Assembly (NCBI GenBank): GCA_025360125.1
Contig: JANYCU010000027.1
Location: forward strand, 62,001-126,000
Length of the DNA: 64,000 nucleotides
Reading direction: 5' to 3'
Source of the DNA: Armatimonadota bacterium
GTDB lineage: Bacteria > Armatimonadota > Fimbriimonadia > Fimbriimonadales > Fimbriimonadaceae
Part shown: in pieces, positions 1-64,000 of the stretch
How positions within the stretch are numbered: the first letter of the stretch is position 1
Layout: every line of letters starts with the position of its first letter
Notes under the pieces: model-generated
Database searches by the model: none
The model's input: only the letters and a program-made list of their open reading frames with translations
Told to the model about the DNA's origin: nothing
Translations under genes and position numbers: made by a program

Positions 1-1
1 A

Positions 2-604
2 CTGATCGCGACCATAAAGCCGGACTTGGTCATCATGGATCGAGACCTTTATAGTGTGGCTGACCAGCAGAAGTTGAAAGACCTTGGAGCCGACGTGCAA
101 GTCTTTGGTTCCGATACGGTCGAAGGTCATATCAAGGATATGTATACGTTGGCGAATCTAATGGCTGGTGAATCAGCAGTTAATGAATACGTCATTAAGC
201 TTCGTAAAAACATTTCGGCGTCAGAGGGTGAAAAGCCTGCGAAACGAGAATTAAAGGCCGTAATGGTCATTCCGGATACGGGTGGCCACCACATGATCGC
301 AGGAACGAAATCGTTCCAAGGAGATGTTGTGCGGATTATCGGCGCGACACTAGTCGGACCAGACTCAAACAAGTTTGAGAGCCTCAATCCAGAATTTTTG
401 ATGGCTCAAAACCCAGATTGGATTATTGTTGCTGGCGCGACTTCTGACTTTTTGGCAGACAAGCGATTTAGCAATTTGACTGCCGTTAAAAACCTGAAAC
501 TTTTTGGCTTGAACCAAGATATTTGTATTCGCCGTGGTTGCCGGGTGGACCAATTTATTTATAACGGTCATAAACTATTGATGCTTGGCGAGGGCCAAAA
601 GTAG
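2..604 (+). CDS. Periplasmic binding protein (BtuF/FecB-like), 5' end outside window
   Basis: C-terminal part of a TroA/BtuF-type (helical backbone) substrate-binding protein of an ABC importer for an iron chelate, corrinoid or similar ligand. The frame is open back to base 2, where it reads LIATIKPDLVIMDR, the usual 'xxIxxLKPDLVI' strand of the first lobe, so the TTG at 26 is not the true start. The second lobe is visible as AVMVIPDTGGHHMIAGTKSF and the following GDVVRIIGATLVGP, then NPDWIIVAG. The ligand cannot be told from the sequence. The stop overlaps the GTG start of the next gene by one base (TAGTG), so the two are probably cotranscribed. No transporter permease or ATPase of this class is in the window. 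Confidence 0.75.
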   Translation: MIATIKPDLVIMDRDLYSVADQQKLKDLGADVQVFGSDTVEGHIKDMYTLANLMAGESAVNEYVIKLRKNISASEGEKPAKRELKAVMVIPDTGGHHMIAGTKSFQGDVVRIIGATLVGPDSNKFESLNPEFLMAQNPDWIIVAGATSDFLADKRFSNLTAVKNLKLFGLNQDICIRRGCRVDQFIYNGHKLLMLGEGQK

Positions 605-1452
605 TGACGTCGAGAGCTGACATTGGCGTATTCGGTGGGTCTGGATTTTATAGCCTGCTCACCAATGTTGAAGAAGTCAAAGTTGATACCCCGTACGGAC
701 CACCGAGCGACAGTGTCTTCTTGGCGACGGTTGCAGGTCGCAAAGTGGCTTTTCTTCCTCGGCACGGTCGAAATCATACAGTTCCTCCTCATAAGGTCAA
801 CTACCGAGCTAATGTTTGGGCGATGCGTTCGTTAGGCTGCCAAGTTATCGTCAGCCCTTGCGCGGCGGGTTCATTGCAGAAGCATGTTGAGCCAACGCAT
901 TTTGTGGTTTGTGATCAGTTCGTCGATCGAACGTCAGGACGCCTCGATACATTTTACGATGGACCGATTGTGACCCACGTATCGCCTGCGGATATGTACG
1001 ACAAAGAGTTGCGCCGAATTGCCGTTGAATGTATTCGCAAGAATGGAATTACTTGTCACGATGGCGGAACGGTAGTCGTCATTCAAGGGCCACGGTTTAG
1101 CACCAAGTCCGAATCCAAGTGGTTCCACGATCAAGGCTGGGAAGTCATTAACATGACCCAATATCCAGAGGCGTATTTGTGTCACGAACTCGGGATGGCG
1201 GTGGTGAATATTTCGTTGATCACGGACTATGACAGCGGAGTTCATGCTGGCACCGAAGCCGTAAACGCTACTGATGTTCTAGAAGTATTTAAGGCTAATT
1301 CTGAGAAAATCAAGCAGGTAGTACTCGACATGATTGAAATGCTTCCAGCAGACCTAAGTGGGCTCGGACACCGAAAATCACTCCAATTTACTCGTGGAGA
1401 TGGTCATGCGATGTCAAAAAATGATATTCGGCTTTTTGAAGTCTTAGAGTAG
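604..1452 (+). CDS. mtnP: S-methyl-5'-thioadenosine phosphorylase
   Basis: Phosphorolysis of methylthioadenosine to adenine and methylthioribose-1-phosphate in methionine salvage; cytoplasmic. 282 aa, normal for the PNP/MTAP family 2. Visible landmarks: N-terminal GVFGGSGFYSL (phosphate loop, residues 9-19), LPRHGRNHTVPPHKVNYRAN (51-70), SPCAAGSL (84-91), GPRFSTKSES (162-171), INMTQYPEA (182-190) and TDYD (207-210). The two Asp residues of TDYD (208 and 210) are those that select a 6-amino purine in MTAP, as opposed to the Asn of inosine/guanosine-type PNPs, so an adenine substrate is favoured. GTG start, translationally coupled to the upstream gene by a one-base overlap. Confidence 0.9.
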   Translation: MTSRADIGVFGGSGFYSLLTNVEEVKVDTPYGPPSDSVFLATVAGRKVAFLPRHGRNHTVPPHKVNYRANVWAMRSLGCQVIVSPCAAGSLQKHVEPTHFVVCDQFVDRTSGRLDTFYDGPIVTHVSPADMYDKELRRIAVECIRKNGITCHDGGTVVVIQGPRFSTKSESKWFHDQGWEVINMTQYPEAYLCHELGMAVVNISLITDYDSGVHAGTEAVNATDVLEVFKANSEKIKQVVLDMIEMLPADLSGLGHRKSLQFTRGDGHAMSKNDIRLFEVLE

Positions 1453-1461
1453 GCTTATTAA

Positions 1462-3708
1462 ATGCTTTCATCGTTGATTGTTTTGGGTGCTTTGCTTGGG
1501 CCAGTTGGTCGGGTACAGACCCAAAACCCCCAATTCCCGAAGCCAAATTTTGAACCTCCGGTTGCATTAATTGACAGCTCAATATTTAAGTATCTGAGCC
1601 CCGAGGACAAGCAACGCCAATGGAAACCGTTGGAAGTTGGCCGAGACTGGTCCAGTTTGGAGGTTCCAGCTATTAAACCAGATGCCATCAAGATTCGGGT
1701 CTTGCTAGCAGTGTCTGAGCGTGATTTTTCTAACCCGGAATACTCAAATACACTGGAGACTCGGGACAAAACGCGACTGTTGGAGGCGATGATTCGGCTT
1801 AAGAGTTTGCTCGCGATTGTCTCCGATGGCACCATCAATTTTGAGTTCGTTCCGCGATTTGTTCCCGAGCCGATTTATGACATTCGGGACTTTAAACAAC
1901 TCATCAACGCAGAGTTTAACAAGAGTAAATTTGAATCGGACGATTCTATTGAGCGGGGACCTTTTGCTTCCGTTATTGCGATCTCGAGTTCGCATGTGAA
2001 TGTGTCAGCTGAGCCTGGTGAAGATTATATCGTCCACGGTTTTTCAGACTTGGGCGGCTCGGGCCAAGATATGTGGTTTGAAGAGGGGCTGTTCTACGTG
2101 GCCCAAGCGGGAATCTTTAACCGCATAGCCAATCATTTTGATGGATTCAGAGCTGGCTTTAGTACCCAAGAAAGCCGGACTCTATTGATGGACCGATTGA
2201 CCCTCATGCGGGGCGAGTATCAGCGTCTGTTTGATCCTGGATTCAGAAAAGACGCGGATTTGATTACAAAATGGTCTCAGCTTTCCCTACGAGAACCCGG
2301 CCGACCATTCCGGGCTTCAGAAATGGCGACCATACAGTCTCCGGCCGCGATTGAAGTCAAGGATGGTGCACTCAATTACAGCGAACTCAGCATCATGCGA
2401 GCAGGTGAGTTTGCCTTGCCGCCATCCGATAAGTGGGGAACACAAAAAGCACTGAAGTTTGATATTCGAACTCGGATCGGAAATCCAATTGCCGTCAAAT
2501 TCTGGAAAAAAGACGGCACGAAATATGAAGTCGTTCTTGGCGGAGAGGCGGCGAATATTCCTTTGAATACGGACTTTAACTGGCAGAATGTCATCATTGG
2601 AATTCCCGGAACGGATGTAATGGGAGCAACGATCGGTGCGCCGACTCGATATTTTGGTCGAACGCGAATGCGATCTGAATTGACCCAATTCGAATTCCAA
2701 AACTTCGACCTCGTCTCGGAAAGTCAAATTCCTCCATTGGCAATCGGCGCGTTTCCATCAATAGATACGGAAGCCGCAATTCGAGAATCTTTGACAACCG
2801 GAAACAAAGCTACCAAGCGACGAGCCCTGGCGAACGTCGATTTGATTAAGACGCTAAAAGGGTTGGAGCCTGCATTGCTGGCCGCCTGTGGTGATCTTGA
2901 TGCAGGGGTTGCTCACGATGCGACGCGAGCCTATTTTGAGCTTTTGATTAGCGGTCCACCCACGCCAGCTCAATTGACCTCGATGTCAACTTTCTTGACA
3001 GGCCCCCCAAACGAGGCCGCGCGTGAAGTTGCACTTGCGTATGTTGCCAAGTATCCGGCTTTTGCTTCATTTACGACGGTGACTGGCAATACAATGCGGG
3101 ATAGTTGGCGGGTTCGTCGAAGCGCAGCCGTAGCACTGGGCGCTTTGGTTCGAGCCGATGTCAAGGAGAAAGAAGCATGCCACCAAACGTTGCTGCTGAT
3201 GACTGGCCAAGACATGGCCCTTCTGCGATTAACCGCAATCGGGCAACTCGATCCATCTCAAAAGCTGGATAGTCAACGCTTGGAATTCCTTATGGTTAAT
3301 GACCCATGCGAGTCAGTCCGATTAGCTTGCCTAAGGGTCTTGTCAGCAAAAATGTCAATTCCAAAGGAAAAGCTTTTGGGGTCATTGGCTGATGAAAGTC
3401 CGACGCTTCGAGAACGCATACCCGCCGCACTGGGCGCGAATAGTTCAATTTTGCGTGAAGCCCTTCAAAAAATGGTTGTGGATCAAGACGCCTATGTGCG
3501 ACTATCTGCCTTGCAAAATCTAGCTGTGTTAGGAAGCGTCAAGGAGGGTGAGATTCAAAACCTTTTTGCCGACAAACATCCTGCCATTCAGATCGCTCTT
3601 CTGCATGGCGCGGCTAAAGGCGCTTGGAAGATTCCTGCCGACGCTTTGGCTCGACTTAAAGAGAGCCCTATTCCAGCCGTGAGGCAACTGGCAATGGAGA
3701 TCAAATGA
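1462..3708 (+). CDS. Secreted HEAT-repeat-like protein
   Basis: 748 aa, not recognised as a named family. Residues 1-20 form a short signal peptide (hydrophobic LSSLIVLGALLGPV). Residues about 60-300 contain a globular part with WFEEGLFYV and a long charged helical stretch. Roughly residues 440-748 are made of repeated helical pairs of HEAT/armadillo style (for example DESPTLRERIPAAL, DQDAYVRLSALQNLAVLGS, DKHPAIQIALLHGAA and PIPAVRQLAMEIK), which normally form a protein-binding solenoid. It starts 9 nt after mtnP and its stop overlaps the rpiB start (ATGA), so it lies in the same operon. A role as an extracytoplasmic scaffold is inference only. Confidence 0.75.
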   Translation: MLSSLIVLGALLGPVGRVQTQNPQFPKPNFEPPVALIDSSIFKYLSPEDKQRQWKPLEVGRDWSSLEVPAIKPDAIKIRVLLAVSERDFSNPEYSNTLETRDKTRLLEAMIRLKSLLAIVSDGTINFEFVPRFVPEPIYDIRDFKQLINAEFNKSKFESDDSIERGPFASVIAISSSHVNVSAEPGEDYIVHGFSDLGGSGQDMWFEEGLFYVAQAGIFNRIANHFDGFRAGFSTQESRTLLMDRLTLMRGEYQRLFDPGFRKDADLITKWSQLSLREPGRPFRASEMATIQSPAAIEVKDGALNYSELSIMRAGEFALPPSDKWGTQKALKFDIRTRIGNPIAVKFWKKDGTKYEVVLGGEAANIPLNTDFNWQNVIIGIPGTDVMGATIGAPTRYFGRTRMRSELTQFEFQNFDLVSESQIPPLAIGAFPSIDTEAAIRESLTTGNKATKRRALANVDLIKTLKGLEPALLAACGDLDAGVAHDATRAYFELLISGPPTPAQLTSMSTFLTGPPNEAAREVALAYVAKYPAFASFTTVTGNTMRDSWRVRRSAAVALGALVRADVKEKEACHQTLLLMTGQDMALLRLTAIGQLDPSQKLDSQRLEFLMVNDPCESVRLACLRVLSAKMSIPKEKLLGSLADESPTLRERIPAALGANSSILREALQKMVVDQDAYVRLSALQNLAVLGSVKEGEIQNLFADKHPAIQIALLHGAAKGAWKIPADALARLKESPIPAVRQLAMEIK

Positions 3709-4142
3709 AGTTAGTACTTAGCTCAGATCATGCTGGTATCGAGATGCGAAAATGGTTGGTTGGCAAACTGACAAGCGCCGGACACGCATGCCAAGAAGTT
3801 GGTGCGCCCGACGAATCGTCGTATGACTATCCTGATGCCTCCGATGAACTGGTAAATGTGCTGGCTCAGGGGCAGGCTGACTACGGAATCCTGATTTGCG
3901 GTACGGGGATAGGGGTGAGTATTCGAGCCAATCGGTATGCGAACATGCGATGCGCACTTTGCACGACGGAATATATGGCGGCAATGGCGCGTGAGCATAA
4001 TGATGCCAATATCATCGCACTGGGGTCCCGGGTACTTGGAACTGAGCAAGCTCTGGCAATCGTACATACGTTCCTCGGGACGGCCGCAAGTCAAGTTCCT
4101 CGGCATGTCGCTCGGGTTGAGAAGCTAAGCGCGCCAGTTTAG
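3705..4142 (+). CDS. rpiB: Ribose 5-phosphate isomerase B
   Basis: Interconverts ribose-5-phosphate and ribulose-5-phosphate in the non-oxidative pentose phosphate pathway. 145 aa, full length for the RpiB/LacA/LacB family. Visible: SSDHAG near the N-terminus (D8, H9), the catalytic-base loop CGTGIGVSIRANR with Cys65, and REHND with His98, the ring-opening histidine position. The CGTGIG loop and the Arg-rich phosphate site agree with RpiB rather than galactose-6-phosphate isomerase. Start ATG overlaps the preceding stop by 4 nt. With mtnP just upstream the operon has a nucleoside/ribose-salvage flavour. Confidence 0.93.
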   Translation: MKLVLSSDHAGIEMRKWLVGKLTSAGHACQEVGAPDESSYDYPDASDELVNVLAQGQADYGILICGTGIGVSIRANRYANMRCALCTTEYMAAMAREHNDANIIALGSRVLGTEQALAIVHTFLGTAASQVPRHVARVEKLSAPV

Positions 4143-4169
4143 CGTATAGAAAATAACTAAGAGAAATTT

Positions 4170-5402
4170 ATGAAAAGTCTCACTTCGGCTGGAGTCATCA
4201 CCGGATTGCTCATTACCACGATCGCTGGATTGAACATCCGCGACAAACGAGATATGCCCGAGAGCACCTCTTCTGGGTTGCTTGCTTCAAAGGACGATCA
4301 GTTTGATATTGCCGAATCGGATTATTACGCAGGAATTACGATGCTTCTCAAGCAGCGATATGTCGATCCAATTACCGATGACAAGAAGCTGCTAAGCGGA
4401 GCCGTGCGCGGAATGGTGACTGGGCTCAGCGACATCAACAGCCAGTTTTACAATCAAAATGAATTTGCTGCCTACAAGAATGTTCGCGCTGGACAGTATC
4501 ACGGAGTAGGGGTTTGGCTTGATTTCAAATCAGTAAAAACGGACATCAAGGGCGTCGGCGCAGATGCTGAAATAAGCTTGCCTCGCCTGGCGGTTGTATC
4601 GGTTGCCCCAGGTTCTGCGGCGGATAAGGCCGGGGTCAAGGCTGGTGACCTGGTTTCTGAACTCGACGATCACTGGGTTCTGAACTCTGAGGCAATCATC
4701 AAGTTTCGAAAAGCACAGCAAGACTTCTTCGCCAAGAAGATTGACTTCAAAACAATTAACGATATGCGCAAGGATATCAAGGCGAAACTTGACAAAAGCG
4801 TCACCCCGATCCACGCGAAAGAGCGTCTGATTTCCGGCGAGGTCGGTATCTCGCACGTAAAATTTGAGCGAGGAAGCATCGTCATTGATACTCATTTGCA
4901 GAAAGGAATTTACGATGTTCCAGCGTTCAAGGACGTCAACGGAGCGTTTATGATGACCTTTACTTCGGGAGCCTACGATGCTTTGAAATCTTATGCATCC
5001 GGTAAATCGGAAATTACTCTCGACCTCAGAAATAATGTTCTTGGAGATTTTGAGACCATGCGGAAATGTTTGACTGTGGTTGCTCCAGCGTCAAATTTTG
5101 GCTACTTTAGCAACGAAAAGAAGGCGACACCAATGATCTTCAAAACTGAATCCGGAGTTGCAAAGGCTCCGAAAATTAAGTTGATCGTCGATACTTCAAC
5201 GCGAGATGCTGCCGAAGTATTTGCTTTGTCTTTGTCTTCGAAAGGATATGCGACCTTGAGCGGAACCGAAATGGGAAACAGCCGACGATATCAAGAGATT
5301 TGTCAATTGCCCGACGGATGCGGTTATACGCTCACTACAGGCATTTTTAAGGCGGGCACCCCAACCACAGATGTCAAGAAAGGAAAGGGAGGTAAGAAAT
5401 GA
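4170..5402 (+). CDS. Catalytically dead C-terminal-processing-protease-like protein (S41/PDZ)
   Basis: 410 aa with an N-terminal membrane anchor/signal (residues 5-20), a PDZ-like domain (about 105-195, VVSVAPGSAADKAGVKAGDL) and an S41 core. It is a paralogue of the next gene but lacks the active site. At the nucleophile position, where the neighbour has SASAAE, this protein reads TRDAAE, putting Asp346 in place of Ser. At the general-base position, where the neighbour has YGKFS, it reads MGNSR, putting Asn370 in place of Lys. The fold-defining LDLRNN and the overall order are kept. The C-terminus ends in a Lys/Gly-rich tail (KKGKGGKK). It overlaps the next start by 4 nt. A regulatory or scaffolding pseudoprotease is the natural inference. 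Confidence 0.85.
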   Translation: MKSLTSAGVITGLLITTIAGLNIRDKRDMPESTSSGLLASKDDQFDIAESDYYAGITMLLKQRYVDPITDDKKLLSGAVRGMVTGLSDINSQFYNQNEFAAYKNVRAGQYHGVGVWLDFKSVKTDIKGVGADAEISLPRLAVVSVAPGSAADKAGVKAGDLVSELDDHWVLNSEAIIKFRKAQQDFFAKKIDFKTINDMRKDIKAKLDKSVTPIHAKERLISGEVGISHVKFERGSIVIDTHLQKGIYDVPAFKDVNGAFMMTFTSGAYDALKSYASGKSEITLDLRNNVLGDFETMRKCLTVVAPASNFGYFSNEKKATPMIFKTESGVAKAPKIKLIVDTSTRDAAEVFALSLSSKGYATLSGTEMGNSRRYQEICQLPDGCGYTLTTGIFKAGTPTTDVKKGKGGKK

Positions 5403-6646
5403 AAATTGCGAAAGTAGTAGGAGTTGCGTTAGCTTTCCCTGCCTGTTTCTCGTTTGGCTTCTTTTGGCGAGACATCAAGCATGGACAATTTACGCCGGCA
5501 AACCGGGATCGACTTTTAGGCATTAAGACTTCGACGGGCGCAGATTCGGAAGAGACGATCTTCAAGCAGACCTATGGCCGGATTTTGGCGGACTACATTA
5601 AGCGGCCCAACAAGACCGAGTTGAAGTATTCGGCGATGGAAGGGTTGGTGGCTTCGCTGGGCGATCCACATACGAATTTCTTTGTGCCGAAGGTGAATAC
5701 CGAGTTTCACGACGAGACACAAGGCAAGTTCTATGGAATTGGGGCACGGCTGTTGCCTGACCCGCTTGGGGTTAAAGTCGTCAATGTCTTTAAAGACGGT
5801 CCAGCTCAGCGAGCAGGAATTCGCGCCCAGGACCTTATTGTCGCCGTAGACGGAAAAGTGGTAGCGGGAATGCAGTCTGACGACATCGTCATGCTGATCA
5901 AGGGCAAAGAAGGAACAACGGTCAAACTGCGCGTTGCCCGACCTGGTGCGAAAGCCCCGCTCGACTTTTCAATGCCGCGCGAAAAAGTGGTGCCTCCGAA
6001 TGTCGAAAGCAAGTTTATTGCCGATCAACAGATTGGCTACATCAAAATTCTGAATTTCGCTCTTGAAGTTCCTGAGCAGTTTGATCGTGAGTTGCAGGCC
6101 GTCGAATCTCATGGATTAAAGGGATTGGTTATTGACCTTCGCGACAACCCGGGCGGTGCTCTGGATGCAGCGGTTGCGATGCTGAGCAAATGGGTTGAAG
6201 GCAAGAATATTGTTAAGTTGAAATTCCGGGATGGTTCCGAAGAGTCCAATGATGCCTTGCGTGGTTATTTGCATAACTTCTCGTACCCGGTCGTTGTTCT
6301 TGTCAATGAGGATTCGGCGAGTGCAGCGGAAATCATGGCTGGAGCGCTGAAGGATTACGGAAAGGCAACCTTGGTCGGTGACCACACTTACGGGAAATTC
6401 TCGGTTCAGACTGTATTTCCTCAGCGTGACGGAGCTGGAATCAAGATGACTATTGCTCACTACTTCTTGCCGAAGTCGGGTGCTCTTAGCCGCAAGGTGG
6501 ATGATGACGGAGCGTACGTCAGCGGTGGCATTCAGCCAGACGTCAAAGTTGACCTCGATCCTGATGTTGAATTTGAAGCCGCGACGATGACCAAGGATGC
6601 TCAATTCGCGAAAGCAGTCGAGATCATTAAGTCAAAACAGCGCTAA
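5399..6646 (+). CDS. C-terminal processing peptidase (S41, PDZ)
   Basis: Membrane-anchored or periplasmic serine protease of the CtpA/CtpB/Prc family, which trims C-termini of exported proteins. 415 aa: signal/anchor (residues 5-22), N-terminal helical part with DPHTNFF (89-95), PDZ domain about 105-190 (GIGARLLPD ... GPAQRAGIRAQDLIVAVDG), and the S41 core with LVIDLRDNPGG (243-253). The Ser-Lys dyad is intact: Ser308 in NEDSASAAE and Lys333 in YGKFSVQ. Forms an ATGA-coupled pair with the catalytically dead paralogue upstream, so the two products are probably made in a fixed ratio. Its stop codon overlaps that of the convergent permease gene by 4 nt. Confidence 0.9.
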   Translation: MKIAKVVGVALAFPACFSFGFFWRDIKHGQFTPANRDRLLGIKTSTGADSEETIFKQTYGRILADYIKRPNKTELKYSAMEGLVASLGDPHTNFFVPKVNTEFHDETQGKFYGIGARLLPDPLGVKVVNVFKDGPAQRAGIRAQDLIVAVDGKVVAGMQSDDIVMLIKGKEGTTVKLRVARPGAKAPLDFSMPREKVVPPNVESKFIADQQIGYIKILNFALEVPEQFDRELQAVESHGLKGLVIDLRDNPGGALDAAVAMLSKWVEGKNIVKLKFRDGSEESNDALRGYLHNFSYPVVVLVNEDSASAAEIMAGALKDYGKATLVGDHTYGKFSVQTVFPQRDGAGIKMTIAHYFLPKSGALSRKVDDDGAYVSGGIQPDVKVDLDPDVEFEAATMTKDAQFAKAVEIIKSKQR

Positions 6647-7479
6647 ACGTTGCTGGATTTCGGGTCGAAATAGGCCCGGAGTCCGTCGCCGATAAAGTTT
6701 AGTGAGAACACGGTTAAGCTGAGGATAAGACACGGCGCAATGACTTCAGTTGGATACGAGTTCAACTGTGCTCTTGCATTGTTGATCAGACCGCCCCAGC
6801 TTGGCGTTGGCAGTTGAACACCGATGCCCAGGAAGCTGAGAGTGCTTTCGGCGAGAATGGTTCCGGCGAGGTCGATCATCGAGACGGCCAAGAGGATTCC
6901 GGACATTTGTGGCAACAGGTGCTTGATAACAAGGTACGACGTTGGCGCGCCCGCTGCCTTCGCGGCAACGACAAATTCACGTTCCTTGATTGTGGCCAAT
7001 TGAGTCTTCGTAAGACGGGCGATCGATGGCCAGCCAGTTATCGACAAGGCAACGACAACTGGGATGATTCCCTGGCCGATGATGCCAATGATCAAAATCG
7101 CGAGCAGGATGTCGGGGAATGCGAACATCCCATCGGTAAGGCGCATGATCGGTACGGCAATCCATTTTGGCGCGTAAGTACTAACGACGCCAATGAACAC
7201 CCCAAAGGTCAAGTTAATTATTTGGACGGTAAAGCCAATAAACAGACTGATTCGGGCGCCATAGGCAATGCGTTGGAGAAAGGAGCGACCGATTTCATCC
7301 GAGCCAAGAAAGGCGTGCGGGCTCCCATAGGGCAAGTGAACTCCGCCCGCAGGATCGAAGACTGGATTCGTCTTGCCATCGGTAGGAATAAGTGGCCCAA
7401 AGACGGCCAAAAGGACAAGAAAGACCATGAAGATGATCCCGGCCCAGACTAATGGATCCTTCAGTTTTTTCTTTCTCAT
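6643..7479 (-). CDS. Peptide-type ABC transporter permease, DppC/OppC-like
   Basis: 278-aa inner-membrane permease of the peptide/nickel (family 5) importers. N-terminal KDPLVWAGIIFMVFLVLLAV is the OppC_N segment, followed by a periplasmic loop with LGSDEIGRSF and several membrane helices. The EAA cytoplasmic loop that contacts the ATPase reads EFVVAAKAAGAP. The start overlaps the end of the DppB-like gene upstream (ATGA), so they form one unit. No ATPase of the OppD/OppF type is adjacent; a family-5 binding lipoprotein lies 20 kb away (28455-29858). The substrate is unknown. Confidence 0.9.
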   Translation of the reverse strand: MRKKKLKDPLVWAGIIFMVFLVLLAVFGPLIPTDGKTNPVFDPAGGVHLPYGSPHAFLGSDEIGRSFLQRIAYGARISLFIGFTVQIINLTFGVFIGVVSTYAPKWIAVPIMRLTDGMFAFPDILLAILIIGIIGQGIIPVVVALSITGWPSIARLTKTQLATIKEREFVVAAKAAGAPTSYLVIKHLLPQMSGILLAVSMIDLAGTILAESTLSFLGIGVQLPTPSWGGLINNARAQLNSYPTEVIAPCLILSLTVFSLNFIGDGLRAYFDPKSSNV

Positions 7480-8426
7480 ATTTGAGCCTCCCGAATTCGG
7501 GGATCGAGAATGGGGAGGGCAAGGTCAACGATGGTATTGACGAGGACAAACATTGCCCCGGTTGCCAGAACACAAGCTTGGACAACAGGAACATCATTGG
7601 CGAGAATCGCTTCAATTGTTTTGCTTCCGATTCCGGGAATGATGAAAAACCGCTCGACTACAAAGGATCCTGTGAGGAGGAATCCAAACGTTGTGCCGAT
7701 GGTGGTGATCACCGGGAGGATGGCATTGCGAAGCGCATATTTCGTGATGAGCCGAAAGGGTGGAACGCCTTTAGCAATGCCCGCTCGAATAAATTCTTGA
7801 CGGAGGGTTTCGACCATCGAAGCCCGCGTCAATCGTGTCAGCATCGCCATTGGCCGGAGAGAAAGGACCACAACGGGCAGGAGCAAGTACATCCATTCTG
7901 GCCCGCGAAGCTCTGATTCCCATCCGACTGGAAGTTTGTCCATTTTCACCGCGAAAATATAGACGAGAAAGGGCGCGAGAACGAAGTTTGGCAATGTCAC
8001 ACCGAGCGTCGAAAGGGTTAGGACAGTTCGATCGGCAAAACGGTTTTCTCGTACCGCGGCAATGGTTCCAAGAGTGATTCCAACGATGGACGCCAGGATA
8101 ATAGATAAAATTGCGATCTTGGCCGTCATTGGCAGTGATCGTTTGAGAACGTCAATGACGGGTTCGTGAGTTCCTTGATAGCTCTCTCCGAGGTTTCCGT
8201 GGGCAAGATCGTTTAAATAGAGGCCATATCTTACGGCAATTGGTTTGTCCAGCCCCATTTGATGGTAGATCCGGAGGTAGGTTTCGTGGGTGGCTTTTTC
8301 ACCCGCAATAATCATTGCCGGGTCACCTTTTGCATTGGCCGACGCAACAAAAGTGATGAACGAAATGATCAAGAGGCTAACAACACCAAAGGTGAGCCTT
8401 AAAATCAGAGCCTTGATCAACTGCAC
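7476..8426 (-). CDS. Peptide-type ABC transporter permease, DppB/OppB-like
   Basis: 316-aa inner-membrane permease, partner of the DppC-like protein encoded just downstream. The N-terminal helix is ILRLTFGVVSLLIISFITF, then a periplasmic part with MGLDKPIAVRYGLYLNDL and GNLGESYQ, both typical of DppB/OppB. The EAA loop includes EFIRAGIAKGVP, and the C-terminal part ends with IVDLALPILDPRIR, the usual DppB ending. First gene of the pair. The gene upstream on the same strand is a cyclophilin 34 bp away, so cotranscription with it is possible but not shown. Confidence 0.9.
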   Translation of the reverse strand: MQLIKALILRLTFGVVSLLIISFITFVASANAKGDPAMIIAGEKATHETYLRIYHQMGLDKPIAVRYGLYLNDLAHGNLGESYQGTHEPVIDVLKRSLPMTAKIAILSIILASIVGITLGTIAAVRENRFADRTVLTLSTLGVTLPNFVLAPFLVYIFAVKMDKLPVGWESELRGPEWMYLLLPVVVLSLRPMAMLTRLTRASMVETLRQEFIRAGIAKGVPPFRLITKYALRNAILPVITTIGTTFGFLLTGSFVVERFFIIPGIGSKTIEAILANDVPVVQACVLATGAMFVLVNTIVDLALPILDPRIREAQI

Positions 8427-8460
8427 TGGGAGATTTTAGCCTATCCAGGCTGGAATTCGG

Positions 8461-9000
8461 CTAGCCTGCGCCGCGAATTACTTTCGCACTGACAATCCGA
8501 TCGCCTTTTTCGATGCTCTGGACGACGGGCATTCCACTAGTGACCTTTCCGAAGACGGTGTATTTGCCGTCCAAGAACTTGGCTGGCGTCAACAAAATAT
8601 AGAATTGGCTGTCGCCAAGAATGTGCTCTTCGGGGATTGATGCGAGGCCGACTGCACCAAGTTCGTTCTGCAATCCGCTCTCTTCCTTGGCAATTCCTGA
8701 ACCTGAACCGCCGTGACTGTCGCTACTGACATCAGAGTTTCGACTCGCGGGATCACCAACTTGAACCAAGAACGGTTTGGGTTTCTTCTCGGCTCGATGG
8801 AATCGAAGTCCGTTGTAGAACCCTTGCTCCACCAAGTTTATGATATGGCTACAAGTCTTGGGGGCGGCTTTCGTATTCAGCGAAATCGTGAATTCACCCT
8901 TGTTCTCAATTTTGAAAACGACGCGAGTTTCCTGAGCCCAAGCAATCGCCTGAACAAGGAAAATGAGACTCACACCAATCAACAACCGAAATGCTTTCAT
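8461..9000 (-). CDS. Exported cyclophilin-type peptidyl-prolyl cis-trans isomerase
   Basis: 179 aa, small bacterial cyclophilin. Signal peptide at residues 1-22 (LLIGVSLIFLVQAIAWAQ), so an extracytoplasmic folding role. Cyclophilin core visible as KGEFTISLNTKAAPKTCSHI, FYNGLRFHR, VQVGDP, SQFYILLTPAKFLDGKYTVFG and a terminal valine-rich strand. The canonical active-site Arg is present (FHRAE). The loop between VQVGDP and the DSQFYI strand is Ser/Gly-rich and short, as in the minimal cyclophilins. A TAGTAT hexamer stands 9 nt before the ATG and there is no convincing SD. Confidence 0.9.
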   Translation of the reverse strand: MKAFRLLIGVSLIFLVQAIAWAQETRVVFKIENKGEFTISLNTKAAPKTCSHIINLVEQGFYNGLRFHRAEKKPKPFLVQVGDPASRNSDVSSDSHGGSGSGIAKEESGLQNELGAVGLASIPEEHILGDSQFYILLTPAKFLDGKYTVFGKVTSGMPVVQSIEKGDRIVSAKVIRGAG

Positions 9001-9046
9001 ACGCTTCTTATACTATTCTGACGTATGACGAGCAAAATCGATTTCA

Positions 9047-9634
9047 TCAGTCGTCAAGTGCGCGGCCATATCCATCAATTCCGACCTTACCGCTCAGAAT
9101 CATGATCCCGTCGATTATGGACCAGAAGAAGCCAACGAGGCAAAAGCAAAGGATGAATTGAATAACTCCGAGGGCTGCATATCCAAGATACATTCGGCCC
9201 ACTCCAGGAATGATGAGTTGGAGAATTCCTGAAACGGTCCTACTCTTATCGCTTCTCGGCAAATGGAGGGTCCGGTTATAACCATACGGCTGAACTGCGA
9301 CGGGCCGAGCCATCGGGACGCTCTGCTGATAAGCGGGAGCTGGCTGATAACCTGGGTTATATGTTGGCGCAAAGCTGGTGGGTTGGTGCTGAGGGGCTTG
9401 CGGAGGTACCGTTCCGGGCAAAGGTGGAGGGCTCGCCATCGGCTCCACTAGTTTGAACGCAGACATGAGTTCGGTGACGTTGCCTGCAGGCAACCAGTCA
9501 TTCATCGATGGCTTCCAGACGAAAGTGGATTTTTCTATCACTCCGCCTTCGATGAGCTCTTCCATTTGTTCAAGTGTGAGCGGACCGAGTTGTCCGAATG
9601 AACCGACGTAATACCATGCTGCAGCTTCGCTCAT
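9047..9634 (-). CDS. GYF_2 and TM2 domain membrane protein
   Basis: 195 aa. Residues 5-62 are a GYF_2 domain (WYYVGSFGQLGPLTLEQMEE ... FVWKPSMNDWLPA), which in eukaryotic GYF relatives binds proline-rich peptides. Residues 63-125 are Pro/Gln/Tyr-rich linker with YQPAPAYQQ-like segments. Residues 130-190 are a TM2 domain with two short helices (GILQLIIPGVGRMYLGY and FILCFCLVGFFWSIIDGIMIL) and the usual GxGRxYLG and DG motifs. Such GYF_2-linker-TM2 proteins are common in Planctomycetes-like and Armatimonadota-like genomes; function unknown. Confidence 0.85.
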   Translation of the reverse strand: MSEAAAWYYVGSFGQLGPLTLEQMEELIEGGVIEKSTFVWKPSMNDWLPAGNVTELMSAFKLVEPMASPPPLPGTVPPQAPQHQPTSFAPTYNPGYQPAPAYQQSVPMARPVAVQPYGYNRTLHLPRSDKSRTVSGILQLIIPGVGRMYLGYAALGVIQFILCFCLVGFFWSIIDGIMILSGKVGIDGYGRALDD

Positions 9635-9702
9635 CGTAGTTCTTGAATTCGTTTATTACGTTAGGTTGTACCCGTTCGGCTTCCCGATAGGTCTTTGGGC
9701 GG

Positions 9703-9708
9703 TACCCT
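9703..9708 (+). promoter_or_regulatory. TACCCT -10-like hexamer before gltX
   Basis: GGTACCCT, 11 nt before the gltX ATG. No SD is seen in the short spacer, which itself contains a second TATAGA-like core. Confidence 0.45.
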
Positions 9709-9719
9709 TATAGAAAGTA

Positions 9720-11273
9720 ATGTCAGTGCGAGTTCGTTTTGCCCCTAGTCCGACCGGACTACTTCATGTTGGCGCGTTGCGCACAGTTTTGTTCGACTTT
9801 TTGTTTGCCAAGCATGAAGGTGGCCAATGCATCTTCCGGATTGAAGACACCGACCGGGCGCGCTACAACGCAGAAAGCGAGCAGGAGTTTGTCGAGACCT
9901 TGCGATGGGTCGGCATCGAATTCGACGAAGGTCCTCACATCGGTGGACCATTTGGACCCTATCGCCAATCTGAACGAAAAGAAGCAGGAATTTACGCGAC
10001 GTACATCGAGGAACTAGAAGCGAAAGGGCATGCCTACAAAGCGTTCGATACCAGCGAAGAGCTGGACCAGATGCGCGAGTTTCAGCAAATCAATAAGCAG
10101 CAAATTGGCTACTTTGGCGGCGATTGGCGCGACGCTATTTCTAGCGAAATAGAAGCCGCAATCGCGGCGGGGCGAACCTACGTGATTCGCATGCGAATCC
10201 CCCGAGATCGAAAGATCATCGTTCAAGATGCCATTCGGGGTCGAATCGAGTTTGATTCGAACATCTTGCCCGACCCGGTTTTGATCAAAGGAGATGGGAT
10301 GCCAACCTATCACTTTGCCGCAATGGTCGACGACCATTTGATGGAGATCACCCACATTTTTAGAGGGGAAGAGTGGATTCCGACTTCGCCAATTCACGCG
10401 CTGTTGTTTGAATTGTTTGGCTGGACTGCTCCGGTATTCGTTCACTGTCCCGTCATCATTGGTGCCGATGGTAAAAAGCTAAGCAAACGTCACGGAGCCA
10501 CTCGAGTCCTGGATTACATGGCTCAGGGCTATCTCAAGTTTGCGCTCAAGAACTTTATCGCCCTCATCGGCTGGTCGCCCGGAGGGGACGTCGAGAGCAT
10601 GACCGAAGAAGAGCTGATCAGTTCATTCACGATCGAAGGTCTGCAACCATCGCCGGGGCGATTCGATATTGAAAAGCTGAACTGGCTGAATGGCCTCCGA
10701 ATTCGTTCGATGACCACCGAAGCGGTCTTAGAAGAAATGAAAGGACTGTATTCCGAAGCTTATACCAAGCATTATTGGGAGACCTTCGTCGACGAAGATC
10801 GAGTGCCAAACCAACCAGAAAAAGACGGGAAGAAGATCTACTCTCAATTCGAAAACTTGGTGCTATTTGCGGAATCCAATCGAGTCTACGCACTTCATTG
10901 CATCAAAGAGGAGCAAGAGCGGGTTACCAACCTTATCGACTTCGGAGCTGCATGCGAGTTCTTCATAGTCGACGAGCCGGAAATGGATCCAAAAGCAGTT
11001 GACAAATGGTTTGGACAACCTCACGTTCGTGATCTGTTTGCGCACCTGAAAGCGACTTGCGGGACTAAACAACTTACTATCGAGGAATATCGAGAAAAGC
11101 TGGTCGAATTTCAGACGGCAAATGGAATTGAGAAACTCGGGCCGATTGTCCACCCAACTCGGGTGGCCCTGACCGGAAAGACCTCGGGCCCGGGATTGTT
11201 TGAACTGATGGCCGTCCTTGGGCCAGAAAGAATCACAAAGCGTGTGGATCGAGCTCTTACGTTCGTTAAATAA
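9720..11273 (+). CDS. gltX: Glutamyl-tRNA synthetase
   Basis: Charges tRNA-Glu with glutamate. 517 aa class Ic synthetase. N-terminal RFAPSPTGLLHVGALRT carries the HIGH-equivalent HVGA (residues 16-19), then IEDTDRAR, and the KMSKS-equivalent KLSKR at residues 253-257 (GADGKKLSKRHGA). The C-terminal half contains the helical anticodon-binding domain (IEEYREKLVEFQTANG near the end). No zinc-binding Cys cluster is apparent. Transcribed alone from a promoter with TACCCT close to the start codon. Whether it also charges tRNA-Gln cannot be judged here; no gatCAB genes are in the window (the amidase at 53099-54769 is an exported enzyme). Confidence 0.95.
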   Translation: MSVRVRFAPSPTGLLHVGALRTVLFDFLFAKHEGGQCIFRIEDTDRARYNAESEQEFVETLRWVGIEFDEGPHIGGPFGPYRQSERKEAGIYATYIEELEAKGHAYKAFDTSEELDQMREFQQINKQQIGYFGGDWRDAISSEIEAAIAAGRTYVIRMRIPRDRKIIVQDAIRGRIEFDSNILPDPVLIKGDGMPTYHFAAMVDDHLMEITHIFRGEEWIPTSPIHALLFELFGWTAPVFVHCPVIIGADGKKLSKRHGATRVLDYMAQGYLKFALKNFIALIGWSPGGDVESMTEEELISSFTIEGLQPSPGRFDIEKLNWLNGLRIRSMTTEAVLEEMKGLYSEAYTKHYWETFVDEDRVPNQPEKDGKKIYSQFENLVLFAESNRVYALHCIKEEQERVTNLIDFGAACEFFIVDEPEMDPKAVDKWFGQPHVRDLFAHLKATCGTKQLTIEEYREKLVEFQTANGIEKLGPIVHPTRVALTGKTSGPGLFELMAVLGPERITKRVDRALTFVK

Positions 11274-11310
11274 GCCCACGGAACTTGGCAATCAATCTTG
11301 GCTGCCCGGT

Positions 11311-11335
11311 ACCCTTACCTGCAAATGGTAAGGGT
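11311..11335 (+). repeat. 9-bp inverted repeat around a start codon
   Basis: ACCCTTACC and GGTAAGGGT, 7 nt apart, perfectly complementary. The loop holds the ATG of the following gene, and the left arm contains the TACCCT hexamer (11310-11315) 9 nt before that ATG. It could be an operator or an mRNA hairpin hiding the start. Confidence 0.5.
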
Positions 11336-12179
11336 TGGATTCGTGGGGCTTGGAGTGATGGGTGGGCCAATGGCTGGGCACCTTGTGCAGGGTGGACATG
11401 AAGTCACGGTTTGGAATCGAACCCCAACCAAATCTGAACCACTGAAAGCCGAAGGCGCATTGGTAGCAAACACGCTTCAAGAACTCGCCGAAAACTGCGA
11501 TGTGATCTTTACGTGCGTTGGTCGAAGCGAAGATGTAGCGGATGTTGTTCGGGCGATGGCTCCGCACGCCAAGCCAAGGACAATGTTCGTCGACCACTCT
11601 ACGATCGAGCCATCGATGGCCCGCACCCTATATTCCGAACTTAAAGATCAAGACTTAAGGTTTGTTGATGCGCCAATCACGGGTGGCTCAATGGGAGCCA
11701 AAAACGGAGCCTTAACCATTTTCTGCGGAGGAGACCATGACGATGTTGTTCACGCCATGAATGTGATGTTGCCGTACACCAAACGGGCCGAGCGAGTGGG
11801 TGATTCGGGCTCGGGCCAAGTGATGAAGTTGGCCAACCAAATAGCTGTGGGCGGAGCGCTCGTCGGTCTCTGCGAATCGATGGCATTTGCCCAGAAGGCG
11901 GGACTTGACATTAACCAAGCCCACAGCATGATCGGGGGCGGGGCAGGTGGGAGTTGGGCTTTTGAAAACTACGGTGCGAAGGTTTTAAGCCACGATTGGG
12001 CTCCGGGTTTTTCGGTGAAGAACCAACGCAAAGATTTCGGATACTGCGAAGCGGCCGCCGCCGATCTCGGAATTGATATCGTAATGACCAAGCTTGTCAA
12101 TCAGTTGCTCGGTGAATTGCAAAAGCAGGGAAGGGAAGAAGATGCGACTGCGGCATTGTTCGAGGTGTACTTCAAATAA
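11325..12179 (+). CDS. NAD(P)-dependent 3-hydroxyisobutyrate dehydrogenase-like oxidoreductase
   Basis: 284 aa from the ATG at 11325; a TTG at 11298 would add 9 residues but would place translation start upstream of the TACCCT promoter motif. Rossmann fold with GFVGLGVMGGPMAGHL at the N-terminus, the substrate loop DAPITGGSMGAKNGAL, and the catalytic Lys in GQVMKLANQ (family pattern GxGxxxKxxxN). The family includes 3-hydroxyisobutyrate dehydrogenase, tartronate semialdehyde reductase and succinic-semialdehyde/glyoxylate reductases, and the substrate cannot be set from the sequence. Its stop shares a base with the ATG of the nucleoside-type ABC ATPase (TAATG), suggesting cotranscription. Confidence 0.88.
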   Translation: MVRVGFVGLGVMGGPMAGHLVQGGHEVTVWNRTPTKSEPLKAEGALVANTLQELAENCDVIFTCVGRSEDVADVVRAMAPHAKPRTMFVDHSTIEPSMARTLYSELKDQDLRFVDAPITGGSMGAKNGALTIFCGGDHDDVVHAMNVMLPYTKRAERVGDSGSGQVMKLANQIAVGGALVGLCESMAFAQKAGLDINQAHSMIGGGAGGSWAFENYGAKVLSHDWAPGFSVKNQRKDFGYCEAAAADLGIDIVMTKLVNQLLGELQKQGREEDATAALFEVYFK

Positions 12180-13666
12180 TGAGCTTTGCCGTCTCGATGC
12201 AAAATATATCGAAACGGTTCGGCATGGTCCAAGCTCTGGATAATGTCTCTTTTGAAGTTCAGGCAGGCACCATTCACGCCCTGGTTGGCGAAAATGGAGC
12301 TGGGAAAACGACCCTCATTAGGGCCCTTTATGGGGCAATGATGCCCGATGATGGCTCGATACTTATCGGTGGAAAAACGGTAAAGTTTCGAAACTCCGCA
12401 GACGCCATCGGTCACCGAATCGGGATGGTTAGCCAGCACTACGGCATAATTGGCGAGCTAACAAATCTCGAAAATTTGGTCCTCGGGTCCGAAGGATCGG
12501 CAATTCTAAATAAGGTCGCGATGCAAGCCCGAGCAACCGAACTTGCAACTTCAATGGGGTTCGAGTTTGACTGGGACGCAGAGTCGTCAACTCTCGGCCC
12601 TGCCGGAGGGCAAAAGCTCGAAATCTTAAAATTGCTTTGGCGCGATAGCCAAATCATGATCCTCGACGAACCAACGGCCATGTTGTCCCCACAGGATTCC
12701 GAAGCGCTGTTTGTAAGCCTAAAGCAACTGGCTGAAAAAGGTGCGACCGTCATCGTTGTGACCCATCGAGTTGCCGAGGTATTTCAACACTGCAAGCGAG
12801 TAACCGTCCTGCGCGGTGGAATTAAAATCGCGGACCACAACGTAGACGACGTGACACCAAATCAACTTGCCGAGGAAATTGTGGGCGGTGCAGTGATGGA
12901 GCGGCCGCAACCCGTTTCCTCTAGCAAGAGTTCAGTGAGGCTCAAAATCGACCAACTATCGGTTCGCGGCGAAAAGGGCGACATGGCAGTTAGGAATCTG
13001 AACCTCGAAGTTAAGATGGGGCAATTGGTCGGCATTGCCGGAGTCGATGGCAATGGTCAACGAGAGCTTTTTCATGCCCTGATCGGCGTCACCAGGCCCA
13101 TTTCTGGCACGTTCTCGTTTGATGGTAGTCAGTGGGATTCAGAGTCAAGTAGAACCCGGATTACTGAGGGTCTGAGGATAATTCCTGAAGATCGCCACGA
13201 AGAGGGAATCATTGAGGATTGGTCGCTGCTCGATAGCGCCGCCCTAGGGCTGCAGCGGCTACCCGCATTCAAGAACCTATCGAAGGGAACGAAAAAGCAG
13301 GCTCCGTCCATGGCCGAGATGTTTGACACAAAATTTGGGCGACTGAGCGATGAAATAGCGAGCTTAAGCGGAGGCAATCAACAAAGGTTTGTTGCTGGTC
13401 GGGCCTTATCCCTGGATGCTCAGCTAATCCTCGCCTTTCAACCCGCCCGTGGCCTGGACCTAAACTCAACCACCAAAGTCTACAACGAGATTCGGCGTGT
13501 TTGCCAAGCGGGCGCCTGCGCGATTGTGGTGAGTTTTGATCTGGACGAATTACTCGACTTTTGCGACCGTATCGTCGTGATGGCCCATGGGGAACTTTAT
13601 GAGCCGCAAACTGAAGTCGCTCGGGATCGAGCGGCGATCGGCCGGCTCATGGTGGGTGCGGGTTGA
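12179..13666 (+). CDS. Nucleoside/simple-sugar ABC importer ATPase (two ABC domains)
   Basis: 495 aa with two fused nucleotide-binding domains, as in the BmpA/NupO/YufO and RbsA families. Domain 1 (about 5-235): Walker A GENGAGKT, a degenerate signature GPAGGQKLEILKLL, Walker B IMILDEPTAML. Domain 2 (about 260-490): the P-loop is degenerate (GVDGNGQ, no Lys), the signature SLSGGNQQR is good and Walker B is the weak LILAFQPARGLDL. This asymmetry is normal for the nucleoside branch, where only one ATP site is fully active. Followed by two permeases with overlapping starts. The BMP-family binding lipoprotein that usually begins such operons is not present here. Confidence 0.92.
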   Translation: MSFAVSMQNISKRFGMVQALDNVSFEVQAGTIHALVGENGAGKTTLIRALYGAMMPDDGSILIGGKTVKFRNSADAIGHRIGMVSQHYGIIGELTNLENLVLGSEGSAILNKVAMQARATELATSMGFEFDWDAESSTLGPAGGQKLEILKLLWRDSQIMILDEPTAMLSPQDSEALFVSLKQLAEKGATVIVVTHRVAEVFQHCKRVTVLRGGIKIADHNVDDVTPNQLAEEIVGGAVMERPQPVSSSKSSVRLKIDQLSVRGEKGDMAVRNLNLEVKMGQLVGIAGVDGNGQRELFHALIGVTRPISGTFSFDGSQWDSESSRTRITEGLRIIPEDRHEEGIIEDWSLLDSAALGLQRLPAFKNLSKGTKKQAPSMAEMFDTKFGRLSDEIASLSGGNQQRFVAGRALSLDAQLILAFQPARGLDLNSTTKVYNEIRRVCQAGACAIVVSFDLDELLDFCDRIVVMAHGELYEPQTEVARDRAAIGRLMVGAG

Positions 13667-14661
13667 AGGCGAAAATTCCAATTCTTTTCGCAGTAAGTAT
13701 CGCGATTATTGTCCTGTCGCTGGTCCTCGTCAAAGCAAATATTGTCCAGCCGATTGCAACAATTTTCACCGGATCGCTTGGGGATGCCCGCCGAATCTCC
13801 GGAACCATCAAAGAGATGACGCCTCTGCTGATTCTCGGATCTGCAGTATATTTGGCCCTTAAAGCTGGACTTTTCAACATTGGAGCCGAAGGACAATACA
13901 CGGTTGGGGCATGTTTTGGAAGCCTGTCGATGATCGCGATCGGTGGTGGGATCGGCGTTGCTGTAGGGTGCTTTGTCGGAATCATTACTGGAGCCTTGTG
14001 GGCGCTACCTGCTGGGCTGATTAAGGCCTATCGAAATGGCCACGAAGTCATTACCACCATCATGCTTAACGCAATTGCGTTGCTGATGACCAAGGCTTTG
14101 GTCGCCGGGCCATTCAAGGGTCCTGATCAATTTACACCTTCAACATCAATGATGCCCGTCCAGAGTCGGTTGGTTCCGCTTTTCACAATTGGCAACTTAG
14201 AAATACCGCAGTCGTTTGTCGTAGGAATTGTCATTGTTCTGCTCCTCGCCTATTGGCTCAAGCGAAACGTATCTGGATTTGAGTTGAAGGCCACTGGGGC
14301 CAACCCAACCGCGGCGAAGTTTGCCGGAGTTAACACCAAGCAAGTGACCGTGAAAGCGATGTTGATGAGTGGGGGACTCTCGGGTTTGGCTGGTGCCCTG
14401 CAAGTGGCTCAATTTGAGCACCGGTTTTACGATGGCTTTGCCACCGGATATGGTTTTGATGCTTTAGGCGTTGCCCTACTTTCAGGCTCGAATCCCGCGT
14501 ACTTGATCCTCAGTTCATTCTTTTTTGGGGCCATGAATAAAGGCGGCACCGCCTTAGTGATTTTGGGGGTGGATAAGGGGATTACTACGGTTGTCCTTTC
14601 CATTGTGATTGTGATGTTCGCGGCTATTCGGTACAGGAAAAAGGAGGACATCCGTGAATAG
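13663..14661 (+). CDS. Nucleoside-type ABC permease 1 (NupP/YufP-like)
   Basis: 332-aa inner-membrane permease of the BPD_transp_2 family. The N-terminal helix ILFAVSIAIIVLSLVLVKAN is followed by a periplasmic part and about eight more hydrophobic segments. The family landmark GLFNIGAEGQYTVGA (substrate-channel helix) and the cytoplasmic coupling loop ELKATGANPTAAKFAGVN are clear. TTG start overlapping the ATPase stop (TTGA). It forms a heterodimer with the next gene product in known systems of this family. Confidence 0.9.
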   Translation: MKAKIPILFAVSIAIIVLSLVLVKANIVQPIATIFTGSLGDARRISGTIKEMTPLLILGSAVYLALKAGLFNIGAEGQYTVGACFGSLSMIAIGGGIGVAVGCFVGIITGALWALPAGLIKAYRNGHEVITTIMLNAIALLMTKALVAGPFKGPDQFTPSTSMMPVQSRLVPLFTIGNLEIPQSFVVGIVIVLLLAYWLKRNVSGFELKATGANPTAAKFAGVNTKQVTVKAMLMSGGLSGLAGALQVAQFEHRFYDGFATGYGFDALGVALLSGSNPAYLILSSFFFGAMNKGGTALVILGVDKGITTVVLSIVIVMFAAIRYRKKEDIRE

Positions 14662-15493
14662 TTTTCTTCTCCAAGTCGTCACGATGTCGGCTCCTCTTTT
14701 ACTCCTTGCGATGGCGGGTTACGCCAGTGAACGTTCGGGAGTAATCAACATTGGACTGGAAGGCAAAATGCTAACCGCCTGCTTTGTGTGCGCGGCGTTT
14801 GCCCCTCAATTCGGAGCAATCGGCGGGGTTGTAATGGCGATCCTGGCCGGAATCGTCATCAGCATGCTTCATTGGACGCTGACCCAGGTCTATCGCATTG
14901 ACCACATTGTTTCGGGAATGGCGATCAACCTTCTTGCTTCGGGAGGAACTGGGTTTTTGGAGGCTTCTGGCTTCGCCAAAAACACGCTGACAGAGGCGCA
15001 GCGGCTACCACTTTGGTTTTACTATGCCGTGGCGCTTTTAGCTCCCTTCCTTCTGTTTTGGGCTGCGAATCACACACGATTCGGGTTGCAACACAAAAGC
15101 GTCGGCAGTGACCCATCCAAGGCTCGATTGCTCGGTATCAATCCCCAGCGAATTAGATTATTGGCTCTGACTTTGACCGGAGTTTTTTCGGGGTTGGCGG
15201 GTTCGCTGTTGGTCTCCGAAACTTCGACCTTTACCAAAGACATGACTGCTGGGCGGGGATATATTGCGTTGGCCGCATTAATATTGGGCGGTTGGCGACC
15301 GATTCCCGCTGCACTTTCTTGCCTCCTTTTCGGCTTGGCGACAGCGGTGCAGATACAATTAAGTGGAAAACCTATGTTCGGCATGCAGATTCCTTCTGAA
15401 ATTTGGAAGATGTTGCCGTATATTGTTACACTGTTGGCTTTAGCTGGCCTTTTGGGCCGCAATCGGACACCAGCAGGTTTAGGAAAGCATTAA
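14654..15493 (+). CDS. Nucleoside-type ABC permease 2 (NupQ/YufQ-like)
   Basis: 279-aa permease, partner of the preceding one. SGVINIGLEGKML is the counterpart of the GLFNIGAEG motif in permease 1. The cytoplasmic loop reads HKSVGSDPSKARLLGINP, and the C-terminal half contains GRGYIALAALILGGWRP, typical of the YufQ side. GTG start inside the end of the upstream gene (8-nt overlap) with a strong Shine-Dalgarno AAGGAGGAC about 5 nt upstream of the start, one of the clearest SD sites in the window. Confidence 0.9.
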   Translation: MNSFLLQVVTMSAPLLLLAMAGYASERSGVINIGLEGKMLTACFVCAAFAPQFGAIGGVVMAILAGIVISMLHWTLTQVYRIDHIVSGMAINLLASGGTGFLEASGFAKNTLTEAQRLPLWFYYAVALLAPFLLFWAANHTRFGLQHKSVGSDPSKARLLGINPQRIRLLALTLTGVFSGLAGSLLVSETSTFTKDMTAGRGYIALAALILGGWRPIPAALSCLLFGLATAVQIQLSGKPMFGMQIPSEIWKMLPYIVTLLALAGLLGRNRTPAGLGKH

Positions 15494-15496
15494 GTT

Positions 15497-16636
15497 ATGA
15501 TTTTGGTACCGTTCATCTTTCTTGTCGCCACGCCAGAGGCCGCGACAATCACGGCGAGAATTGAGGCAACTCATGCGAAAATGACCAAAGCCTCGGTAAT
15601 GGTTTCCGATGGTCTTACCAATGTTATTCCTACGAAAATCAAATTTTCACCCGGAGTATGCACGTTGGAAATGCCGAACCTTCAAATCGTCGAAGTAAAA
15701 CCGAACGCAATTCGTTTCTATGATGAATTGCTCAACCAGGTTGCGACATTGAATGTGAAGAAGCCAGCGAAGGTTCCCGATTCCGCTTCCAAAGTCGCAA
15801 TAGTACAGCAGGAACCAATTGCATGGCTCTTAGATTCTGCCCAGAAGAAAGCATTTTTTGCTGACATGAAGCAGGATAAGCGATGGCAAGTTCGGGGGAG
15901 CCTACTGATCTTGCTCGATCCGAAGCGGAAAATATTGTCCGAAGTCCACTTTGACAACAGCTACCGCGTGACCGAAATCAAGATGCGTATGAACGATCGC
16001 CCAGTTTATGATTGGAAATATCAGTACGCAAGTGAGGGATCAGTACCCAGTATTCCGATGTCAGCAAGTGCAGTCAAGGGACTAAATCCTCGACCATCAA
16101 TTCCGCCCAAAACAGATGGTCCAACCGTCTTGTATTCTCAAAAGGTTTGGCGATTCTTGAGTCGAATGGAAGGCAAAAAAATCAGTCAAACAACGGACGA
16201 AGGAACCTATACTTTGTCGTTTGGAAAAGGGAAGATTTCGGAGTCGGGGCCTAATGGCTCGTGGAGTTTGGCCGACAGATCGCTCGTGATCAACCCGAAA
16301 AGTGGACCATCAAAATCATATAAAGGGGGCGCAGATAAGACACTAGATCTCTTAAAGAGTCGAAATATGAATGCGTCTCCTATTGCTCGTTATGTGTTAA
16401 ATCGCAAGATACCGTTTCTCGACATGTTTGATCGAACCGATGAAGTCAAATTAGTGAACGGAATCGGAAATATCGACGGAAAAAACTTGTCGGTTATTTC
16501 GATGAGGCGAGCGGGTATCCGAATTCGAATGTATGCCGATCCAAAATCCGGTGAAGTTGACATGATCAGCAGCGATTCTCAAGATGCCAAAGGCAATTTT
16601 GTGAGCGGAACGCGATTGAAAATCAAATACCAATAG
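15497..16636 (+). CDS. Secreted protein, possibly LolA-like
   Basis: 379 aa, not firmly recognised. Residues 1-18 look like a signal peptide (LVPFIFLVATPEAAT). Two parts follow: residues about 20-190 read like an outer-membrane-lipoprotein-carrier (LolA-like) beta sheet (RWQVRGSLLILLDPKRKILSE style strands, WLLDSAQKKAFF), and residues about 210-379 carry a second beta-rich unit with a WRFLSRMEGKKISQTTDEG stretch. The resemblance is in secondary-structure style and is only inference. It begins 3 nt after the nucleoside permease stop, so it may be read through from that operon, and its 3' end overlaps the convergent S41 gene by 14 nt. Confidence 0.6.
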   Translation: MILVPFIFLVATPEAATITARIEATHAKMTKASVMVSDGLTNVIPTKIKFSPGVCTLEMPNLQIVEVKPNAIRFYDELLNQVATLNVKKPAKVPDSASKVAIVQQEPIAWLLDSAQKKAFFADMKQDKRWQVRGSLLILLDPKRKILSEVHFDNSYRVTEIKMRMNDRPVYDWKYQYASEGSVPSIPMSASAVKGLNPRPSIPPKTDGPTVLYSQKVWRFLSRMEGKKISQTTDEGTYTLSFGKGKISESGPNGSWSLADRSLVINPKSGPSKSYKGGADKTLDLLKSRNMNASPIARYVLNRKIPFLDMFDRTDEVKLVNGIGNIDGKNLSVISMRRAGIRIRMYADPKSGEVDMISSDSQDAKGNFVSGTRLKIKYQ

Positions 16637-17924
16637 CCTTTCGGTATCGCTCAGCAAGGGCAAGGGCGGCGTCGATTGCCTTGTCCGGGGCAGTTGGTAA
16701 AAGGATCTTCGGATCTTCAGCTTCAACGTCCGGTACGGTCGGGTTACCTTCGAGTCGAGTTGTCGATGGCGTGAGGTAATCAGCAACGGGAATCTGAAGG
16801 GCAAAACCGTTTGACGCCGACATGTAGCGCGAGAATAACACTGCTCCTGCTGACTTAGATCCGATAACTGTACAGTGAATGTTGGCTGGATCAACTATGA
16901 TCGTTCCGTCTTTTCCAACCGTCTTTTTGCCGTAGATATCATGCATGGCGGCGGTAAAGATTTCGCTTGCGCTGCCCGTTCCACCATTGATTAGGATGAA
17001 TAGATTGCCCGTGAATCGGAGTGAGTTCTTGGCCGGGGTCATCATATACTCGTTCGCAAACGGAGCCAACTCAGCTAGATTTGCAGGCTCTCGTTTTTCC
17101 TTGTCCTTAAAATGCGTAAGGCAGTTTTTGTCAAGCATGTAGCCGAGCTTCAATTGTGGGTCGACGAAATAACCCGCAAGGTGTTGAAGGTTGACAACTG
17201 CCCCGCCGCCATTAAAGCGAAGGTCGATAATCAGATTTTTGGCCTTCACCGCATCGTGCATGTACTCGTCGATGAGGGTTGGGTTATAGGCGTTGTCAAA
17301 AGTGTTGACCTTCAAAAGCCCCGTCGATGGATTGAGCATCTTGAATTCGTCTTTGCGAACCGTGGAAAATGGCCGGCGGGTAATCGTGTATTCGAATGTC
17401 TTTCCGTTTGGCTTGAGAATTTTGAGTTTTAGTTTAGATCCCGATTCGCCAGTGAGGACTGTGCCTTCCGTGATTTTCACGCCATCAACTTCCTTCATGA
17501 CGTCGCCAATCTCGAGACCTGCCTCGCTTGCGGGGCTGTTTTCGACAACTCGAACAATGATTCGGCCACCTTCGGGCAAAGCTTGACTACTCACTCCGAT
17601 TCCGGTCGTTTTTCCGGTCGAACGGACCGTGGCGTCTTTAGGTGTGGCCAAGAGAATGTGACTGAATCCAAATTTGTGCAGAGCCGCATTTACAGAAGCC
17701 TTGAACTCATCGTCATTTTTTGCTTCATCGATTTTTGCCCGCTCTGTTTTCATGAATTCATTCCACTTTTTAAAGTCGGTGCCAGGAACAAATGCATAGT
17801 TTTCAAGCTGAGAAGTCAGCTTGGTCAGAATTTCTGTTCGGACTTCTGGCTTACCATCCACCGTTTGGGCATTCGCGGTGATGCAAAAAGCTAAACCAAG
17901 GCTGGAAAGGGCAAATTTTTTCAT
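16623..17924 (-). CDS. Secreted S41 family peptidase with PDZ domain
   Basis: 433 aa: signal peptide 1-20 (SLGLAFCITANAQ), helical N-terminal part, PDZ domain about 105-185 (GIGVSSQALPEGGRIIVRVV ... PASEAGLEIGDVMKEVDG) and an S41 core with NLIIDLRFNGGGAV (230-243). The nucleophile motif is present as NGGTGSASE with Ser318. The later motif GSKSAGAV (355-362) matches the G-x-K-T/S-A-G form seen in many S41 enzymes, not the GKG form of classical CtpA. It belongs to a different S41 subgroup from the pair at 4170-6646. Just upstream on the same strand are two ClpS-like genes. Confidence 0.87.
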   Translation of the reverse strand: MKKFALSSLGLAFCITANAQTVDGKPEVRTEILTKLTSQLENYAFVPGTDFKKWNEFMKTERAKIDEAKNDDEFKASVNAALHKFGFSHILLATPKDATVRSTGKTTGIGVSSQALPEGGRIIVRVVENSPASEAGLEIGDVMKEVDGVKITEGTVLTGESGSKLKLKILKPNGKTFEYTITRRPFSTVRKDEFKMLNPSTGLLKVNTFDNAYNPTLIDEYMHDAVKAKNLIIDLRFNGGGAVVNLQHLAGYFVDPQLKLGYMLDKNCLTHFKDKEKREPANLAELAPFANEYMMTPAKNSLRFTGNLFILINGGTGSASEIFTAAMHDIYGKKTVGKDGTIIVDPANIHCTVIGSKSAGAVLFSRYMSASNGFALQIPVADYLTPSTTRLEGNPTVPDVEAEDPKILLPTAPDKAIDAALALAERYRKAIGI

Positions 17925-17957
17925 TAATTGACCATTGATACGTTTTTAGACGAAAGC

Positions 17958-18251
17958 CTAAGTTCCGTGTTCAGACTTTACTTCAACCTGTATGCCTATT
18001 TGACGAATGATTTGGGCAACACCTTCACATTCCTCTTTGTCTGCAAAATGCACGTTTGATTTACCCAAGCGATCGATTTCCCACGTTTCGATTTCGGCTT
18101 CTTCTACCGTGCAATGGGTGGCGACCATGAGGATAAACACGACTTCTTCGTAGGTATTGACCTCGTTGTTGTAAACAATGACCATCCACGATTCAAGCTC
18201 GGTTGAATCGGCACCGTGTAAATCGGGCAGTTCGATGATCTTGGTTGACAT
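17958..18251 (-). CDS. ClpS-like adaptor, copy 1 (diverged binding site)
   Basis: 97 aa from the ATG at 18251, chosen because it sits 2 nt after the upstream stop; a start at 18266 would overlap the upstream gene. ClpS fold: WMVIVYNNEVNTYEEVVFIL followed by HCTVEEAE and GKSNVHF. In E. coli ClpS the N-degron pocket uses Asp35, Asp36 and His66. Here the aligned residues are Asn29, Glu30 and Asp60, so two of the three are changed and the His is lost. It may have lost or altered N-end rule recognition. Residues were aligned by eye. No clpA or clpC is in the window. Confidence 0.75.
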   Translation of the reverse strand: MSTKIIELPDLHGADSTELESWMVIVYNNEVNTYEEVVFILMVATHCTVEEAEIETWEIDRLGKSNVHFADKEECEGVAQIIRQIGIQVEVKSEHGT

Positions 18252-18253
18252 GA

Positions 18254-18538
18254 CTAATCTTCCCATTCAAGGCAAACTTCGGTTTGAACGCCGATCGTTT
18301 GAAGTATGCGGGCAACTTGGTGGCATTCTGCCTCAGTGGCAAAGTGAATCGGCGCTTTGCCGTAGGTGTGAGCTTCCCACGCCTCAATTTGGGCTTCCTG
18401 GGCGTCGCAGTTTGTGGCGGCCATGATGGTCAAAACGACCACATCGAAATCCGTCTGATCGTTGTTGAAGATCACCGTCATCCAGCGGCCGCTAAGGTTC
18501 GACTCGGTAATTTCAGGCGATAGCTGAGTTTGATTCAT
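18254..18538 (-). CDS. ClpS-like adaptor, copy 2
   Basis: 94 aa, about 45% identical by eye to copy 1 (WMTVIFNNDQTDFDVVVLTI, NCDAQEAQIEAWEAHTYGK). Here the counterpart of Asp36 is kept (Asp27) and the His66 counterpart is kept (His57), while Asp35 is Asn26. So this copy is closer to a working N-degron adaptor than its neighbour. ClpS delivers substrates with bulky N-terminal residues to ClpAP. It starts inside the end of the YfhO-like gene (26-nt overlap) and is followed at 2 nt by copy 1, so the three are probably cotranscribed. Confidence 0.78.
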   Translation of the reverse strand: MNQTQLSPEITESNLSGRWMTVIFNNDQTDFDVVVLTIMAATNCDAQEAQIEAWEAHTYGKAPIHFATEAECHQVARILQTIGVQTEVCLEWED

Positions 18539-20747
18539 GCTTTCTTAAAGTTATGATATATCCAAATAGGAGAACGAATATACCAATTATGACTCCAATG
18601 AAGTTCCTACGTCCGGGATAGTCGATTCGCACCGTCGTTTCTTTGCCATCGGTCTCAATCAATCGCCATCCGTCTTCGCTTTTGAGCGTCGATCCAGGAG
18701 TGGAAGTGGACATCCCTTCGAAGTATCGGTCTTTGACCAGGACCGAAGTAGTCCCCTCGGAGATCTTGACGTCTTGATGATCATAGCCATCGTAAGTAAT
18801 CTCAGCAAGTCCGTCTTTTGTCGCGGATTTGTTCACCGCAATTATTCGGGAATTTTGCAGGATGCTTTCCGGGTTCTTTCGGTCAATTGCGTCGGCACCA
18901 AGTTTGGATAGGTTGGCGGTTGTATCGGGGCTAAAGTTTGTGTCTGGCTTGAGCCGGGGCAACATCATGTTGCCGTTTTGCTGCGGAGCCGGGTCTGCCC
19001 CATAGGCACCTTTGAGCTTTTCAACAAAATCCTTATCGAGGATCGAATCGTAACCGAACAGATCATGGACACGGGCAAGACTGGCGATATTGGGAGGCAT
19101 CGAGGCGGACGGAGTTCCGCGCATGTCCCAATTCCGGCTGACAAAAACCGCTCGTTGCTGGGAGGGAATTGTTGAAGGTGGTATTTCGAGCGGTTTGCCC
19201 GACAAAGGTCGTTGTCCGAGCAACGTAACTGCAACCAGTATCGCCGGAACGGCCGCGATGGAGGGTAGTTTTTTGGATGTGATTACAAGAAGGGCAACGC
19301 TGCCGAGCAACGCAGCCAGCGCAATCCCCGCCAAATGAGGCTTGGTTGTACTCGCGATGACTTCAGAGAGCTGTGCACCATTTCCTTGGCTGAGAAGGTC
19401 TCCAAGTTTGTTCATCACGTTGAAGCCCAGTCCTAGCAGGAGCAACGGAACGAGCGCCAAAGCCATCCACTTCTTGTTGCCGTCGTTCTTCGTTTCTAAT
19501 CGGTCGTATCCGATCGCCCCGAGAACACACAATCCAAGAACGATCAAAACGTGCGCCCGTCCAGCCGAACCAGTAGCCGACCAGCCCGGAAAATAAAAGA
19601 ATAGCAAGCGATTGAGAGGGGACCCGAAAGCCAGAAGAATGCCTAACCCGATCAATAGGGCAGAAATCCCGATACTTGGCTGATCGCCATCCTTCGTTCG
19701 TCGTACGAAAAGACCAAAGAGGGCAAGGGTGAAGACAATTGGGGAAATCCAAAGCGCGCACTCGGCTGGATTTGCGCCTTGCTTGACCAGCATTGACCAG
19801 TATCCAGGAATTTGATTAGTGCTTCGAGACCTCAAGTCTGATGCCCTTTCGGAAACGCTCGGATCACCCATAAACTTCGGACTGACAAAGCTGAGTGCTT
19901 CGTATGGAGCAAGGACTCCCTTCTGATAACCTTGGTACCCATCCTCAGTCGGAATATTCTTGCGATGACTGGTTTGCGAGTTTTTTAAAACGAGACTCAA
20001 TTGCGGATAGGCAGCGACGAGTCCGACGCCAATGGCAACAAAGGGCAATAGGGCCACTGGCTTACGATCTCGCACAATCGTCCAGACTCCGACCAAAAAC
20101 GCCGCAAATAGGCCATAAAACGCAAACTGAAGGTGTCCTGCTAGGATCATCATCGCGGTGGCGAGACTAGCCTGGAAGAATCCAAGCTTTCGATTGTCAT
20201 TAATAATTCCCGCCAGAATCCACGGAATCCAGGCAACCGTGGTCGGGACACTCGCCAGCGGTGCCCACGCAACCATGAATTGCGACATCGCAAAAGCAGT
20301 CGCGCCCAACAAAGCCCCGCCCTCTGAGACCTTCAGATTTCGAAGCAGAGTGAACGTACCCAGTCCAGCAATAAACAAATGGAGAATGCCGAGCAAGAGA
20401 ATTTTGAACCCGGTCGAACCCGGCACGAAGGCAAACAAAATATGAAAGGGATAGAACCCTCCCGACTGCGAATTGGCCGTTAATGGCTGACCCGCAAGCT
20501 GGTACGGATTCATCATCGGGGCTTCGCCGTGACGCCAAGCATCAAAAACTAAATCTCGCCAAGGGAGAAATTGGAGAACGCCATCTGCTTGCAGGATGTC
20601 CCAGCCGTACTCTGGTTTTGCCGCATCCGGAGTCACCATCGTCTGGATGTGCTCGGTTGGACCTAGATTCTCGCCAGTAAAGATTGCCGAGGCGTACGGA
20701 ATGAACGCGACGACGAGGAACAGAAGGAGAATTTGCCAGCGTTTCAT
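18513..20747 (-). CDS. YfhO-family integral membrane protein
   Basis: 744 aa with about a dozen membrane helices, then a soluble C-terminal region (about 500-710) and a last helix (RRNFIGVIIGIFVLLFGYII). The N-terminal periplasmic loop has GWDILQADGVLQFLPWRDLV and NPYQLAGQPLTANSQSG, the pattern of YfhO/GT-C type membrane glycosyltransferase-like proteins. In Gram-positive bacteria YfhO glycosylates teichoic acids; here the acceptor is unknown. The C-terminal part contains DLFGYDSILDKDFVEKL, seen in this family. First gene of a probable operon with the two ClpS-like genes, an unusual pairing. Confidence 0.82.
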   Translation of the reverse strand: MKRWQILLLFLVVAFIPYASAIFTGENLGPTEHIQTMVTPDAAKPEYGWDILQADGVLQFLPWRDLVFDAWRHGEAPMMNPYQLAGQPLTANSQSGGFYPFHILFAFVPGSTGFKILLLGILHLFIAGLGTFTLLRNLKVSEGGALLGATAFAMSQFMVAWAPLASVPTTVAWIPWILAGIINDNRKLGFFQASLATAMMILAGHLQFAFYGLFAAFLVGVWTIVRDRKPVALLPFVAIGVGLVAAYPQLSLVLKNSQTSHRKNIPTEDGYQGYQKGVLAPYEALSFVSPKFMGDPSVSERASDLRSRSTNQIPGYWSMLVKQGANPAECALWISPIVFTLALFGLFVRRTKDGDQPSIGISALLIGLGILLAFGSPLNRLLFFYFPGWSATGSAGRAHVLIVLGLCVLGAIGYDRLETKNDGNKKWMALALVPLLLLGLGFNVMNKLGDLLSQGNGAQLSEVIASTTKPHLAGIALAALLGSVALLVITSKKLPSIAAVPAILVAVTLLGQRPLSGKPLEIPPSTIPSQQRAVFVSRNWDMRGTPSASMPPNIASLARVHDLFGYDSILDKDFVEKLKGAYGADPAPQQNGNMMLPRLKPDTNFSPDTTANLSKLGADAIDRKNPESILQNSRIIAVNKSATKDGLAEITYDGYDHQDVKISEGTTSVLVKDRYFEGMSTSTPGSTLKSEDGWRLIETDGKETTVRIDYPGRRNFIGVIIGIFVLLFGYIITLRKHESNSAIA

Positions 20748-20750
20748 AAG

Positions 20751-20790
20751 TCAGGGAGCAGAGCTCAGGGTCCAGGGATCACAAGACGGC
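20751..20790. repeat. Degenerate heptanucleotide repeat
   Basis: GTCAGGG AGCAGAG CTCAGGG TCCAGGG ATCACAA read as successive 7-mers immediately upstream of the YfhO-like start. The same 7-bp period appears in several other gaps of the window. Confidence 0.5.
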
Positions 20791-20863
20791 TAATGTAGTT
20801 TAGCAGTTTGAGTGTGATCGAGCAAAACGAGAATCTTAAGGCTTCTGCCCCCGGCACTCTGAG

Positions 20864-21091
20864 TCAGCAGAAGGTCACTTGTTGCAATGCTTTTGGGTGA
20901 GTTGGATCTTGGGTCAGAATTGACTTGAGATTTACGCATGCCTCGTCGAATTGGCCAAGCATCATTTGCAGCATCGCTAGATCATACAGAGCTTCGAGGT
21001 CGGCCGGAAAATCATCATGAAGAGACTTCAACGCGATCAAGGAGGCTTCGTTGTCGCCATCAAATCCGAGTTGAATTGCAGCTATGTGGCG
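20864..21091 (-). pseudogene. Truncated copy of the neighbouring TPR gene
   Basis: Reads RERHIAAIQLGFDGDNEAS ... MMLGQFDEACVNLKSIL ... KALQQVTFC and a stop, matching the last 75 or so residues of the intact gene at 21129-21473 (MALIQGFEGDFDGS ... MMLGLYEEACANLKFIL ... KALQQMTYC). No ATG, GTG or TTG lies in frame at its beginning. The homology starts right where a run of CTGATCT-type heptamers ends, and the first roughly 40 residues of the gene are missing. It is a 5'-truncated tandem duplicate, still open but probably untranslated. Confidence 0.8.
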
Positions 21092-21128
21092 TTCCCTGAT
21101 CTCTGATCTCCGAACCCTGATCCCTGGA
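21091..21128. repeat. Heptanucleotide repeat at the duplication junction
   Basis: CTGATCT CTGATCT CCGAACC CTGATCC CTGGATC, five units of a degenerate 7-mer lying exactly between the full TPR gene and its truncated copy. It marks the breakpoint of the duplication. Confidence 0.55.
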
Positions 21129-21473
21129 TCAGCAGTAAGTCATCTGCTGCAGAGCTTTCGAGTGATTTGGATCTTTCTCGAGAATGAACTTGAGATTCGC
21201 ACAGGCTTCTTCGTACAGGCCAAGCATCATCTGCGTCATCGCAAAGTCGTATCGAACCTCAAGGTTCGCTGGATATTGCGTACAAAGAGCTTCTAATGCA
21301 GAAAGGGAGCCGTCAAAGTCGCCTTCAAATCCTTGGATGAGGGCCATCTGGTGGCGTGCGTTCACATGACCAGGTTCCATGCCGAGCACTTTTAAAAAAC
21401 ACGACTTTGCTTCCGGGTAATTACCCTCGCACCTTAGCTCAAAGCCCCTTTGGAATAGTCCTTCAATTTCCAT
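21129..21473 (-). CDS. Small TPR protein
   Basis: 114 aa made of three tetratricopeptide-like units: LFQRGFELRCEGNYPEAKSC, MALIQGFEGDFDGSLSALEA and FAMTQMMLGLYEEACANLKF, each with the small/large hydrophobic pattern and ending in P or a loop. No signal peptide or membrane segment, so a cytoplasmic protein-binding role is likely. The gene has a 5'-truncated tandem copy directly downstream (20864-21091). Nothing in the sequence links it to ftsH, which lies upstream on the same strand 92 bp away. Confidence 0.8.
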   Translation of the reverse strand: MEIEGLFQRGFELRCEGNYPEAKSCFLKVLGMEPGHVNARHQMALIQGFEGDFDGSLSALEALCTQYPANLEVRYDFAMTQMMLGLYEEACANLKFILEKDPNHSKALQQMTYC

Positions 21474-21565
21474 TTGAGATTGATGTCAGCCCAAGAGACA
21501 CTTTAGCGTGGTTATGCCACCTACGTCAAGGTGTCTTCTGGGGAGAATAGAGACTTTTCTAAATT

Positions 21566-23509
21566 TTATGCGGTTCCGGGCTCTAATTTTTGGGTTTTTA
21601 CCGACGGAGTTACAGTTGTTTCGGCCTCTTTTGGCGCTTCAACTGGCTCGGGCGAATCGTAAGTCAGTTTTTCTGGTGGAAGCTCATCGCCTCCCAAAAC
21701 TGCCAGAAACTCTTCTCGATCCAAGGTTTCTCGCTCCAACAGTGCCTTCACAATATCGTCCAATTGCTTTCGGTGAGTAGTGATAATGTCACTGGCTCGC
21801 TGATAGCATCGATCAACAATGTTTCGCACTTCTTCGTCGATCATTTTTGCGACGTCTTCGCTGTAATCACGCTCTTCGTAATAATCTCGGCCAAGGAATG
21901 GATTGTCTTTGCTTCGTCCGATGGCAAGGGTGCCAAGCTTTTCGCTCATACCAAATTTGGTGATCATGGCGCGAGCAATCGCGGTGACCCGCTGCAAGTC
22001 GTTAGACGCACCTGTCCATACTCGGCCAAACGCGATTTGCTCCGCAACTCGGCCACCGAGCAGGGCTGTAATATCGTCAATAAGCTCTTCTTGGCTGACA
22101 AGGTATTTGTCGGTATCGGGCATATGCCAGGTCGACCCCAATGACATTCCACGAGGCAACACCGTTACCTTATGCACAGGGTCGCTATGCTCCAGCAGTT
22201 CTCCAATCAACGCGTGACCAGCTTCGTGGTAGGCGATGACTTCTTTTTCCTTGTCATCAATAATTCGACTCTTACGCTGTGGTCCAGCAATGACTCGGTC
22301 GAGAGCTTCCTCGAGGTCGAGCATTCCGATCTTGGTTCGGTTTCTGCGAGCAGAAAGCAATGCTCCTTCGTTCAGCATGTTCGCAAGGTCAGCACCCGTA
22401 AAGCCAGGAGTTCTTTTGCTAAGCGTTTCCAAATTGACATCGGGCTCCAGTGGCTTGCCTTTCGAGTGAATGTTTAAGATTGCGAGTCGACCCTTTTGAT
22501 CGGGGGCATCAACAACAATTTGTCGATCGAATCGACCCGGTCGCAGCAAGGCAGGATCGAGAACGTCTGGTCGGTTGGTCGCGGCAATCATGATAACGCC
22601 GGAGTTTGGATCAAATCCGTCCATCTCAACCAAGAGTTGGTTAAGGGTTTGCTCTCGTTCGTCGTGTCCGCCACCAAGGCCAGCACCACGTTGTCGACCG
22701 ACTGCATCGATTTCATCAACGAAGATAAGCGATGGTCGGTGAGCTTTGGCTGTTTCGAAGAGGTCCCGAACTCGGGCAGCACCTACACCAACAAACATTT
22801 CGACAAAATCGGAACCGGAAATGTGGAAGAACGGAACACCAGCTTCGCCAGCAATGGCACGGGCAAGGTGAGTTTTACCGACTCCCGGGGGTCCCGTTAA
22901 CAAAATGCCCTTGGGTATTTTCGCGCCAAGCGCGGCATATTTTTTGGTGTTTTTGAGGAAGTCAACGACTTCGAAAAGCTCTTGTTTGGCTTCGTCAATT
23001 CCAGCAACATCGTCAAACGTGACCTTCGGACCGCTTTCGCCGACTCGACGAGCCTTGCTTTTGCCAAAGTTCATGGCTTGCGAGCCAGATGCCTGAGCCA
23101 TCCGGGAAATGACAAACCATACGATGCCAAACAAAAGGAGCGCGGGCAAGAACACCACTGCTGCGTTCGAAATAGTGTTTCCCGCACCCGGTCCAGCCCA
23201 ATCAGTGGGGACATGGTGCTGGTTTAATTGGTCAACAATTTCTTTTGCATTGGGGTTTGTATATTCGATATACGTGCACTTATAGAATTCACCGTCGGAG
23301 AATCGACCTGTGATTTCATTGCCTTGCCACTTGGCCTCTGCAACTTTGTCTTCGATAATTTTCTTGGAGAGCTCGTTGCTATGAAGATCATTCATCTTGC
23401 CTGATCCCTGCGCTCCAAATTTCCCAGGATTCATAATGCTAAGCACAATGAAACCAACCAGGATGAGGGTTACAACGATGAAAACTGCGTTACGGCTGTT
23501 ATTTCTCAA
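21566..23509 (-). CDS. ftsH: ATP-dependent zinc metalloprotease FtsH
   Basis: 647-aa membrane-bound AAA+ protease for quality control of membrane and regulatory proteins. Two helices (about 8-27 and 115-135) flank a periplasmic domain. AAA module: Walker A GPPGVGKT 206-213, Walker B LIFVDEID 261-268, second region of homology [19 protein letters not shown] (312-330). Zinc protease motif HEAGH at 428-432. The C-terminus is Pro/Glu/Thr-rich. TTG start is favoured by an SD (TTTTGGAG, 6 nt spacing). The usual order tilS-ftsH is kept here: tilS lies immediately upstream on the same strand. Confidence 0.97.
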
Positions 23510-23577
23510 TCTTTCTCCAAAAGGGTTCTATGCAGTATTTACGCATCCGCTCGTCTCCGCGTTACGGGGCCAGATAC

Positions 23578-24951
23578 TTAATTTAAAGGTTCAAATGACA
23601 GGGCAACTATTGACATGCACTCGACATTCATATACATTCTGTGCGAAAAACACACTCCAGGTAGCCAAATTGGTCCAAGAAAATCACAAATGAGCGGCAA
23701 TCTGACCCTAGCGGCGTGAGTTAGTCCTGCTTCTGACAACAAATCGCTGACCTTTCTGGTTCCCTCAAATCCGAGCGGCTGCATGGCGTCTCCGGCTTGG
23801 CAAGATCGGAAATAGAGTTCACCCTGGATTTGATCTTTGGGTAATTCAACCACCAAGGCCGCTCGCTTCTGCCGTTCGATTGAAGGTAATTTCAACCGTG
23901 CTGTAATCTTCCAGCCGAATTCTTCGCTCTCAGTCTCGCCTGGGCAAGTCACTCCAAATCGAAAAGTTTCAGTAGGTCGGAGTACCCGGAAGTGAATTTG
24001 TTCTTGGTTCCACTCGCAAACTATCTGCCCGCCGTCAGCGGTAACCGAACCGTTCGACTGGGAAATTTGGTCCGAAATTGCTTCAGTCTGGTCAAAGTCG
24101 ATCGGAGCGCCTAGGGAGTCAAACGCAAGCCGAATAGCCCGCTTGAATAGCACCGGAGGAAGGCTCGTCAGAACAGGCTTCGCAAAAGCCATTTCGATGT
24201 CCCTCGTGAGGAACGCCAAGTCACCGTTAAGAACAATCTCGGATTGTTCGAGTGCTGCCGCTGCTGCACCGTTGAGGAACCGATCCTCAGCGTCTATGAT
24301 GCTGGCGCACCGTGCGATGGCCGCCTCAACGTTCGGATTGATCACCGCAAGTTCAGGCGAGACCCGTTGCCGAATTCGAACGCGAGAGAAATCAACATTC
24401 TCGTTGCCCGGATCGTTATGAAACCAAAGCCCATTTTCGGTGCAGTATTGCTCCGTCTCAGTGCGAGAAAAGCTGAGCAGAGGACGAAAAATGTTGCCTC
24501 GTTGGGCTGGGATTCCCGTCAGTCCAGTCGGCCCTGACCCCCTCGTGAGGTTCAAAAGAACGGTTTCGACGTGGTCCGTACGGGTGTGTGCGGTGGCGAT
24601 AAAGTCACATTCAAGTCTCCGAACTGCTTGCTCTAGAAAGTTGTATCGGGCCATCCGGCCGGCTTCTTCGATCCCCATCTTGAGGTCAACCGACATTCGA
24701 GGAACGTCGGCTTTTCCAGAGATGAATGGAATCTCTAAATCTTGACAAAAGGCTTCGCAGAGTTGGAGCTCTTTGTCTGCCTCAAGTCTCATTCCGTGGT
24801 GAAGATGTCCGGCAACGACATCAAATCCGGCTAATTTGAGAAGGTGAAGGAGGCAGGTGCTGTCCGCACCGCCACTGTAGCCGACAAGGATTTTCGCCCC
24901 TGCTGGAATCAAGCTTGTCGACTCAAGATGATGAATAAATCGCGCAAGCAC
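23578..24951 (-). CDS. tilS: tRNA(Ile)-lysidine synthetase
   Basis: Modifies C34 of the CAU anticodon of tRNA-Ile to lysidine, ATP-dependent. 457 aa from the GTG at 24951. I prefer this to the open frame back to 25038 because it puts the start 6 nt after a TACGCT hexamer, avoids overlap with the divergent photolyase gene, and places the PP-loop ILVGYSGGADST (SGGADS at 26-31) at the usual distance from the N-terminus. Other marks: GHLHHGMR, FIATAHTRTDHVETVLLNLTRG and the C-terminal TilS domain (ELYFRSCQAGDAMQPLGFEG). Encoded upstream of ftsH, as in many bacteria. Confidence 0.9.
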   Translation of the reverse strand: MLARFIHHLESTSLIPAGAKILVGYSGGADSTCLLHLLKLAGFDVVAGHLHHGMRLEADKELQLCEAFCQDLEIPFISGKADVPRMSVDLKMGIEEAGRMARYNFLEQAVRRLECDFIATAHTRTDHVETVLLNLTRGSGPTGLTGIPAQRGNIFRPLLSFSRTETEQYCTENGLWFHNDPGNENVDFSRVRIRQRVSPELAVINPNVEAAIARCASIIDAEDRFLNGAAAAALEQSEIVLNGDLAFLTRDIEMAFAKPVLTSLPPVLFKRAIRLAFDSLGAPIDFDQTEAISDQISQSNGSVTADGGQIVCEWNQEQIHFRVLRPTETFRFGVTCPGETESEEFGWKITARLKLPSIERQKRAALVVELPKDQIQGELYFRSCQAGDAMQPLGFEGTRKVSDLLSEAGLTHAARVRLPLICDFLGPIWLPGVCFSHRMYMNVECMSIVALSFEPLN

Positions 24952-24957
24952 GCACAG

Positions 24958-24963
24958 AGCGTA
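24958..24963 (-). promoter_or_regulatory. TACGCT -10-like hexamer before tilS
   Basis: On the minus strand GGTACGCT precedes the GTG start of tilS by 6 nt. The divergent photolyase ATG is only 43 bp away, so the two promoters overlap. Confidence 0.5.
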
Positions 24964-24994
24964 CCTTTGTCGATTTGTCTCGTAGAAGGGTTTT

Positions 24995-26398
24995 ATGAGC
25001 CGTGCCCTGTGTTGGATTCGAAGAGATCTGCGCCTCAACGATCATCGAGCTTTGTTCGAAGCCTGTGCTAACCATGACGAAGTTGCCGTGGTCTTTGTTT
25101 TCGACACCGTCATCTTGGATGCCCTCGAAAACCGATCCGACCGAAGGGTGACCTTCATCATGCAGTCGTTGCTGGAATTAGATCAAGGGTTACGGAAACG
25201 CGGATCAAGCCTCATCGTCTTGCATGGCAACCCTGTTCATGAGATTCCGAAACTCGCCCACGAGCTGAAAGCAGAAGCGGTTTTGACCGCACGAGACTTT
25301 GAACCCTACGCTCTCGAACGGGACGAGGAGGTCCGACAAGCCTTAGCTAACCAAACGATTGATTTCCAAACGGTCAAGGATCAAGTGATCTTCGAGCGTG
25401 GGGAAATTCTCTCTCTCACCGGAACCCCATTCAAAGTCTTCACGCCGTTCTCGCGACGCTGGCTTGAAAAATTTGAAGAAAGAGTGGACGCGATTGCTTA
25501 TGATCCCGAACTCTCCAAACTGATACCCGAATCGCTAGCTTCGCCATACTCCATGGGTCTCGACTATTCCCTTATCAGATTTACTGAATGTCAACCGTGG
25601 CTGGATGCGGGAGAACAAGCAGGGAATGCGGCATTAACCGATTTCGAAAGTCGCATCAACGAATACGGCGACGCCAGAGACATTCCCAGCGTCAACGGCA
25701 CCAGCCTCCTTTCCGTCCACCTTCGTTTTGGAACAATCTCGGTCCGAGAAGCGGTGCAAACCGCACTTCAGCATGAATCTGCCGGAGCCAAAAAATGGCT
25801 TATGGAATTGATCTGGCGGGAGTTCTACCAGGACATCTTAGCCAACAATCCCCAGGTCGTCTCTACAACGTTTGACCCGACCTATGCCGAGCTCGAGTGG
25901 CCCGGCATCGACGAGCATTTCGAAGCCTGGAAGGCGGGCCAGACTGGATATCCCATCGTTGACGCGGCCATGCGATGCTTCGCCGAAACTGGCTGGATGC
26001 ACAACCGCTTCCGAATGATCGTCGCTTCCTTTCTCACAAAAGACCTCTTGGTGGATTACAAAAAAGGCGAACAATACTTTGCCGAGAACCTTCTGGACTT
26101 TGATTTAGCCTCAAACAACGGCGGCTGGCAATGGGCGGCCAGTGTCGGTTGCGATGCTCAACCGTACTTCCGAATCTTCAATCCCTACCTTCAAAGTCGC
26201 AAATTTGACCCCGATGGCATTTTCATACGGAAATGGATTCCCGAACTAGCCTACCTAGACAATAGGTCCATTCATGAGCCCAGCGAAATGGAGGCTGTCA
26301 TGTCTGACTATTCATTGCCTATCGTTAACCACGCCGAACAGCGAGCGACGGCCATCGCCATGTTTCAGCAGGCAAAAAGAAACCCCACATCAATGTGA
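24995..26398 (+). CDS. phrB: Deoxyribodipyrimidine photolyase
   Basis: Light-driven repair of cyclobutane pyrimidine dimers. 467 aa, cryptochrome/photolyase class I. N-terminal alpha/beta antenna domain begins ALCWIRRDLRLNDHRALFEA. The FAD-binding C-terminal domain has LIWREFYQDIL, GYPIVDAAMRCFAETGWMHN (280s-300s), MIVASFLTKDLLVDYKKGE and DLASNNGGWQWAASVGCDAQ, which contain the residues that bind FAD and the DNA lesion. It is therefore a photolyase rather than a DASH-type cryptochrome. It diverges from tilS and ends on a terminator that begins within its last codons. Confidence 0.95.
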   Translation: MSRALCWIRRDLRLNDHRALFEACANHDEVAVVFVFDTVILDALENRSDRRVTFIMQSLLELDQGLRKRGSSLIVLHGNPVHEIPKLAHELKAEAVLTARDFEPYALERDEEVRQALANQTIDFQTVKDQVIFERGEILSLTGTPFKVFTPFSRRWLEKFEERVDAIAYDPELSKLIPESLASPYSMGLDYSLIRFTECQPWLDAGEQAGNAALTDFESRINEYGDARDIPSVNGTSLLSVHLRFGTISVREAVQTALQHESAGAKKWLMELIWREFYQDILANNPQVVSTTFDPTYAELEWPGIDEHFEAWKAGQTGYPIVDAAMRCFAETGWMHNRFRMIVASFLTKDLLVDYKKGEQYFAENLLDFDLASNNGGWQWAASVGCDAQPYFRIFNPYLQSRKFDPDGIFIRKWIPELAYLDNRSIHEPSEMEAVMSDYSLPIVNHAEQRATAIAMFQQAKRNPTSM

Positions 26399-26408
26399 GG
26401 TTTTTTTC
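26383..26408. terminator. Bidirectional Rho-independent terminator
   Basis: ACCCCACAT-CA-ATGTGAGGT stem (one mismatch) followed by TTTTTTT on the plus strand; on the minus strand the same stem is followed by TTTCTTTTT. It overlaps the photolyase stop codon and serves the convergent ABC ATPase gene as well. Confidence 0.8.
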
Positions 26409-26428
26409 GCTGAAATCTGAGAGCTAAG

Positions 26429-27565
26429 TCAGCCGACCGCTTCTTCAGTATCCGCGTCGAAGATATGCAATCGATCTAGGTTGATACAGAACTCAGCTTC
26501 GGTCAGCGGTTTCAGCTTCGTTTCTTTGTCAATCGAGGCAACGAGCTTGATGTCGCCAACCTTGAGATAGGCAACATATTCGTGGCCAAGTGGCTCCATC
26601 ACGTCGACGGTCGCTTTGATCGTATTGTCCGACGAAGCGGTCATGTTCGACGGAACGCTCTTGTCATAAATTTCTTCGGGCCGGATTCCCAAAACTACCT
26701 TCTTCCCCTCGTAGGCCCTCGCTGCTTCGTTGCCAACAATTGGCAAGACAAAAGCGCCAGCGTCGATCTTTCCACCGATGATCGTAGCTTCAAGGAAGTT
26801 CATTGGCGGAGAGCCAATGAAGCCAGCCACGAACTTATTGGCCGGGTGGGCATAAACCAACTCAGGACGGTCGCACTGCTGCAAGACGCCATCTCGCATG
26901 ATTGCCATTCGCTCACCCATGGTCATCGCCTCGACTTGGTCGTGAGTGACGTAAATCGTCGTGATTCCAAGCTTTCGGTGGAGAGAAATAAGCTCATATC
27001 GAGTCTGAACTCGAAGCTTCGCGTCCAAGTTTGAAAGTGGTTCGTCCATCAAGAAGACTTTTGGTTTTCTAACAATGGCTCGGGCTAGGGCAACTCGTTG
27101 TCGTTGTCCACCGGAAAGTTCCTTCGGTCGACGACCTAAGTACTTTTCAATATCAAGCATCCGAGCCGCTTCTTTGACTCGGTCGTCAATGTCTTGCTTT
27201 ACTTTCTTGGCTTCGGCGGAATGCGTCAGCTGCCAGAAAAAGCCCTTGAGCTCTCGGAGTCGGAGCCCAAACGCAATATTGTCATAGACGTTCATATGCG
27301 GGTACAGCGCATAGTTCTGGAAGACCATTGCGATGTCGCGATCCTTGGGGGGAACATCATTGACTCGGACATCACCGATCATGATGTCACCATCGGTGGC
27401 TTCCTCAAGACCCGCGATCATGCGCAAAGCGGTGGTTTTACCGCAACCCGAGGGACCAACAAGAACCATGAATTCTTTGTCTTTAATCTCGAGATTGAGG
27501 TTGTCAACTGCTTTGACGTCTTTGCCAAAAACCTTACTGATATTGCGAAATGCTACTCCTGCCAA
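26429..27565 (-). CDS. Sugar ABC transporter ATPase (UgpC/MsmK/MalK-like)
   Basis: 378 aa ATPase of a CUT1 carbohydrate importer, often shared between several sugar permeases. Walker A GPSGCGKT 37-44, Q-loop MVFQNYALYPHM, signature LSGGQRQRVALARA, Walker B VFLMDEPLSNLDAKLR, and a C-terminal TOBE/regulatory domain (GIRPEEI, then NLDRLHIFD). Odd point: between AFGLRLR and IDDRVKEAARMLD there is an extra stretch (ELKGFFWQLTHSAEAKKVK) about 18-20 residues longer than in most relatives, in the helical domain that contacts permeases. TTG start with SD TTAGGAG. No permease is adjacent. Confidence 0.92.
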   Translation of the reverse strand: MAGVAFRNISKVFGKDVKAVDNLNLEIKDKEFMVLVGPSGCGKTTALRMIAGLEEATDGDIMIGDVRVNDVPPKDRDIAMVFQNYALYPHMNVYDNIAFGLRLRELKGFFWQLTHSAEAKKVKQDIDDRVKEAARMLDIEKYLGRRPKELSGGQRQRVALARAIVRKPKVFLMDEPLSNLDAKLRVQTRYELISLHRKLGITTIYVTHDQVEAMTMGERMAIMRDGVLQQCDRPELVYAHPANKFVAGFIGSPPMNFLEATIIGGKIDAGAFVLPIVGNEAARAYEGKKVVLGIRPEEIYDKSVPSNMTASSDNTIKATVDVMEPLGHEYVAYLKVGDIKLVASIDKETKLKPLTEAEFCINLDRLHIFDADTEEAVG

Positions 27566-27659
27566 TTATTTCTCCTAATTTCTGATGGAAGTGAGACGGA
27601 TTATAACCCCTTCTAAGGGCATTGTGGTAGGTTCAGAGTCAGTTAGGGAATTTTCCTTT

Positions 27660-28406
27660 ATGATTCGGAGAGCTTTTACACTTATTGAGTTGCTGGTCGT
27701 TATTGCGATTATTGCGATCATTGCCGCCATCCTTTTCCCCGTTTTTGCCCAAGCAAAAGAAGCCGCCAAGAAGACCAGTTGCATGTCGAATCTCAGAAAC
27801 ATCGGTTTGGCGATGACTCTTTACGAGAACGATTACGATGACTATTTCCCGAACACGAATGTGACGGGTTTGTGGACAGGCCGACGATTTCGAGTTCCAA
27901 TCATGCCTTATCTCGGGATCGTGCAAAAGCAAACCGCGCCCGGTAGTTACGATATGACGTCGGCAAATGGCTTGCTTTATTGTCCCTCGGATCTAACTCG
28001 AAAGCAATTCAACGATACTTCGTATTCTTACGTGAGCTCGCTGTATCGTCCATGGTCATTCATTCAAACCGTAACAAATCTCTTTCAATTGGCTGGCAGT
28101 GGTCCGTGTCCTGACGGAACCTGCACGTCGATTTCAAACACCGAAGTCCAGTTTCAATCCTCGAAAGTAATGGTGTTTGAGTGGATCAATGCTCACCAAC
28201 ATGGCAGCAATGGACAAGTTGGGCCGTGGGGATTTTCGACCCCTGCCTTCACGGTTAACGCTGGCGCATTCGAGGGATCGCGAAACCTAGTTTTTGTGGA
28301 CACTCACGCGAAGTATAAGCCCGCCTCAGCAATGACCGTGAATCACTTAAATTGTCCAGATCCAAACCTAACTCCAGAAGGCGCCGCTGGCACTGATTTG
28401 AAGTAG
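27660..28406 (+). CDS. Prepilin-like protein with type IV N-methylation motif (DUF1559-like)
   Basis: 248 aa from the ATG at 27660. The frame is open back to 27585, but that would put 25 residues before the conserved N-terminus. Class III-type leader MIRRA then [20 protein letters not shown], cleaved by prepilin peptidase, and the following [20 protein letters not shown], a signature seen over and over in Armatimonadota and Planctomycetes. The C-terminal part has a [14 protein letters not shown] strand (H-x9-DG-like). Expected in an envelope-spanning pseudopilin assembly. No other pilus gene is nearby. Confidence 0.85.
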
Positions 28407-28439
28407 AACAGAGAACCTAGAACTGAGAACAGAGATCGG
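28406..28439. repeat. Degenerate heptanucleotide repeat
   Basis: AGAACAG AGAACCT AGAACTG AGAACAG AGATCGG, five 7-mers filling the gap between the prepilin-like gene and the promoter of the next gene. Confidence 0.6.
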
Positions 28440-28445
28440 TAGTAT
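28440..28445 (+). promoter_or_regulatory. TAGTAT -10-like hexamer
   Basis: Lies 9 nt before the ATG at 28455, right at the end of the heptamer repeat. No SD in the spacer. Confidence 0.4.
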
Positions 28446-28454
28446 CATTCACCT

Positions 28455-29858
28455 ATGAATCTGGTTCGGGTCGCTATCGCGTTGCTGGCGGTTGGTTTAT
28501 TCGGCTGCGGGAATTTCTCAAGTCAGGCGAAGCCCGGTGCTGCGAATGAATACGTTTGGCTGACCCGGTACGACGTCAAAACGCTTGACCCAGCGGCTTT
28601 GCAGGACTGGACGTCGGGCAAAGTGCTCTCCTATTTGTATCCTTCAATTGGCACACTATGTGAGATCGGATGCGACAAACCAAGCGTATTTTCCCTCACT
28701 GTAAAGCCCAGGAAATTCACCAATGGAGATCCTGTAACGTCGGAAGATATCCGATTTACTTTGGAGCGGTGCCTCGAAACCGAAACTCATTCGAGTGTTG
28801 GTAACCAATTTGCCGCCCAAATTCGCGGCAGCAAAGACTTCGCCGACGGCAAGGCCGCCCACCTTGAAGGAATCAAGATAACCGACGACTCCCATTTGTT
28901 CATCATTCTCGACCACATGGACTCGACATACGGCGAAAAGCTAAACAACAATGCCTTCGGCGTGCTGAACCACAAACTGGTCGGATTGAAAAAGCCGCTA
29001 ACAGATGCGCTTCTCGGATATGGAGCCGGAAACTGGACGATGGACAGCATCTCGCCCGGCACCGAATGGACCCTGAAACCAAAAGGAGAAGGAGAGCGGT
29101 TGAAGTTTCGCTTTAGCGGCGACTCGGCAAACCGACGAAGCATATTCGACACTGGTGGAGCGGACTATGCGATGTTTGCCGCCCATGAGATTGGAGTGGT
29201 CAAAGGCCACAAAAATCTGTCCAAAGGCGGGCCGACGACCCTGGTTTACCTTCAAATGAACCCTAAAACCAAGCCATCGCTGACCATGCAGATGCGATAT
29301 GAGATTGCGGCGAGGATCAAATTAAACGTCGATTTCACTAAAATTTTGGGCGACCATGTCACTCCCGCGATTTCGTTTTTAGATTTGTCGGGTTTACCAC
29401 AACTGCCGTCAAACGAACTTTCGATAATGAACCTAAAGGGCGAAGATCATTTCGAAATTACGTTCGCCGAGATTGGAATGCAAAACCCAAGCGTCGAGGC
29501 AATTGTGGCTGCATTGAGAAAGGCCGGAATGGACGTCCAGGGACGAGCGATGCCAAGCGGAGCAATGCTGGAGGCCAACTCGAAAGGGGAAGTTGCCATG
29601 CTGTTTACCGGGTGGCAGCCGGACTACGATGGACCATTGAACACGATTCCGATGCTTTTTCACTCGAAGAGCAGCGAGAACCATTCGGGATATCACAATC
29701 CAACGGTAGACCGCCTTATTGACCTGGCTCAAATGGGCGTTGACACGAAAAAAAATATCCAAGAAGCATCTTTGATGATTGAAGGCGAAGCCCCATGCAT
29801 TCCTCTCTATGTCCAACGCGACCTAGTCTTGATGCGCCGCGAGCCGCCAAAGCCGTAG
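28455..29858 (+). CDS. Family 5 solute-binding lipoprotein (peptide/nickel type)
   Basis: 467 aa. Lipoprotein signal with lipobox LFGC (Cys18). SBP_bac_5 features: LTRYDVKTLDPAAL near the N-terminus, FTNGDPVTSEDIRFTLERCL (the hallmark 'F.dG.pvta.DV.ft' segment), and late in the protein MLFTGWQPDYDGPL and DRLIDLAQ. Binds peptides or similar solutes for a Dpp/Opp-type importer. It is a candidate partner for the orphan permeases at 6643-8426, which lack a binding protein, but that link is inference. Encoded alone. Confidence 0.85.
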   Translation: MNLVRVAIALLAVGLFGCGNFSSQAKPGAANEYVWLTRYDVKTLDPAALQDWTSGKVLSYLYPSIGTLCEIGCDKPSVFSLTVKPRKFTNGDPVTSEDIRFTLERCLETETHSSVGNQFAAQIRGSKDFADGKAAHLEGIKITDDSHLFIILDHMDSTYGEKLNNNAFGVLNHKLVGLKKPLTDALLGYGAGNWTMDSISPGTEWTLKPKGEGERLKFRFSGDSANRRSIFDTGGADYAMFAAHEIGVVKGHKNLSKGGPTTLVYLQMNPKTKPSLTMQMRYEIAARIKLNVDFTKILGDHVTPAISFLDLSGLPQLPSNELSIMNLKGEDHFEITFAEIGMQNPSVEAIVAALRKAGMDVQGRAMPSGAMLEANSKGEVAMLFTGWQPDYDGPLNTIPMLFHSKSSENHSGYHNPTVDRLIDLAQMGVDTKKNIQEASLMIEGEAPCIPLYVQRDLVLMRREPPKP

Positions 29859-29861
29859 AAT
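29856..29861 (+). promoter_or_regulatory. TAGAAT -10-like hexamer before nadE
   Basis: 8 nt before the nadE ATG; its TAG is at the same time the stop codon of the upstream gene. Confidence 0.5.
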
Positions 29862-29869
29862 AGAGAGTA

Positions 29870-30730
29870 ATGTCGCTGCCTGTGATTCGTGCCCCCAAGA
29901 TTGTCGAACTTGATTCGGATCCATTGGCAATCAACGCACATCAAGTAGCCGATTGGCTCGTGGCATTCCTCCAAGAAGAGGTTATTCGTCGCCGAAAGAT
30001 GAATAAGGTCGTGCTTGGACTCTCGGGTGGAGTCGACTCAGCGGTCGTAGCCTACCTTTGCGCCCGTGCCTTTGGTCCTGACAACACTTACGCATTCCGA
30101 ATGCCGTACAAAATCTCCAGCCAAGAAAGTCTTGACCACGCCCAATTAGTCGTCGACGATATTGGAATTCAGGTTCAAACGATTCCAATAACCGGAATGG
30201 TTGATGGCTATTCCGCCCTCGACCAAGACATCACTCCTCAACGTCTCGGCAACATTTGTGCCCGTTCCAGAATGATTGTCCTCTTCGATCAGAGTGCCGA
30301 AGTTGGTGGGATTCCGATTGGAACCGGAAACAAGAGTGAGCGACTCTTTGGCTATTACACGTGGCACGCTGATGACGCTCCCCCGATTAATCCGCTTGGT
30401 GATCTTTTCAAAACCCAGGTTTGGGACCTTGCCGAAGCCCTTGGCGTTCCACCTGTGATCATCAACAAACCCGCCACCGCCGACTTAGTCAAGGGCCAAA
30501 CCGACGAAAGTGACTTTGGAATCTCGTATCTTAAGGCCGATCGCATCTTGCATTACGTCGTGCAAGGGTATTCAAAATCAGCCATCATCGGGCTCGGCTT
30601 TCCCGAATCCGAGGTCGAGATCGTCTGGAAACGCGTCAGTACAACCCACTGGAAGCGAAAGCTACCTACCGTCGCGATGCTCAGCAATACCGCGATCAAC
30701 GAGTACTATCTCCGGCCAGTCGATTTCTAA
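29870..30730 (+). CDS. nadE: NAD+ synthetase (ammonia-dependent)
   Basis: Converts nicotinate adenine dinucleotide to NAD with ATP and ammonia. 286 aa, without the N-terminal glutaminase (CN hydrolase) domain, so it belongs to the short NH3-dependent class. PP-loop VVLGLSGGVDSAVV (SGGVDS at 52-57), NICARSRMIVLFD, GTGNKSERLFGYYTWHADDAPPI for nucleotide binding, and DLFKTQVWDLAEALGVP. Transcribed by itself from a promoter with TAGAAT at the start codon. Confidence 0.93.
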   Translation: MSLPVIRAPKIVELDSDPLAINAHQVADWLVAFLQEEVIRRRKMNKVVLGLSGGVDSAVVAYLCARAFGPDNTYAFRMPYKISSQESLDHAQLVVDDIGIQVQTIPITGMVDGYSALDQDITPQRLGNICARSRMIVLFDQSAEVGGIPIGTGNKSERLFGYYTWHADDAPPINPLGDLFKTQVWDLAEALGVPPVIINKPATADLVKGQTDESDFGISYLKADRILHYVVQGYSKSAIIGLGFPESEVEIVWKRVSTTHWKRKLPTVAMLSNTAINEYYLRPVDF

Positions 30731-30756
30731 TCTATAGCTTTCGGCTTTCTGCAAAC

Positions 30757-30785
30757 GGCCCTGTCCCCTGATCTCCCTGATAAAG
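30757..30785. repeat. Heptamer-like repeat
   Basis: CCCTGTC CCCTGAT CTCCCTG ATAAAG, weak 7-bp period of the same word family (CCCTGAT) as at 21091-21128. Confidence 0.35.
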
Positions 30786-30848
30786 ACCGTGACAAGTGCG
30801 TGACAAAATCACTTTTCGACCGAAAAACTCTCTATCGTCTTGTTAGCT

Positions 30849-30868
30849 TTCGATGAATTGTTATCGAA
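30849..30868. promoter_or_regulatory. Inverted repeat TTCGAT-N8-ATCGAA
   Basis: Perfect 6-bp arms about 36 bp before the PEP-CTERM ATG, in a 173-bp gap that also holds a direct repeat of GTGACAA around 30789-30805. Possible operator. Confidence 0.4.
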
Positions 30869-30903
30869 GCGAAATTCCTTGCTATGAGTAAGGGGGAAGT
30901 TTA

Positions 30904-31821
30904 ATGATCAAAAATCTATTACGATCGACAACATTTTTGCTTGCAATTGCAGCCGCATGTGGGGCCTTTTCTCAAACGTTCACCCAAACGAATGGCGATA
31001 CACACAGCCAAATGCGCGACAAGTCAAACGTCCTTATTGATGACAGTTGGAACGTCAATCTCCAGACCAGTGCCGGAGACCCAGATCTTTTCATCAACAA
31101 TATGGTGATCACTGGCGGCGTCGGCTACAATCCATTGATCAATATGCAGACGCAGGTTGGAGGCTTTGACTTCAATGGTGGTGGATCCAACCACTACACC
31201 TTCGGCACCGCGATCAACGGCGACAACGACTGGAATCTGGCTGGCGCATTCCACAACGGAAACATTGATTCAGCCGTGACCGACGGCGTCTATGATTTCA
31301 ATTTGGACTTCATTGGTGGCGCCGACGACTCAGCGACCAATGTACTTGCCAGCTTTGGGCTCCACGTCGATGTATTCCAGAAAATTGATATCAACACGGT
31401 TACTTCTGCTTCTCCAAGCACAATCAAGGAGGGCGGTCCCGGAACAGAAGTCAGCATGACGGTCACCAACAACATGAGTGGTCGAAACTTCACGACCAGA
31501 AGCTGGTGGGTTTCCACCTTCGGTGACGGCCTTGGCCACGAGTTGGCATTCGATAATTTCACTGGAGACTGGTTTGATAAGGTCATCGCCCCTGGCGGAA
31601 GTAGAACAGATACGCATTCGACTTGGCATGCCGAATTGAATACGCCAATCGGACATTACACGGGATTCAACGGCATCATTGGCGACGTGCATGACGGAGA
31701 TTTCATCTTTTTGAACGCAGACAAGCAAGCCGAGGTCGACGTACTGGTTCCCGAGCCTGCCTCGTTGGCCGTTTTGGGAATTGGGGCTCTGGCCCTTCTC
31801 CGACGACGAAAGGGAAAATAG
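30904..31821 (+). CDS. PEP-CTERM sorted exoprotein
   Basis: 305 aa. Signal peptide 1-23 (STTFLLAIAAACGAFSQ), a Gly/Asn/Asp-rich beta body, and a C-terminal sorting tag: VPEPASLAVLGIGALALL followed by RRRKGK. That tripartite tag is the substrate of exosortase (EpsH/XrtA family), which is expected elsewhere in the genome. Start supported by a strong SD (AAGGGGGAAG). The body has no recognised domain. Such proteins usually accompany exopolysaccharide or biofilm matrix export. Confidence 0.87.
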   Translation: MIKNLLRSTTFLLAIAAACGAFSQTFTQTNGDTHSQMRDKSNVLIDDSWNVNLQTSAGDPDLFINNMVITGGVGYNPLINMQTQVGGFDFNGGGSNHYTFGTAINGDNDWNLAGAFHNGNIDSAVTDGVYDFNLDFIGGADDSATNVLASFGLHVDVFQKIDINTVTSASPSTIKEGGPGTEVSMTVTNNMSGRNFTTRSWWVSTFGDGLGHELAFDNFTGDWFDKVIAPGGSRTDTHSTWHAELNTPIGHYTGFNGIIGDVHDGDFIFLNADKQAEVDVLVPEPASLAVLGIGALALLRRRKGK

Positions 31822-31822
31822 C

Positions 31823-31869
31823 CTTTAGCTTCAAGCTACAATCCACAAGTCTCAAGCTCCAAAAGCTTG
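31823..31869. repeat. Heptamer-like repeat with inverted repeat
   Basis: TTAGCTT CAAGCTA CAATCCA CAAGTCT CAAGCTC CAAAAGC in 7-bp steps, ending in a perfect inverted repeat CAAGCT-ccaaa-AGCTTG (31853-31869). Confidence 0.5.
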
Positions 31870-31904
31870 GATCTAGTCTTTGTCCTTGCTTTCGGTTTGC
31901 AGCT

Positions 31905-31919
31905 AGAGGCTTTGCCTCT
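31905..31919. other. Short hairpin AGAGGC-TTT-GCCTCT
   Basis: Perfect 6-bp stem with 3-nt loop, ending 5 bp before the TACCCT element of leuS. Could end the PEP-CTERM transcript or form part of the leuS promoter; no T tract follows. Confidence 0.4.
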
Positions 31920-31923
31920 CTGG

Positions 31924-31929
31924 TACCCT
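31924..31929 (+). promoter_or_regulatory. TACCCT -10-like hexamer before leuS
   Basis: GGTACCCT, 11 nt before the leuS ATG, nearly identical in sequence and placement to the element before gltX. No T-box signature is present between it and the gene. Confidence 0.45.
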
Positions 31930-31940
31930 AGTAGGTTCAA

Positions 31941-34619
31941 ATGTTCGACAAATACTTGCCATCCGAGTTCGAAGCCAAGTGGCGCGAGAGGTGGTTGAAA
32001 GCAGACCTATTTAAGACCCGCGAGGATGAAGGCCGTCCGAAGTTTTACGGCCTCGAATTTTTCCCCTATCCAAGCGGTGCTGGTCTGAGTGTCGGGCACG
32101 CGCGCAACTACGTCCCGCCCGATGTCACCTGTCGAATGAAGTTCATGCAGGGCTACAATGTGCTCCACCCAATGGGATTCGACGCGTTTGGGTTGCCCGC
32201 CGAGAATGAGGCGATCAAGCGAAAGAGCCATCCTGCTCCAATGATCGAGAACTATGCGGCTAATTATAAGCGGCAAATGGACCTGATTGGGATCGGATTC
32301 GACTGGTCGCGAACGTTTAAGAGTTCTGATCCGAGCTACTACAAGTGGACTCAGTGGATCTTTGAGATTTTGTTTGACCGAGGGTTGGCGTTTCGAAAGT
32401 TGGCCGCGGTCAACTGGGATCCGGTCGATAAAACCGTTTTAGCCGACGAAGAAGTCATCGCTGGTCGGGCCGAACGATCGGGCGCAATTGTCGAGAAAAA
32501 ATGGATTCCCCAGTGGTATTTCAAGATCACGGACTATGCCCAAGAACTGATTGACGGCCTCGACACGCTCGATTGGCCTGATGGCATCAAAGCAATGCAA
32601 AGAAATTGGATCGGTCGCAGCGAGGGTTGCCAGTTCAGCTTTGCTGTAGCTGGAGTGGGCGAGAAAGAAGTCTACGATCTCGATTCTGACCATCGAGGCT
32701 TTGAAAAAGGGCTCCATTTTGATGTATTCACCACCCGCGTCGACACTATTTTTGGCGTCACATTCTGCGTGTTGGCGCCTGAGCATGCTTTGCTTGACCT
32801 CTTACCCAACGGTCCCGAAGACAAGCAGCGAATTGCCGAGTATCAAGCTCAAGCCAAACTCCTCAGCGACATCGACCGGACGGCAGAAAACCGAGAGAAG
32901 ACTGGGGTCTTCACGGGAGCGTACGCAGTTCATCCGTTGACTGGAAAACACATTCCGATCTGGATTGCCGACTACGTTTTAGCCACGTATGGAACGGGTG
33001 GAATAATGGCCGTACCCGGACACGATCAGCGCGATTTCGACTTTGCCAAGAAGTTTAGTCTGGCGATCATTCCCGTCATTGTCGGCGAAGGCGGAATCGC
33101 TGAGGTCGAGAAGTTTCATGCCGAAGGGAAAGCTTTTGAACCAAAGGAAGGAACGCTCGTCAATTCAAGCTACTACGACGGTCAAACCGTTGCCGATGCC
33201 CAACAGAACCTTGGTATGCGCCTAGAATCCGAGGGAATCGGGAACCGAAAAATCCAGTACAAACTCCGCGACTGGCTCATTTCGCGTCAACGATATTGGG
33301 GCTGTCCAATTCCGGTGATTCACACCAAAGATGGCGACGAAGAGTTAGTACCGCTCAATGCTTTGCCCGTCGAATTGCCTTACGTCGATCATTACGAGCC
33401 AAGTGGCGACGGAACATCACCGCTAGCCCACATCGAGGAGTTCGTCAACTGTGTCGACAGCGACGGTCGACTTGCCAAGCGAGAAACCGATACGATGGGC
33501 GGGTTTGCCTGTTCCTCGTGGTATTTCCTGCGATTCTGCGATCCCGAAAACTACGAAAAGGCTTGGAGCCCGGAGTCGGTCAATTATTGGATGCCCGTCG
33601 ATTGTTATGTTGGCGGTGCCGAGCATGCTGTGATGCACCTCCTTTACGCCCGATTTTGGACCCGGGTGCTATACGACGCCGGATTCTGCCCGGTTCAAGA
33701 GCCATTCGCAACGCTCAAAAATCAAGGACAGGTTTTGGCCTCAACCCCGTACCGAAAGTCGCGTGAAGGCGAACGCTTAGAAGTTGGAGAAGACGGGGTT
33801 TTAGTATCGTTTGAAGAAGCGAAAATTTTGCCAGAAGATGACCTGACGTGGCGATGGGTTCGCATGTCGAAGTCAAAAGGCAATGTGGTTACGCCCGACG
33901 AAGCCGTCGAGAGCTATGGCGCTGACGCCCTTCGCATGTACCTCCTCTTCGTTGCCCCCTTCCACGCCGATGTGCAATGGTCGAACGATGGAATTCAGGG
34001 CATGGTCCGGTTCCTTTCGCGAATCTTTAAATTTGCAGCAGAAGTAGGGCCTTTCTATGTTTCGACTTGGAAGGACGTATTACCGTTCGAAGAACTCGAC
34101 GATTTGTCAAAGAAAATTCGGAGAAGCACCCATCAGGCAATTCGGAATTGTACGAATGACCTCGAGAGCTTTGGCTATAACACCTACGTCTCTTGGCTGA
34201 TGAAGTACATGAACGAGCTGAATGATAGCCTCGACTTCGCACGAAGACGAATGGACTCCGAGCGAGTGATTGTCTTGTCGCTGTCTGAAGCCTTGGAGAC
34301 TTTGATCCTCCTTGTTTCTGTGGGGGCTCCGCACAGTGCAGACGAGATATGGGAAGGTTTAGGTAAAGAAGGATTTACGTATCACGCTCAATGGCCAACC
34401 CATATTGATGAGCTCGCGAAAGAAAGCGAAGTCACGATCGCGGTCCAAGTGAACGGCAAACTGCGAGACACGCTCCAAGTTGATGCAGCCATTGATGACG
34501 AAAAGTTAAAAGCACTGGCGATAGCTAGTGAGAAGGTTTTGGTCTACACAGAAGGCAAAGAAGTGAAGAAAGTGATCGTGATTCCAGGAAGACTGGTTAA
34601 TATCGTGGTAGCAGGTTAA
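31941..34619 (+). CDS. leuS: Leucyl-tRNA synthetase
   Basis: 892-aa class Ia synthetase. HIGH-like PYPSGAGLSVGHARNY near residue 45, editing (CP1) domain with FTTRVDTIFGVTFCV and GTGGIMAVPGHDQRDFDFA (the conserved Asp of the editing site is present in GHDQRD), the second signature MSKSKGNVV with MSKSK at 642-646, and a C-terminal domain with VAVQVNGKLR. Bacterial type, complete. Transcribed alone; the next gene begins 3 nt after its stop. Confidence 0.97.
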   Translation: MFDKYLPSEFEAKWRERWLKADLFKTREDEGRPKFYGLEFFPYPSGAGLSVGHARNYVPPDVTCRMKFMQGYNVLHPMGFDAFGLPAENEAIKRKSHPAPMIENYAANYKRQMDLIGIGFDWSRTFKSSDPSYYKWTQWIFEILFDRGLAFRKLAAVNWDPVDKTVLADEEVIAGRAERSGAIVEKKWIPQWYFKITDYAQELIDGLDTLDWPDGIKAMQRNWIGRSEGCQFSFAVAGVGEKEVYDLDSDHRGFEKGLHFDVFTTRVDTIFGVTFCVLAPEHALLDLLPNGPEDKQRIAEYQAQAKLLSDIDRTAENREKTGVFTGAYAVHPLTGKHIPIWIADYVLATYGTGGIMAVPGHDQRDFDFAKKFSLAIIPVIVGEGGIAEVEKFHAEGKAFEPKEGTLVNSSYYDGQTVADAQQNLGMRLESEGIGNRKIQYKLRDWLISRQRYWGCPIPVIHTKDGDEELVPLNALPVELPYVDHYEPSGDGTSPLAHIEEFVNCVDSDGRLAKRETDTMGGFACSSWYFLRFCDPENYEKAWSPESVNYWMPVDCYVGGAEHAVMHLLYARFWTRVLYDAGFCPVQEPFATLKNQGQVLASTPYRKSREGERLEVGEDGVLVSFEEAKILPEDDLTWRWVRMSKSKGNVVTPDEAVESYGADALRMYLLFVAPFHADVQWSNDGIQGMVRFLSRIFKFAAEVGPFYVSTWKDVLPFEELDDLSKKIRRSTHQAIRNCTNDLESFGYNTYVSWLMKYMNELNDSLDFARRRMDSERVIVLSLSEALETLILLVSVGAPHSADEIWEGLGKEGFTYHAQWPTHIDELAKESEVTIAVQVNGKLRDTLQVDAAIDDEKLKALAIASEKVLVYTEGKEVKKVIVIPGRLVNIVVAG

Positions 34620-34622
34620 TTC

Positions 34623-35354
34623 ATGAAAAATTGGTTGATTGCCATCGGTGCGGTAATTGCTCTCGGAGTAGTTGTCTTCCTTTCGGGTCTCGAAAATGCA
34701 ACTCCGAGCGGGGTTCCCCTCATCCGAAACTCCAGTCAACTCGTCGAAGTCAACAACAAGGCTGCCGTCTTGGCTTTCGGGATTTTTGAAAATGCTGATA
34801 ATGGCCTGAAAGTTTCTGATGACGACAAGGTGAGACTCCGCGAGGCGCTGAAGTTGTTTGAAGCCATGCGGTTATATGATCCGACTCGGGTTCAAAGCAA
34901 CCTGGGCGCAGGCAAGTGCTATATGATCCTTGGCGAAAAGGAAAAAGCCAGTGAGCGGTTTGAGCAGGCGATCGTAAACAAAAACGTTGACCCTGATCGT
35001 GAAGAGCCGAATTATAAGTTAACGATCTATGAGTGCATGGACCTGCTTTCAGAAGTGACTCTTGACTTAGGGGTCGAAGAAATTGCCAATTACAATTCGC
35101 TGTCTCAGGCTCATGATACCGCTGGAGCAACTCTTGCCAAGCAACGTGCCGAAACGTATCTTGGCAAAGCCCTCGACTATTCAAACCAAGCCGTTTTGGC
35201 CGTGCCCGAGGCGACTCGATATCTTATTGGAAGGGCCAATGTTTTGTTGGTGATGAAGCGAGACGAGGATGCCAAGAAAGATGTCGCCAAGGCAAAAGCT
35301 TTGGCGCCAACTGATCCTCGAGTCCTGATGATGGCTAAACTCGTCGGTCTTTAG
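34623..35354 (+). CDS. Membrane-anchored TPR protein
   Basis: 243 aa. N-terminal helix WLIAIGAVIALGVVVFLSG anchors it with the rest probably outside the cytoplasm. Two or three tetratricopeptide-like units follow: LREALKLFEAMRLYDPTRVQ, LGAGKCYMILGEKEKASERFE and later ALDYSNQAVLAVPEATRYLIGRAN, with DEDAKKDVAKAKALAPTDP at the end. Function unknown. It starts 3 nt after leuS, and its stop overlaps the convergent gene's stop by 4 nt. Confidence 0.75.
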   Translation: MKNWLIAIGAVIALGVVVFLSGLENATPSGVPLIRNSSQLVEVNNKAAVLAFGIFENADNGLKVSDDDKVRLREALKLFEAMRLYDPTRVQSNLGAGKCYMILGEKEKASERFEQAIVNKNVDPDREEPNYKLTIYECMDLLSEVTLDLGVEEIANYNSLSQAHDTAGATLAKQRAETYLGKALDYSNQAVLAVPEATRYLIGRANVLLVMKRDEDAKKDVAKAKALAPTDPRVLMMAKLVGL

Positions 35355-37615
35355 CGAAGGGGCGGAATCGTTCCTGGAGGTGGCCCATCGCCAGCAGGGA
35401 TGGCTATTTTTGACACTGCATCGAGCCGTTCTTTGATTTTGTCGGGCAACTGATCTTTGGTATAAGTCTTCGAATCATCCACCCACACATCATAGAGGCT
35501 CGCGAAGTAGCTGGCGTTTTTACCAAGTTGGAAGTACAGCATGTAGCTCGTTTGTTTGGCCATCTTGTATTGGTCAAAGTTTCGCTTCATGCCCGCCATT
35601 CCAGGCATTGCAGACATCATATCGCTGTTCATCATTCCCAGCATTTCAGGCATTGTGATCATTTTATTGCCTGTCGCAGTGTCTATTGCCATGAGGCCGT
35701 CCATCCGAGAGGACTGCATCTTGATTTCGCCCATAACCGGAATTCCATCAGGCAGCAGTACGGTTCGTTCCGAATCAATCGATGTTTCACCCCCCATGCC
35801 AAATGCAGAGAGCATCGGACCAGCCATGGCCATTCCAAGTGCCATCATCCCATTATCGCTTTCGGAGGAGTTTGAATCGCCCATGCTCATAAACTGAGAC
35901 GCCATTCCATCGCCAGATTTAAAAGGCGGTAACGGGCCATTAAATACCATGCGGCTAATAATATTGGTCTGAGTCGGAGTCAAAGCAGCAAGGGCAACAG
36001 GCTTCTTCGAACTCAAGGCTTGTTTTTGATAATCCGTCAAAGTGGCATAGAGTTTGAGCGAATCAAACCCAATGGACGTCAGAGCCGTTGCCGACCCAAG
36101 ATCGGAAGTTCGAAATACGGATGTTACAATCGGTAAGCCTAGGATTTCCGAACCCCTGGCCGTATCCTGGGCTGTCGCGAACCGCGAACAATCATCAAGA
36201 TTGACATATCCCTTTGCGCTTCCTGCCTTCACGAGTGCGCTCAGGGCGTCGCGTTTACAAAAAGCAGATCGAAGCTCCATTGGTGACGAAGCTTGAACAA
36301 TGGTCCAAGTGCCATCATTGGTGATCTTTTCGGTCATCGATCGATCAACCGCGTCAAGAACACCCTCAACGGTGGCGTCTTCTCTCGTCAGTTGGGCGCA
36401 AAGCGTTGAAATAACGTCGTCCGAAGGGATAGCAATAATGTTTTTGCCAATCGACGCCTGCTGGTCAAGCAGTGGACCTAGCAAGAACGAAAGCGGCTCA
36501 TTTTTACTTGGGTCACCCATGAGGGTCCTCATTGATGATGAGATTGCCTTCATCTGGCTAACCCCCATATCAGATGGAGCATCTGGGCTCATAAACATGG
36601 ACATCGCAGCCGCTCCCCCTCCTTGTGCTCTTGAGATGAAGGCCATAAATGGGTCTATCTTCTTTCCATCTTCGAGAGCCTGCGCATATTCCTTGGCGAC
36701 GCCACCCTTTTCTAGCGATGTCTGTCCTTTGACTGGTGTCTTGGAGCTTTCCGGATTGATGAATGGAATTTGAACCGTTCGCTTGTAGACCCCAACGCCA
36801 GTGCTCGTATAAGCACCGATTTCTACGTTGAGCGTGGTTCGCTGAGAGATTTGGAAAATAGTGTGAATTGTCGTGATTTGGTTGACCAATTCCGGTTTCT
36901 TTAGACCCTGCCCGCCACCGAACATCCCCATAATGTCGAACCCTCCCTCTTCATCTCCATTCGTGGGCTTCTTTTTTGTATTTTTGCTTTCTTCTGCCGC
37001 GAGCTTTCGAAGGTAATTCATGATGGCGTTGATCGCTTTACTCGACATCGGGATTTGCATCGTCGTTGCCGTGCTGCTCAACACGACCCGGCGACCATCA
37101 ACAATACTGCTGAGATCCTTTGAACCGATAATCTTAAGAAGGTCAAGCGTTCCTTCGTCAGCCTGAAACATCTGGCCCATCATTTCGGACATGATTTTTG
37201 TGGCCGCCTGAGGGTTTTTCTCCGCATTCTTCATCTCGGTTTCCATTTCAGCCTGGGAACGTTTTTTTGGTGGCGTTTGATTGATGGTCGCGTCGATAGC
37301 CGCAATCAATTCTGGGTCTCCCAATTTCTGTTGCTGCGTCTTCAGCGACTGGCTGGCCGAAAGGTAGAGGCTATTGTCTTTCTTTTCCCATTCCGCTCCT
37401 GCAGCGGTGGCAATTCTTTCTAAAAGTTCTTTGACCGATACATCTTTTACATTTACATAAATTGGATAGGCCTTGATGTCACCAAAGGCAGCCATCGGCA
37501 TATGAGTTTCGGAAGAAATACGCTCAATAACCTTACCCAGAGGTTCGAAATTACTTTTGAATGTCAGAGTGGGTTCTTGAAAACCCATGACGGAAGCGAG
37601 AGCAATTGATAGCAT
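35351..37615 (-). CDS. Secreted Met-rich protein with STN-like N-terminus
   Basis: 754 aa. Short signal (LSIALASVMGFQ). Residues about 15-95 resemble an STN/secretin N0 domain (LTFKSNFEPLGKVIERISSE, YPIYVNVKDVSVKELLERIA, GAEWEKKDNSLYL), which in secretins and TonB receptors contacts partner proteins. The remaining 650 residues have no secretin beta-domain. The region about 560-700 is rich in Met and Gly (MALGMAMAGPML, MPEMLGMMNSDMMSAMPGMA). No function assigned. Met clusters could bind copper(I), but this is only a possibility. Confidence 0.7.
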   Translation of the reverse strand: MLSIALASVMGFQEPTLTFKSNFEPLGKVIERISSETHMPMAAFGDIKAYPIYVNVKDVSVKELLERIATAAGAEWEKKDNSLYLSASQSLKTQQQKLGDPELIAAIDATINQTPPKKRSQAEMETEMKNAEKNPQAATKIMSEMMGQMFQADEGTLDLLKIIGSKDLSSIVDGRRVVLSSTATTMQIPMSSKAINAIMNYLRKLAAEESKNTKKKPTNGDEEGGFDIMGMFGGGQGLKKPELVNQITTIHTIFQISQRTTLNVEIGAYTSTGVGVYKRTVQIPFINPESSKTPVKGQTSLEKGGVAKEYAQALEDGKKIDPFMAFISRAQGGGAAAMSMFMSPDAPSDMGVSQMKAISSSMRTLMGDPSKNEPLSFLLGPLLDQQASIGKNIIAIPSDDVISTLCAQLTREDATVEGVLDAVDRSMTEKITNDGTWTIVQASSPMELRSAFCKRDALSALVKAGSAKGYVNLDDCSRFATAQDTARGSEILGLPIVTSVFRTSDLGSATALTSIGFDSLKLYATLTDYQKQALSSKKPVALAALTPTQTNIISRMVFNGPLPPFKSGDGMASQFMSMGDSNSSESDNGMMALGMAMAGPMLSAFGMGGETSIDSERTVLLPDGIPVMGEIKMQSSRMDGLMAIDTATGNKMITMPEMLGMMNSDMMSAMPGMAGMKRNFDQYKMAKQTSYMLYFQLGKNASYFASLYDVWVDDSKTYTKDQLPDKIKERLDAVSKIAIPAGDGPPPGTIPPLR

Positions 37616-37664
37616 TTGTTCCTTAGTTATACGCGTTTTCCCGATTCGCGCTTCAGATATTCGG

Positions 37665-37670
37665 TACTTT
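37665..37670 (+). promoter_or_regulatory. TACTTT -10-like hexamer
   Basis: GGTACTTT, 7 nt before the ATG at 37678; supports that ATG over the TTG at 37669, which lies inside the motif. Confidence 0.45.
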
Positions 37671-37677
37671 GAGTCCT

Positions 37678-38595
37678 ATGTTGCAATTAATTGTTGAAAA
37701 TCCAGACAGGCTTGATAAGTTTCTTGCAGCTCAATTTCCCGATCATTCGCGATCGAAGATCGTCAAACACATTGACGAAGGACACGTTTTAGTCAACGGA
37801 ATCAAAGAAAAAGCTTCGTTCAAGTTAAAGGTTGGAGACAAAATTGACTTCGAGGAGATTGCTGAAACGGCGCCTCATGACCTCACTCCTCATGCCATGG
37901 ACATCGAGATTGTCTACGAGGACGAAGACCTACTGATCGTTAACAAACCTCGAGGATTGGCGTCCCACCCCGCAGTATCGCTCAAAGAGCCATCATTGGT
38001 AAACGTTCTCTTGGCCCGAGGCGGTGAACTAAGTACCATCGGCGGAGATTTTCGTCCCGGCATCGTCCACCGGCTAGACAAAGAGACGACTGGCCTCATG
38101 GTGGTGGCCAAGAACGATCAAGCCCATGCCGCCCTTGCCGCGATGATCGAGAAGAAAGAAGCCCATCGTCGATACTATGCCGTCGTCGCAGGCGAAGTCG
38201 AGCGAGACATGTACACCATCGATGCGCCAATTGGCCGCAACCAAGCCAACCGACAGCAAATGATCGTCGACCCGAAAGGCAAGCGAGCCGTCACTCACGT
38301 TAAAAAAGTTGCTCGACTGTTACAAGGCACTCTGGTCGCCTGTAAGCTCGATACTGGCCGCACCCACCAAATTCGTGTCCATCTGAAGGCACTCGGCAAT
38401 CCGATCATGGGCGACTTTCTGTATGCCCCTCGTGAGTGGCGCGAAGGCACCATGCAGCTTCACGCGGCTTATTTGGCCATCACTCACCCTCGAACGGGCG
38501 AGCCAATCATTGCTTACGTCGACCCACCGGAAGATTTTGCTGGACGAGAATTCGCAACTCGCGAGATCATCGAAAGCTTCACGCAAGGGGAATAA
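37678..38595 (+). CDS. RluA/RluD-family 23S rRNA pseudouridine synthase
   Basis: 305 aa from ATG 37678. S4 RNA-binding domain at residues 9-60 (RLDKFLAAQF, GHVLVNGIKEKAS), then the catalytic domain with DLLIVNKPRGLASHP, and the active-site motif HRLDKETTGL with Asp134 as nucleophile. Later LDTGRTHQIRVHLKALGNPI, strongly conserved in RluC/RluD. Closest in layout to RluD (positions 1911/1915/1917 of E. coli 23S rRNA), but the exact target is inference. Starts next to a TANNNT promoter motif; convergent with the cyclase gene, stops 1 bp apart. Confidence 0.9.
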   Translation: MLQLIVENPDRLDKFLAAQFPDHSRSKIVKHIDEGHVLVNGIKEKASFKLKVGDKIDFEEIAETAPHDLTPHAMDIEIVYEDEDLLIVNKPRGLASHPAVSLKEPSLVNVLLARGGELSTIGGDFRPGIVHRLDKETTGLMVVAKNDQAHAALAAMIEKKEAHRRYYAVVAGEVERDMYTIDAPIGRNQANRQQMIVDPKGKRAVTHVKKVARLLQGTLVACKLDTGRTHQIRVHLKALGNPIMGDFLYAPREWREGTMQLHAAYLAITHPRTGEPIIAYVDPPEDFAGREFATREIIESFTQGE

Positions 38596-38596
38596 G

Positions 38597-39355
38597 TTAC
38601 GATACTGACTGATAGGCCGAGAATGACTCGGCTTTGCCTTTCAAATCTAAATCCAACTTCGTCCAACCTGACAAGCCCAAAGCCTCATAAACTTCCGCCG
38701 AAACAACCATCGTGCCCTCCGAGGCAGCCGACTGCAATCGGTGCGTCGTATTCACCACATCACCCATCGCGGTGAGATCAACAATCTGGTTCGAACCCAC
38801 GTTTCCTACATAACATAGACCAGCGTGTACCGTAACTCCGATCGGCAAAGAATCAAATTTCGCCAAAATATCACGACCAGCCTGATAGGCGCAATTGATA
38901 TAGTCCGGCCCCGCTACGCCTGGCAAAAACAAAGCCTGAACGGCGTCTCCCAAGTACTTGTCAATCAAAGCATCATGGTTCATCAACGCATCAGTACAAG
39001 TGTTGAAAAACACATTGAGCTTGTTGACTAACTCGCTTGGTGCCATCGTCTCCGAAAGGGAAGTGTAGCCTCGCACATCGACGACCAATATGGCAACCTG
39101 GACATCGGCCCCTCCAATCGGAAGTCGGTCGCTACAAAAGCCACACATCTTTGGGTTCTTGCGACTCGGTGACCATCCAAAGCGTCCAAAGAGCTTTCCG
39201 AAACCGTTGAACGGGACTTTGCAAATCTTACACCGGGGGTTAGATGGAAGCTTCGGAAAAAGCCACCGAGCCATTCCCTCCAAGCGATGTCCATGCGTGA
39301 GGTAGTCGATCCACCACTCCTCGCTTCCTTTAACAAGCTTCGTCGCTCCTCCCAC
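38597..39355 (-). CDS. Class III adenylate/guanylate cyclase with Cys-pair N-terminal domain
   Basis: 252 aa. The catalytic domain (about 85-250) has both metal Asp residues (Asp93 in VVDVRGYT, Asp137 in YLGDAV), the substrate Lys133, and the transition-state pair Asn202/Arg206 (VVNTTHRL). Where mammalian adenylyl cyclases have an Asp for adenine recognition, this enzyme has Thr195 (LTAMGD), the class IIIb pattern found in bicarbonate-responsive cyclases. Ahead of it are two Cys pairs, CKIC (42-45) and CGFC (71-74), which probably bind zinc or another metal. No membrane segment. GTG start supported by TAGAAT exactly 6 nt upstream. cAMP is the likelier product. Confidence 0.87.
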   Translation of the reverse strand: MGGATKLVKGSEEWWIDYLTHGHRLEGMARWLFPKLPSNPRCKICKVPFNGFGKLFGRFGWSPSRKNPKMCGFCSDRLPIGGADVQVAILVVDVRGYTSLSETMAPSELVNKLNVFFNTCTDALMNHDALIDKYLGDAVQALFLPGVAGPDYINCAYQAGRDILAKFDSLPIGVTVHAGLCYVGNVGSNQIVDLTAMGDVVNTTHRLQSAASEGTMVVSAEVYEALGLSGWTKLDLDLKGKAESFSAYQSVS

Positions 39356-39361
39356 CGCTTT

Positions 39362-39367
39362 ATTCTA
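39362..39367 (-). promoter_or_regulatory. TAGAAT -10-like hexamer before the cyclase
   Basis: 6 nt before the GTG start codon on the minus strand; no SD in between. Confidence 0.55.
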
Positions 39368-39452
39368 GTCTTAAAACGTGAATAAATCACGAATTCTGCT
39401 GACATGCAAACACCAGCAACGTTTCTCCTGCGCTAGGCGTTGAATTTACGAC

Positions 39453-40238
39453 ATGATTCAGGAAATCCATGATGAAGCCGCTACCCGGCGGTACAGTAAT
39501 GGCATCGTGACCGATGTTTCGATCATCATTCCCGCTTTAAATGAAGAAGCGACCATTCAGGCCGTGGTCGATCGATGTCTTGGCCTCCCGCTCTCCGTTC
39601 AGGTGATCGTAGTGAACGACGGTTCGGAGGACAACACCTTGAATATTTTGGAGTCCTACGGTGATCGAATCACCCTCATTACGAACCCAAAACCATTGGG
39701 CAAGGGTCATGCAATTGTTCAAGCTCTTCCGCTAGCGCTCGGAACCGCGACTATCGTCCAAGACGCCGACCTCGAATACTCCCCTGAGCAAATCCCAAGT
39801 CTAATTCAACCAATTCTCGACGGGAAAGCCCATGTCGTTTTTGGCACTCGGTTTGCCAATGGTTTTTCGAAAGATATGGCGCTCCCAAACAAGATCGTCA
39901 ATGTGATGTTGGCCTGGTCGGTCCGAATCCTTTTCGCGGAAAAGATCAGTGACGAAGCAACGTGCTACAAAGCCTTTCGCACATCGCTGCTCAAGACCTT
40001 TGACTTGCAATGCACTCGGTTTGAATTCTGCCCAGAAGTAACCGCGAAAGCTCTGAGAGCCAACCAAAAAATTCATGAAGTACCAGTGGACTACGTACCA
40101 CGCTCGAAAGAAGCCGGAAAGAAAATTCGATGGTACGATGCGCCCGAGGCTTTTTGGACGTTGCTTCGATACCGCTTCTGGCGACCTAATATCACTCAGC
40201 CGGAATCTGGGCCGCAAGATTCCGCAACTCACGACTAA
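39453..40238 (+). CDS. Family 2 glycosyltransferase (dolichol-phosphate-mannose-synthase-like)
   Basis: 261 aa, GT-A fold: SIIIPALNEEATIQAVVDRC, VIVVNDGSEDNTLNIL, the GHAIVQALPLA segment, and the metal motif in ATIVQDADLEYSPEQIP. Later KISDEATCYKAFRT and FEFCPEVTAKALR, which match the polyisoprenyl-phosphate sugar transferases. No C-terminal membrane helices. Probably glucose or mannose transfer from a nucleotide sugar to a lipid carrier for envelope glycans. The divergent upstream neighbour is the cyclase gene, and the 3' end overlaps the convergent MotE-like gene by 47 nt. Confidence 0.87.
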   Translation: MIQEIHDEAATRRYSNGIVTDVSIIIPALNEEATIQAVVDRCLGLPLSVQVIVVNDGSEDNTLNILESYGDRITLITNPKPLGKGHAIVQALPLALGTATIVQDADLEYSPEQIPSLIQPILDGKAHVVFGTRFANGFSKDMALPNKIVNVMLAWSVRILFAEKISDEATCYKAFRTSLLKTFDLQCTRFEFCPEVTAKALRANQKIHEVPVDYVPRSKEAGKKIRWYDAPEAFWTLLRYRFWRPNITQPESGPQDSATHD

Positions 40239-40668
40239 CAATTGAAGCTTTGTCGGCAGGCATCGCGGCCAATAATTCGGCAACTTTCGCCGGATCCATC
40301 ACGGATAGAACTGCGGCAAGCTCGGTTGGCTTCCACTTTTCAGAAATTTTAATCAGCTTGTCCGCGGGCAACTCATCCCAAACTTCGGCAACCTTTTCAG
40401 CCCCAGCTCTGTCGGCCGCCGGGGAAAGCGGTTTCGCCACTTTCGGATCCTCCGCTTTGTTTGTATCTCCCTCAACTGGCTTTGGTTTTGGCTTAACAAT
40501 AGCAGCAGCAGCAGCGGGAATCGGCTTCTTCTTGGGAGTTATGCCGGGAATGTTGATTTTGCCCGTCATGGCAAGGCCAAAAAATGCCCCAGCACCCCCG
40601 ACGACAACCAAAAGGACAAGCCCAATCATGAGCCCTTTGCCACCTTTCTTCTTCGCCGATCCAGCCAT
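40192..40668 (-). CDS. MotE-like flagellar chaperone (MgtE_N domain)
   Basis: 158 aa. N-terminal membrane helix LMIGLVLLVVVGGAGAFFGLAM, a Pro/Lys/Ala-rich linker, and a C-terminal helical domain related to the MgtE intracellular N domain (AEVWDELPADKLIKISEK, WKPTELAAVLSVMDPAKVAE, LLAAMPADKASIVSRELR). MotE proteins with this layout act with the flagellar stator and lie by fliJ. The ATG overlaps the stop of the transglycosylase gene (TAATG). Last gene of a three-gene flagellar set. Confidence 0.75.
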   Translation of the reverse strand: MAGSAKKKGGKGLMIGLVLLVVVGGAGAFFGLAMTGKINIPGITPKKKPIPAAAAAIVKPKPKPVEGDTNKAEDPKVAKPLSPAADRAGAEKVAEVWDELPADKLIKISEKWKPTELAAVLSVMDPAKVAELLAAMPADKASIVSRELRNLAAQIPAE

Positions 40669-41303
40669 TAATTCTTACCAAGTTGAGTCAAAATTTTGTT
40701 GACGTATGTTTTAGTTTCGGCAATATTTGGAATTCCTTGAGCTCTATCGACTTTTCCGGGGCCAGCATTGTAGGCTGCCAGAGTCAATGCAAGGTTATTG
40801 TCGTACTTCTTCAGCAATTGATTGAGATACTTTGCTCCGCCCGTGAGTGACTGGTGAGGATCAAACGGATTGGTTACTCCGAGCTCCTTCGCGGTGCCCG
40901 GCATGAGCTGCATAAGCCCTTTCGCCCCTGTCTTCGAAACTTCGCCAGCATTGTAATCACTTTCCGCTTCGACCACCGCCCGGAGAAGTGACTGGTCAAT
41001 GTTCTGTTCTTTCGCGACTTGAGAAATCATGCTCTGAATTTGAAGCTTCCCGGTCTGGCCACCGCCGATTGATCCTTTCATCACATCGAAATCGGAAGGA
41101 TTCATCGGAGGTAGAGTCCCTAGCTTCTCATCGCCCCCACCAATCGAACCTGTTAAAGGCGACGGCTTGCCTTTGGCTGCATTGAACTGCTTTTCAAATT
41201 CTGCCTCTTTTTTCGGACCTTCGAGGCGCGCCCGGATTTCGTTCATCCGCGTACGAATGGAATCGGGTCCTTTTGGTTGAAAATCGATTTCGGGAAAACT
41301 CAT
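40668..41303 (-). CDS. Lytic transglycosylase (SLT domain), probably flagellar
   Basis: 211 aa from ATG 41303, chosen because it overlaps the fliJ stop as ATGA; a GTG-type start at 41330 would add nine residues. The N-terminal 95 residues are polar and probably bind a partner. The SLT domain spans about 105-210: VVEAESDYNAGEVSKTGAKG carries the catalytic Glu, LMQLMPGTAKELG and ALTLAAYNAGPGKVDR follow the family pattern. No signal peptide, as for rod-associated transglycosylases exported by the flagellar apparatus or acting with FlgJ. Position between fliJ and motE supports a role in peptidoglycan opening for the rod. Confidence 0.83.
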   Translation of the reverse strand: MSFPEIDFQPKGPDSIRTRMNEIRARLEGPKKEAEFEKQFNAAKGKPSPLTGSIGGGDEKLGTLPPMNPSDFDVMKGSIGGGQTGKLQIQSMISQVAKEQNIDQSLLRAVVEAESDYNAGEVSKTGAKGLMQLMPGTAKELGVTNPFDPHQSLTGGAKYLNQLLKKYDNNLALTLAAYNAGPGKVDRAQGIPNIAETKTYVNKILTQLGKN

Positions 41304-41722
41304 GCTGCTTTTTGTTTTTGTACCGCCCACTCATCAAGAGCGGCCTGTTCTAGTTTGTTTTGTCGGAGGATCCAAGCGGAGTAAGCCTTGTCTCGCAGTT
41401 TCTCGAGAACAGACTTATCCTGTTTCTTCATCACCCACTCATCGCGGGCCTTTTCTTCTTCGACTGTAAGTTGGTGAATGAGGATTCGAATGGCGCGCTC
41501 GTGGTCATCAAGCTTTTGAATCCGGACTTCAAGTTCGACACGGGCTTCGAGGTTATCGGCGCCCGCGCTCAAGAGGAACTTGCGATCATCTTCAAGTTGA
41601 AAAAGTTCGTTCTCGACTTCCATTCGGGCTATATGCTTAGCCAGAAAGTTGTCTTTTGCCCAACCTTCTTCGAGTTCGCGATATTCAAATACTTTTTGCA
41701 ATCGAAAAGCAAAACTACTCAC
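41300..41722 (-). CDS. fliJ: Flagellar export chaperone FliJ
   Basis: 140 aa, almost entirely coiled coil, with the FliJ start pattern FAFRLQKVFEYRELEEGWAK and a Trp near the C-terminus. FliJ is the stalk of the flagellar type III export ATPase FliI. Alanine/glutamine-rich end (AALDEWAVQKQKAA). GTG start. First gene of fliJ-slt-motE; fliI and fliH, which normally lie just upstream, are not here. The gene upstream on the same strand is lnt, 64 bp away. Confidence 0.85.
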   Translation of the reverse strand: MSSFAFRLQKVFEYRELEEGWAKDNFLAKHIARMEVENELFQLEDDRKFLLSAGADNLEARVELEVRIQKLDDHERAIRILIHQLTVEEEKARDEWVMKKQDKSVLEKLRDKAYSAWILRQNKLEQAALDEWAVQKQKAA

Positions 41723-41786
41723 ATGAGGTTTATCGGAAGCCTGAGAATCTTCTTTAGGTTTTGCCCGGATTTGTTTGCAGAATTTG

Positions 41787-43199
41787 TTAGAGATCGAAAA
41801 CTAACAGCTTCCGAATGCCCGTTGGAATCTCTGCCACAACCCGGCCCGAGGGATCAATAATCATCGTTTTCCCGAGGCTGCCAACCCGCACCAACCACTT
41901 GTGAGTTTCGACTGCTCTCCATTGCGAACAAATGGCCAAACGAGGAATTCCATTCGTGCCCATGTACCAATCGTCAAGCGAGATGACCGCAAGCAGGTCC
42001 GCTTGCATATCAGCGAATTCTTGCGAGGATTTCCAGAACATCGACTCATAGCAAATGAGGGTTCCGATTCGGACTCCGGGCTTCGGTTCCAATAGGTGAC
42101 GCTCGGTACCGTTGATCAAGTCGCCGTCGGGGAGTTTCAAATCTTTCGGCCACGGGATCACATTCCGAAATGGCACCTGCTCACCCATCACGACGAGCTG
42201 CCGCTTGTCGGTATGCGAAAAGCCTATGCCGTCCCAAAGGTAAGCCGCCTGGTAAGTCGGAGATCGACCATGTTGAGCGCCAAAAATGACGGGCATATTC
42301 GGGAGCAATCGAAAGGGTGTATCCGGTCTCACATCAAAGTGGGCTAAACCTTCGGGCAAAATCAACACTTCTGCGTGCTGAGCAACCGCCTGACTAGTCA
42401 AATCGTTCGCCGCAGCCCGAATAAGCGAAGGTTTTTGGTCCTCGTCAGAGTAGGCGAGGTCAGTTCCAAGTTGACCAAGGGCGACCCGGATTCCAATCTT
42501 CTTTTCCGACGATTTTCCGCGTAGCAAACCCAACAAGATGACCAGAATAAAGCAAGAAACAAAGATAAGAGCGGGCTTCGCAAATGAAGCTTTCTGAGGA
42601 GCCCGACTTGTGGGCGCCAAGATTCTGTCAGCGATAAGACCGTTGGCAATGAGCACGAAAAATGCGCAGTAATATGCGGACATGAGGACAACCGCTACAA
42701 ACGGATAGACCACCAAAGGTTCACCAATCGGGCAGTTCGGATACTCCAACTGCGGAACGTTCATCCGGCCGAATTCCATAAGGAAGATCAACATCCCAAA
42801 GATCGACATATTGTGGAGTAGCCGGAACTTCGGTCGAATCCAACACGCGAAGCCGTAGAAGCAGCCCCAAACGCCAGCAATGATGAAGACCATAAGGCAA
42901 CCAACAAACGTTGAACCCGTGTATTTGGCGGCAAATTGCCCCAGCCAAGTCTCATTCATGATGCCGTAGAACAACCCAAAAACCCAACCCGCAAGGAATG
43001 GCCGCTTCGAATACTCCTGAAGCCAGACCATGAACGGAGCGTAGCAACAACCCGCAAGCCAAGCCGTCCACGGCGACCCATACCAAAAGAGGTGAATGAA
43101 GGTCAGCCCAAACCCAAGGGCGAGCAGCAGCAAACTATTCCGACGCGGATGTTCCGGCGTGGCAATCCCCGCCCGCGGAGGAATCGGAGATTCAATCAA
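41787..43199 (-). CDS. lnt: Apolipoprotein N-acyltransferase
   Basis: 470-aa inner-membrane enzyme that adds the third acyl chain to the N-terminal Cys of lipoproteins. N-terminal membrane helices up to about 225, then a nitrilase-like periplasmic domain with the catalytic triad Glu283 (LPEGLAHF), Lys332 (DKRQLVVMGEQVPF) and Cys383 (ICYESMFW). LGQLGTDLAY replaces the usual 'QxNxxQ'. Presence of Lnt agrees with a diderm cell envelope. TTG start as annotated. TAGAAT is only 3 nt upstream of it, so the real start may be further down. Confidence 0.88.
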   Translation of the reverse strand: MIESPIPPRAGIATPEHPRRNSLLLLALGFGLTFIHLFWYGSPWTAWLAGCCYAPFMVWLQEYSKRPFLAGWVFGLFYGIMNETWLGQFAAKYTGSTFVGCLMVFIIAGVWGCFYGFACWIRPKFRLLHNMSIFGMLIFLMEFGRMNVPQLEYPNCPIGEPLVVYPFVAVVLMSAYYCAFFVLIANGLIADRILAPTSRAPQKASFAKPALIFVSCFILVILLGLLRGKSSEKKIGIRVALGQLGTDLAYSDEDQKPSLIRAAANDLTSQAVAQHAEVLILPEGLAHFDVRPDTPFRLLPNMPVIFGAQHGRSPTYQAAYLWDGIGFSHTDKRQLVVMGEQVPFRNVIPWPKDLKLPDGDLINGTERHLLEPKPGVRIGTLICYESMFWKSSQEFADMQADLLAVISLDDWYMGTNGIPRLAICSQWRAVETHKWLVRVGSLGKTMIIDPSGRVVAEIPTGIRKLLVFDL

Positions 43200-43235
43200 T
43201 GAATTCTAGCCTCCACACTGCCCTCGGCTGACGGT

Positions 43236-43874
43236 TTACCTACTTCCATCGGCAACTCCGTGGATGACTTCAACCCCGGCCAAATGCGAAACGTCGTTGT
43301 ACCGAATCAACCGCAATCCACCATCTGGACGCGGCTCCAACTCGTTAATACTGGCGTTGCTAAACCGAAAAGCATTGGATAGGTGAACATCTCCCTTTAA
43401 GAACATCGCCATAAGCAGCGAACAAGTTCCCCCGTGGGCAACAATTGCGGTGTCTTCGTTCCGATTTCGCACATCCTTGACCACTGTCTCTAATCGTTGC
43501 CAAACCTCAACGAACGACTCGCCGCCCGGCGGCGTTACCTCATTTCGAGAAACCCCACGAAAGTCAGCTTCAAATCCAAACCGAATCGCAATCTCGGCGA
43601 AATTTTGCCCCTCCCATTCACCAAAACCCCGCTCACGTAAATTCGCCGTAACCTCAACGGGCAATTTCACTCGGCGGGCAACTTCCTCCGCCGTTTGGGT
43701 CGCTCGCAACAAATCCGACGTCAAAATGCGTTGAACCGGAAGATCAAGAAACGCCTTGCCCACCCTCTTGGCCTGCTGAACGCCAATCTCGTCGAGCGGA
43801 CGATCTGTATGTCCTTGGGCTCTCTTTTGGACATTCCAATCGGTCTGTCCGTGGCGAACCAAGTAAAGGCGCAT
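43236..43874 (-). CDS. Histidine phosphatase family protein (phosphoglycerate-mutase-like)
   Basis: 212 aa. Catalytic RHG motif at the N-terminus (LYLVRHGQTDWN, His8), ILTSDLLRATQTAEEVARR, acid RERGFGEWEG and the second His in IVAHGGTC. This set matches cobC/gpmB-type broad-specificity phosphatases rather than a true mutase. The substrate is not determined. A TATAAC hexamer lies 8 nt before the ATG, so it is expressed on its own, although only 9 bp separate it from the unknown gene upstream on the same strand. Confidence 0.87.
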   Translation of the reverse strand: MRLYLVRHGQTDWNVQKRAQGHTDRPLDEIGVQQAKRVGKAFLDLPVQRILTSDLLRATQTAEEVARRVKLPVEVTANLRERGFGEWEGQNFAEIAIRFGFEADFRGVSRNEVTPPGGESFVEVWQRLETVVKDVRNRNEDTAIVAHGGTCSLLMAMFLKGDVHLSNAFRFSNASINELEPRPDGGLRLIRYNDVSHLAGVEVIHGVADGSR

Positions 43875-43883
43875 AGGCCTTAG

Positions 43884-44789
43884 TTATACCTGCCAGGGCT
43901 TTAGTTCCCCGTGCTCATTGCCCTGATCATCAATCCGCAACGACCCAATTCGCAGGATGGGAACCGGAACGGGTGGAATCGCCGTGCAGCGAACAATCGC
44001 CTTCATCTTCTCGAAATCAATATGGTCGATCATCCCAAAGCCGAAATCCTCACCGGAAACCTTACTGAAGGCGCACAGAGCCCCATGATAGAGTTCCGGA
44101 GCGGCGAGTGACACCCGATTCGTATGACTAAAGTCCATCGCTCGCGAAATCGTTCGTTCATCGTACTCGTCATCGCTGACAATAAAAAGCGAACTCCCAA
44201 TCGTCTCGGCGTATGCCCGATCAATTCCAAGTTTCTCCTTTTGACCGTTGGAAAGCCGTTTACCTGCGCCGAGCCTGGCCCCCTCAAGCCGCGTTTCATT
44301 CAAGTCCACAACGTGGTCCTCGCAACGTTCCAACAAGTCGAGCCACTGGGCCTTACGTTGAGCAATTTGAACGAGATTTGGAAATGATTTGTCAATTCCG
44401 ATGAGCACCTGCCCCTCTGGCACCGCGTCTCGCAACTCATCAGGAATATAAATAACATCGGCGTTGATGTGCTGAAGCATCAATTGTAGCGTTTGTCGAA
44501 GGAGTGGCGTGACTCGGTACACAAAAAGCTGAATGAGCAAATCCCGATCTGAATGGCTCAGGGCTTCCACCAAAGCCGCGAATAACACGTGCGGAGCCCG
44601 CGACGGATCAAGCGAGCCATAGAACCGCTGATACAAGTGGCGGTCACCGCGAAAGAGTGTGAGTGTTGCTGGCTGGCCAAACGCCGCATCGGATGGATCA
44701 AGGCAGAGAAAATCTTGCTGACCTCGATTTTCTTTGATCCAGGTTCGCCATGAAATGCTCGGGTGGCCCACCAACACCGTTCGCTTCAT
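43884..44789 (-). CDS. Conserved-looking hypothetical protein
   Basis: 301 aa, unrecognised. Cytoplasmic by composition: no signal or membrane segment. Begins MKRTVLVGHPSISWRTWI; the middle part (LFAALVEALSHSDRDLLIQL, LQLMLQHINADVIYIPDELR) looks like an alpha/beta nucleotide-handling fold, and RLEGARLGAGKRLSNGQKEKLG resembles a connecting helix. The last 60 residues form a beta unit (MKAIVRCTAIPPVPVPILRIGSL). Start chosen for a TACACT hexamer 7 nt upstream. No neighbour suggests a role. Confidence 0.6.
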   Translation of the reverse strand: MKRTVLVGHPSISWRTWIKENRGQQDFLCLDPSDAAFGQPATLTLFRGDRHLYQRFYGSLDPSRAPHVLFAALVEALSHSDRDLLIQLFVYRVTPLLRQTLQLMLQHINADVIYIPDELRDAVPEGQVLIGIDKSFPNLVQIAQRKAQWLDLLERCEDHVVDLNETRLEGARLGAGKRLSNGQKEKLGIDRAYAETIGSSLFIVSDDEYDERTISRAMDFSHTNRVSLAAPELYHGALCAFSKVSGEDFGFGMIDHIDFEKMKAIVRCTAIPPVPVPILRIGSLRIDDQGNEHGELKPWQV

Positions 44790-44796
44790 AGCTCAA

Positions 44797-44802
44797 AGTG
44801 TA
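44797..44802 (-). promoter_or_regulatory. TACACT -10-like hexamer
   Basis: On the minus strand, 7 nt before the ATG of the unknown gene; preceded by GAG, so GAGTACACT. Confidence 0.4.
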
Positions 44803-44835
44803 CTCGGGGATGGCATATTGTAAAAGGAACTCTCG

Positions 44836-45531
44836 GTGACCTTTTCTTGTTCGCCAGCGTTACAGCAGAAAATGACGGTACAACCAGATCAAAAACCGAA
44901 TTCAATCATAACTCTGACTGGCATATTGATCTGTATGGTCATCGTTGGAATAACCTTATTTTTGGCATTAAAGCCATCCGTTCAGAAACCTGATCCCAAC
45001 ATTCAAATTTGCTTATCAAACCTTGGAAATATGGGTAAGGCGATGGCACTGTATCGGGCTGACAACGATGGCTATTCACCAGTGATTACATCGCCAAGAA
45101 ACAAGTCAATGCTAAATGCTTTATCGAAATACCTCGGCTCACAATCAATGATTTGTCCGGCGGGTGGTCCTGCCATCCAATTTCGGGTTGCAGCAATACC
45201 AGGGACCAGGGAGTTTGTCTTTTATGGCACCTATGACAAATCGGTGATTGCCTATTGTGATTCTCATCTGAAGACAAAATCATCAACCGCCTGGAATTGG
45301 TTTAAGACCAAGCAAGTCCAGGTTTTCGACCCAAAAGATTCGGGCATAACAAATATATTGATGAAAGACGGTTCGGTGAAGTCAATTCCAGCGAGTAGCC
45401 CTTTTCACGAATGGATACTCGACAAAGGGGTATTCAAAATCCACGCTGACTCAATGAAGCCCATACCGAGTACGGGCCAGAGGTTATTTATTTACACATT
45501 CGAGCCGACGCCACCACGGCTAGAACGCTAA
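44836..45531 (+). CDS. Single-TM pilin-module protein, paralogue 1 of 3
   Basis: 231 aa. N-terminal helix ITLTGILICMVIVGITLFLAL, then a module resembling the part of prepilin-like proteins just after the helix: NIQICLSNLGNMGKAMALYR followed by ADNDGYSP. No FTLIE-type prepilin cleavage site. The C-terminal half shares YGTYDKSVIAYCDSHL, ITNILMKDGSVKSIPASSP and the end FEPTPPRLE with the next two genes. GTG start has AAAAGGA about 9 nt upstream; an ATG at 44872 is the alternative. The function is unknown. Confidence 0.65.
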   Translation: MTFSCSPALQQKMTVQPDQKPNSIITLTGILICMVIVGITLFLALKPSVQKPDPNIQICLSNLGNMGKAMALYRADNDGYSPVITSPRNKSMLNALSKYLGSQSMICPAGGPAIQFRVAAIPGTREFVFYGTYDKSVIAYCDSHLKTKSSTAWNWFKTKQVQVFDPKDSGITNILMKDGSVKSIPASSPFHEWILDKGVFKIHADSMKPIPSTGQRLFIYTFEPTPPRLER

Positions 45532-45567
45532 CTTAATTTCGATTTCCAGAGTACAGTAAGTTGGGAA

Positions 45568-46257
45568 ATGGAACGAGCGGCATCCAACGATTCGCAAGGT
45601 TTGACGCTAAAGCGTGTACTCATTTGCGCGGTCATTACTTGCGTCGTTGTTTACTTAGCCGGCCTTAGCAGTGGAATGAGGCGTGAAGCCGCCAAACAGA
45701 ATTGCTTCGCTCGATTTCGAAGCGTGAACCAAGCTTTGGTCTTGTACCGGGCCGATTCCGACGGATTTTCTCCGGTGTATGAACTGAAAGAAATTATCGC
45801 GCCTGAAGTGAAACTCTCGAAGTACGACGGCGGTAAATCTCTCGCATGTCCTAACGACCCTCGTTATTCCGCGATGACTCTTCGCCTTAATACCAAAGGA
45901 ACTGTTTATCGCGCCTCATCACCTGGCCCCCGACCGATTAAGCTGTATTCGACTTATGGCACCGACGATGGCAGTGTCATCGCAACCTGCGAAAATCATC
46001 TCCAACATAAATTTAGGTTCAACATTCCCGGTATCCAGTCAAGTCCCTACTTCAACGATCCACCAACGGGTGGTTCTTATGTTGCGCTACTTCGCAATGG
46101 TTCAGCGAAGTTTGTGCCGTACAACACCAAATTTCAACATTGGATCTGCCGCGACGGAGTAATCATTCGACCAGAAGACCGACCCAAATCTTGGACCGGA
46201 TATTCCAACTTGCAACTGTTCGACTTTGAGCCGAGTCCGCCCCGCTTCGAGCAATAA
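45568..46257 (+). CDS. Single-TM pilin-module protein, paralogue 2 of 3
   Basis: 229 aa. Cytoplasmic start MERAASNDSQGLTLKRVLIC, helix about 14-30, then AKQNCFARFRSVNQALVLYR followed by ADSDGFSPVYE. Cys-matched positions, YGTDDGSVIATCENHL, YVALLRNGSAKFVPYNTK and the terminal FEPSPPRFE align with paralogues 1 and 3. As in those, no prepilin peptidase site is present. TACAGT lies 10 nt before the ATG. Each of the three seems to have its own start region rather than overlapping coupling. Confidence 0.7.
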   Translation: MERAASNDSQGLTLKRVLICAVITCVVVYLAGLSSGMRREAAKQNCFARFRSVNQALVLYRADSDGFSPVYELKEIIAPEVKLSKYDGGKSLACPNDPRYSAMTLRLNTKGTVYRASSPGPRPIKLYSTYGTDDGSVIATCENHLQHKFRFNIPGIQSSPYFNDPPTGGSYVALLRNGSAKFVPYNTKFQHWICRDGVIIRPEDRPKSWTGYSNLQLFDFEPSPPRFEQ

Positions 46258-46311
46258 CTCCCCAGAAATGGCGAAACAGAAAGCTCAGTCCGATGCGTCA
46301 TAGTAACAACG

Positions 46312-46989
46312 ATGAGCCAGGACTCAGACCCGAACAAGTCCTCTTTTTTCACCCTCAAGCGAGTCTTGATTTGCCTTGGTCTGGTTGGCATCGTAGTCTC
46401 GGTTGTCTTAGAGGTTCTACGCAGCAAGGAGCACCAACAATGGGAAATCGATCGAACGACCTGCCTCGAAGCGATGGGGCGGATGCACAAAGCTCTCACC
46501 CTCTATCGGGCCGACAATGACGATTTCTCGCCCGCCTTTGAAGAAAAGGGCCGTGAATTGATGATGGAGCGATTGAAACGATACGCCGGAAACAAAGCCA
46601 TCAATTGCGAAATTGACGGAAGCACTGGTCGCCCCGAACTTCGCGTTGCCGAAAAGAGTTCGACGTCCAAAGTAATGAGTCCATTTGGAGTAGAGGATAA
46701 TTCTCTTGAACTCGAACCATGCTATGAGCATATGCGGTACCACTCCTTTGCAAGAATGGCTGGATGGATGCCATCTTCCAGCTATGAACCCGAGTTTCCA
46801 ACCGGAGGAGTTCTCAACGTTTTATTGAGGAGCGGCACGGCCAAGCCTATTCCTGGCACTACCGAAGACGCCACCTGGATAGTTCAATCTGGGGTCATCG
46901 TTCCAGAAGGGAAACCAACTCACCCCTTATATGGTCGTTCTATCCGCCTAATGCCGTTCGAACCCAGACCACCAAAATTCGAATACTAG
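46312..46989 (+). CDS. Single-TM pilin-module protein, paralogue 3 of 3
   Basis: 225 aa. MSQDSDPNKSSFFTLKRVLI then a helix to about residue 35, followed by DRTTCLEAMGRMHKALTLYR and ADNDDFSPAFE. Ends FEPRPPKFEY. The FTLKRVLIC start of paralogues 2 and 3 recalls the FTLIELLV of real prepilins but lacks the Glu at +5 and the leader Gly, so cleavage and assembly as a pilin are unlikely. Its stop overlaps the convergent gene's stop (CTAG, 4 nt). Confidence 0.7.
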   Translation: MSQDSDPNKSSFFTLKRVLICLGLVGIVVSVVLEVLRSKEHQQWEIDRTTCLEAMGRMHKALTLYRADNDDFSPAFEEKGRELMMERLKRYAGNKAINCEIDGSTGRPELRVAEKSSTSKVMSPFGVEDNSLELEPCYEHMRYHSFARMAGWMPSSSYEPEFPTGGVLNVLLRSGTAKPIPGTTEDATWIVQSGVIVPEGKPTHPLYGRSIRLMPFEPRPPKFEY

Positions 46990-47909
46990 CCCCTCGGCTG
47001 CGTCGCGATGTGCTGGAAGAAGCCCTGGATACTCGATGACCGAATCACCGCAAACGAAGTCAAATACTTGACTGGCCGCCTCGTAGAGAAGTCAAAATAC
47101 ATCTCCTTAGGATCCGGAGCCTCAGTCCCTTTCTTGATCAGTTTGCCCTGAACTACTTCGTTCCTATTGCGTACCGGAGCGACTTCCTTCTCAATTCGGT
47201 CCCAGTCAAACAATCCAACCATCGCTAAGTTGTCCATTCCCACAAAACCCGCCTCCATCACTTGAAAATGTTCTAACTTGTCATCGATACTAACCGTCGG
47301 ACCAACCACCTTAAAACCTACATCGCTGATCGTCTTTGTGGTTCCCGGAGCCGCATCAAATGATCCGGCAAATGAACGCGATTGAATCGAAACCCGTAGG
47401 TTCGAGAACGCAAATTTCGGAATCCCAATTTTGCTCAGCGAATAATATTTCCGATCGGCAGTAGTGATTCCTCTTCCGCTCTTAGCACCTGCAAATGAGC
47501 ATGAAATGGTGGGCTTATCGCTCGCCGATTTCGGAATTCCTGCCGCCTGCGGCATCTCCACAATCAGCGAAACTTCCCCTGGCTCCATGTTGTCCGCCTC
47601 AGCTGTCGGAATCGCTATCTGATTATCGTTAACGACTTTGCCCGTCGGGTTCCAAAACGTCAGCGTTCCTGCCGCTTCTTTCCGCACCAACTCAACAATC
47701 CGAACAAAATCCGGATGCTTGGTAACCGCCTCAAGAATCTCATTCGACACGTTCTCGTCGTTCACCAGCACCAGCGCGGCCGTCTGTCCCGATGACGACT
47801 CTAAAATCGTATCCTTCCGCTCAAACGCGAATTGCGATTTCGGCACGAATTGAATGGGCAAAACCCCTTGGGCAAAAGGAGCGACCGCGAGGGCAAGCAA
47901 TGAAATCAT
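46986..47909 (-). CDS. Secreted hypothetical protein
   Basis: 307 aa with an N-terminal signal (MISLLALAVAPFAQGVLP). Mixed alpha/beta after that, with Ser/Lys-rich segments. I recognise no family. Late in the protein: GLFDWDRIEKEVAPVRNRNE, STRRPVKYLTSFAVIRSSS and IQGFFQHIATQPRG. It diverges from the lyase gene at 47971 with 61 bp between starts, each with its own TANNNT element. Function unknown. Confidence 0.65.
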   Translation of the reverse strand: MISLLALAVAPFAQGVLPIQFVPKSQFAFERKDTILESSSGQTAALVLVNDENVSNEILEAVTKHPDFVRIVELVRKEAAGTLTFWNPTGKVVNDNQIAIPTAEADNMEPGEVSLIVEMPQAAGIPKSASDKPTISCSFAGAKSGRGITTADRKYYSLSKIGIPKFAFSNLRVSIQSRSFAGSFDAAPGTTKTISDVGFKVVGPTVSIDDKLEHFQVMEAGFVGMDNLAMVGLFDWDRIEKEVAPVRNRNEVVQGKLIKKGTEAPDPKEMYFDFSTRRPVKYLTSFAVIRSSSIQGFFQHIATQPRG

Positions 47910-47915
47910 AGGTTA

Positions 47916-47921
47916 ATGGTA
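47916..47921 (-). promoter_or_regulatory. TACCAT -10-like hexamer
   Basis: 6 nt before the ATG at 47909 on the minus strand. The mirror element of the divergent gene is at 47959-47964. Confidence 0.45.
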
Positions 47922-47958
47922 CTACGACTGGACCCGATCTGTGTTCATTCATGTCCGG

Positions 47959-47964
47959 TAACAT
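47959..47964 (+). promoter_or_regulatory. TAACAT -10-like hexamer
   Basis: GGTAACAT, 6 nt before the ATG of the lyase gene; spacer CTAAGC has no SD. Confidence 0.45.
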
Positions 47965-47970
47965 CTAAGC

Positions 47971-48852
47971 ATGATTCAACCACCGCTGCAATCGCCCGGA
48001 CAACTCCTCCGCGACCAAATGGCGAAGGATATCGTGGTGATGCCGGGTGCGTTCTCCCCATTGTCTGCCCTTGCGGCAGTCAAGCAGGGAGCGAAGGCGG
48101 TCTACCTCAGCGGCGGAGCGATCACCAATAACCTCCTTGGCGTTCCCGACATCGCCCTTGTTTCCCTCGACGAGATGTCCGGCGTGGCCGCCCGAGCCTG
48201 TCAAGTTGCCCCCGTACCCATCATTTGCGATGCGGACACTGGCTTTGGCGAAGCGTGGAACACCGTCCGAACCGTCATCGAAATGGAACGCGCTGGCCTT
48301 GCCGGAATCCATCTTGAAGACCAGGTCAGTCCCAAACGTTGCGGACACCTCGACGGTAAAGATGTTATTTCGATAGAGCATATGGAAGGGAAGATCCGTG
48401 CCGCCGTCAGCGCCAAACGCGACCCATCATTTCTCATCATCGCCAGAACCGACGCCCGCGGAGTGGAGGGTCTCGACGCTGCCATCGACCGCGCCAAAGC
48501 GTACGTCCAAGCTGGCGCCGACGCCATCTTCCCCGAAGGACTAGCCAACGAAGCCGAATTCGCGGCATTCCGAAAAGGCGTCGACGCGCCATTGCTGGCA
48601 AACATGACGGAGTTCGGCAAAACCCCGCTCATCCCCGCCGCCCAGTTCAAAGAGCTGGGCTACCAAATGGTCATCTTCCCGGTCACGGCCCTGCGCGTCA
48701 TGCTCAAATCCGTCGAAGAGTTTTACGCCGAACTCCTCGCCACCGGAACTCAAGCAGGCTGGATCGACAAAATGCGCACTCGCGCAGAACTGTATGAAAC
48801 GATCGACTACGCCGACTACTCAGCGAAAGAACAGGTCTGGAAAGGGAAGTAG
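47971..48852 (+). CDS. prpB: Methylisocitrate lyase-like (PrpB) or related isocitrate-lyase-family enzyme
   Basis: 293 aa, ICL/PEP mutase family. Metal site in ICDADTGFGE (Asp87, Asp89), LEDQ (Glu116) and the catalytic Cys loop KRCGHLDGK with Cys124; KRCGH is the PrpB form, KKCGH the ICL form. C-terminal part has ARTDARGVEGLDAAI and PLLANMTEFGKTP. The classical product is pyruvate plus succinate from 2-methylisocitrate. prpC and prpD are not adjacent, so the pathway assignment and gene symbol are tentative. Single gene with a TANNNT-led start. Confidence 0.82.
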   Translation: MIQPPLQSPGQLLRDQMAKDIVVMPGAFSPLSALAAVKQGAKAVYLSGGAITNNLLGVPDIALVSLDEMSGVAARACQVAPVPIICDADTGFGEAWNTVRTVIEMERAGLAGIHLEDQVSPKRCGHLDGKDVISIEHMEGKIRAAVSAKRDPSFLIIARTDARGVEGLDAAIDRAKAYVQAGADAIFPEGLANEAEFAAFRKGVDAPLLANMTEFGKTPLIPAAQFKELGYQMVIFPVTALRVMLKSVEEFYAELLATGTQAGWIDKMRTRAELYETIDYADYSAKEQVWKGK

Positions 48853-48943
48853 CTGAGAAGCCAAGAAGACAGGAAGCTGCTAGCAAAAAATCTGCTAGCC
48901 ACGTTGTCTCGAACTCGAATTTGCACTTTTTCCCCAAAACCCC

Positions 48944-48971
48944 TTGACATTTCAAAATAATCTTGTATTAT
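48944..48971 (+). promoter_or_regulatory. Sigma-70-type promoter of the GntR/ABC operon
   Basis: TTGACA (48944-48949), 16 bp, TATTAT (48966-48971). The ATG follows 15 bp after the -10. One of the few sites in the window with a clear consensus -35. Confidence 0.75.
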
Positions 48972-48983
48972 TGAATTAATACA
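48964..48983. promoter_or_regulatory. GntR operator: TGTATTA-N6-TAATACA
   Basis: Perfect 7-bp inverted repeat overlapping the -10 box and the probable transcription start, just before the GntR gene. Placement fits autorepression of the operon by the YtrA-type regulator. Confidence 0.75.
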
Positions 48984-48985
48984 GT

Positions 48986-49381
48986 ATGCAAATACGAATC
49001 ACTGAACAAGATGGGGTGCCGATCTACCTGCAGATCGTTAACCAGGTGAAATTTCTCATCGCTTCGGGGCGACTCACCCCCGGCGAAGAAATGCCACCAA
49101 TAAGGACCCTGGCCGAAACCTTAACCGTCAACCCGAACACCGTCGCCCGAGCCTATCGGGAGCTTGAAAACGAGGGAATCGTCACCAAGAAGCGAACAAG
49201 TGGTACCTACGTCTCGGAAAGCGGTCCGCGCCTATCTCGCGACGAATGCCTCAAGATTCTCACCGAGCGAATCGACGCCCTCCTTGCCGAGGCCAAGCAA
49301 ATGGAAATTGGCAACGACGAAATTTTAGAACTGATCAAACAACGCAACCACCTGATGACCAACGGAGAACCAACCAAATGA
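48986..49381 (+). CDS. GntR-family regulator, YtrA subfamily
   Basis: 131 aa. Winged-helix GntR domain at residues 8-75 (GVPIYLQIVNQVKFLIASGR, MPPIRTLAETLTVNPNTVAR, ELENEGIVTKKRTSGTYVSE) and a short helical C-terminal part of about 50 residues, the length that marks YtrA proteins. These repress ABC exporter operons and release on envelope-stress signals. It lies first in the operon, overlaps the ATPase gene by 4 nt (ATGA), and has an operator in its own promoter. Confidence 0.92.
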   Translation: MQIRITEQDGVPIYLQIVNQVKFLIASGRLTPGEEMPPIRTLAETLTVNPNTVARAYRELENEGIVTKKRTSGTYVSESGPRLSRDECLKILTERIDALLAEAKQMEIGNDEILELIKQRNHLMTNGEPTK

Positions 49382-50262
49382 ACGAACCGATAATTGAAAT
49401 CAAAAACCTAGTCCGAGAATTTGGCAACAAGCGAGCCCTTGACAATGTCTCGATGACTATTCAACCCGGAACCGTCATGGGCCTAGTTGGTGAAAACGGA
49501 GCTGGCAAAACCACCCTCATCAAGCATGTTTTAGGTCTCTTGAAAGCTCAACAAGGAACGGTAAAGGTCTTTGGAATGGACCCCGTCTCCAATCCAGAGG
49601 GAGTACTTTCCAAAATTGGCTACCTCTCCGAAGAAGGCGACATGCCTACCTGGATGAAGGTACACGAGCTCATGCGCTATTCGGCGGCGTTCTACCCAAC
49701 TTGGGACGACCAATACGCCATGAAACTGCTGGAAGAATTCAAACTCGACCCCGGAGCAAAGCTTAGCAAGATGTCAAAAGGCCAGCGATCACGGGCTGGA
49801 TTGCTTGTCGCGATGGCGTATCGACCAGAACTCTTGGTGCTCGACGAACCGTCATCCGGCCTCGACCCAATCGTCCGCAAAGATATTCTCGGGGCCATCA
49901 TCCGCACCATTGCCGATGACGGACGAACCGTTCTGTTCTCGTCCCATCTCCTGAGCGAAGTGGAACGAGTTGCCGACCAAATCTCCATTGTCAGAAACGG
50001 CAAAATCCTGATCTCGGACAACCTCGATACGGTCAAAGAGAGCCACTTGCGAGCAACGCTTTTATTCGAAGAACCATTGTCGCGACACCCAGATCTTGCG
50101 GGAAGCCTAACGTGGTCCGGCAGTGGCAAAGAGTGGCAGCTCACGTATTGCGGTGACGGAAAGAGCCTCGATGCGGCGGCAAAATTGCTTGGCGCAAAGG
50201 TCATCGAGCGAGCCGGACTTTCGCTTGAGGAAATCTTCGTCGCCCAAGTGGGGGCAGCATGA
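49378..50262 (+). CDS. ABC transporter ATPase (YtrB/CcmA-like)
   Basis: 294 aa from ATG 49378; an open frame reaches back to 49246 inside the regulator gene but belongs to no domain. Walker A VGENGAGKT 37-45, Q-loop near GYLSEEGDMPTWMKV, signature MSKGQRSRAG, Walker B LLVLDEPSSGLDPIV, H-loop LFSSHLLSEVERVADQ. Single domain with a C-terminal tail typical of ABC-2 exporters. Overlaps its permease by 4 nt (ATGA). Confidence 0.92.
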   Translation: MNEPIIEIKNLVREFGNKRALDNVSMTIQPGTVMGLVGENGAGKTTLIKHVLGLLKAQQGTVKVFGMDPVSNPEGVLSKIGYLSEEGDMPTWMKVHELMRYSAAFYPTWDDQYAMKLLEEFKLDPGAKLSKMSKGQRSRAGLLVAMAYRPELLVLDEPSSGLDPIVRKDILGAIIRTIADDGRTVLFSSHLLSEVERVADQISIVRNGKILISDNLDTVKESHLRATLLFEEPLSRHPDLAGSLTWSGSGKEWQLTYCGDGKSLDAAAKLLGAKVIERAGLSLEEIFVAQVGAA

Positions 50263-51983
50263 TCGCCGCAAGAACCCTCGCGTGGTCGATTTGGCAGCGT
50301 AACAGCCGCTGGCTCATTCTTATCGCCGGCTATTTTGTTTTCTACGGCCTGGTTATTGTCCGCCTTAATGGAACAGACAATCACCCGACCTTGTTTGCCG
50401 TCGCGTCAGTATTTCTCATCTTTTGCTATTTGGCATTAACCGGGATTTTCATGTACCAAGACACCGATGTTGGCGTCCGAGGGTCGGCCTATCCAACCCA
50501 CATGTTCACCTTGCCCCTCCGGACATACCAATTAGTTTTCGTACCAATGTTGACCGGAACCGTTGTGTTCCTCAGCTCGGGTCTGGCAATCACAAAATTG
50601 ATCCACGGATACTATCCAGACTTCCCGGTTTTCTGGCCTGTCATGCTCGTTACCGCAACATTGGCGATGCTTCAAGCCTTGTTTTGGTACCCCCTGGGAG
50701 TGCCATATTCGAAGCTCGTTTTGACTCTGATCGGCCTGCCAACCCTTGTCTACTATGTCTGCATGCCGTTGGCTGACAAAGTCAGCGAACTGATCGTCTG
50801 TGAATATCTTGGGTTGGTCATTCTCTCTTGCTATGCCATCGCGTATCACGGGGTTGCCATGGCACGGCAAGGGAAAATTCAACTCTTTTCTCTAAAACCT
50901 AAGATCACGCCCGCCCGAATACATAAACAATCGAAATGGCTTAAATTTTCCAGTCCGGCTGCAGCCCAACGCTGGTACGAGTGGCGTCAGCAGGGTCTGA
51001 TTTTGCCTTGTTTGGTGCTGTTCTGTTGCTCAATATTTTCAGTCGAAATGTTTCGCGAAAGGGGATACGTGGGGCCAGTAACCGCTCAAGGGCCAAACAA
51101 AGACGGTCTGTATCCGATGGTATGGCCCATGATCAGCGCGTATGCGCCACTCCTGGTTTTTCTTGTCCCCGTGATTGCCCTCATTGTCGGTTGCGGGGCT
51201 CGTCGTACTGACATCAAGCACTCCGACCGAACTTTTCTTCTTTTCTTTGGGGCACGTCCGATGTCCGATGGAGGGTTGGTTGCTCAAAAGCTCTGGATGG
51301 CATTGAAAAGCTCACTGGTGGCTTGGGGCATAATTTTAGTTCAATTCATGGCTATGTTGCCCATTCGAGCCGCCGTTTGGGATGCCAAGACTCAAGTTAT
51401 TGTTGATCAAGATACTACGATATTTCGGATGCTAGTTTCGTATCTGAATCCGCAGTTTATAGCCCTAACGCTTTCCTTCATTTTTGTGGTCATACTCCTT
51501 ACTTGGCGGAACTTTATCATTGGGTTTTGGACTGAGCTTAGTGGCAAAACTTGGCTCCGATATGGCTATCCAATCGGCTCGATTGCCCTTTACATTGGCG
51601 TTGACGTGTTTTTGACTCGGCGTAGCCCTGGTGGCCAACCCATTGGACCCAATTTCGAGCAAACCGTGATGATCATCTGGGCAATAAATGTATTGAGAGC
51701 AATTTTGGCCACTACGTTGATCTGGCGTCAGCTACGTTCTGGCGTCCTAACTCCGCGGACCCTCCTTAGAGGTGCGATTTTAGGTTCCCTGCTGTTAGCA
51801 AGCTTGATGGTTGCCGTGTGGTTTTATACAGGATCAAATAGGCCAGAAATTGCCACAATCTATCATTCGTCGCCAAACTTTGCGGGGAGCCTCGTGATCG
51901 GGCTCACCGTGCTTTGGACTCCAATCGTGCGAATTTTGATGGCAACCGAAATGCTCCACCAGAATCGGCATAGGGCTACTTAA
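50259..51983 (+). CDS. ABC-2-type permease of the GntR-linked exporter
   Basis: 574 aa with about 12 hydrophobic segments, starting WLILIAGYFVFYGLVIVRLN and ending with VIGLTVLWTPIVRILMATEM. Two groups of helices are separated by a soluble loop near residues 200-245 (KITPARIHKQSKWLKFSSPA and AQRWYEWRQQG). The overall layout is that of YtrC/YtrD-type permeases, possibly two permease halves fused. The exported substrate is unknown. It closes the three-gene unit. Confidence 0.8.
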   Translation: MIAARTLAWSIWQRNSRWLILIAGYFVFYGLVIVRLNGTDNHPTLFAVASVFLIFCYLALTGIFMYQDTDVGVRGSAYPTHMFTLPLRTYQLVFVPMLTGTVVFLSSGLAITKLIHGYYPDFPVFWPVMLVTATLAMLQALFWYPLGVPYSKLVLTLIGLPTLVYYVCMPLADKVSELIVCEYLGLVILSCYAIAYHGVAMARQGKIQLFSLKPKITPARIHKQSKWLKFSSPAAAQRWYEWRQQGLILPCLVLFCCSIFSVEMFRERGYVGPVTAQGPNKDGLYPMVWPMISAYAPLLVFLVPVIALIVGCGARRTDIKHSDRTFLLFFGARPMSDGGLVAQKLWMALKSSLVAWGIILVQFMAMLPIRAAVWDAKTQVIVDQDTTIFRMLVSYLNPQFIALTLSFIFVVILLTWRNFIIGFWTELSGKTWLRYGYPIGSIALYIGVDVFLTRRSPGGQPIGPNFEQTVMIIWAINVLRAILATTLIWRQLRSGVLTPRTLLRGAILGSLLLASLMVAVWFYTGSNRPEIATIYHSSPNFAGSLVIGLTVLWTPIVRILMATEMLHQNRHRAT

Positions 51984-51996
51984 CCGGTCGGGCGAC

Positions 51997-52332
51997 CTAG
52001 CGTCGCTCGACTCGCCAGAAATTGTTTCCGCTCGTCGAACCTTTTTCAACGAATGCGAAACTAGCGTTCTCTCCCACAATCGTGCGGAATTTCTCATCCG
52101 CCGGAATCGTCGCAATTTGCCCCATCTTGACGATTACGAAATCACCAGATGCCAGCACTAAAGTCACTTCATTTTCTTTAGGAGTCGGAATTTGAACCGC
52201 CATCTTAACCAACACTCGCTCCTTCTCATCTGGCTTTCCTTTCCCAAGACCAGGATCGACTCCACCTTGGTAGGAAAAACAAATGGCGACAAAACTTAGA
52301 ACGAGAACGGCAGAAACAAAGCGATTAGACAC
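51997..52332 (-). CDS. Small secreted hypothetical protein
   Basis: 111 aa with signal peptide (FVSAVLVLSFVAICFSY). The mature part is a small beta domain: GLGKGKPDEKERVLVKMAVQ, KENEVTLVLASGDFVIVKMG and SFAFVEKGSTSGNNFWRVER. No family recognised. GTG start. It converges with the ABC permease (13 bp between stops) and diverges from the TPR gene, with 70 bp between starts. Confidence 0.6.
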   Translation of the reverse strand: MSNRFVSAVLVLSFVAICFSYQGGVDPGLGKGKPDEKERVLVKMAVQIPTPKENEVTLVLASGDFVIVKMGQIATIPADEKFRTIVGENASFAFVEKGSTSGNNFWRVERR

Positions 52333-52402
52333 GATAGAAAGAGACGGGCAAGGTGCCTCAAAGTTACTGGCGTATTCAACAAATGGTGGTAAAACTGGCG
52401 AT

Positions 52403-53083
52403 ATGTCTCAAGAGCCGTGGGATCTACCCGTCGAGGAACCCTCAAAACCAATACTCGAGGTTCTCATAGCTAAATATGAAGCCGCTGAGCAAGCGCGAGA
52501 ACTGGGAATCTGTTGCGCGCGAATGGCCCGTTTGCTCAAGCAAATCGGCCCCTTTCCCGAGGCATCAGCCTACGGGCAAAAGGCAATTCATTACCTCCGT
52601 CAAACCGATGACAAGGTGGAATTGGCTAAGGCTTTACGGTGGGCTTGTTTGCCATTCGATACCTCCATCGATCAAAAGGCATATCTCGAAGAGTCACTAG
52701 CCTTGGCTCGCGAGGTTGGAGCACGAGACCAAGAAGCGGCTACGATCTACCAATTCACTCGCGCTTTCACACCAAATCCAAGTCAATCTCAAGAACTGAG
52801 CACCCTCAACGACAAAGACCGAAACAATCGATATGGAGAAATGAGGCAAGAATACATGGATGGACACACCGTAGAAGAAGCCCTCGCCATCTACGAAGAA
52901 ATCAACTATCCAACTGGAATTGCGATGTGTTTGGTGTCTCTCGGTGCCGAACGGAAGCCGAGCGATAGAGCCCTTTTTGACCGCGCAATTGCGCTCTACG
53001 AGCAGGCTGGCGAGGCCGAAGCTGCCAGAAAAGCAAGAATGATGGCGGATGTTTTCGCACCTCAAAACACAGCTAACAGCTAA
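52403..53083 (+). CDS. TPR-like cytoplasmic protein
   Basis: 226 aa from the ATG at 52403, which has TAAAAC 7 nt upstream; the frame open from 52283 overlaps the divergent gene and adds an unlikely tail. Helical repeats: LIAKYEAAEQARELGICCAR, FPEASAYGQKAIHYLRQTDD, VELAKALRWACLPF, ALAREVGARDQEAATIYQFT and FDRAIALYEQAGEAEAARKA. No signal peptide. Function unknown. Confidence 0.72.
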   Translation: MSQEPWDLPVEEPSKPILEVLIAKYEAAEQARELGICCARMARLLKQIGPFPEASAYGQKAIHYLRQTDDKVELAKALRWACLPFDTSIDQKAYLEESLALAREVGARDQEAATIYQFTRAFTPNPSQSQELSTLNDKDRNNRYGEMRQEYMDGHTVEEALAIYEEINYPTGIAMCLVSLGAERKPSDRALFDRAIALYEQAGEAEAARKARMMADVFAPQNTANS

Positions 53084-53098
53084 CAGCTGAAAGCGAAT
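53077..53098. repeat. Heptamer repeat ACAGCTA
   Basis: ACAGCTA ACAGCTA ACAGCTG then AAAGCGA: three near-identical 7-mers across the stop codon of the TPR gene. Confidence 0.6.
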
Positions 53099-54769
53099 TT
53101 ATGGCAACTGACTCAAATCTGGCCGCTTTCGGAATGCCCCGGTCGCTTGCTGCAGCATATTCCCAATCGCCAGCAACGTCCCTTCCTCATAAAGCCGTCC
53201 GATCAGCGACGTCCCAATCGGCCGTCCCTGGTCGTTCAATCCCATGGGAATAAACATCTGAGGATGCCCAGTAAGATTCGTGGTGACCAAGATGTCGCCT
53301 CCGCTTGCATTTGCCACGATCAAATCCAGATCGCCAAGCTCCGCCTCAAACTTGTGCATTAGCGTCGTCCGAGCTCGCATGGCCTGAATGTAGTCAACGC
53401 CAGTCAACATCGATGACGCCCGAAAAGCGGGTGGCCAAAGCGATCCCTTCATTGAATCAACTCGACCGTCATGGGTGATTTCATCAAACGCCGCCGAAGC
53501 CTCAATCGTCAGAACTTCGCTCACTCCCTGGCTCGGAGGCGAAATCTTAACCGGAATAAACGTCGCGCCAAGATTCTTCAGAATCGTGCCGGCAGGCCCG
53601 AGGTCCTTCGCAATATCGTCGCCATCTTTGTAGCCAACTGGCATCGGAACACCAATCTTCAGCTTCTTCAGGTCAACCGTTGATCGATAAGTGAAAGGGA
53701 AGTCGACCGACATTGGATCGCGGTCATCCGCACCGTGAATCACCGAAAACACAATTGCGCAATCTTCAGATGTCTTACAGATCGGGCCGACCTTGTCCAT
53801 CGTCCAACTCAACGCCATCGCACCAAACCGGCTCACACGACCAAAAGTTGGTCGGAGCCCCGTCACCCGGCACCGAGTCGACGGAGAAATGATCGAACCC
53901 AACGTCTCCGTGCCAATACTGAAAGCAAAAAGCCCTGCGGCAGTTCCCGCAGCAGAGCCAGCCGAAGAACCAGACGATCCCTGTTTGGGATTCCAAGGGT
54001 TCAATGTCAGTCCCCCAAACCAAACGTCGCCGTATGCTAAAGCACCCAACGAAGTCTTCGCCACTAGAATTGCTCCCGCCGCGATCAGTTTGTCAATAAC
54101 AGCCGCGTTGTAGTTGAGGACCTGATTTTTGTAAGGTTCCGCGCCCCAAGTGGTCAAATGGCCCTTAAAAGCAAAAAGGTCCTTGGCTCCGAAAGGAATC
54201 CCGTGGAGCGGCCCGCGGTATTTGCCCTTGGCGATCTCGTCGTCTGCCACCAACGCTTGAGCCATTGCCGAATCCTCGAGCAAAGTAATAACGTTGCGAA
54301 GCTTTGGTCCATATTGCTTCAGTCGGGCGAGGAATATCTCCGTCAGTTCGCTCGGCTTAATTTGATGGGTCCGAATCAAAACTCCAAGTTCAACAACCGT
54401 AAGAAAAGCGATGTCCTCGTGATTCGTCGGCTTAGTAAAAGTCTTCGGGGGAGTGGGTTTGACGTCATTTTTAAAGCCAGATTTGGGTTTTTTGCCGTGA
54501 GGAACGAAGTTAAATGCGGGTGGAACTGTGTTATCGAGTCCAGTTTTTCGGATGGAATCAAGTCCGCTACGAGACCCGGCCAGGGCCTGGAGGACGTCTT
54601 TCCGTTGGTCGTCTGTGAGGGTTAGCCCAGACAGCTTCTCCGCGCCTTTGACGTCTTCAAGGGTGTAGTTCGTCCGCGACGCATTCTGGGCCAAGGCATC
54701 AAACGGAGCAAACGCGGCCGCGAGCGAAACAATCAAGAAATTCTTACGAGACAGACCATCAAAACCCAT
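53099..54769 (-). CDS. Exported amidase-signature enzyme
   Basis: 556 aa. The N-terminus SRKNFLIVSLAAAFAP looks like a Tat signal (S-R-K-x-F-L), so export is likely in folded form. A spacer of about 110 residues precedes the amidase fold. Catalytic Ser-cisSer-Lys triad: Lys in GIPFGAKDLFAF, cis-Ser in GSSGSSAGSAAG, nucleophile Ser in GTETLGSIISPST. It resembles secreted planctomycete and acidobacterial amidases rather than GatA. The target (peptide, aryl amide or other) is not determinable. Transcribed alone from a TAGAAT site. Confidence 0.87.
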   Translation of the reverse strand: MGFDGLSRKNFLIVSLAAAFAPFDALAQNASRTNYTLEDVKGAEKLSGLTLTDDQRKDVLQALAGSRSGLDSIRKTGLDNTVPPAFNFVPHGKKPKSGFKNDVKPTPPKTFTKPTNHEDIAFLTVVELGVLIRTHQIKPSELTEIFLARLKQYGPKLRNVITLLEDSAMAQALVADDEIAKGKYRGPLHGIPFGAKDLFAFKGHLTTWGAEPYKNQVLNYNAAVIDKLIAAGAILVAKTSLGALAYGDVWFGGLTLNPWNPKQGSSGSSAGSAAGTAAGLFAFSIGTETLGSIISPSTRCRVTGLRPTFGRVSRFGAMALSWTMDKVGPICKTSEDCAIVFSVIHGADDRDPMSVDFPFTYRSTVDLKKLKIGVPMPVGYKDGDDIAKDLGPAGTILKNLGATFIPVKISPPSQGVSEVLTIEASAAFDEITHDGRVDSMKGSLWPPAFRASSMLTGVDYIQAMRARTTLMHKFEAELGDLDLIVANASGGDILVTTNLTGHPQMFIPMGLNDQGRPIGTSLIGRLYEEGTLLAIGNMLQQATGAFRKRPDLSQLP

Positions 54770-54775
54770 TTCGTT

Positions 54776-54781
54776 ATTCTA
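54776..54781 (-). promoter_or_regulatory. TAGAAT -10-like hexamer before the amidase
   Basis: 6 nt before the ATG on the minus strand, the same spacing and sequence as the cyclase promoter at 39362-39367. Confidence 0.5.
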
Positions 54782-54812
54782 CTCATTCGAGGGGCGAGGG
54801 CGAAGGAAGCAC

Positions 54813-55493
54813 CTACCCCACAGTAGGCAAATACCAAAAGATAGAGTCAAAATCCTTGTCAACGGAAAATTTGTCGAGCGACAAACTGTATTCGCCGTTG
54901 CGACCGACCGTCTCTGTTGAAACGTAACACTTCACTCGCATTCGATTCTTCGAGATAATTAAAAGCCTCTTGACGACAAATTGATCGGAAGTTTGGCTCA
55001 ACATCGGATAGGAACTGACGACTTTCCACCATTTGTGATTTCTCACGGAACCGCCGTAGCCGTTGAGTTTTCTAGTGGGATCATATCTGACCTCAAGCGC
55101 ACTCGGTTGGAACCACCAAAAGAAGTGATGATCCGTCCAAATTCGGCAGAATTTGAGGGCGTCTTCCTTGCTTTGAATCTTCACCGCGCCGTTGAAATCC
55201 TTCAGTGCTTGAATCCGGATTGATTTGCCCGTTGGCTTCGTTAGTTGAATAAATAAGAAGGCTTCGACCGGGTCACCCATGACGCCTTCCTTCTGTTTTA
55301 CGGAACTGTAAAAGCCCTTTTGAAAAGGTACCGAAGCTATTTTCGTTCCAACTTTGGCCGAAATGAAGTCGTTGACCTCAATGTGTCGGACAACGATTGG
55401 CGAATAGATTAGAACGTTAATTGCTACCAAGTGGCTCCTTGGGTCATTGTAACACCCTGGTGGGTCGGCTGGAATCCCGACTCCAAACTCCAA
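54813..55493 (-). CDS. Hypothetical protein, N-terminus perhaps lost
   Basis: 226 aa, unrecognised. Beta-rich with Trp clusters (CRIWTDHHFFWWFQPSALEV, NHKWWKVVSSYPML). The only starts are a TTG (55493) inside a run of heptamers (TTGGAGT TTGGAGT), so the true 5' end may have been replaced by the repeat. Upstream on the same strand is a 180-bp gap that ends with a duplicated piece of the hexosaminidase gene. No signal peptide is visible. It may be a decaying gene. Confidence 0.45.
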   Translation of the reverse strand: MEFGVGIPADPPGCYNDPRSHLVAINVLIYSPIVVRHIEVNDFISAKVGTKIASVPFQKGFYSSVKQKEGVMGDPVEAFLFIQLTKPTGKSIRIQALKDFNGAVKIQSKEDALKFCRIWTDHHFFWWFQPSALEVRYDPTRKLNGYGGSVRNHKWWKVVSSYPMLSQTSDQFVVKRLLIISKNRMRVKCYVSTETVGRNGEYSLSLDKFSVDKDFDSIFWYLPTVG

Positions 55494-55539
55494 ACTAGCT
55501 ATTCATTCGCCCAGCTATTGATCAGCCAACAATTTTGAA
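55474..55539 (-). pseudogene. Duplicate of the 3' end of the hexosaminidase gene, with heptamers
   Basis: On the minus strand it reads FQNCWLINSWANE and a stop, against HDQANWWLINSWANE for the intact gene ending at 55674. On the plus strand the copy reads CCAAACTCCAAACTAG and then about 40 bp of homology, the intact locus CCAAACTACAAACTAT and the same. The CTCCAAA-type heptamers flank both. The remnant ends where the unknown gene begins. Confidence 0.6.
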
Positions 55540-55673
55540 ATACTCCTCCGCGAAACGGAATGCTTCTTTGGACAGAGAAGCCAGTAACTGAGGCACGAAG
55601 GAACTGGATGAGTCGATTGAGCAAAGCGAATAAAAGAATTCTGCTCTTTACACTCCAAACTACAAACTATCAC

Positions 55674-57236
55674 TCACTCATTCGCCCAGCTATTAATCAA
55701 CCACCAATTCGCCTGGTCGTGCGGAACGAACTTCGGATGGATCAATGTCTCAAACGAAGGCGTGTAACCAAGCGTCCCATTGCCATACTGCTTGATCCGA
55801 AAGATCACGTCCTCCACATGCTTCTTCGCCGCGCGACACCGAAATGCATCCGCCTGCGATCCGCACGAATTGATATGGGTTGCCTTCGCAATCTTCTCCA
55901 ATTCGTCAAAAATCTGGCGAATCGGTGACAGAAATGTAATCGCCTCGCCAAACTTTCCTTCGGCATAGGCCGCGCTCGCTTTCTCGACTTGGAGCAGAAA
56001 CTCGATCGACTTAATGATCAACTGACAGACACCCCGCTGGTCCGAATCCTTCGTAAACATTTGCGCCCGCTCCGCAAGTTCCATTGCTCCGCCGGGGCCG
56101 CTCAAAATACTCGGCCCGTTGCGCAGCCAAAGTAAAAACGGATTGCTATACAGGAACATCCGGCTCTTTATCGCTGATCGAATTCCGGTAAACGCCCACT
56201 CGCCGCCCAATTTTTGCAACTCGCAACCCATCAGCCGAGCCCACTCTTCGTCCGTCTCGCCATGCTTTAAGAATGACTTCAAAAATAACTCGGCGGTTTC
56301 GGCTTTCGCGTAAATTGCAATGTCCTCTGCCAGGGTCCCGTTCTCCAGTGGATATCCCCGGTCCTTCTCCGGCGCGGCGTTGGCCAGAATCTGGCCGCTC
56401 GCTTCGATGCACGGCAAGATCGTGTTGTAACAGCCAAACAACCCACATTCCCACGTCGTAACGCAGACACCTTCGACATCTAATCGAGCGGCGGCCTCGG
56501 CATGTTCGCGAACATTCAGCTCGCTCTGCGGCAAGTGGCACCAAATCGAGTTGTAGGTGAAAATCGTTGGACAAAAGACCGTCCGAAATCCTCGATCTCG
56601 AAAGAGCTTGGAGGTGTGCTCGGGCGACTTGAAGTACTGCCAGTCGAAGACGATCGTCTCTTTCGGCATCGAATCCAGCGCCGCTGGATGCTCATGGTAC
56701 ATGTCGCCCCACACGCCAGGAGTGCGCCCCTTATCAACAACATATTGAGCCAGCGGACCAAAGTGTTCGGCGTAAACCTTCGCCTTCTCCTCGTCGGTCT
56801 TCCCTAGTTGCTGAGTCTCGTCTCCGCCGACATGGATAAGATTACTTCTGAAAATCTGTACCGTATCGTCAATCAACCGACGGCACAATGTCTGAAAATC
56901 AGCGTTCTCCGGATCGGCTTGCATCCCTTTGAACCTATCTTTGGCCAATCCTGTCCCCTCTTGAGTGTAAAGAAATCCTTCGAAATGCCCCAGCAAATTG
57001 ATGAATGGAACGATTTGAAGAGTCGGAAATTCAATTTGCAGAGCCTCAATCACATCGGGCGTGAGAACTTCTTTCCCGGCCACCCAAGGAGCGGAAGGAT
57101 ACGCAAACCGATGCTCCAAATACAGCCCAATCGCGTTGTAGCCATTGTCAAGCGACAACTTACACAAAGCACGCAGGTACTGCAAATCCGGACACTGCTC
57201 CCGAGCAATATCGTACGTCCACATGCGGAGGTTCAT
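55674..57236 (-). CDS. Glycoside hydrolase of the GH20 (beta-N-acetylhexosaminidase) type
   Basis: 520 aa, cytoplasmic (no signal). TIM-barrel landmarks: FPTLQIVPFINLLGHFEGFL, and the catalytic pair Asp139-Glu140 in NLIHVGGDETQQLGK; the Asp orients the substrate acetamido group and the Glu is acid/base. Later PGVWGDMYHEHPAALD and VEGVCVTTWECGLFGCYNTI. The N-terminal carbohydrate-binding domain of many GH20 enzymes is absent, and the C-terminal 170 residues are helical. Probably frees N-acetylhexosamine from chitin or peptidoglycan fragments. Start ATG has TACCCT 7 nt upstream. Confidence 0.83.
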   Translation of the reverse strand: MNLRMWTYDIAREQCPDLQYLRALCKLSLDNGYNAIGLYLEHRFAYPSAPWVAGKEVLTPDVIEALQIEFPTLQIVPFINLLGHFEGFLYTQEGTGLAKDRFKGMQADPENADFQTLCRRLIDDTVQIFRSNLIHVGGDETQQLGKTDEEKAKVYAEHFGPLAQYVVDKGRTPGVWGDMYHEHPAALDSMPKETIVFDWQYFKSPEHTSKLFRDRGFRTVFCPTIFTYNSIWCHLPQSELNVREHAEAAARLDVEGVCVTTWECGLFGCYNTILPCIEASGQILANAAPEKDRGYPLENGTLAEDIAIYAKAETAELFLKSFLKHGETDEEWARLMGCELQKLGGEWAFTGIRSAIKSRMFLYSNPFLLWLRNGPSILSGPGGAMELAERAQMFTKDSDQRGVCQLIIKSIEFLLQVEKASAAYAEGKFGEAITFLSPIRQIFDELEKIAKATHINSCGSQADAFRCRAAKKHVEDVIFRIKQYGNGTLGYTPSFETLIHPKFVPHDQANWWLINSWANE

Positions 57237-57243
57237 TGGGATA

Positions 57244-57249
57244 AGGGTA
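57244..57249 (-). promoter_or_regulatory. TACCCT -10-like hexamer before the hexosaminidase
   Basis: GGTACCCT on the minus strand, 7 nt before the ATG at 57236. Confidence 0.5.
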
Positions 57250-57260
57250 CCGTCTTATGT

Positions 57261-57320
57261 GGAGTGCGCCAATTTATTGGCGCTTTGTCCTGCGAGATTT
57301 ATCTCGCTGCAATTCGCTCT
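57261..57320. repeat. Hairpin repeat element, copy A
   Basis: GGAGTGCGC scaffold, stem 1 GCGCCAAT-tt-ATTGGCGC (57266-57283), linker TTTGTCCT, stem 2 GCGAGAT-tt-ATCTCGC (57292-57307). Same order and loop length as the copy at 62145, but with different paired bases in the stems. Lies in the gap between hemW and the hexosaminidase gene. Confidence 0.65.
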
Positions 57321-57342
57321 TCTGCTGACGACCTAGTCGTGC

Positions 57343-58446
57343 CTAAATCAACTCCAACGCCACTTCACTGCAGAAATGCCGCCCCTCCGATGTTAACTTC
57401 AGTCGCTCACCATCCGCCGAAACCCAACCTCGCTCAACCAACATCGGAATCTTCTGCCCATCCGCGATCCCAAGCGGAATCCCCTCGTTCAACCGGAGCC
57501 CTAACATAATCCGCTCAGTATTCCGAATTCCCGGCGACAAAACCTCCGATTCGAACGGAATTGCTGTTCCGGCCTCGACCGCTCGGCAGTACCCGTCTGG
57601 ATGCTTCAAATTCGTGTACCGTGTCGAGACGCCGCCGATCGTCACGCAACCAACCGCCCCCGGACCGTAGCCCACATAGTCCTCGCCGTACCAATAGCAA
57701 AGGTTGTGGCGACACTCATATCCAGGCCGGGAAAAATTCGAAATCTCATACTGGAACAACCCAATCTCCGCCGTCCGCGCCACGCATTCGTCGTACATTT
57801 CGCGCTGAATCTCGTCTTCAGGCAAGTCCAACTCGCCGCGCAAATTCTTCTTGTAAAACGCAGTGTTCGGCTCGATAGTTAAGCAGTACAGGCTCAAATG
57901 CTCGGGCTGCAACGAAAGCGCTTTCGACAAATTCTTGGTCCAGGCCACCCGACTCTGCGACGGCAAAGCAAACATCAAATCAAGGTTCAGGCTCGTAAAA
58001 CCTGCTTCGCGAGCCGCGCCTACTGCCCGCTCGATCTCGCTCGCCTTATGGATCCGATCGAGCCGAATCAAATCCTCATCGAGAAAACTCTGGGCACCCA
58101 GCGATATCCGATTGAACCCCGCTGCGAACATGGCCGAGAACTTCTCCGAATCGACCGTCCCCGGGTTCGCCTCACTCGTGATCTCGCACCCGTCGATCGG
58201 CGGATGAACTTCCATGACCGCGTCCAAAATCCGGATCAACTGAGATGAGGAGAGGTAAGTCGGCGTTCCTCCACCAAAGAAAATCGTCTTGGCCGAGGTT
58301 CCTCGCAAGGGCGACTGCTTAATCTCGCGCACAATCGCCGCGACCGTCCGCTCGACAATCTCCCCTGTCATCGCATAGCTATTGAAATCGCAATAGCCAC
58401 ACTTGCTCGGGCAAAAAGGCGTGTGAACGTAAATCGCAAGAGGCAT
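57343..58446 (-). CDS. hemW: HemW-like radical SAM protein
   Basis: 367 aa. Radical SAM cluster motif CPSKCGYC (Cys12, Cys16, Cys19) in YVHTPFCPSKCGYCDF, FFGGGTPTYLSSSQL, GCEITSEANPGTVDSEK and NRISLGAQSF. C-terminal HemN_C-like domain with RLNEGIPLGIADGQ and the wing segment LKLTSEGRHFCSE. HemW is a heme chaperone, close in sequence to oxygen-independent coproporphyrinogen III oxidase HemN. The early start with no extra N-terminal segment and the missing HemN-specific extension favour HemW. TACCCT lies 7 nt before the ATG. Confidence 0.87.
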   Translation of the reverse strand: MPLAIYVHTPFCPSKCGYCDFNSYAMTGEIVERTVAAIVREIKQSPLRGTSAKTIFFGGGTPTYLSSSQLIRILDAVMEVHPPIDGCEITSEANPGTVDSEKFSAMFAAGFNRISLGAQSFLDEDLIRLDRIHKASEIERAVGAAREAGFTSLNLDLMFALPSQSRVAWTKNLSKALSLQPEHLSLYCLTIEPNTAFYKKNLRGELDLPEDEIQREMYDECVARTAEIGLFQYEISNFSRPGYECRHNLCYWYGEDYVGYGPGAVGCVTIGGVSTRYTNLKHPDGYCRAVEAGTAIPFESEVLSPGIRNTERIMLGLRLNEGIPLGIADGQKIPMLVERGWVSADGERLKLTSEGRHFCSEVALELI

Positions 58447-58453
58447 TGACTCT

Positions 58454-58459
58454 AGGGTA
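58454..58459 (-). promoter_or_regulatory. TACCCT -10-like hexamer before hemW
   Basis: GAGTACCCT on the minus strand with a 7-nt spacer to the ATG; twin of the element at 57244-57249. Confidence 0.5.
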
Positions 58460-58529
58460 CTCGACTGCAGACTCGGCGAAATCTCTTTACTGAAGCCTCG
58501 TTGCCTGGTTGCCTACGGTTTACTTATGG

Positions 58530-59429
58530 CTATGGGTTTATCGCTGGAAAGTCGATTCGTTCCTCGACTTTGTCAAACTTCTTGTTGAGGCGAAGAATGG
58601 ATTGCTTGCCGGGAGACTCGGCTCGGCACCAGATGGAGCCGTTAAAGGCGACGATCTCTTGGACGGTTTGGTCGACATAGAAGTCACGATAGGACTTGGA
58701 GCTGAGATTGTAGCCCCGGTAGACAACTATATATTTTCCTTCTCGAGTGTTGCCTGGGAGGCCCAGAATCAAATTATCAGGATCAATCATGACAGCGGAT
58801 TCTTGAAATATTGGATTAGCCACCATGTCAACCTTTCCAGTAGCAATCGTGTAAACAAGCGTTCCGAAAGAGGACTTTTCGTCATAGAAATTCACAACCA
58901 ACGTACTTTCATCGAGCGACAATTTTGTTGACATGAAGTGGCTCATCGCTGCCGTTAGTTTTTTGAATCCTCTGCTTTCATTCCAATGATACAGGATGTA
59001 TTTTGCCGTAAAACCCTGCCCCGTCTTTGCAGAAGGGATCAATATGGTTTGCTTAAAAAAGACAGCGTGATTTTTGGGGGAAATGACGAATCCGTCTCTC
59101 CAATCGGCCGGATGATCAATGGATTTTTCACCAATTTTGATGGTCAATGTTTGATCTTTCTGGGTCGCTGTGATTTCAGATTTGGGCAAAGTCGCGACGG
59201 TCTTCAGAATCTCAGGCTTTCCATTTTGAAAGGTTCGAAAAACCAACTGATCACCCTGAACTTCGAGACTGTAGTACGGCAGTTTTTGCCGCTGAACTGC
59301 TTTAAAGTAGCTGATGCCGCTCTTTGCTCCGAGTGCAACGATGATGGAAAGCACGGTGATCGAGATCACGATGATGACTGGCCAGTTCTTTCGCTTGGCG
59401 GTTTGCGTTTCGTCTATCAATTCAGCCAT
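58530..59429 (-). CDS. Single-TM hypothetical protein, probably beta-propeller-like exterior
   Basis: 299 aa. Cytoplasmic start MAELIDETQTAKRKNWPVII, one helix about 16-36, and an exterior domain of short beta repeats (RTFQNGKPEILKTVATLP, DWRDGFVISPKNHAVFF, LSLDESTLVVNFYDEKSS, TLVYTIATGKVDMVAN), the style of propeller blades. No family recognised. An SD (AGGAAG) and TAGTGT both precede the ATG. Function unknown. Confidence 0.65.
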   Translation of the reverse strand: MAELIDETQTAKRKNWPVIIVISITVLSIIVALGAKSGISYFKAVQRQKLPYYSLEVQGDQLVFRTFQNGKPEILKTVATLPKSEITATQKDQTLTIKIGEKSIDHPADWRDGFVISPKNHAVFFKQTILIPSAKTGQGFTAKYILYHWNESRGFKKLTAAMSHFMSTKLSLDESTLVVNFYDEKSSFGTLVYTIATGKVDMVANPIFQESAVMIDPDNLILGLPGNTREGKYIVVYRGYNLSSKSYRDFYVDQTVQEIVAFNGSIWCRAESPGKQSILRLNKKFDKVEERIDFPAINP

Positions 59430-59636
59430 AGCTTCCTACACTATACGAGATCGACAAGCCATGGATACTGATAGTGCCCTTTGCTGCGTATGAATCTAAT
59501 GAAATCTAGGTTGATTGTGAGTTTATTATCGCTGGCGAAGGTCCAAAGAATATGCCTTCACCTGACCTACACGAATACAGTTACAGGAATCCTGATTTCC
59601 CATTGCCTAGGCCCAAAGGGTCGGAAATACACTTAG

Positions 59637-59692
59637 CCTGGGTCGGAGGATTCCTCCATTGGGTAACCAATGGAAGCATCCGAAGGCCCAGG
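59637..59692. repeat. Large nested hairpin in an intergenic region
   Basis: CCTGGG (59637-59642) pairs with CCCAGG (59687-59692), GGAT with ATCC, and CCATTGG-gtaa-CCAATGG forms the tip (59656-59673). About 17 paired bases in nested order. A further GGCTG-tta-CAGCC hairpin follows near 59734-59746. The 59430-60025 gap holds no confident gene; its plus-strand frame 59552-59836 is not protein-like. Confidence 0.6.
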
Positions 59693-59771
59693 AAGAAGCA
59701 AAAGTCGCAAAAGTCCGAGGAGAATTGCGACCCGGCTGTTACAGCCGCATCATTGAGCCGTTTTGCTTTCC

Positions 59772-59903
59772 CTAAGACGAGCCATGAAACCCAACGCTAC
59801 GGACATGCAGGGCTCCAAAGGCCAACGAAGCAATAATCGCTCCTCGCCAAACGTGCGACCAAGTATCACCATTCAAGACACAGGCCAGAACCCGGGAAAT
59901 CAT
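59772..59903 (-). CDS. Possible small membrane protein
   Basis: 43 aa, hydrophobic: MISRVLACVLNGDTWSHVWR then GAIIASLAFGALHVRS. The frame is open farther upstream to about 59985 (IIEESRKPLIFSP, TRFAIFFLIG) with no good start codon, so this may be a larger, 5'-damaged gene. No SD. Composition looks like two short membrane helices rather than chance, but it is weak evidence. It lies in the 600-bp gap between two minus-strand genes. Confidence 0.3.
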   Translation of the reverse strand: MISRVLACVLNGDTWSHVWRGAIIASLAFGALHVRSVGFHGSS

Positions 59904-60025
59904 CCCTATTAAAAAGAAGATAGCAAATCTGGTTGGCGAGAAAATCAGTGGCTTTCTACTTTCTTCGATGATCGAACTTCCTATTTTCGTCTAATTTCAT
60001 TGGTCAAACGGCAAACGGCATTCGG

Positions 60026-60934
60026 CTACTTAATCTTCCAAGGCTCTTCTTGGTTCAGCCAAGACTGCAAAAACTTCCCAACCTTGCCCAGTGACTGCGC
60101 GCTGCACTTGTCCGGAGTATCCGACAAAGTGTGCCAAGGATCGTACGAAAAGTCAATGAAGTCAACGGTCGGAATTCCGTGCTCGTTCATCGTCAAATGG
60201 TCATCCAAAATCTCACCTTGAAGCTTCATCGGGAAGGTCTTCTCCATCCCAATTGACTTCGCATGGCGATAAAGACCAAGCGTCAATTTCTCGGCTTTGT
60301 GATAGCTGTTGGGTTCAATCGGAATCTCCAGGTCGGCATCACCGATCATATCCAGCAGAATGCCGTACTGCGGCTTCTTGGCTGGCTGGTGCTTCGCAAA
60401 ATAATCGGCACCGAGGAACATTTCATCGAGGCCTGGGCCAAGGTCCTCACCGTCAACAAAAAGATAGCAAATTCCGAGTGACTTAGGAACACTCTTGGTG
60501 TGCCGCATGAGTTCAAGCAGAACCGCAGTGCCAGATGCCCCGTCGTTGGCACCAGGAATTGGCTTCTTCCGGTTAGCTTCGTCAGATTCTTGGTCTGCAC
60601 TCGGCCGAGTATCCCAGTGTGTTAGCAAAACGACGCGGGTGGTCGCCGTATCCCAGTTTTGGTAGCCGATGACGTTCCACATCTTGCGAGTGGATCCATC
60701 TTGGCTCCACTTGTGGGTAAATGGTTGAAGCTCGGCGGTATCACAGCGCTTCTTAACTTCTTCAAAAATGAGGTCGCGACACTTCACGTGAGGAGCCGTG
60801 TTCGGCACCCGGGGACCAAAATCGCATTGCTTGGTTAGCCAGGCCCACGAAGCTTTTTGATCGAAACTATTGTCTGTGGGCGCCGCCGTTTGAAAGGAAA
60901 GTGCCAGGGCTAAAGCGATTGTCGTGAAAGCCAT
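60026..60934 (-). CDS. M28-family exported enzyme, glutaminyl-peptide cyclotransferase-like
   Basis: 302 aa with signal peptide (TTIALALALSFQTAAP). Zn/M28 fold: LLTHWDTRPSADQES, PIPGANDGASGTAVLLEL, LFVDGEDLG, LLDMIGDADL and DPWHTLSDTPDKC. The first metal ligand group is WDTRP with Asp in place of the HxD pair of dimetal peptidases, the pattern of single-zinc glutaminyl cyclases. The enzyme would cyclise N-terminal Gln of exported peptides; peptidase activity is the alternative. Its start lies within the 3' end of the next gene upstream (25-nt overlap). Confidence 0.8.
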   Translation of the reverse strand: MAFTTIALALALSFQTAAPTDNSFDQKASWAWLTKQCDFGPRVPNTAPHVKCRDLIFEEVKKRCDTAELQPFTHKWSQDGSTRKMWNVIGYQNWDTATTRVVLLTHWDTRPSADQESDEANRKKPIPGANDGASGTAVLLELMRHTKSVPKSLGICYLFVDGEDLGPGLDEMFLGADYFAKHQPAKKPQYGILLDMIGDADLEIPIEPNSYHKAEKLTLGLYRHAKSIGMEKTFPMKLQGEILDDHLTMNEHGIPTVDFIDFSYDPWHTLSDTPDKCSAQSLGKVGKFLQSWLNQEEPWKIK

Positions 60935-61494
60935 CTTACTGTAGAAGTTTGGACGCTTTTACCTTCGAGAAGTTTCGAAATCGCCGGGGAAATTACTTTT
61001 TCTGCTTTTTGGAAATTCCAAACTGCAAAGTAGCTGAGACCACCTCGGGCAAGGCTCGCTGGCATGGAAACCTTATAAGTCTTTGCTGGATCTATGGGAA
61101 CACCGCCAACGGTTACACCAAGAACTTTCGCTTTAGTTGTCTTTCCGTACTGGAAAGAAACCTCGCAACCAGCAAAATAAAGCATATCTGGGCTTGCTTC
61201 AGGATAGAAAGCGAGACTTCGCTCGAACGCATCGTTCAATTGTTTGCCCGTGAGGTTGACGAGCCAAAGCTCATCGGATGGGAATTGGAAGTCGGCGGAC
61301 AGGTTCTTCGTGTCCTTGAATGGATTAAGAAACCCAGCTGCGATCAGAGAAATGTCGGAGTTTGAATTGCTCTTAAAGATGTCCGCGATGGATTGGCCAA
61401 TTTGAATTTCTGAATTACTTTGGGCCGGAGCTTGCCCCATTGCCGATACGGCAACTAAGAGCACGGTTCCCAGAACAAACGATTTGACAATCAT
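60910..61494 (-). CDS. Lone 5'-nucleotidase C-terminal domain, exported
   Basis: 194 aa: signal peptide 1-22 (LGTVLLVAVSAMGQA) and then only the substrate-binding C-domain of the 5'-nucleotidase/UshA family (DISLIAAGFLNPFKD, LWLVNLTGKQLNDAFERSLA, PDMLYFAGCEVSFQYG, VTVGGVPIDPAKTYKVSMPA, LARGGLSYFAVWNF). The metallophosphatase domain that would carry out hydrolysis is missing, so it cannot be an intact nucleotidase. Perhaps a nucleotide- or nucleoside-binding protein. Overlaps the M28 gene by 25 nt; probably one operon. Confidence 0.78.
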   Translation of the reverse strand: MIVKSFVLGTVLLVAVSAMGQAPAQSNSEIQIGQSIADIFKSNSNSDISLIAAGFLNPFKDTKNLSADFQFPSDELWLVNLTGKQLNDAFERSLAFYPEASPDMLYFAGCEVSFQYGKTTKAKVLGVTVGGVPIDPAKTYKVSMPASLARGGLSYFAVWNFQKAEKVISPAISKLLEGKSVQTSTVRWLSRQSL

Positions 61495-61529
61495 TGTTTT
61501 CCCTACAAGTATTTCTTTGGCTCAATTTG

Positions 61530-61572
61530 AGAAAAATAAAGAGACCAGGACAACTATTTGTCCTGGTCTCTT
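61530..61572 (-). terminator. Strong Rho-independent terminator of rplK
   Basis: Perfect 13-bp stem AAGAGACCAGGAC / GTCCTGGTCTCTT with an 8-nt loop, followed on the minus strand by TATTTTTCTC. Placed 46 bp after the rplK stop. Confidence 0.85.
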
Positions 61573-61617
61573 CCTTGAGCCAAGTTATTATATGCTAATT
61601 CTTCGCTTTTCGGTGAA

Positions 61618-62043
61618 CTAATCTTCGATTCGAACACCCATCGAGCGAGCTGAGCCAGCAATAATTCGCATTGCCATCTCTTCGTCGTCGGTGTTGAGGT
61701 CAGCCATTTTCAATTTGGCTACGTCTCGAAGCTTATCCTTGGTCAAAACTCCGGCCTTGTCCGTCTTAGGATTTGCGGCGCCAGTGGTGATTCCGGCGGC
61801 TCGCTTGATAAGATCAGTTGCAAGGGGTTGCTTGACAACGAATGAGTACGATCGATCCTCGTACACGGTGATTTCAACCGGAAGCACGAAGCCCATTTGC
61901 GGGGCGGTCATTTCGTTGTACTTCTTGAGAAATTCCATCATGTTGATTCCGGCCTGACCTAGGGCGGGACCAACTGGCGGCGAAGGCGTTCCTTTACCGG
62001 CTGGGATGTTTAATTTGATGTTTCCTGTGACTTTCTTAGGCAT
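61618..62043 (-). CDS. rplK: 50S ribosomal protein L11
   Basis: 141 aa, full length. Binds the GTPase-associated region of 23S rRNA. N-terminal KVTGNIKLNIPAGKGTPSPP and PALGQAGINMMEFLKKYN, C-terminal RNA-binding part with MRIIAGSARSMGVRIED, all diagnostic. Unusual context: in most bacteria rplK is next to rplA and downstream of nusG, but here neither is adjacent and a strong terminator closes the gene. Has its own TATAAT promoter and a leader whose hairpin covers the SD. Confidence 0.96.
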   Translation of the reverse strand: MPKKVTGNIKLNIPAGKGTPSPPVGPALGQAGINMMEFLKKYNEMTAPQMGFVLPVEITVYEDRSYSFVVKQPLATDLIKRAAGITTGAANPKTDKAGVLTKDKLRDVAKLKMADLNTDDEEMAMRIIAGSARSMGVRIED

Positions 62044-62045
62044 GG

Positions 62046-62059
62046 TTGACTCCAGTCAA
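62046..62059 (-). promoter_or_regulatory. Leader hairpin with the rplK Shine-Dalgarno in its loop
   Basis: On the minus strand TTGAC-tgga-GTCAA, with GGAG of the SD partly in the loop, 2 nt before the ATG. It may gate translation of L11. Confidence 0.4.
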
Positions 62060-62113
62060 AAATGTAGTTTCACCCGGGCACGAGAGGGAAGCATCGCTTG
62101 GGCGTGAAGGAAA

Positions 62114-62119
62114 ATTATA
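62114..62119 (-). promoter_or_regulatory. TATAAT -10 box of rplK
   Basis: Consensus TATAAT preceded by GGG on the minus strand, about 70 bp before the ATG, leaving a leader of about 63 nt. The -35 is weak. Confidence 0.6.
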
Positions 62120-62121
62120 CC

Positions 62122-62523
62122 CTAGTTACCGAAACCATATTTGGGAGTGCGCGAACCTGTTCGCGCTTTGGCCTGGAGGAACGAAGTTCCCAGAGCCTGC
62201 TTCGCTGAACTATGGAAGCTACTTGCGTCCCAAATCGCTTCGCGGGATTCTTCGCCACTCCCGCAGAACCCGACGACTACAACGAACATCACCATCGGAA
62301 CCATACAACCAATAAATGCCAAGTCAAATAAACAGCCGATTCCTTCCCAAAATGAGTTCGACTCGTACCATCGGTTGTCGTAATAGTTCGGTTTGTTGTC
62401 TTGCTTCTTATCTCGCCCGTCCATCGTAAACGAAGGTACTAGCCCCCAAGATCTTTGGTTGCAACATCGAGAATTTATTTTGATTTCATCAACCGACGCC
62501 CCGCAATTCGAGCAATTGGCCAT
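62122..62523 (-). CDS. Small membrane protein with zinc-ribbon start; 3' end lies in a repeat element
   Basis: 133 aa. N-terminal CSNCGASVD and SRCCNQ (Cys pairs, zinc-ribbon-like), a polar stretch, and one membrane helix LAFIGCMVPMVMFVVVVGFC. The last 40 or so residues (ASSFHSSAKQALGTSFLQAK onwards) are encoded by the hairpin repeat at 62143-62230 and have no protein logic. So the original stop was probably lost when the element arrived. Function unknown. Confidence 0.55.
   Translation of the reverse strand: MANCSNCGASVDEIKINSRCCNQRSWGLVPSFTMDGRDKKQDNKPNYYDNRWYESNSFWEGIGCLFDLAFIGCMVPMVMFVVVVGFCGSGEESREAIWDASSFHSSAKQALGTSFLQAKARTGSRTPKYGFGN
62143..62210. repeat. Hairpin repeat element, copy B
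   Basis: GGGAGTGCGC scaffold, stem 1 GCGCGAAC-ct-GTTCGCGC (62149-62166), linker TTTGGCCTG, stem 2 GGAAC-gaa-GTTCC (62178-62190) plus flanking pairs. Same plan as the copy at 57261. It overlaps the 3' end of the small membrane protein gene. Confidence 0.65.
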
Positions 62524-62532
62524 CGCGAGGTC

Positions 62533-63075
62533 CTAATGATTCTTCAGCATCTTTGTCGTCTCAGTCTTGATCGACTCCAATTTCTCGGTGTCCTCCACCT
62601 TAATGTGACTGTCGGCGTAACCCACATACGTCTTCGCGGGATTATCTGGCCGAACGTACGAGAAAATCCATGCCTTGTTAGATTCTAAGATGCTAGTCAT
62701 CGATCGGCCCGATAGTTCCAGGTTCCAGTTCAAATTTGGCGAAATTTGCCGCTCCCTCGATGTCCTAAAATACTTGTCAAGCTTCTTCGACATGTCCTCT
62801 GCTGACTTAAATGGAGGATAGACGTCGTCGTAATCCGCGCCATAAAGGACTGCGGCGAGATTGACACCCTTTAACGTGGAAATCGTACTCGCTGCCTGGG
62901 CCGACCTTCTGGCCTGGGCAAAAACTGGAAAGAGAATAGCCACACCAACGGCACCACACAACACGCACATTCCCGCCAAGCCGAGGAGAACCCAAACCCA
63001 TACATTGGTTTTCTGAGTGACCGGGGGAGATCCGCCTTCGGCTGGACCCATTTGATACGGAGGAATATTGCTCAT
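62533..63075 (-). CDS. Pilin-module membrane protein
   Basis: 180 aa from the ATG at 63075; the longer frame up to 63282 overlaps the DMT gene and is not protein-like. A Pro-rich start (MSNIPPYQMGPAEGGSPP), one helix VWVWVLLGLAGMCVLCGAVG, then [20 protein letters not shown], which is the segment right after the helix in this organism's prepilin-like proteins, and AVLYGADYDDVYPP. No prepilin cleavage site. Related in plan to the three genes at 44836-46989 and to the prepilin-like gene at 27660. The role is unknown. Confidence 0.7.
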   Translation of the reverse strand: MSNIPPYQMGPAEGGSPPVTQKTNVWVWVLLGLAGMCVLCGAVGVAILFPVFAQARRSAQAASTISTLKGVNLAAVLYGADYDDVYPPFKSAEDMSKKLDKYFRTSRERQISPNLNWNLELSGRSMTSILESNKAWIFSYVRPDNPAKTYVGYADSHIKVEDTEKLESIKTETTKMLKNH

Positions 63076-63134
63076 GTTTTTGCTCTTGTTATAGTACTGA
63101 AGAAACCTTAAAAAGAGCTTAGTCCCAAATCCGC

Positions 63135-64000
63135 CTATTTGGCAAGCAACGGTTCTGTCATAGAATCTGAACTCGTGTCCAGTGATGACCTTTCGCCAAT
63201 AAACCCGATCAGCAAAGCGGCAAAAATAATCGTCGCTCCGATAATCGAATTCGTTGTCGGAGCGGTGTGATACACCAACCAATTCAGCAAAGCCGCCACC
63301 GGGGGCTGAATTCCAATCACCACGCTCAAAAGGGTCAGCGGAGAGGTCTCAACAATTCGGTACCAAATCGTAAAGGTGATGATTCCTGAGATGAAAATGA
63401 GATAGAACATTGGCATATAAGCCGCGATACTAAACGTCGGAACCATAAATGGCAGGGGGCCTCTTAGAACAAACGCCGCCAGCAGAAAGGCAATCGTTCC
63501 CCCCCACATTTGGCCGACCAAAACCGAAACTCCCGATGTGCGCCGCGAAATCTTTGCCGCTAAAACTCCCATCCAGCACTCGATCAGGACGCCCGCGCCA
63601 AACATCAGATTTCCCTTCGAGTGCCCTAGCATGTCGGGGAATTTGAATCCAACCGCAACGATATACGCCCCGACAAACGACAAGAATATCGCCACCCACC
63701 GCTTAGTCGTCATATGCTCGCCCTTCAACAGAAAGAAGGAAATGATCGCGATCCATAGCGGAGTCGTACTCAGCAAAACCGAACCCTCAACCTCACTCGT
63801 CAGCCCGATCGATGCATAGTACAGCAGGTGCGCTGGACCAAACATCAGGATGCCAATTGTCAAGCATCGAAGCCAATCGGCTCGTGACATCGCTTGGTAA
63901 TTGCTAAATCTTCGAAACCCCAAAAAACGAAGCAACAAGGTCAGCAGGCACGACAGCGAAACCCATCGTACACAACCGATGCCCATCGCCGAAAATCCAT
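63135..64000 (-). CDS. DMT/EamA-family permease, 5' end outside the window
   Basis: Drug/metabolite transporter superfamily. Frame open to the window edge (PIWGFSA continues upstream of the ATG at 63986), so the first helix is cut. Visible helices: YYASIGLTSEVEGSVLLSTT with PLWIAIISFFLL, WVAIFLSFVGAYIVAVGF, LIFISGIITFTIWYRIVETS, LSVVIGIQPPVAALLNWLVY and IIGATIIFAALLIGFIGE, in the order of the two EamA repeats. C-terminal tail is Ser-rich. Substrate unknown. Confidence 0.82.
   Translation of the reverse strand, partial: GFSAMGIGCVRWVSLSCLLTLLLRFLGFRRFSNYQAMSRADWLRCLTIGILMFGPAHLLYYASIGLTSEVEGSVLLSTTPLWIAIISFFLLKGEHMTTKRWVAIFLSFVGAYIVAVGFKFPDMLGHSKGNLMFGAGVLIECWMGVLAAKISRRTSGVSVLVGQMWGGTIAFLLAAFVLRGPLPFMVPTFSIAAYMPMFYLIFISGIITFTIWYRIVETSPLTLLSVVIGIQPPVAALLNWLVYHTAPTTNSIIGATIIFAALLIGFIGERSSLDTSSDSMTEPLLAK

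Follow-up and report, generated by a model that had tools for sequence, protein, structure and literature searches.

A GGAG-footed, two-hairpin family of probable REP elements with RAYT genes between inverted copies in an Armatimonadota genome

Two hairpin elements in the window

The window, the whole stretch of 64,000 nucleotides that was analysed, comes from the 4.13 Mb draft genome (58 contigs) of a Fimbriimonas-type member of the Armatimonadota. Two copies of a short hairpin element, A and B, lie in it on the forward strand (Table 1). Copy A occupies an intergenic gap between a GH20-like gene and a hemW-like gene. A small ORF (62122-62523, minus strand) has copy B as its 3' end. The 133-residue product of this ORF begins like a zinc ribbon and has a single membrane segment, and its C-terminal tail would be encoded by the element read in reverse. 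The GH20-like gene has its final codons and stop duplicated in a 32-base direct repeat (91%; 55503-55534 and 55678-55709, spaced 175 bp), which looks like the remnant of a duplicated gene end.

Copies A and B share a scaffold, consisting of GGAGTGCG, a hairpin, CGCTTTG(T/G)CCTG and then a second structure, for which 0.00 chance occurrences are expected from shuffled versions of the window. Their first stems differ in sequence, GCGCCAAT/ATTGGCGC in copy A versus GCGCGAAC/GTTCGCGC in copy B, and both are perfectly paired, as a first-pass annotation of this DNA had observed. That annotation began the second element at 62143; the element is indeed present there, with its true start at 62144. The second stems, in contrast, do not correspond to each other: hairpin 2 is short in copy A, and in copy B it takes a longer form that includes an additional hairpin, GGAAC-GAA-GTTCC.

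Table 1. Features of copies A and B (positions in the window)
Feature	Position	Strand	Remarks
Intergenic gap holding copy A	57237..57342	.	Between GH20-like gene (55674-57236, -) and hemW-like gene (57343-58446, -)
Copy A 5' flank TATGT	57256..57260	+	Conserved subfamily mark, accompanies TTTA/CTTG loops
Copy A, whole element	57261..57309	+	
Copy A foot GGAG and spacer T	57261..57265	+	(Near-)invariant in family alignments; conserved beside RAYT genes of relatives
Copy A hairpin 1, GCGCCAAT-TT-ATTGGCGC	57266..57283	+	
Copy A linker TTTGTCCTG	57284..57292	+	
Copy A hairpin 2 (CGAGAT-TT-ATCTCG) and terminal CTG	57293..57309	+	Element end
Copy B, whole element	62144..62207	+	
Copy B foot GGAG and T	62144..62148	+	
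Copy B hairpin 1, GCGCGAAC-CT-GTTCGCGC	62149..62166	+	CCTG loop class
Copy B linker TTTGGCCTG	62167..62175	+	
Copy B hairpin 2, long form (GAGGAACGAAGTTCCCAGAGCCTGCTTCGCTG)	62176..62207	+	Same form in 17 copies

Copy number and anatomy of the family

The first-pass annotation had called for a genome scan and had named two outcomes that would count against it, namely that only these two copies exist or that most other copies break the pairing. The genome holds about 75 copies, so the first does not apply. Genome-wide, the scaffold reads GGAGT-hairpin 1-TTTG(G/T)CCTG-hairpin 2-CTG. The exact pattern has 41 matches in the genome against 0 for a reversed control, and a covariance model built on 29 distinct copies identifies 72 sites at E < 0.01. 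A stem-agnostic pattern (GGAGTGCN5YYTRN5GCTTT, one mismatch permitted) has 74 matches, compared with 3 for its reversed control. Because this last pattern demands no pairing at five inner positions, it is a fair test of the second outcome, which does not apply either: all five inner pairs are Watson-Crick in 62 of the 74 matches, versus a mean of 7.7 and a maximum of 18 after the arms are shuffled. Over the same matches, 358 of 370 inner-pair cells are paired.

The foot GGAG, located 1 nt from the hairpin, shows little or no variation across the family alignments. Hairpin 1 keeps its basal G-C and C-G pairs and is variable above them; hairpin 2 is variable at all six pairs. The long form of hairpin 2, in which the outer 5' arm is replaced by GAGGAACGAAGTTCCCAG, was found in 17 of 73 parsed copies, copy B included. 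It occurs with both of the loop classes described below, which suggests exchange between element halves.

A third hairpin lies just 5' of the GGAG foot in 14 copies (such as those at loci L008, L010, L024, L035 and L037). It reads TCTTT-GATCGC-GAA-GCGATC-CTTT, with the stem variants GTGCC/GGCAC, GATGGC/GCCATC and GTCCGC/GCGGAC; it covaries as well and is nearly restricted to the CCTG loop class. Extra, partly degraded copies were seen at the edge of detection (G000 C25:100349-100442, a close pair, and C37:97233 and C39:16658).

Covariation of the stems

An alignment of 39 distinct two-hairpin copies has 98.9% of its cells paired, and both sides change at 12 of the 14 pairs. Double-sided changes fill 128 cells versus 37 in shuffles, and 0 of 500 shuffles attain 128, figures that are not probabilities because the shuffle control ignores relatedness. 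Controls in which the partner is slid by 1-3 columns do retain relatedness, and in these the covariation signal is lost. By both comparisons, the covariation that had been proposed from two copies is real and strong across the family. Its attribution to selection on the hairpin is the likely explanation, but correction by template switching could also yield such a pattern.

Template switching is known to correct imperfect palindromes. Within a hairpin, it would copy a change in one arm into the other arm, and the covariation would then be a mutational by-product. This explanation predicts covariation in any long-lived palindrome, in keeping with the observation that single and doublet copies are both about 97% paired. 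However, half-changed stems with one wobble or unpaired position recur in the genome (GCGTCGA/TCGGCGC and GCGGCAA/TTGGCGC, three times each). Since these have persisted and been copied, correction by template switching is not instant. Moreover, the foot and the linker are conserved though they are not palindromic. We therefore consider a purely mutational origin rather unlikely. The process could act alongside selection by the RAYT proteins (REP-associated tyrosine transposases) described below, and it would not replace the identification of the hairpins as REP elements (repetitive extragenic palindromes).

Genomic placement

The element is almost wholly extragenic. With genes called by a simple codon-based method that had been trained on the window, 72 of 75 copies (about 96%) are intergenic, in a genome that is about 92% coding; the three gene-overlapping copies fall only in weakly scored ORFs, one of which is the ORF at copy B. 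Many copies begin no more than about 30 bp after a stop codon, and 23 of the 75 are located between convergent genes.

Positions shortly after the 3' ends of genes would suit functional RNA elements, such as small RNAs, terminators or 3'-end stabilisers, with pairing kept by selection on the RNA, and a passage in PMC3733652 mentions the hypothesis that REPs have a secondary role in transcription termination or mRNA stabilisation. We nevertheless judge this explanation very unlikely. Neither the window nor six loci bearing the element gave an Rfam match at the gathering threshold, and the sole sub-threshold match between the two copies, RT-19 at 60101, overlaps neither. Neither hairpin is followed by a T-tract. 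Non-Watson-Crick pairs (T-G 4 and G-T 1, versus C-A 1 and A-C 1) display no decisive strand bias. Both gene orientations occur around the copies, and an RNA function leaves the inverted pairs around RAYT genes unexplained. Given the lack of an Rfam match and of a clear strand preference among wobble pairs, a small-RNA role is not needed.

Other candidates were set aside on their anatomy: an integron attC site (no attC-type ends), a CRISPR (no array) and an ordinary terminator (no T-tract).

We found no clean empty site with identical flanks among the regions compared, which included the region upstream of rplK and the hemW-GH20 gap. In the congeneric genome G024 the hemW-GH20 gap has no copy, and the rest of the gap is not alignable by eye. 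The region upstream of rplK has no element in relatives; gene content beyond the rplK leader differs in them, so that this is not a clean empty site.

RAYT genes between inverted copies

The genome has 22 Y1_Tnp matches. Six RAYT genes form a single clade; five are intact, and the sixth, C56:6000-6520, is split between frames (alignment A3 comprises five of the six). All six are bracketed by a pair of inverted element copies, 623-658 bp apart, whose feet face outward. Proteins of the clade start near WPHAPS, bear the motifs NHYH and YVHNNP, and end in DDF. Their best NCBIfam match is NF047646 REP_Tyr_transpos, REP-associated tyrosine transposase (E 6e-19), at 68 bits versus a cut-off of 80. 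With Pfam PF01797 (Y1_Tnp), one of two RAYTs tested scored above gathering (29.5), and the other reached 22.8 versus 23. The sole PDB match is E. coli TnpAREP, 4er8 (E 8e-5), in which the Tyr motif is aligned. Judging from these Y1_Tnp, NCBIfam and PDB matches, the clade proteins, with their HUH and Tyr motifs, appear to be nearer to TnpAREP than to IS200 TnpA.

The RAYT belongs to the Y1 HUH proteins and has IS200/IS605 TnpA as a relative, and several IS200-like TnpAs are present in the genome. The copies might on these grounds be taken as the termini of an ordinary IS200/IS605 insertion sequence that has decayed, or of its MITE, rather than as REPs. We regard this as very unlikely. A single hairpin unit, in inverted orientation, flanks the RAYT genes on both sides, but terminal inverted repeats are lacking in known IS200/IS605 members (PMC2817692); the IS200 NCBIfam model scores 22.5 versus a cut-off of 55 bits, below the score of the REP transposase model; and single copies outnumber doublets.

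The other Y1 transposases of the genome (G000 L041-L048 and L063-L068) include IS200-like GGVxDHVH types and other RAYT-like groups. They have no adjacent element except at C42:42700, where a copy lies some 300 bp from the gene. No RAYT was found in the plasmids searched.

Single units and inverted pairs

Inverted pairs account for 26 of 74 copies, in the six RAYT units and in seven close doublets (78-122 bp apart), and the remaining 48 are single. Singlets are as intact as doublets (paired cells, 96.7% versus 96.9%). Most doublets combine one arm with the linker TTTG(G/T)CCTG and one arm with TTTCA-(A/G)CTG. The TTTG(G/T)CCTG type makes up 46 of 47 singles, compared with 17 versus 9 among the arms in pairs (p = 2.4e-4). 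Random leftovers of doublets would be expected to show both arm types. The predominance of one type among the singles suggests, from these small numbers, that the two-hairpin unit may spread by itself. The family does not conform to the definition of a REPIN, in which the inverted doublet replicates and the singlets are decayed: close doublets number only seven, and 48 of 74 copies are intact singlets.

Two subfamilies and two RAYT lineages

Loop sequence and 5' flank divide the family in two. Copies with a CCTG loop have the flank (T/C)T(G/T) in 34 of 37 cases, and those with a CTTG or TTTA loop have T(G/A)T in 26 of 29, an association (34:3 versus 3:26, p = 6e-12) that leaves out two unclassified copies. 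The RAYTs beside CCTG copies and those beside YTTR copies fall into separate clades (supports 96/94 and 100/99), and both lineages include members from another species. Stems vary inside each loop class, so that what accompanies a RAYT lineage is the loop and foot flank, not the stem. A RAYT may thus read the loop and the foot flank.

These observations lead us to a tentative proposal, which we hold with less than even confidence. The single GGAG-H1-linker-H2 may be the mobile unit itself and not a decayed half-doublet, and the two RAYT lineages in one cell may each keep their own set of elements by foot flank and loop (CCTG with TTTG versus YTTR with TATGT), with the stem sequence ignored.

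Distribution in relatives and beyond

Among 85 genomes of the host's family, 22 have the RAYT clade (E <= 1e-12), 14 have elements (model R1, E <= 0.001) and 10 have both (Fisher p = 1.1e-4). Twelve genomes thus carry the RAYT clade without R1 matches at E <= 0.001, and four have R1 matches without the RAYT. In relatives, nearly all RAYT genes of the clade are accompanied by hairpins with a GGAGT or GGACT foot and a TTT after the hairpin, present on both sides at 19 loci. The stems and loops of these hairpins vary between genomes. At the gene flanks of a diverged clade member, L148, no GGAGT/GGACT hairpin was found. The congeneric genome G010 has a cluster of elements beside a RAYT (G010:C23:53460-55325), with three in direct repeat 198 bp apart; some of the RAYT-flanking copies in this cluster have a GGACT foot.

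At low copy, the scaffold was also found in assemblies of Acidobacteria, Planctomycetota, Chloroflexi and Thioalkalivibrio. The Chloroflexi assembly encodes two RAYTs of the clade (E 5e-53), and none was found in the scaffold-bearing Planctomycetota and Thioalkalivibrio assemblies.

Identity and proposed mechanism

Copies A and B are very probably REP elements of a GGAG-footed family served by a clade of RAYTs, which are Y1/HUH nucleases. As expected for REPs, the element is a short, multi-copy, extragenic palindrome, and a RAYT gene lies between two inverted copies both in the six units of this genome and among the 19 both-sided loci across genomes. The tetranucleotide GT(A/G)G, located 0-2 nt 5' of the hairpin and a defining feature of most described REPs, is absent and the foot is instead GGAG. 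For TnpAREP subclass 2.6 and class 3, other feet are admitted (PMC6006769); thus a strict GT(A/G)G definition fails here and the REP-like role stands. The first-pass annotation had set these hairpins apart from simple REP units. That distinction falls away because the hairpins are, with the high probability stated above, REP elements themselves, having REP anatomy and RAYT genes within inverted pairs.

The RAYTs of the same genome most likely recognise and move the element. From the known biochemistry of TnpAREP, the hairpin would fold in single-stranded DNA, such as that of the lagging strand. The RAYT would then bind the foot, the basal G-C pairs and the loop, cut at a nearby dinucleotide (a candidate is the conserved CT that follows hairpin 1), and rejoin the cut piece elsewhere. 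With fold, foot and loop read instead of the stem letters, the stems could drift freely as long as they remain paired, and covariation would follow.

Comparison with known REP/RAYT systems

Descriptions of REPs and RAYTs go back to 2010 and include a gene set between inverted copies and palindromes that are preserved, "suggesting selection for complementary mutations" (PMC2817692). Conserved pairing is for this reason not itself new. RAYT-specific REP classes are known as well (PMC3686654), and the TnpAREP proteins of S. maltophilia and E. coli recognise the fold, the foot and single-stranded features (PMC8266576).

The family resembles the REP/REPIN-RAYT systems of Stenotrophomonas and Pseudomonas (PMC2817692, PMC3686654, PMC3116915) in its short intergenic palindrome with a fixed 5' foot, its inverted doublets, the RAYT between inverted copies, the complementary changes, and RAYT lineages that have their own REP classes. 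It differs from them in that the foot is GGAG-T where theirs is GT(A/G)G, the unit comprises two hairpins joined by a fixed linker (plus a third hairpin in 14 copies), and a single genome encodes six RAYT genes of one clade. In P. fluorescens SBW25, singlets are described as defunct or decayed remnants (PMC3116915), whereas here intact single units dominate. Among the TnpAREP subclasses listed in PMC6006769, subclass 2.8 of the Cyanobacteria is the closest match by motif (NHYH, W then Y, and the Y-H-x-N-P type), but its tyrosine motif is YIHYNP, rather than YVHNNP, and GT(A/G)G feet are reported for it. Atypical flanking structures without a GT(A/G)G foot also occur with subclass 2.6 and class 3 (PMC6006769); unlike the clade described here, these two have the HUH motifs NH(L/I/V)H and NHVH, with the foot CnGA in class 3, and occur in other phyla. 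The GTAG- and CGTC-tagged palindromic repeats (PMC3733652) share with this family the existence of sub-families with alternative complementary stem residues, described there for GTAG families, but their tags are GTAG or CGTC and no GGAG family is described there.

No mention of a GGAG foot was found in the open-access REP/RAYT papers searched, including PMC2817692, PMC3733652, PMC8266576 and PMC3686654. Among the matches listed, an open-access text search for the scaffold letters gave unrelated papers only, and no description of a REP system of this type in the host's bacterial group was found in the open-access literature. Relative to described REPs, the distinguishing features are the GGAG foot, the two-hairpin unit, the majority of intact singlets, nearly all of one arm type, the RAYT motifs, and two RAYT lineages matching two loop/flank subfamilies. 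The family would thus carry the REP/RAYT system into the Armatimonadota, in a form with a GGAG foot and two hairpins, and it would speak against regarding every single REP as a dead remnant. With two lineages and two element classes in one genome, in which the stems have drifted and the foot, loop and basal pairs have been kept, it also provides a natural experiment on the features that a RAYT reads.
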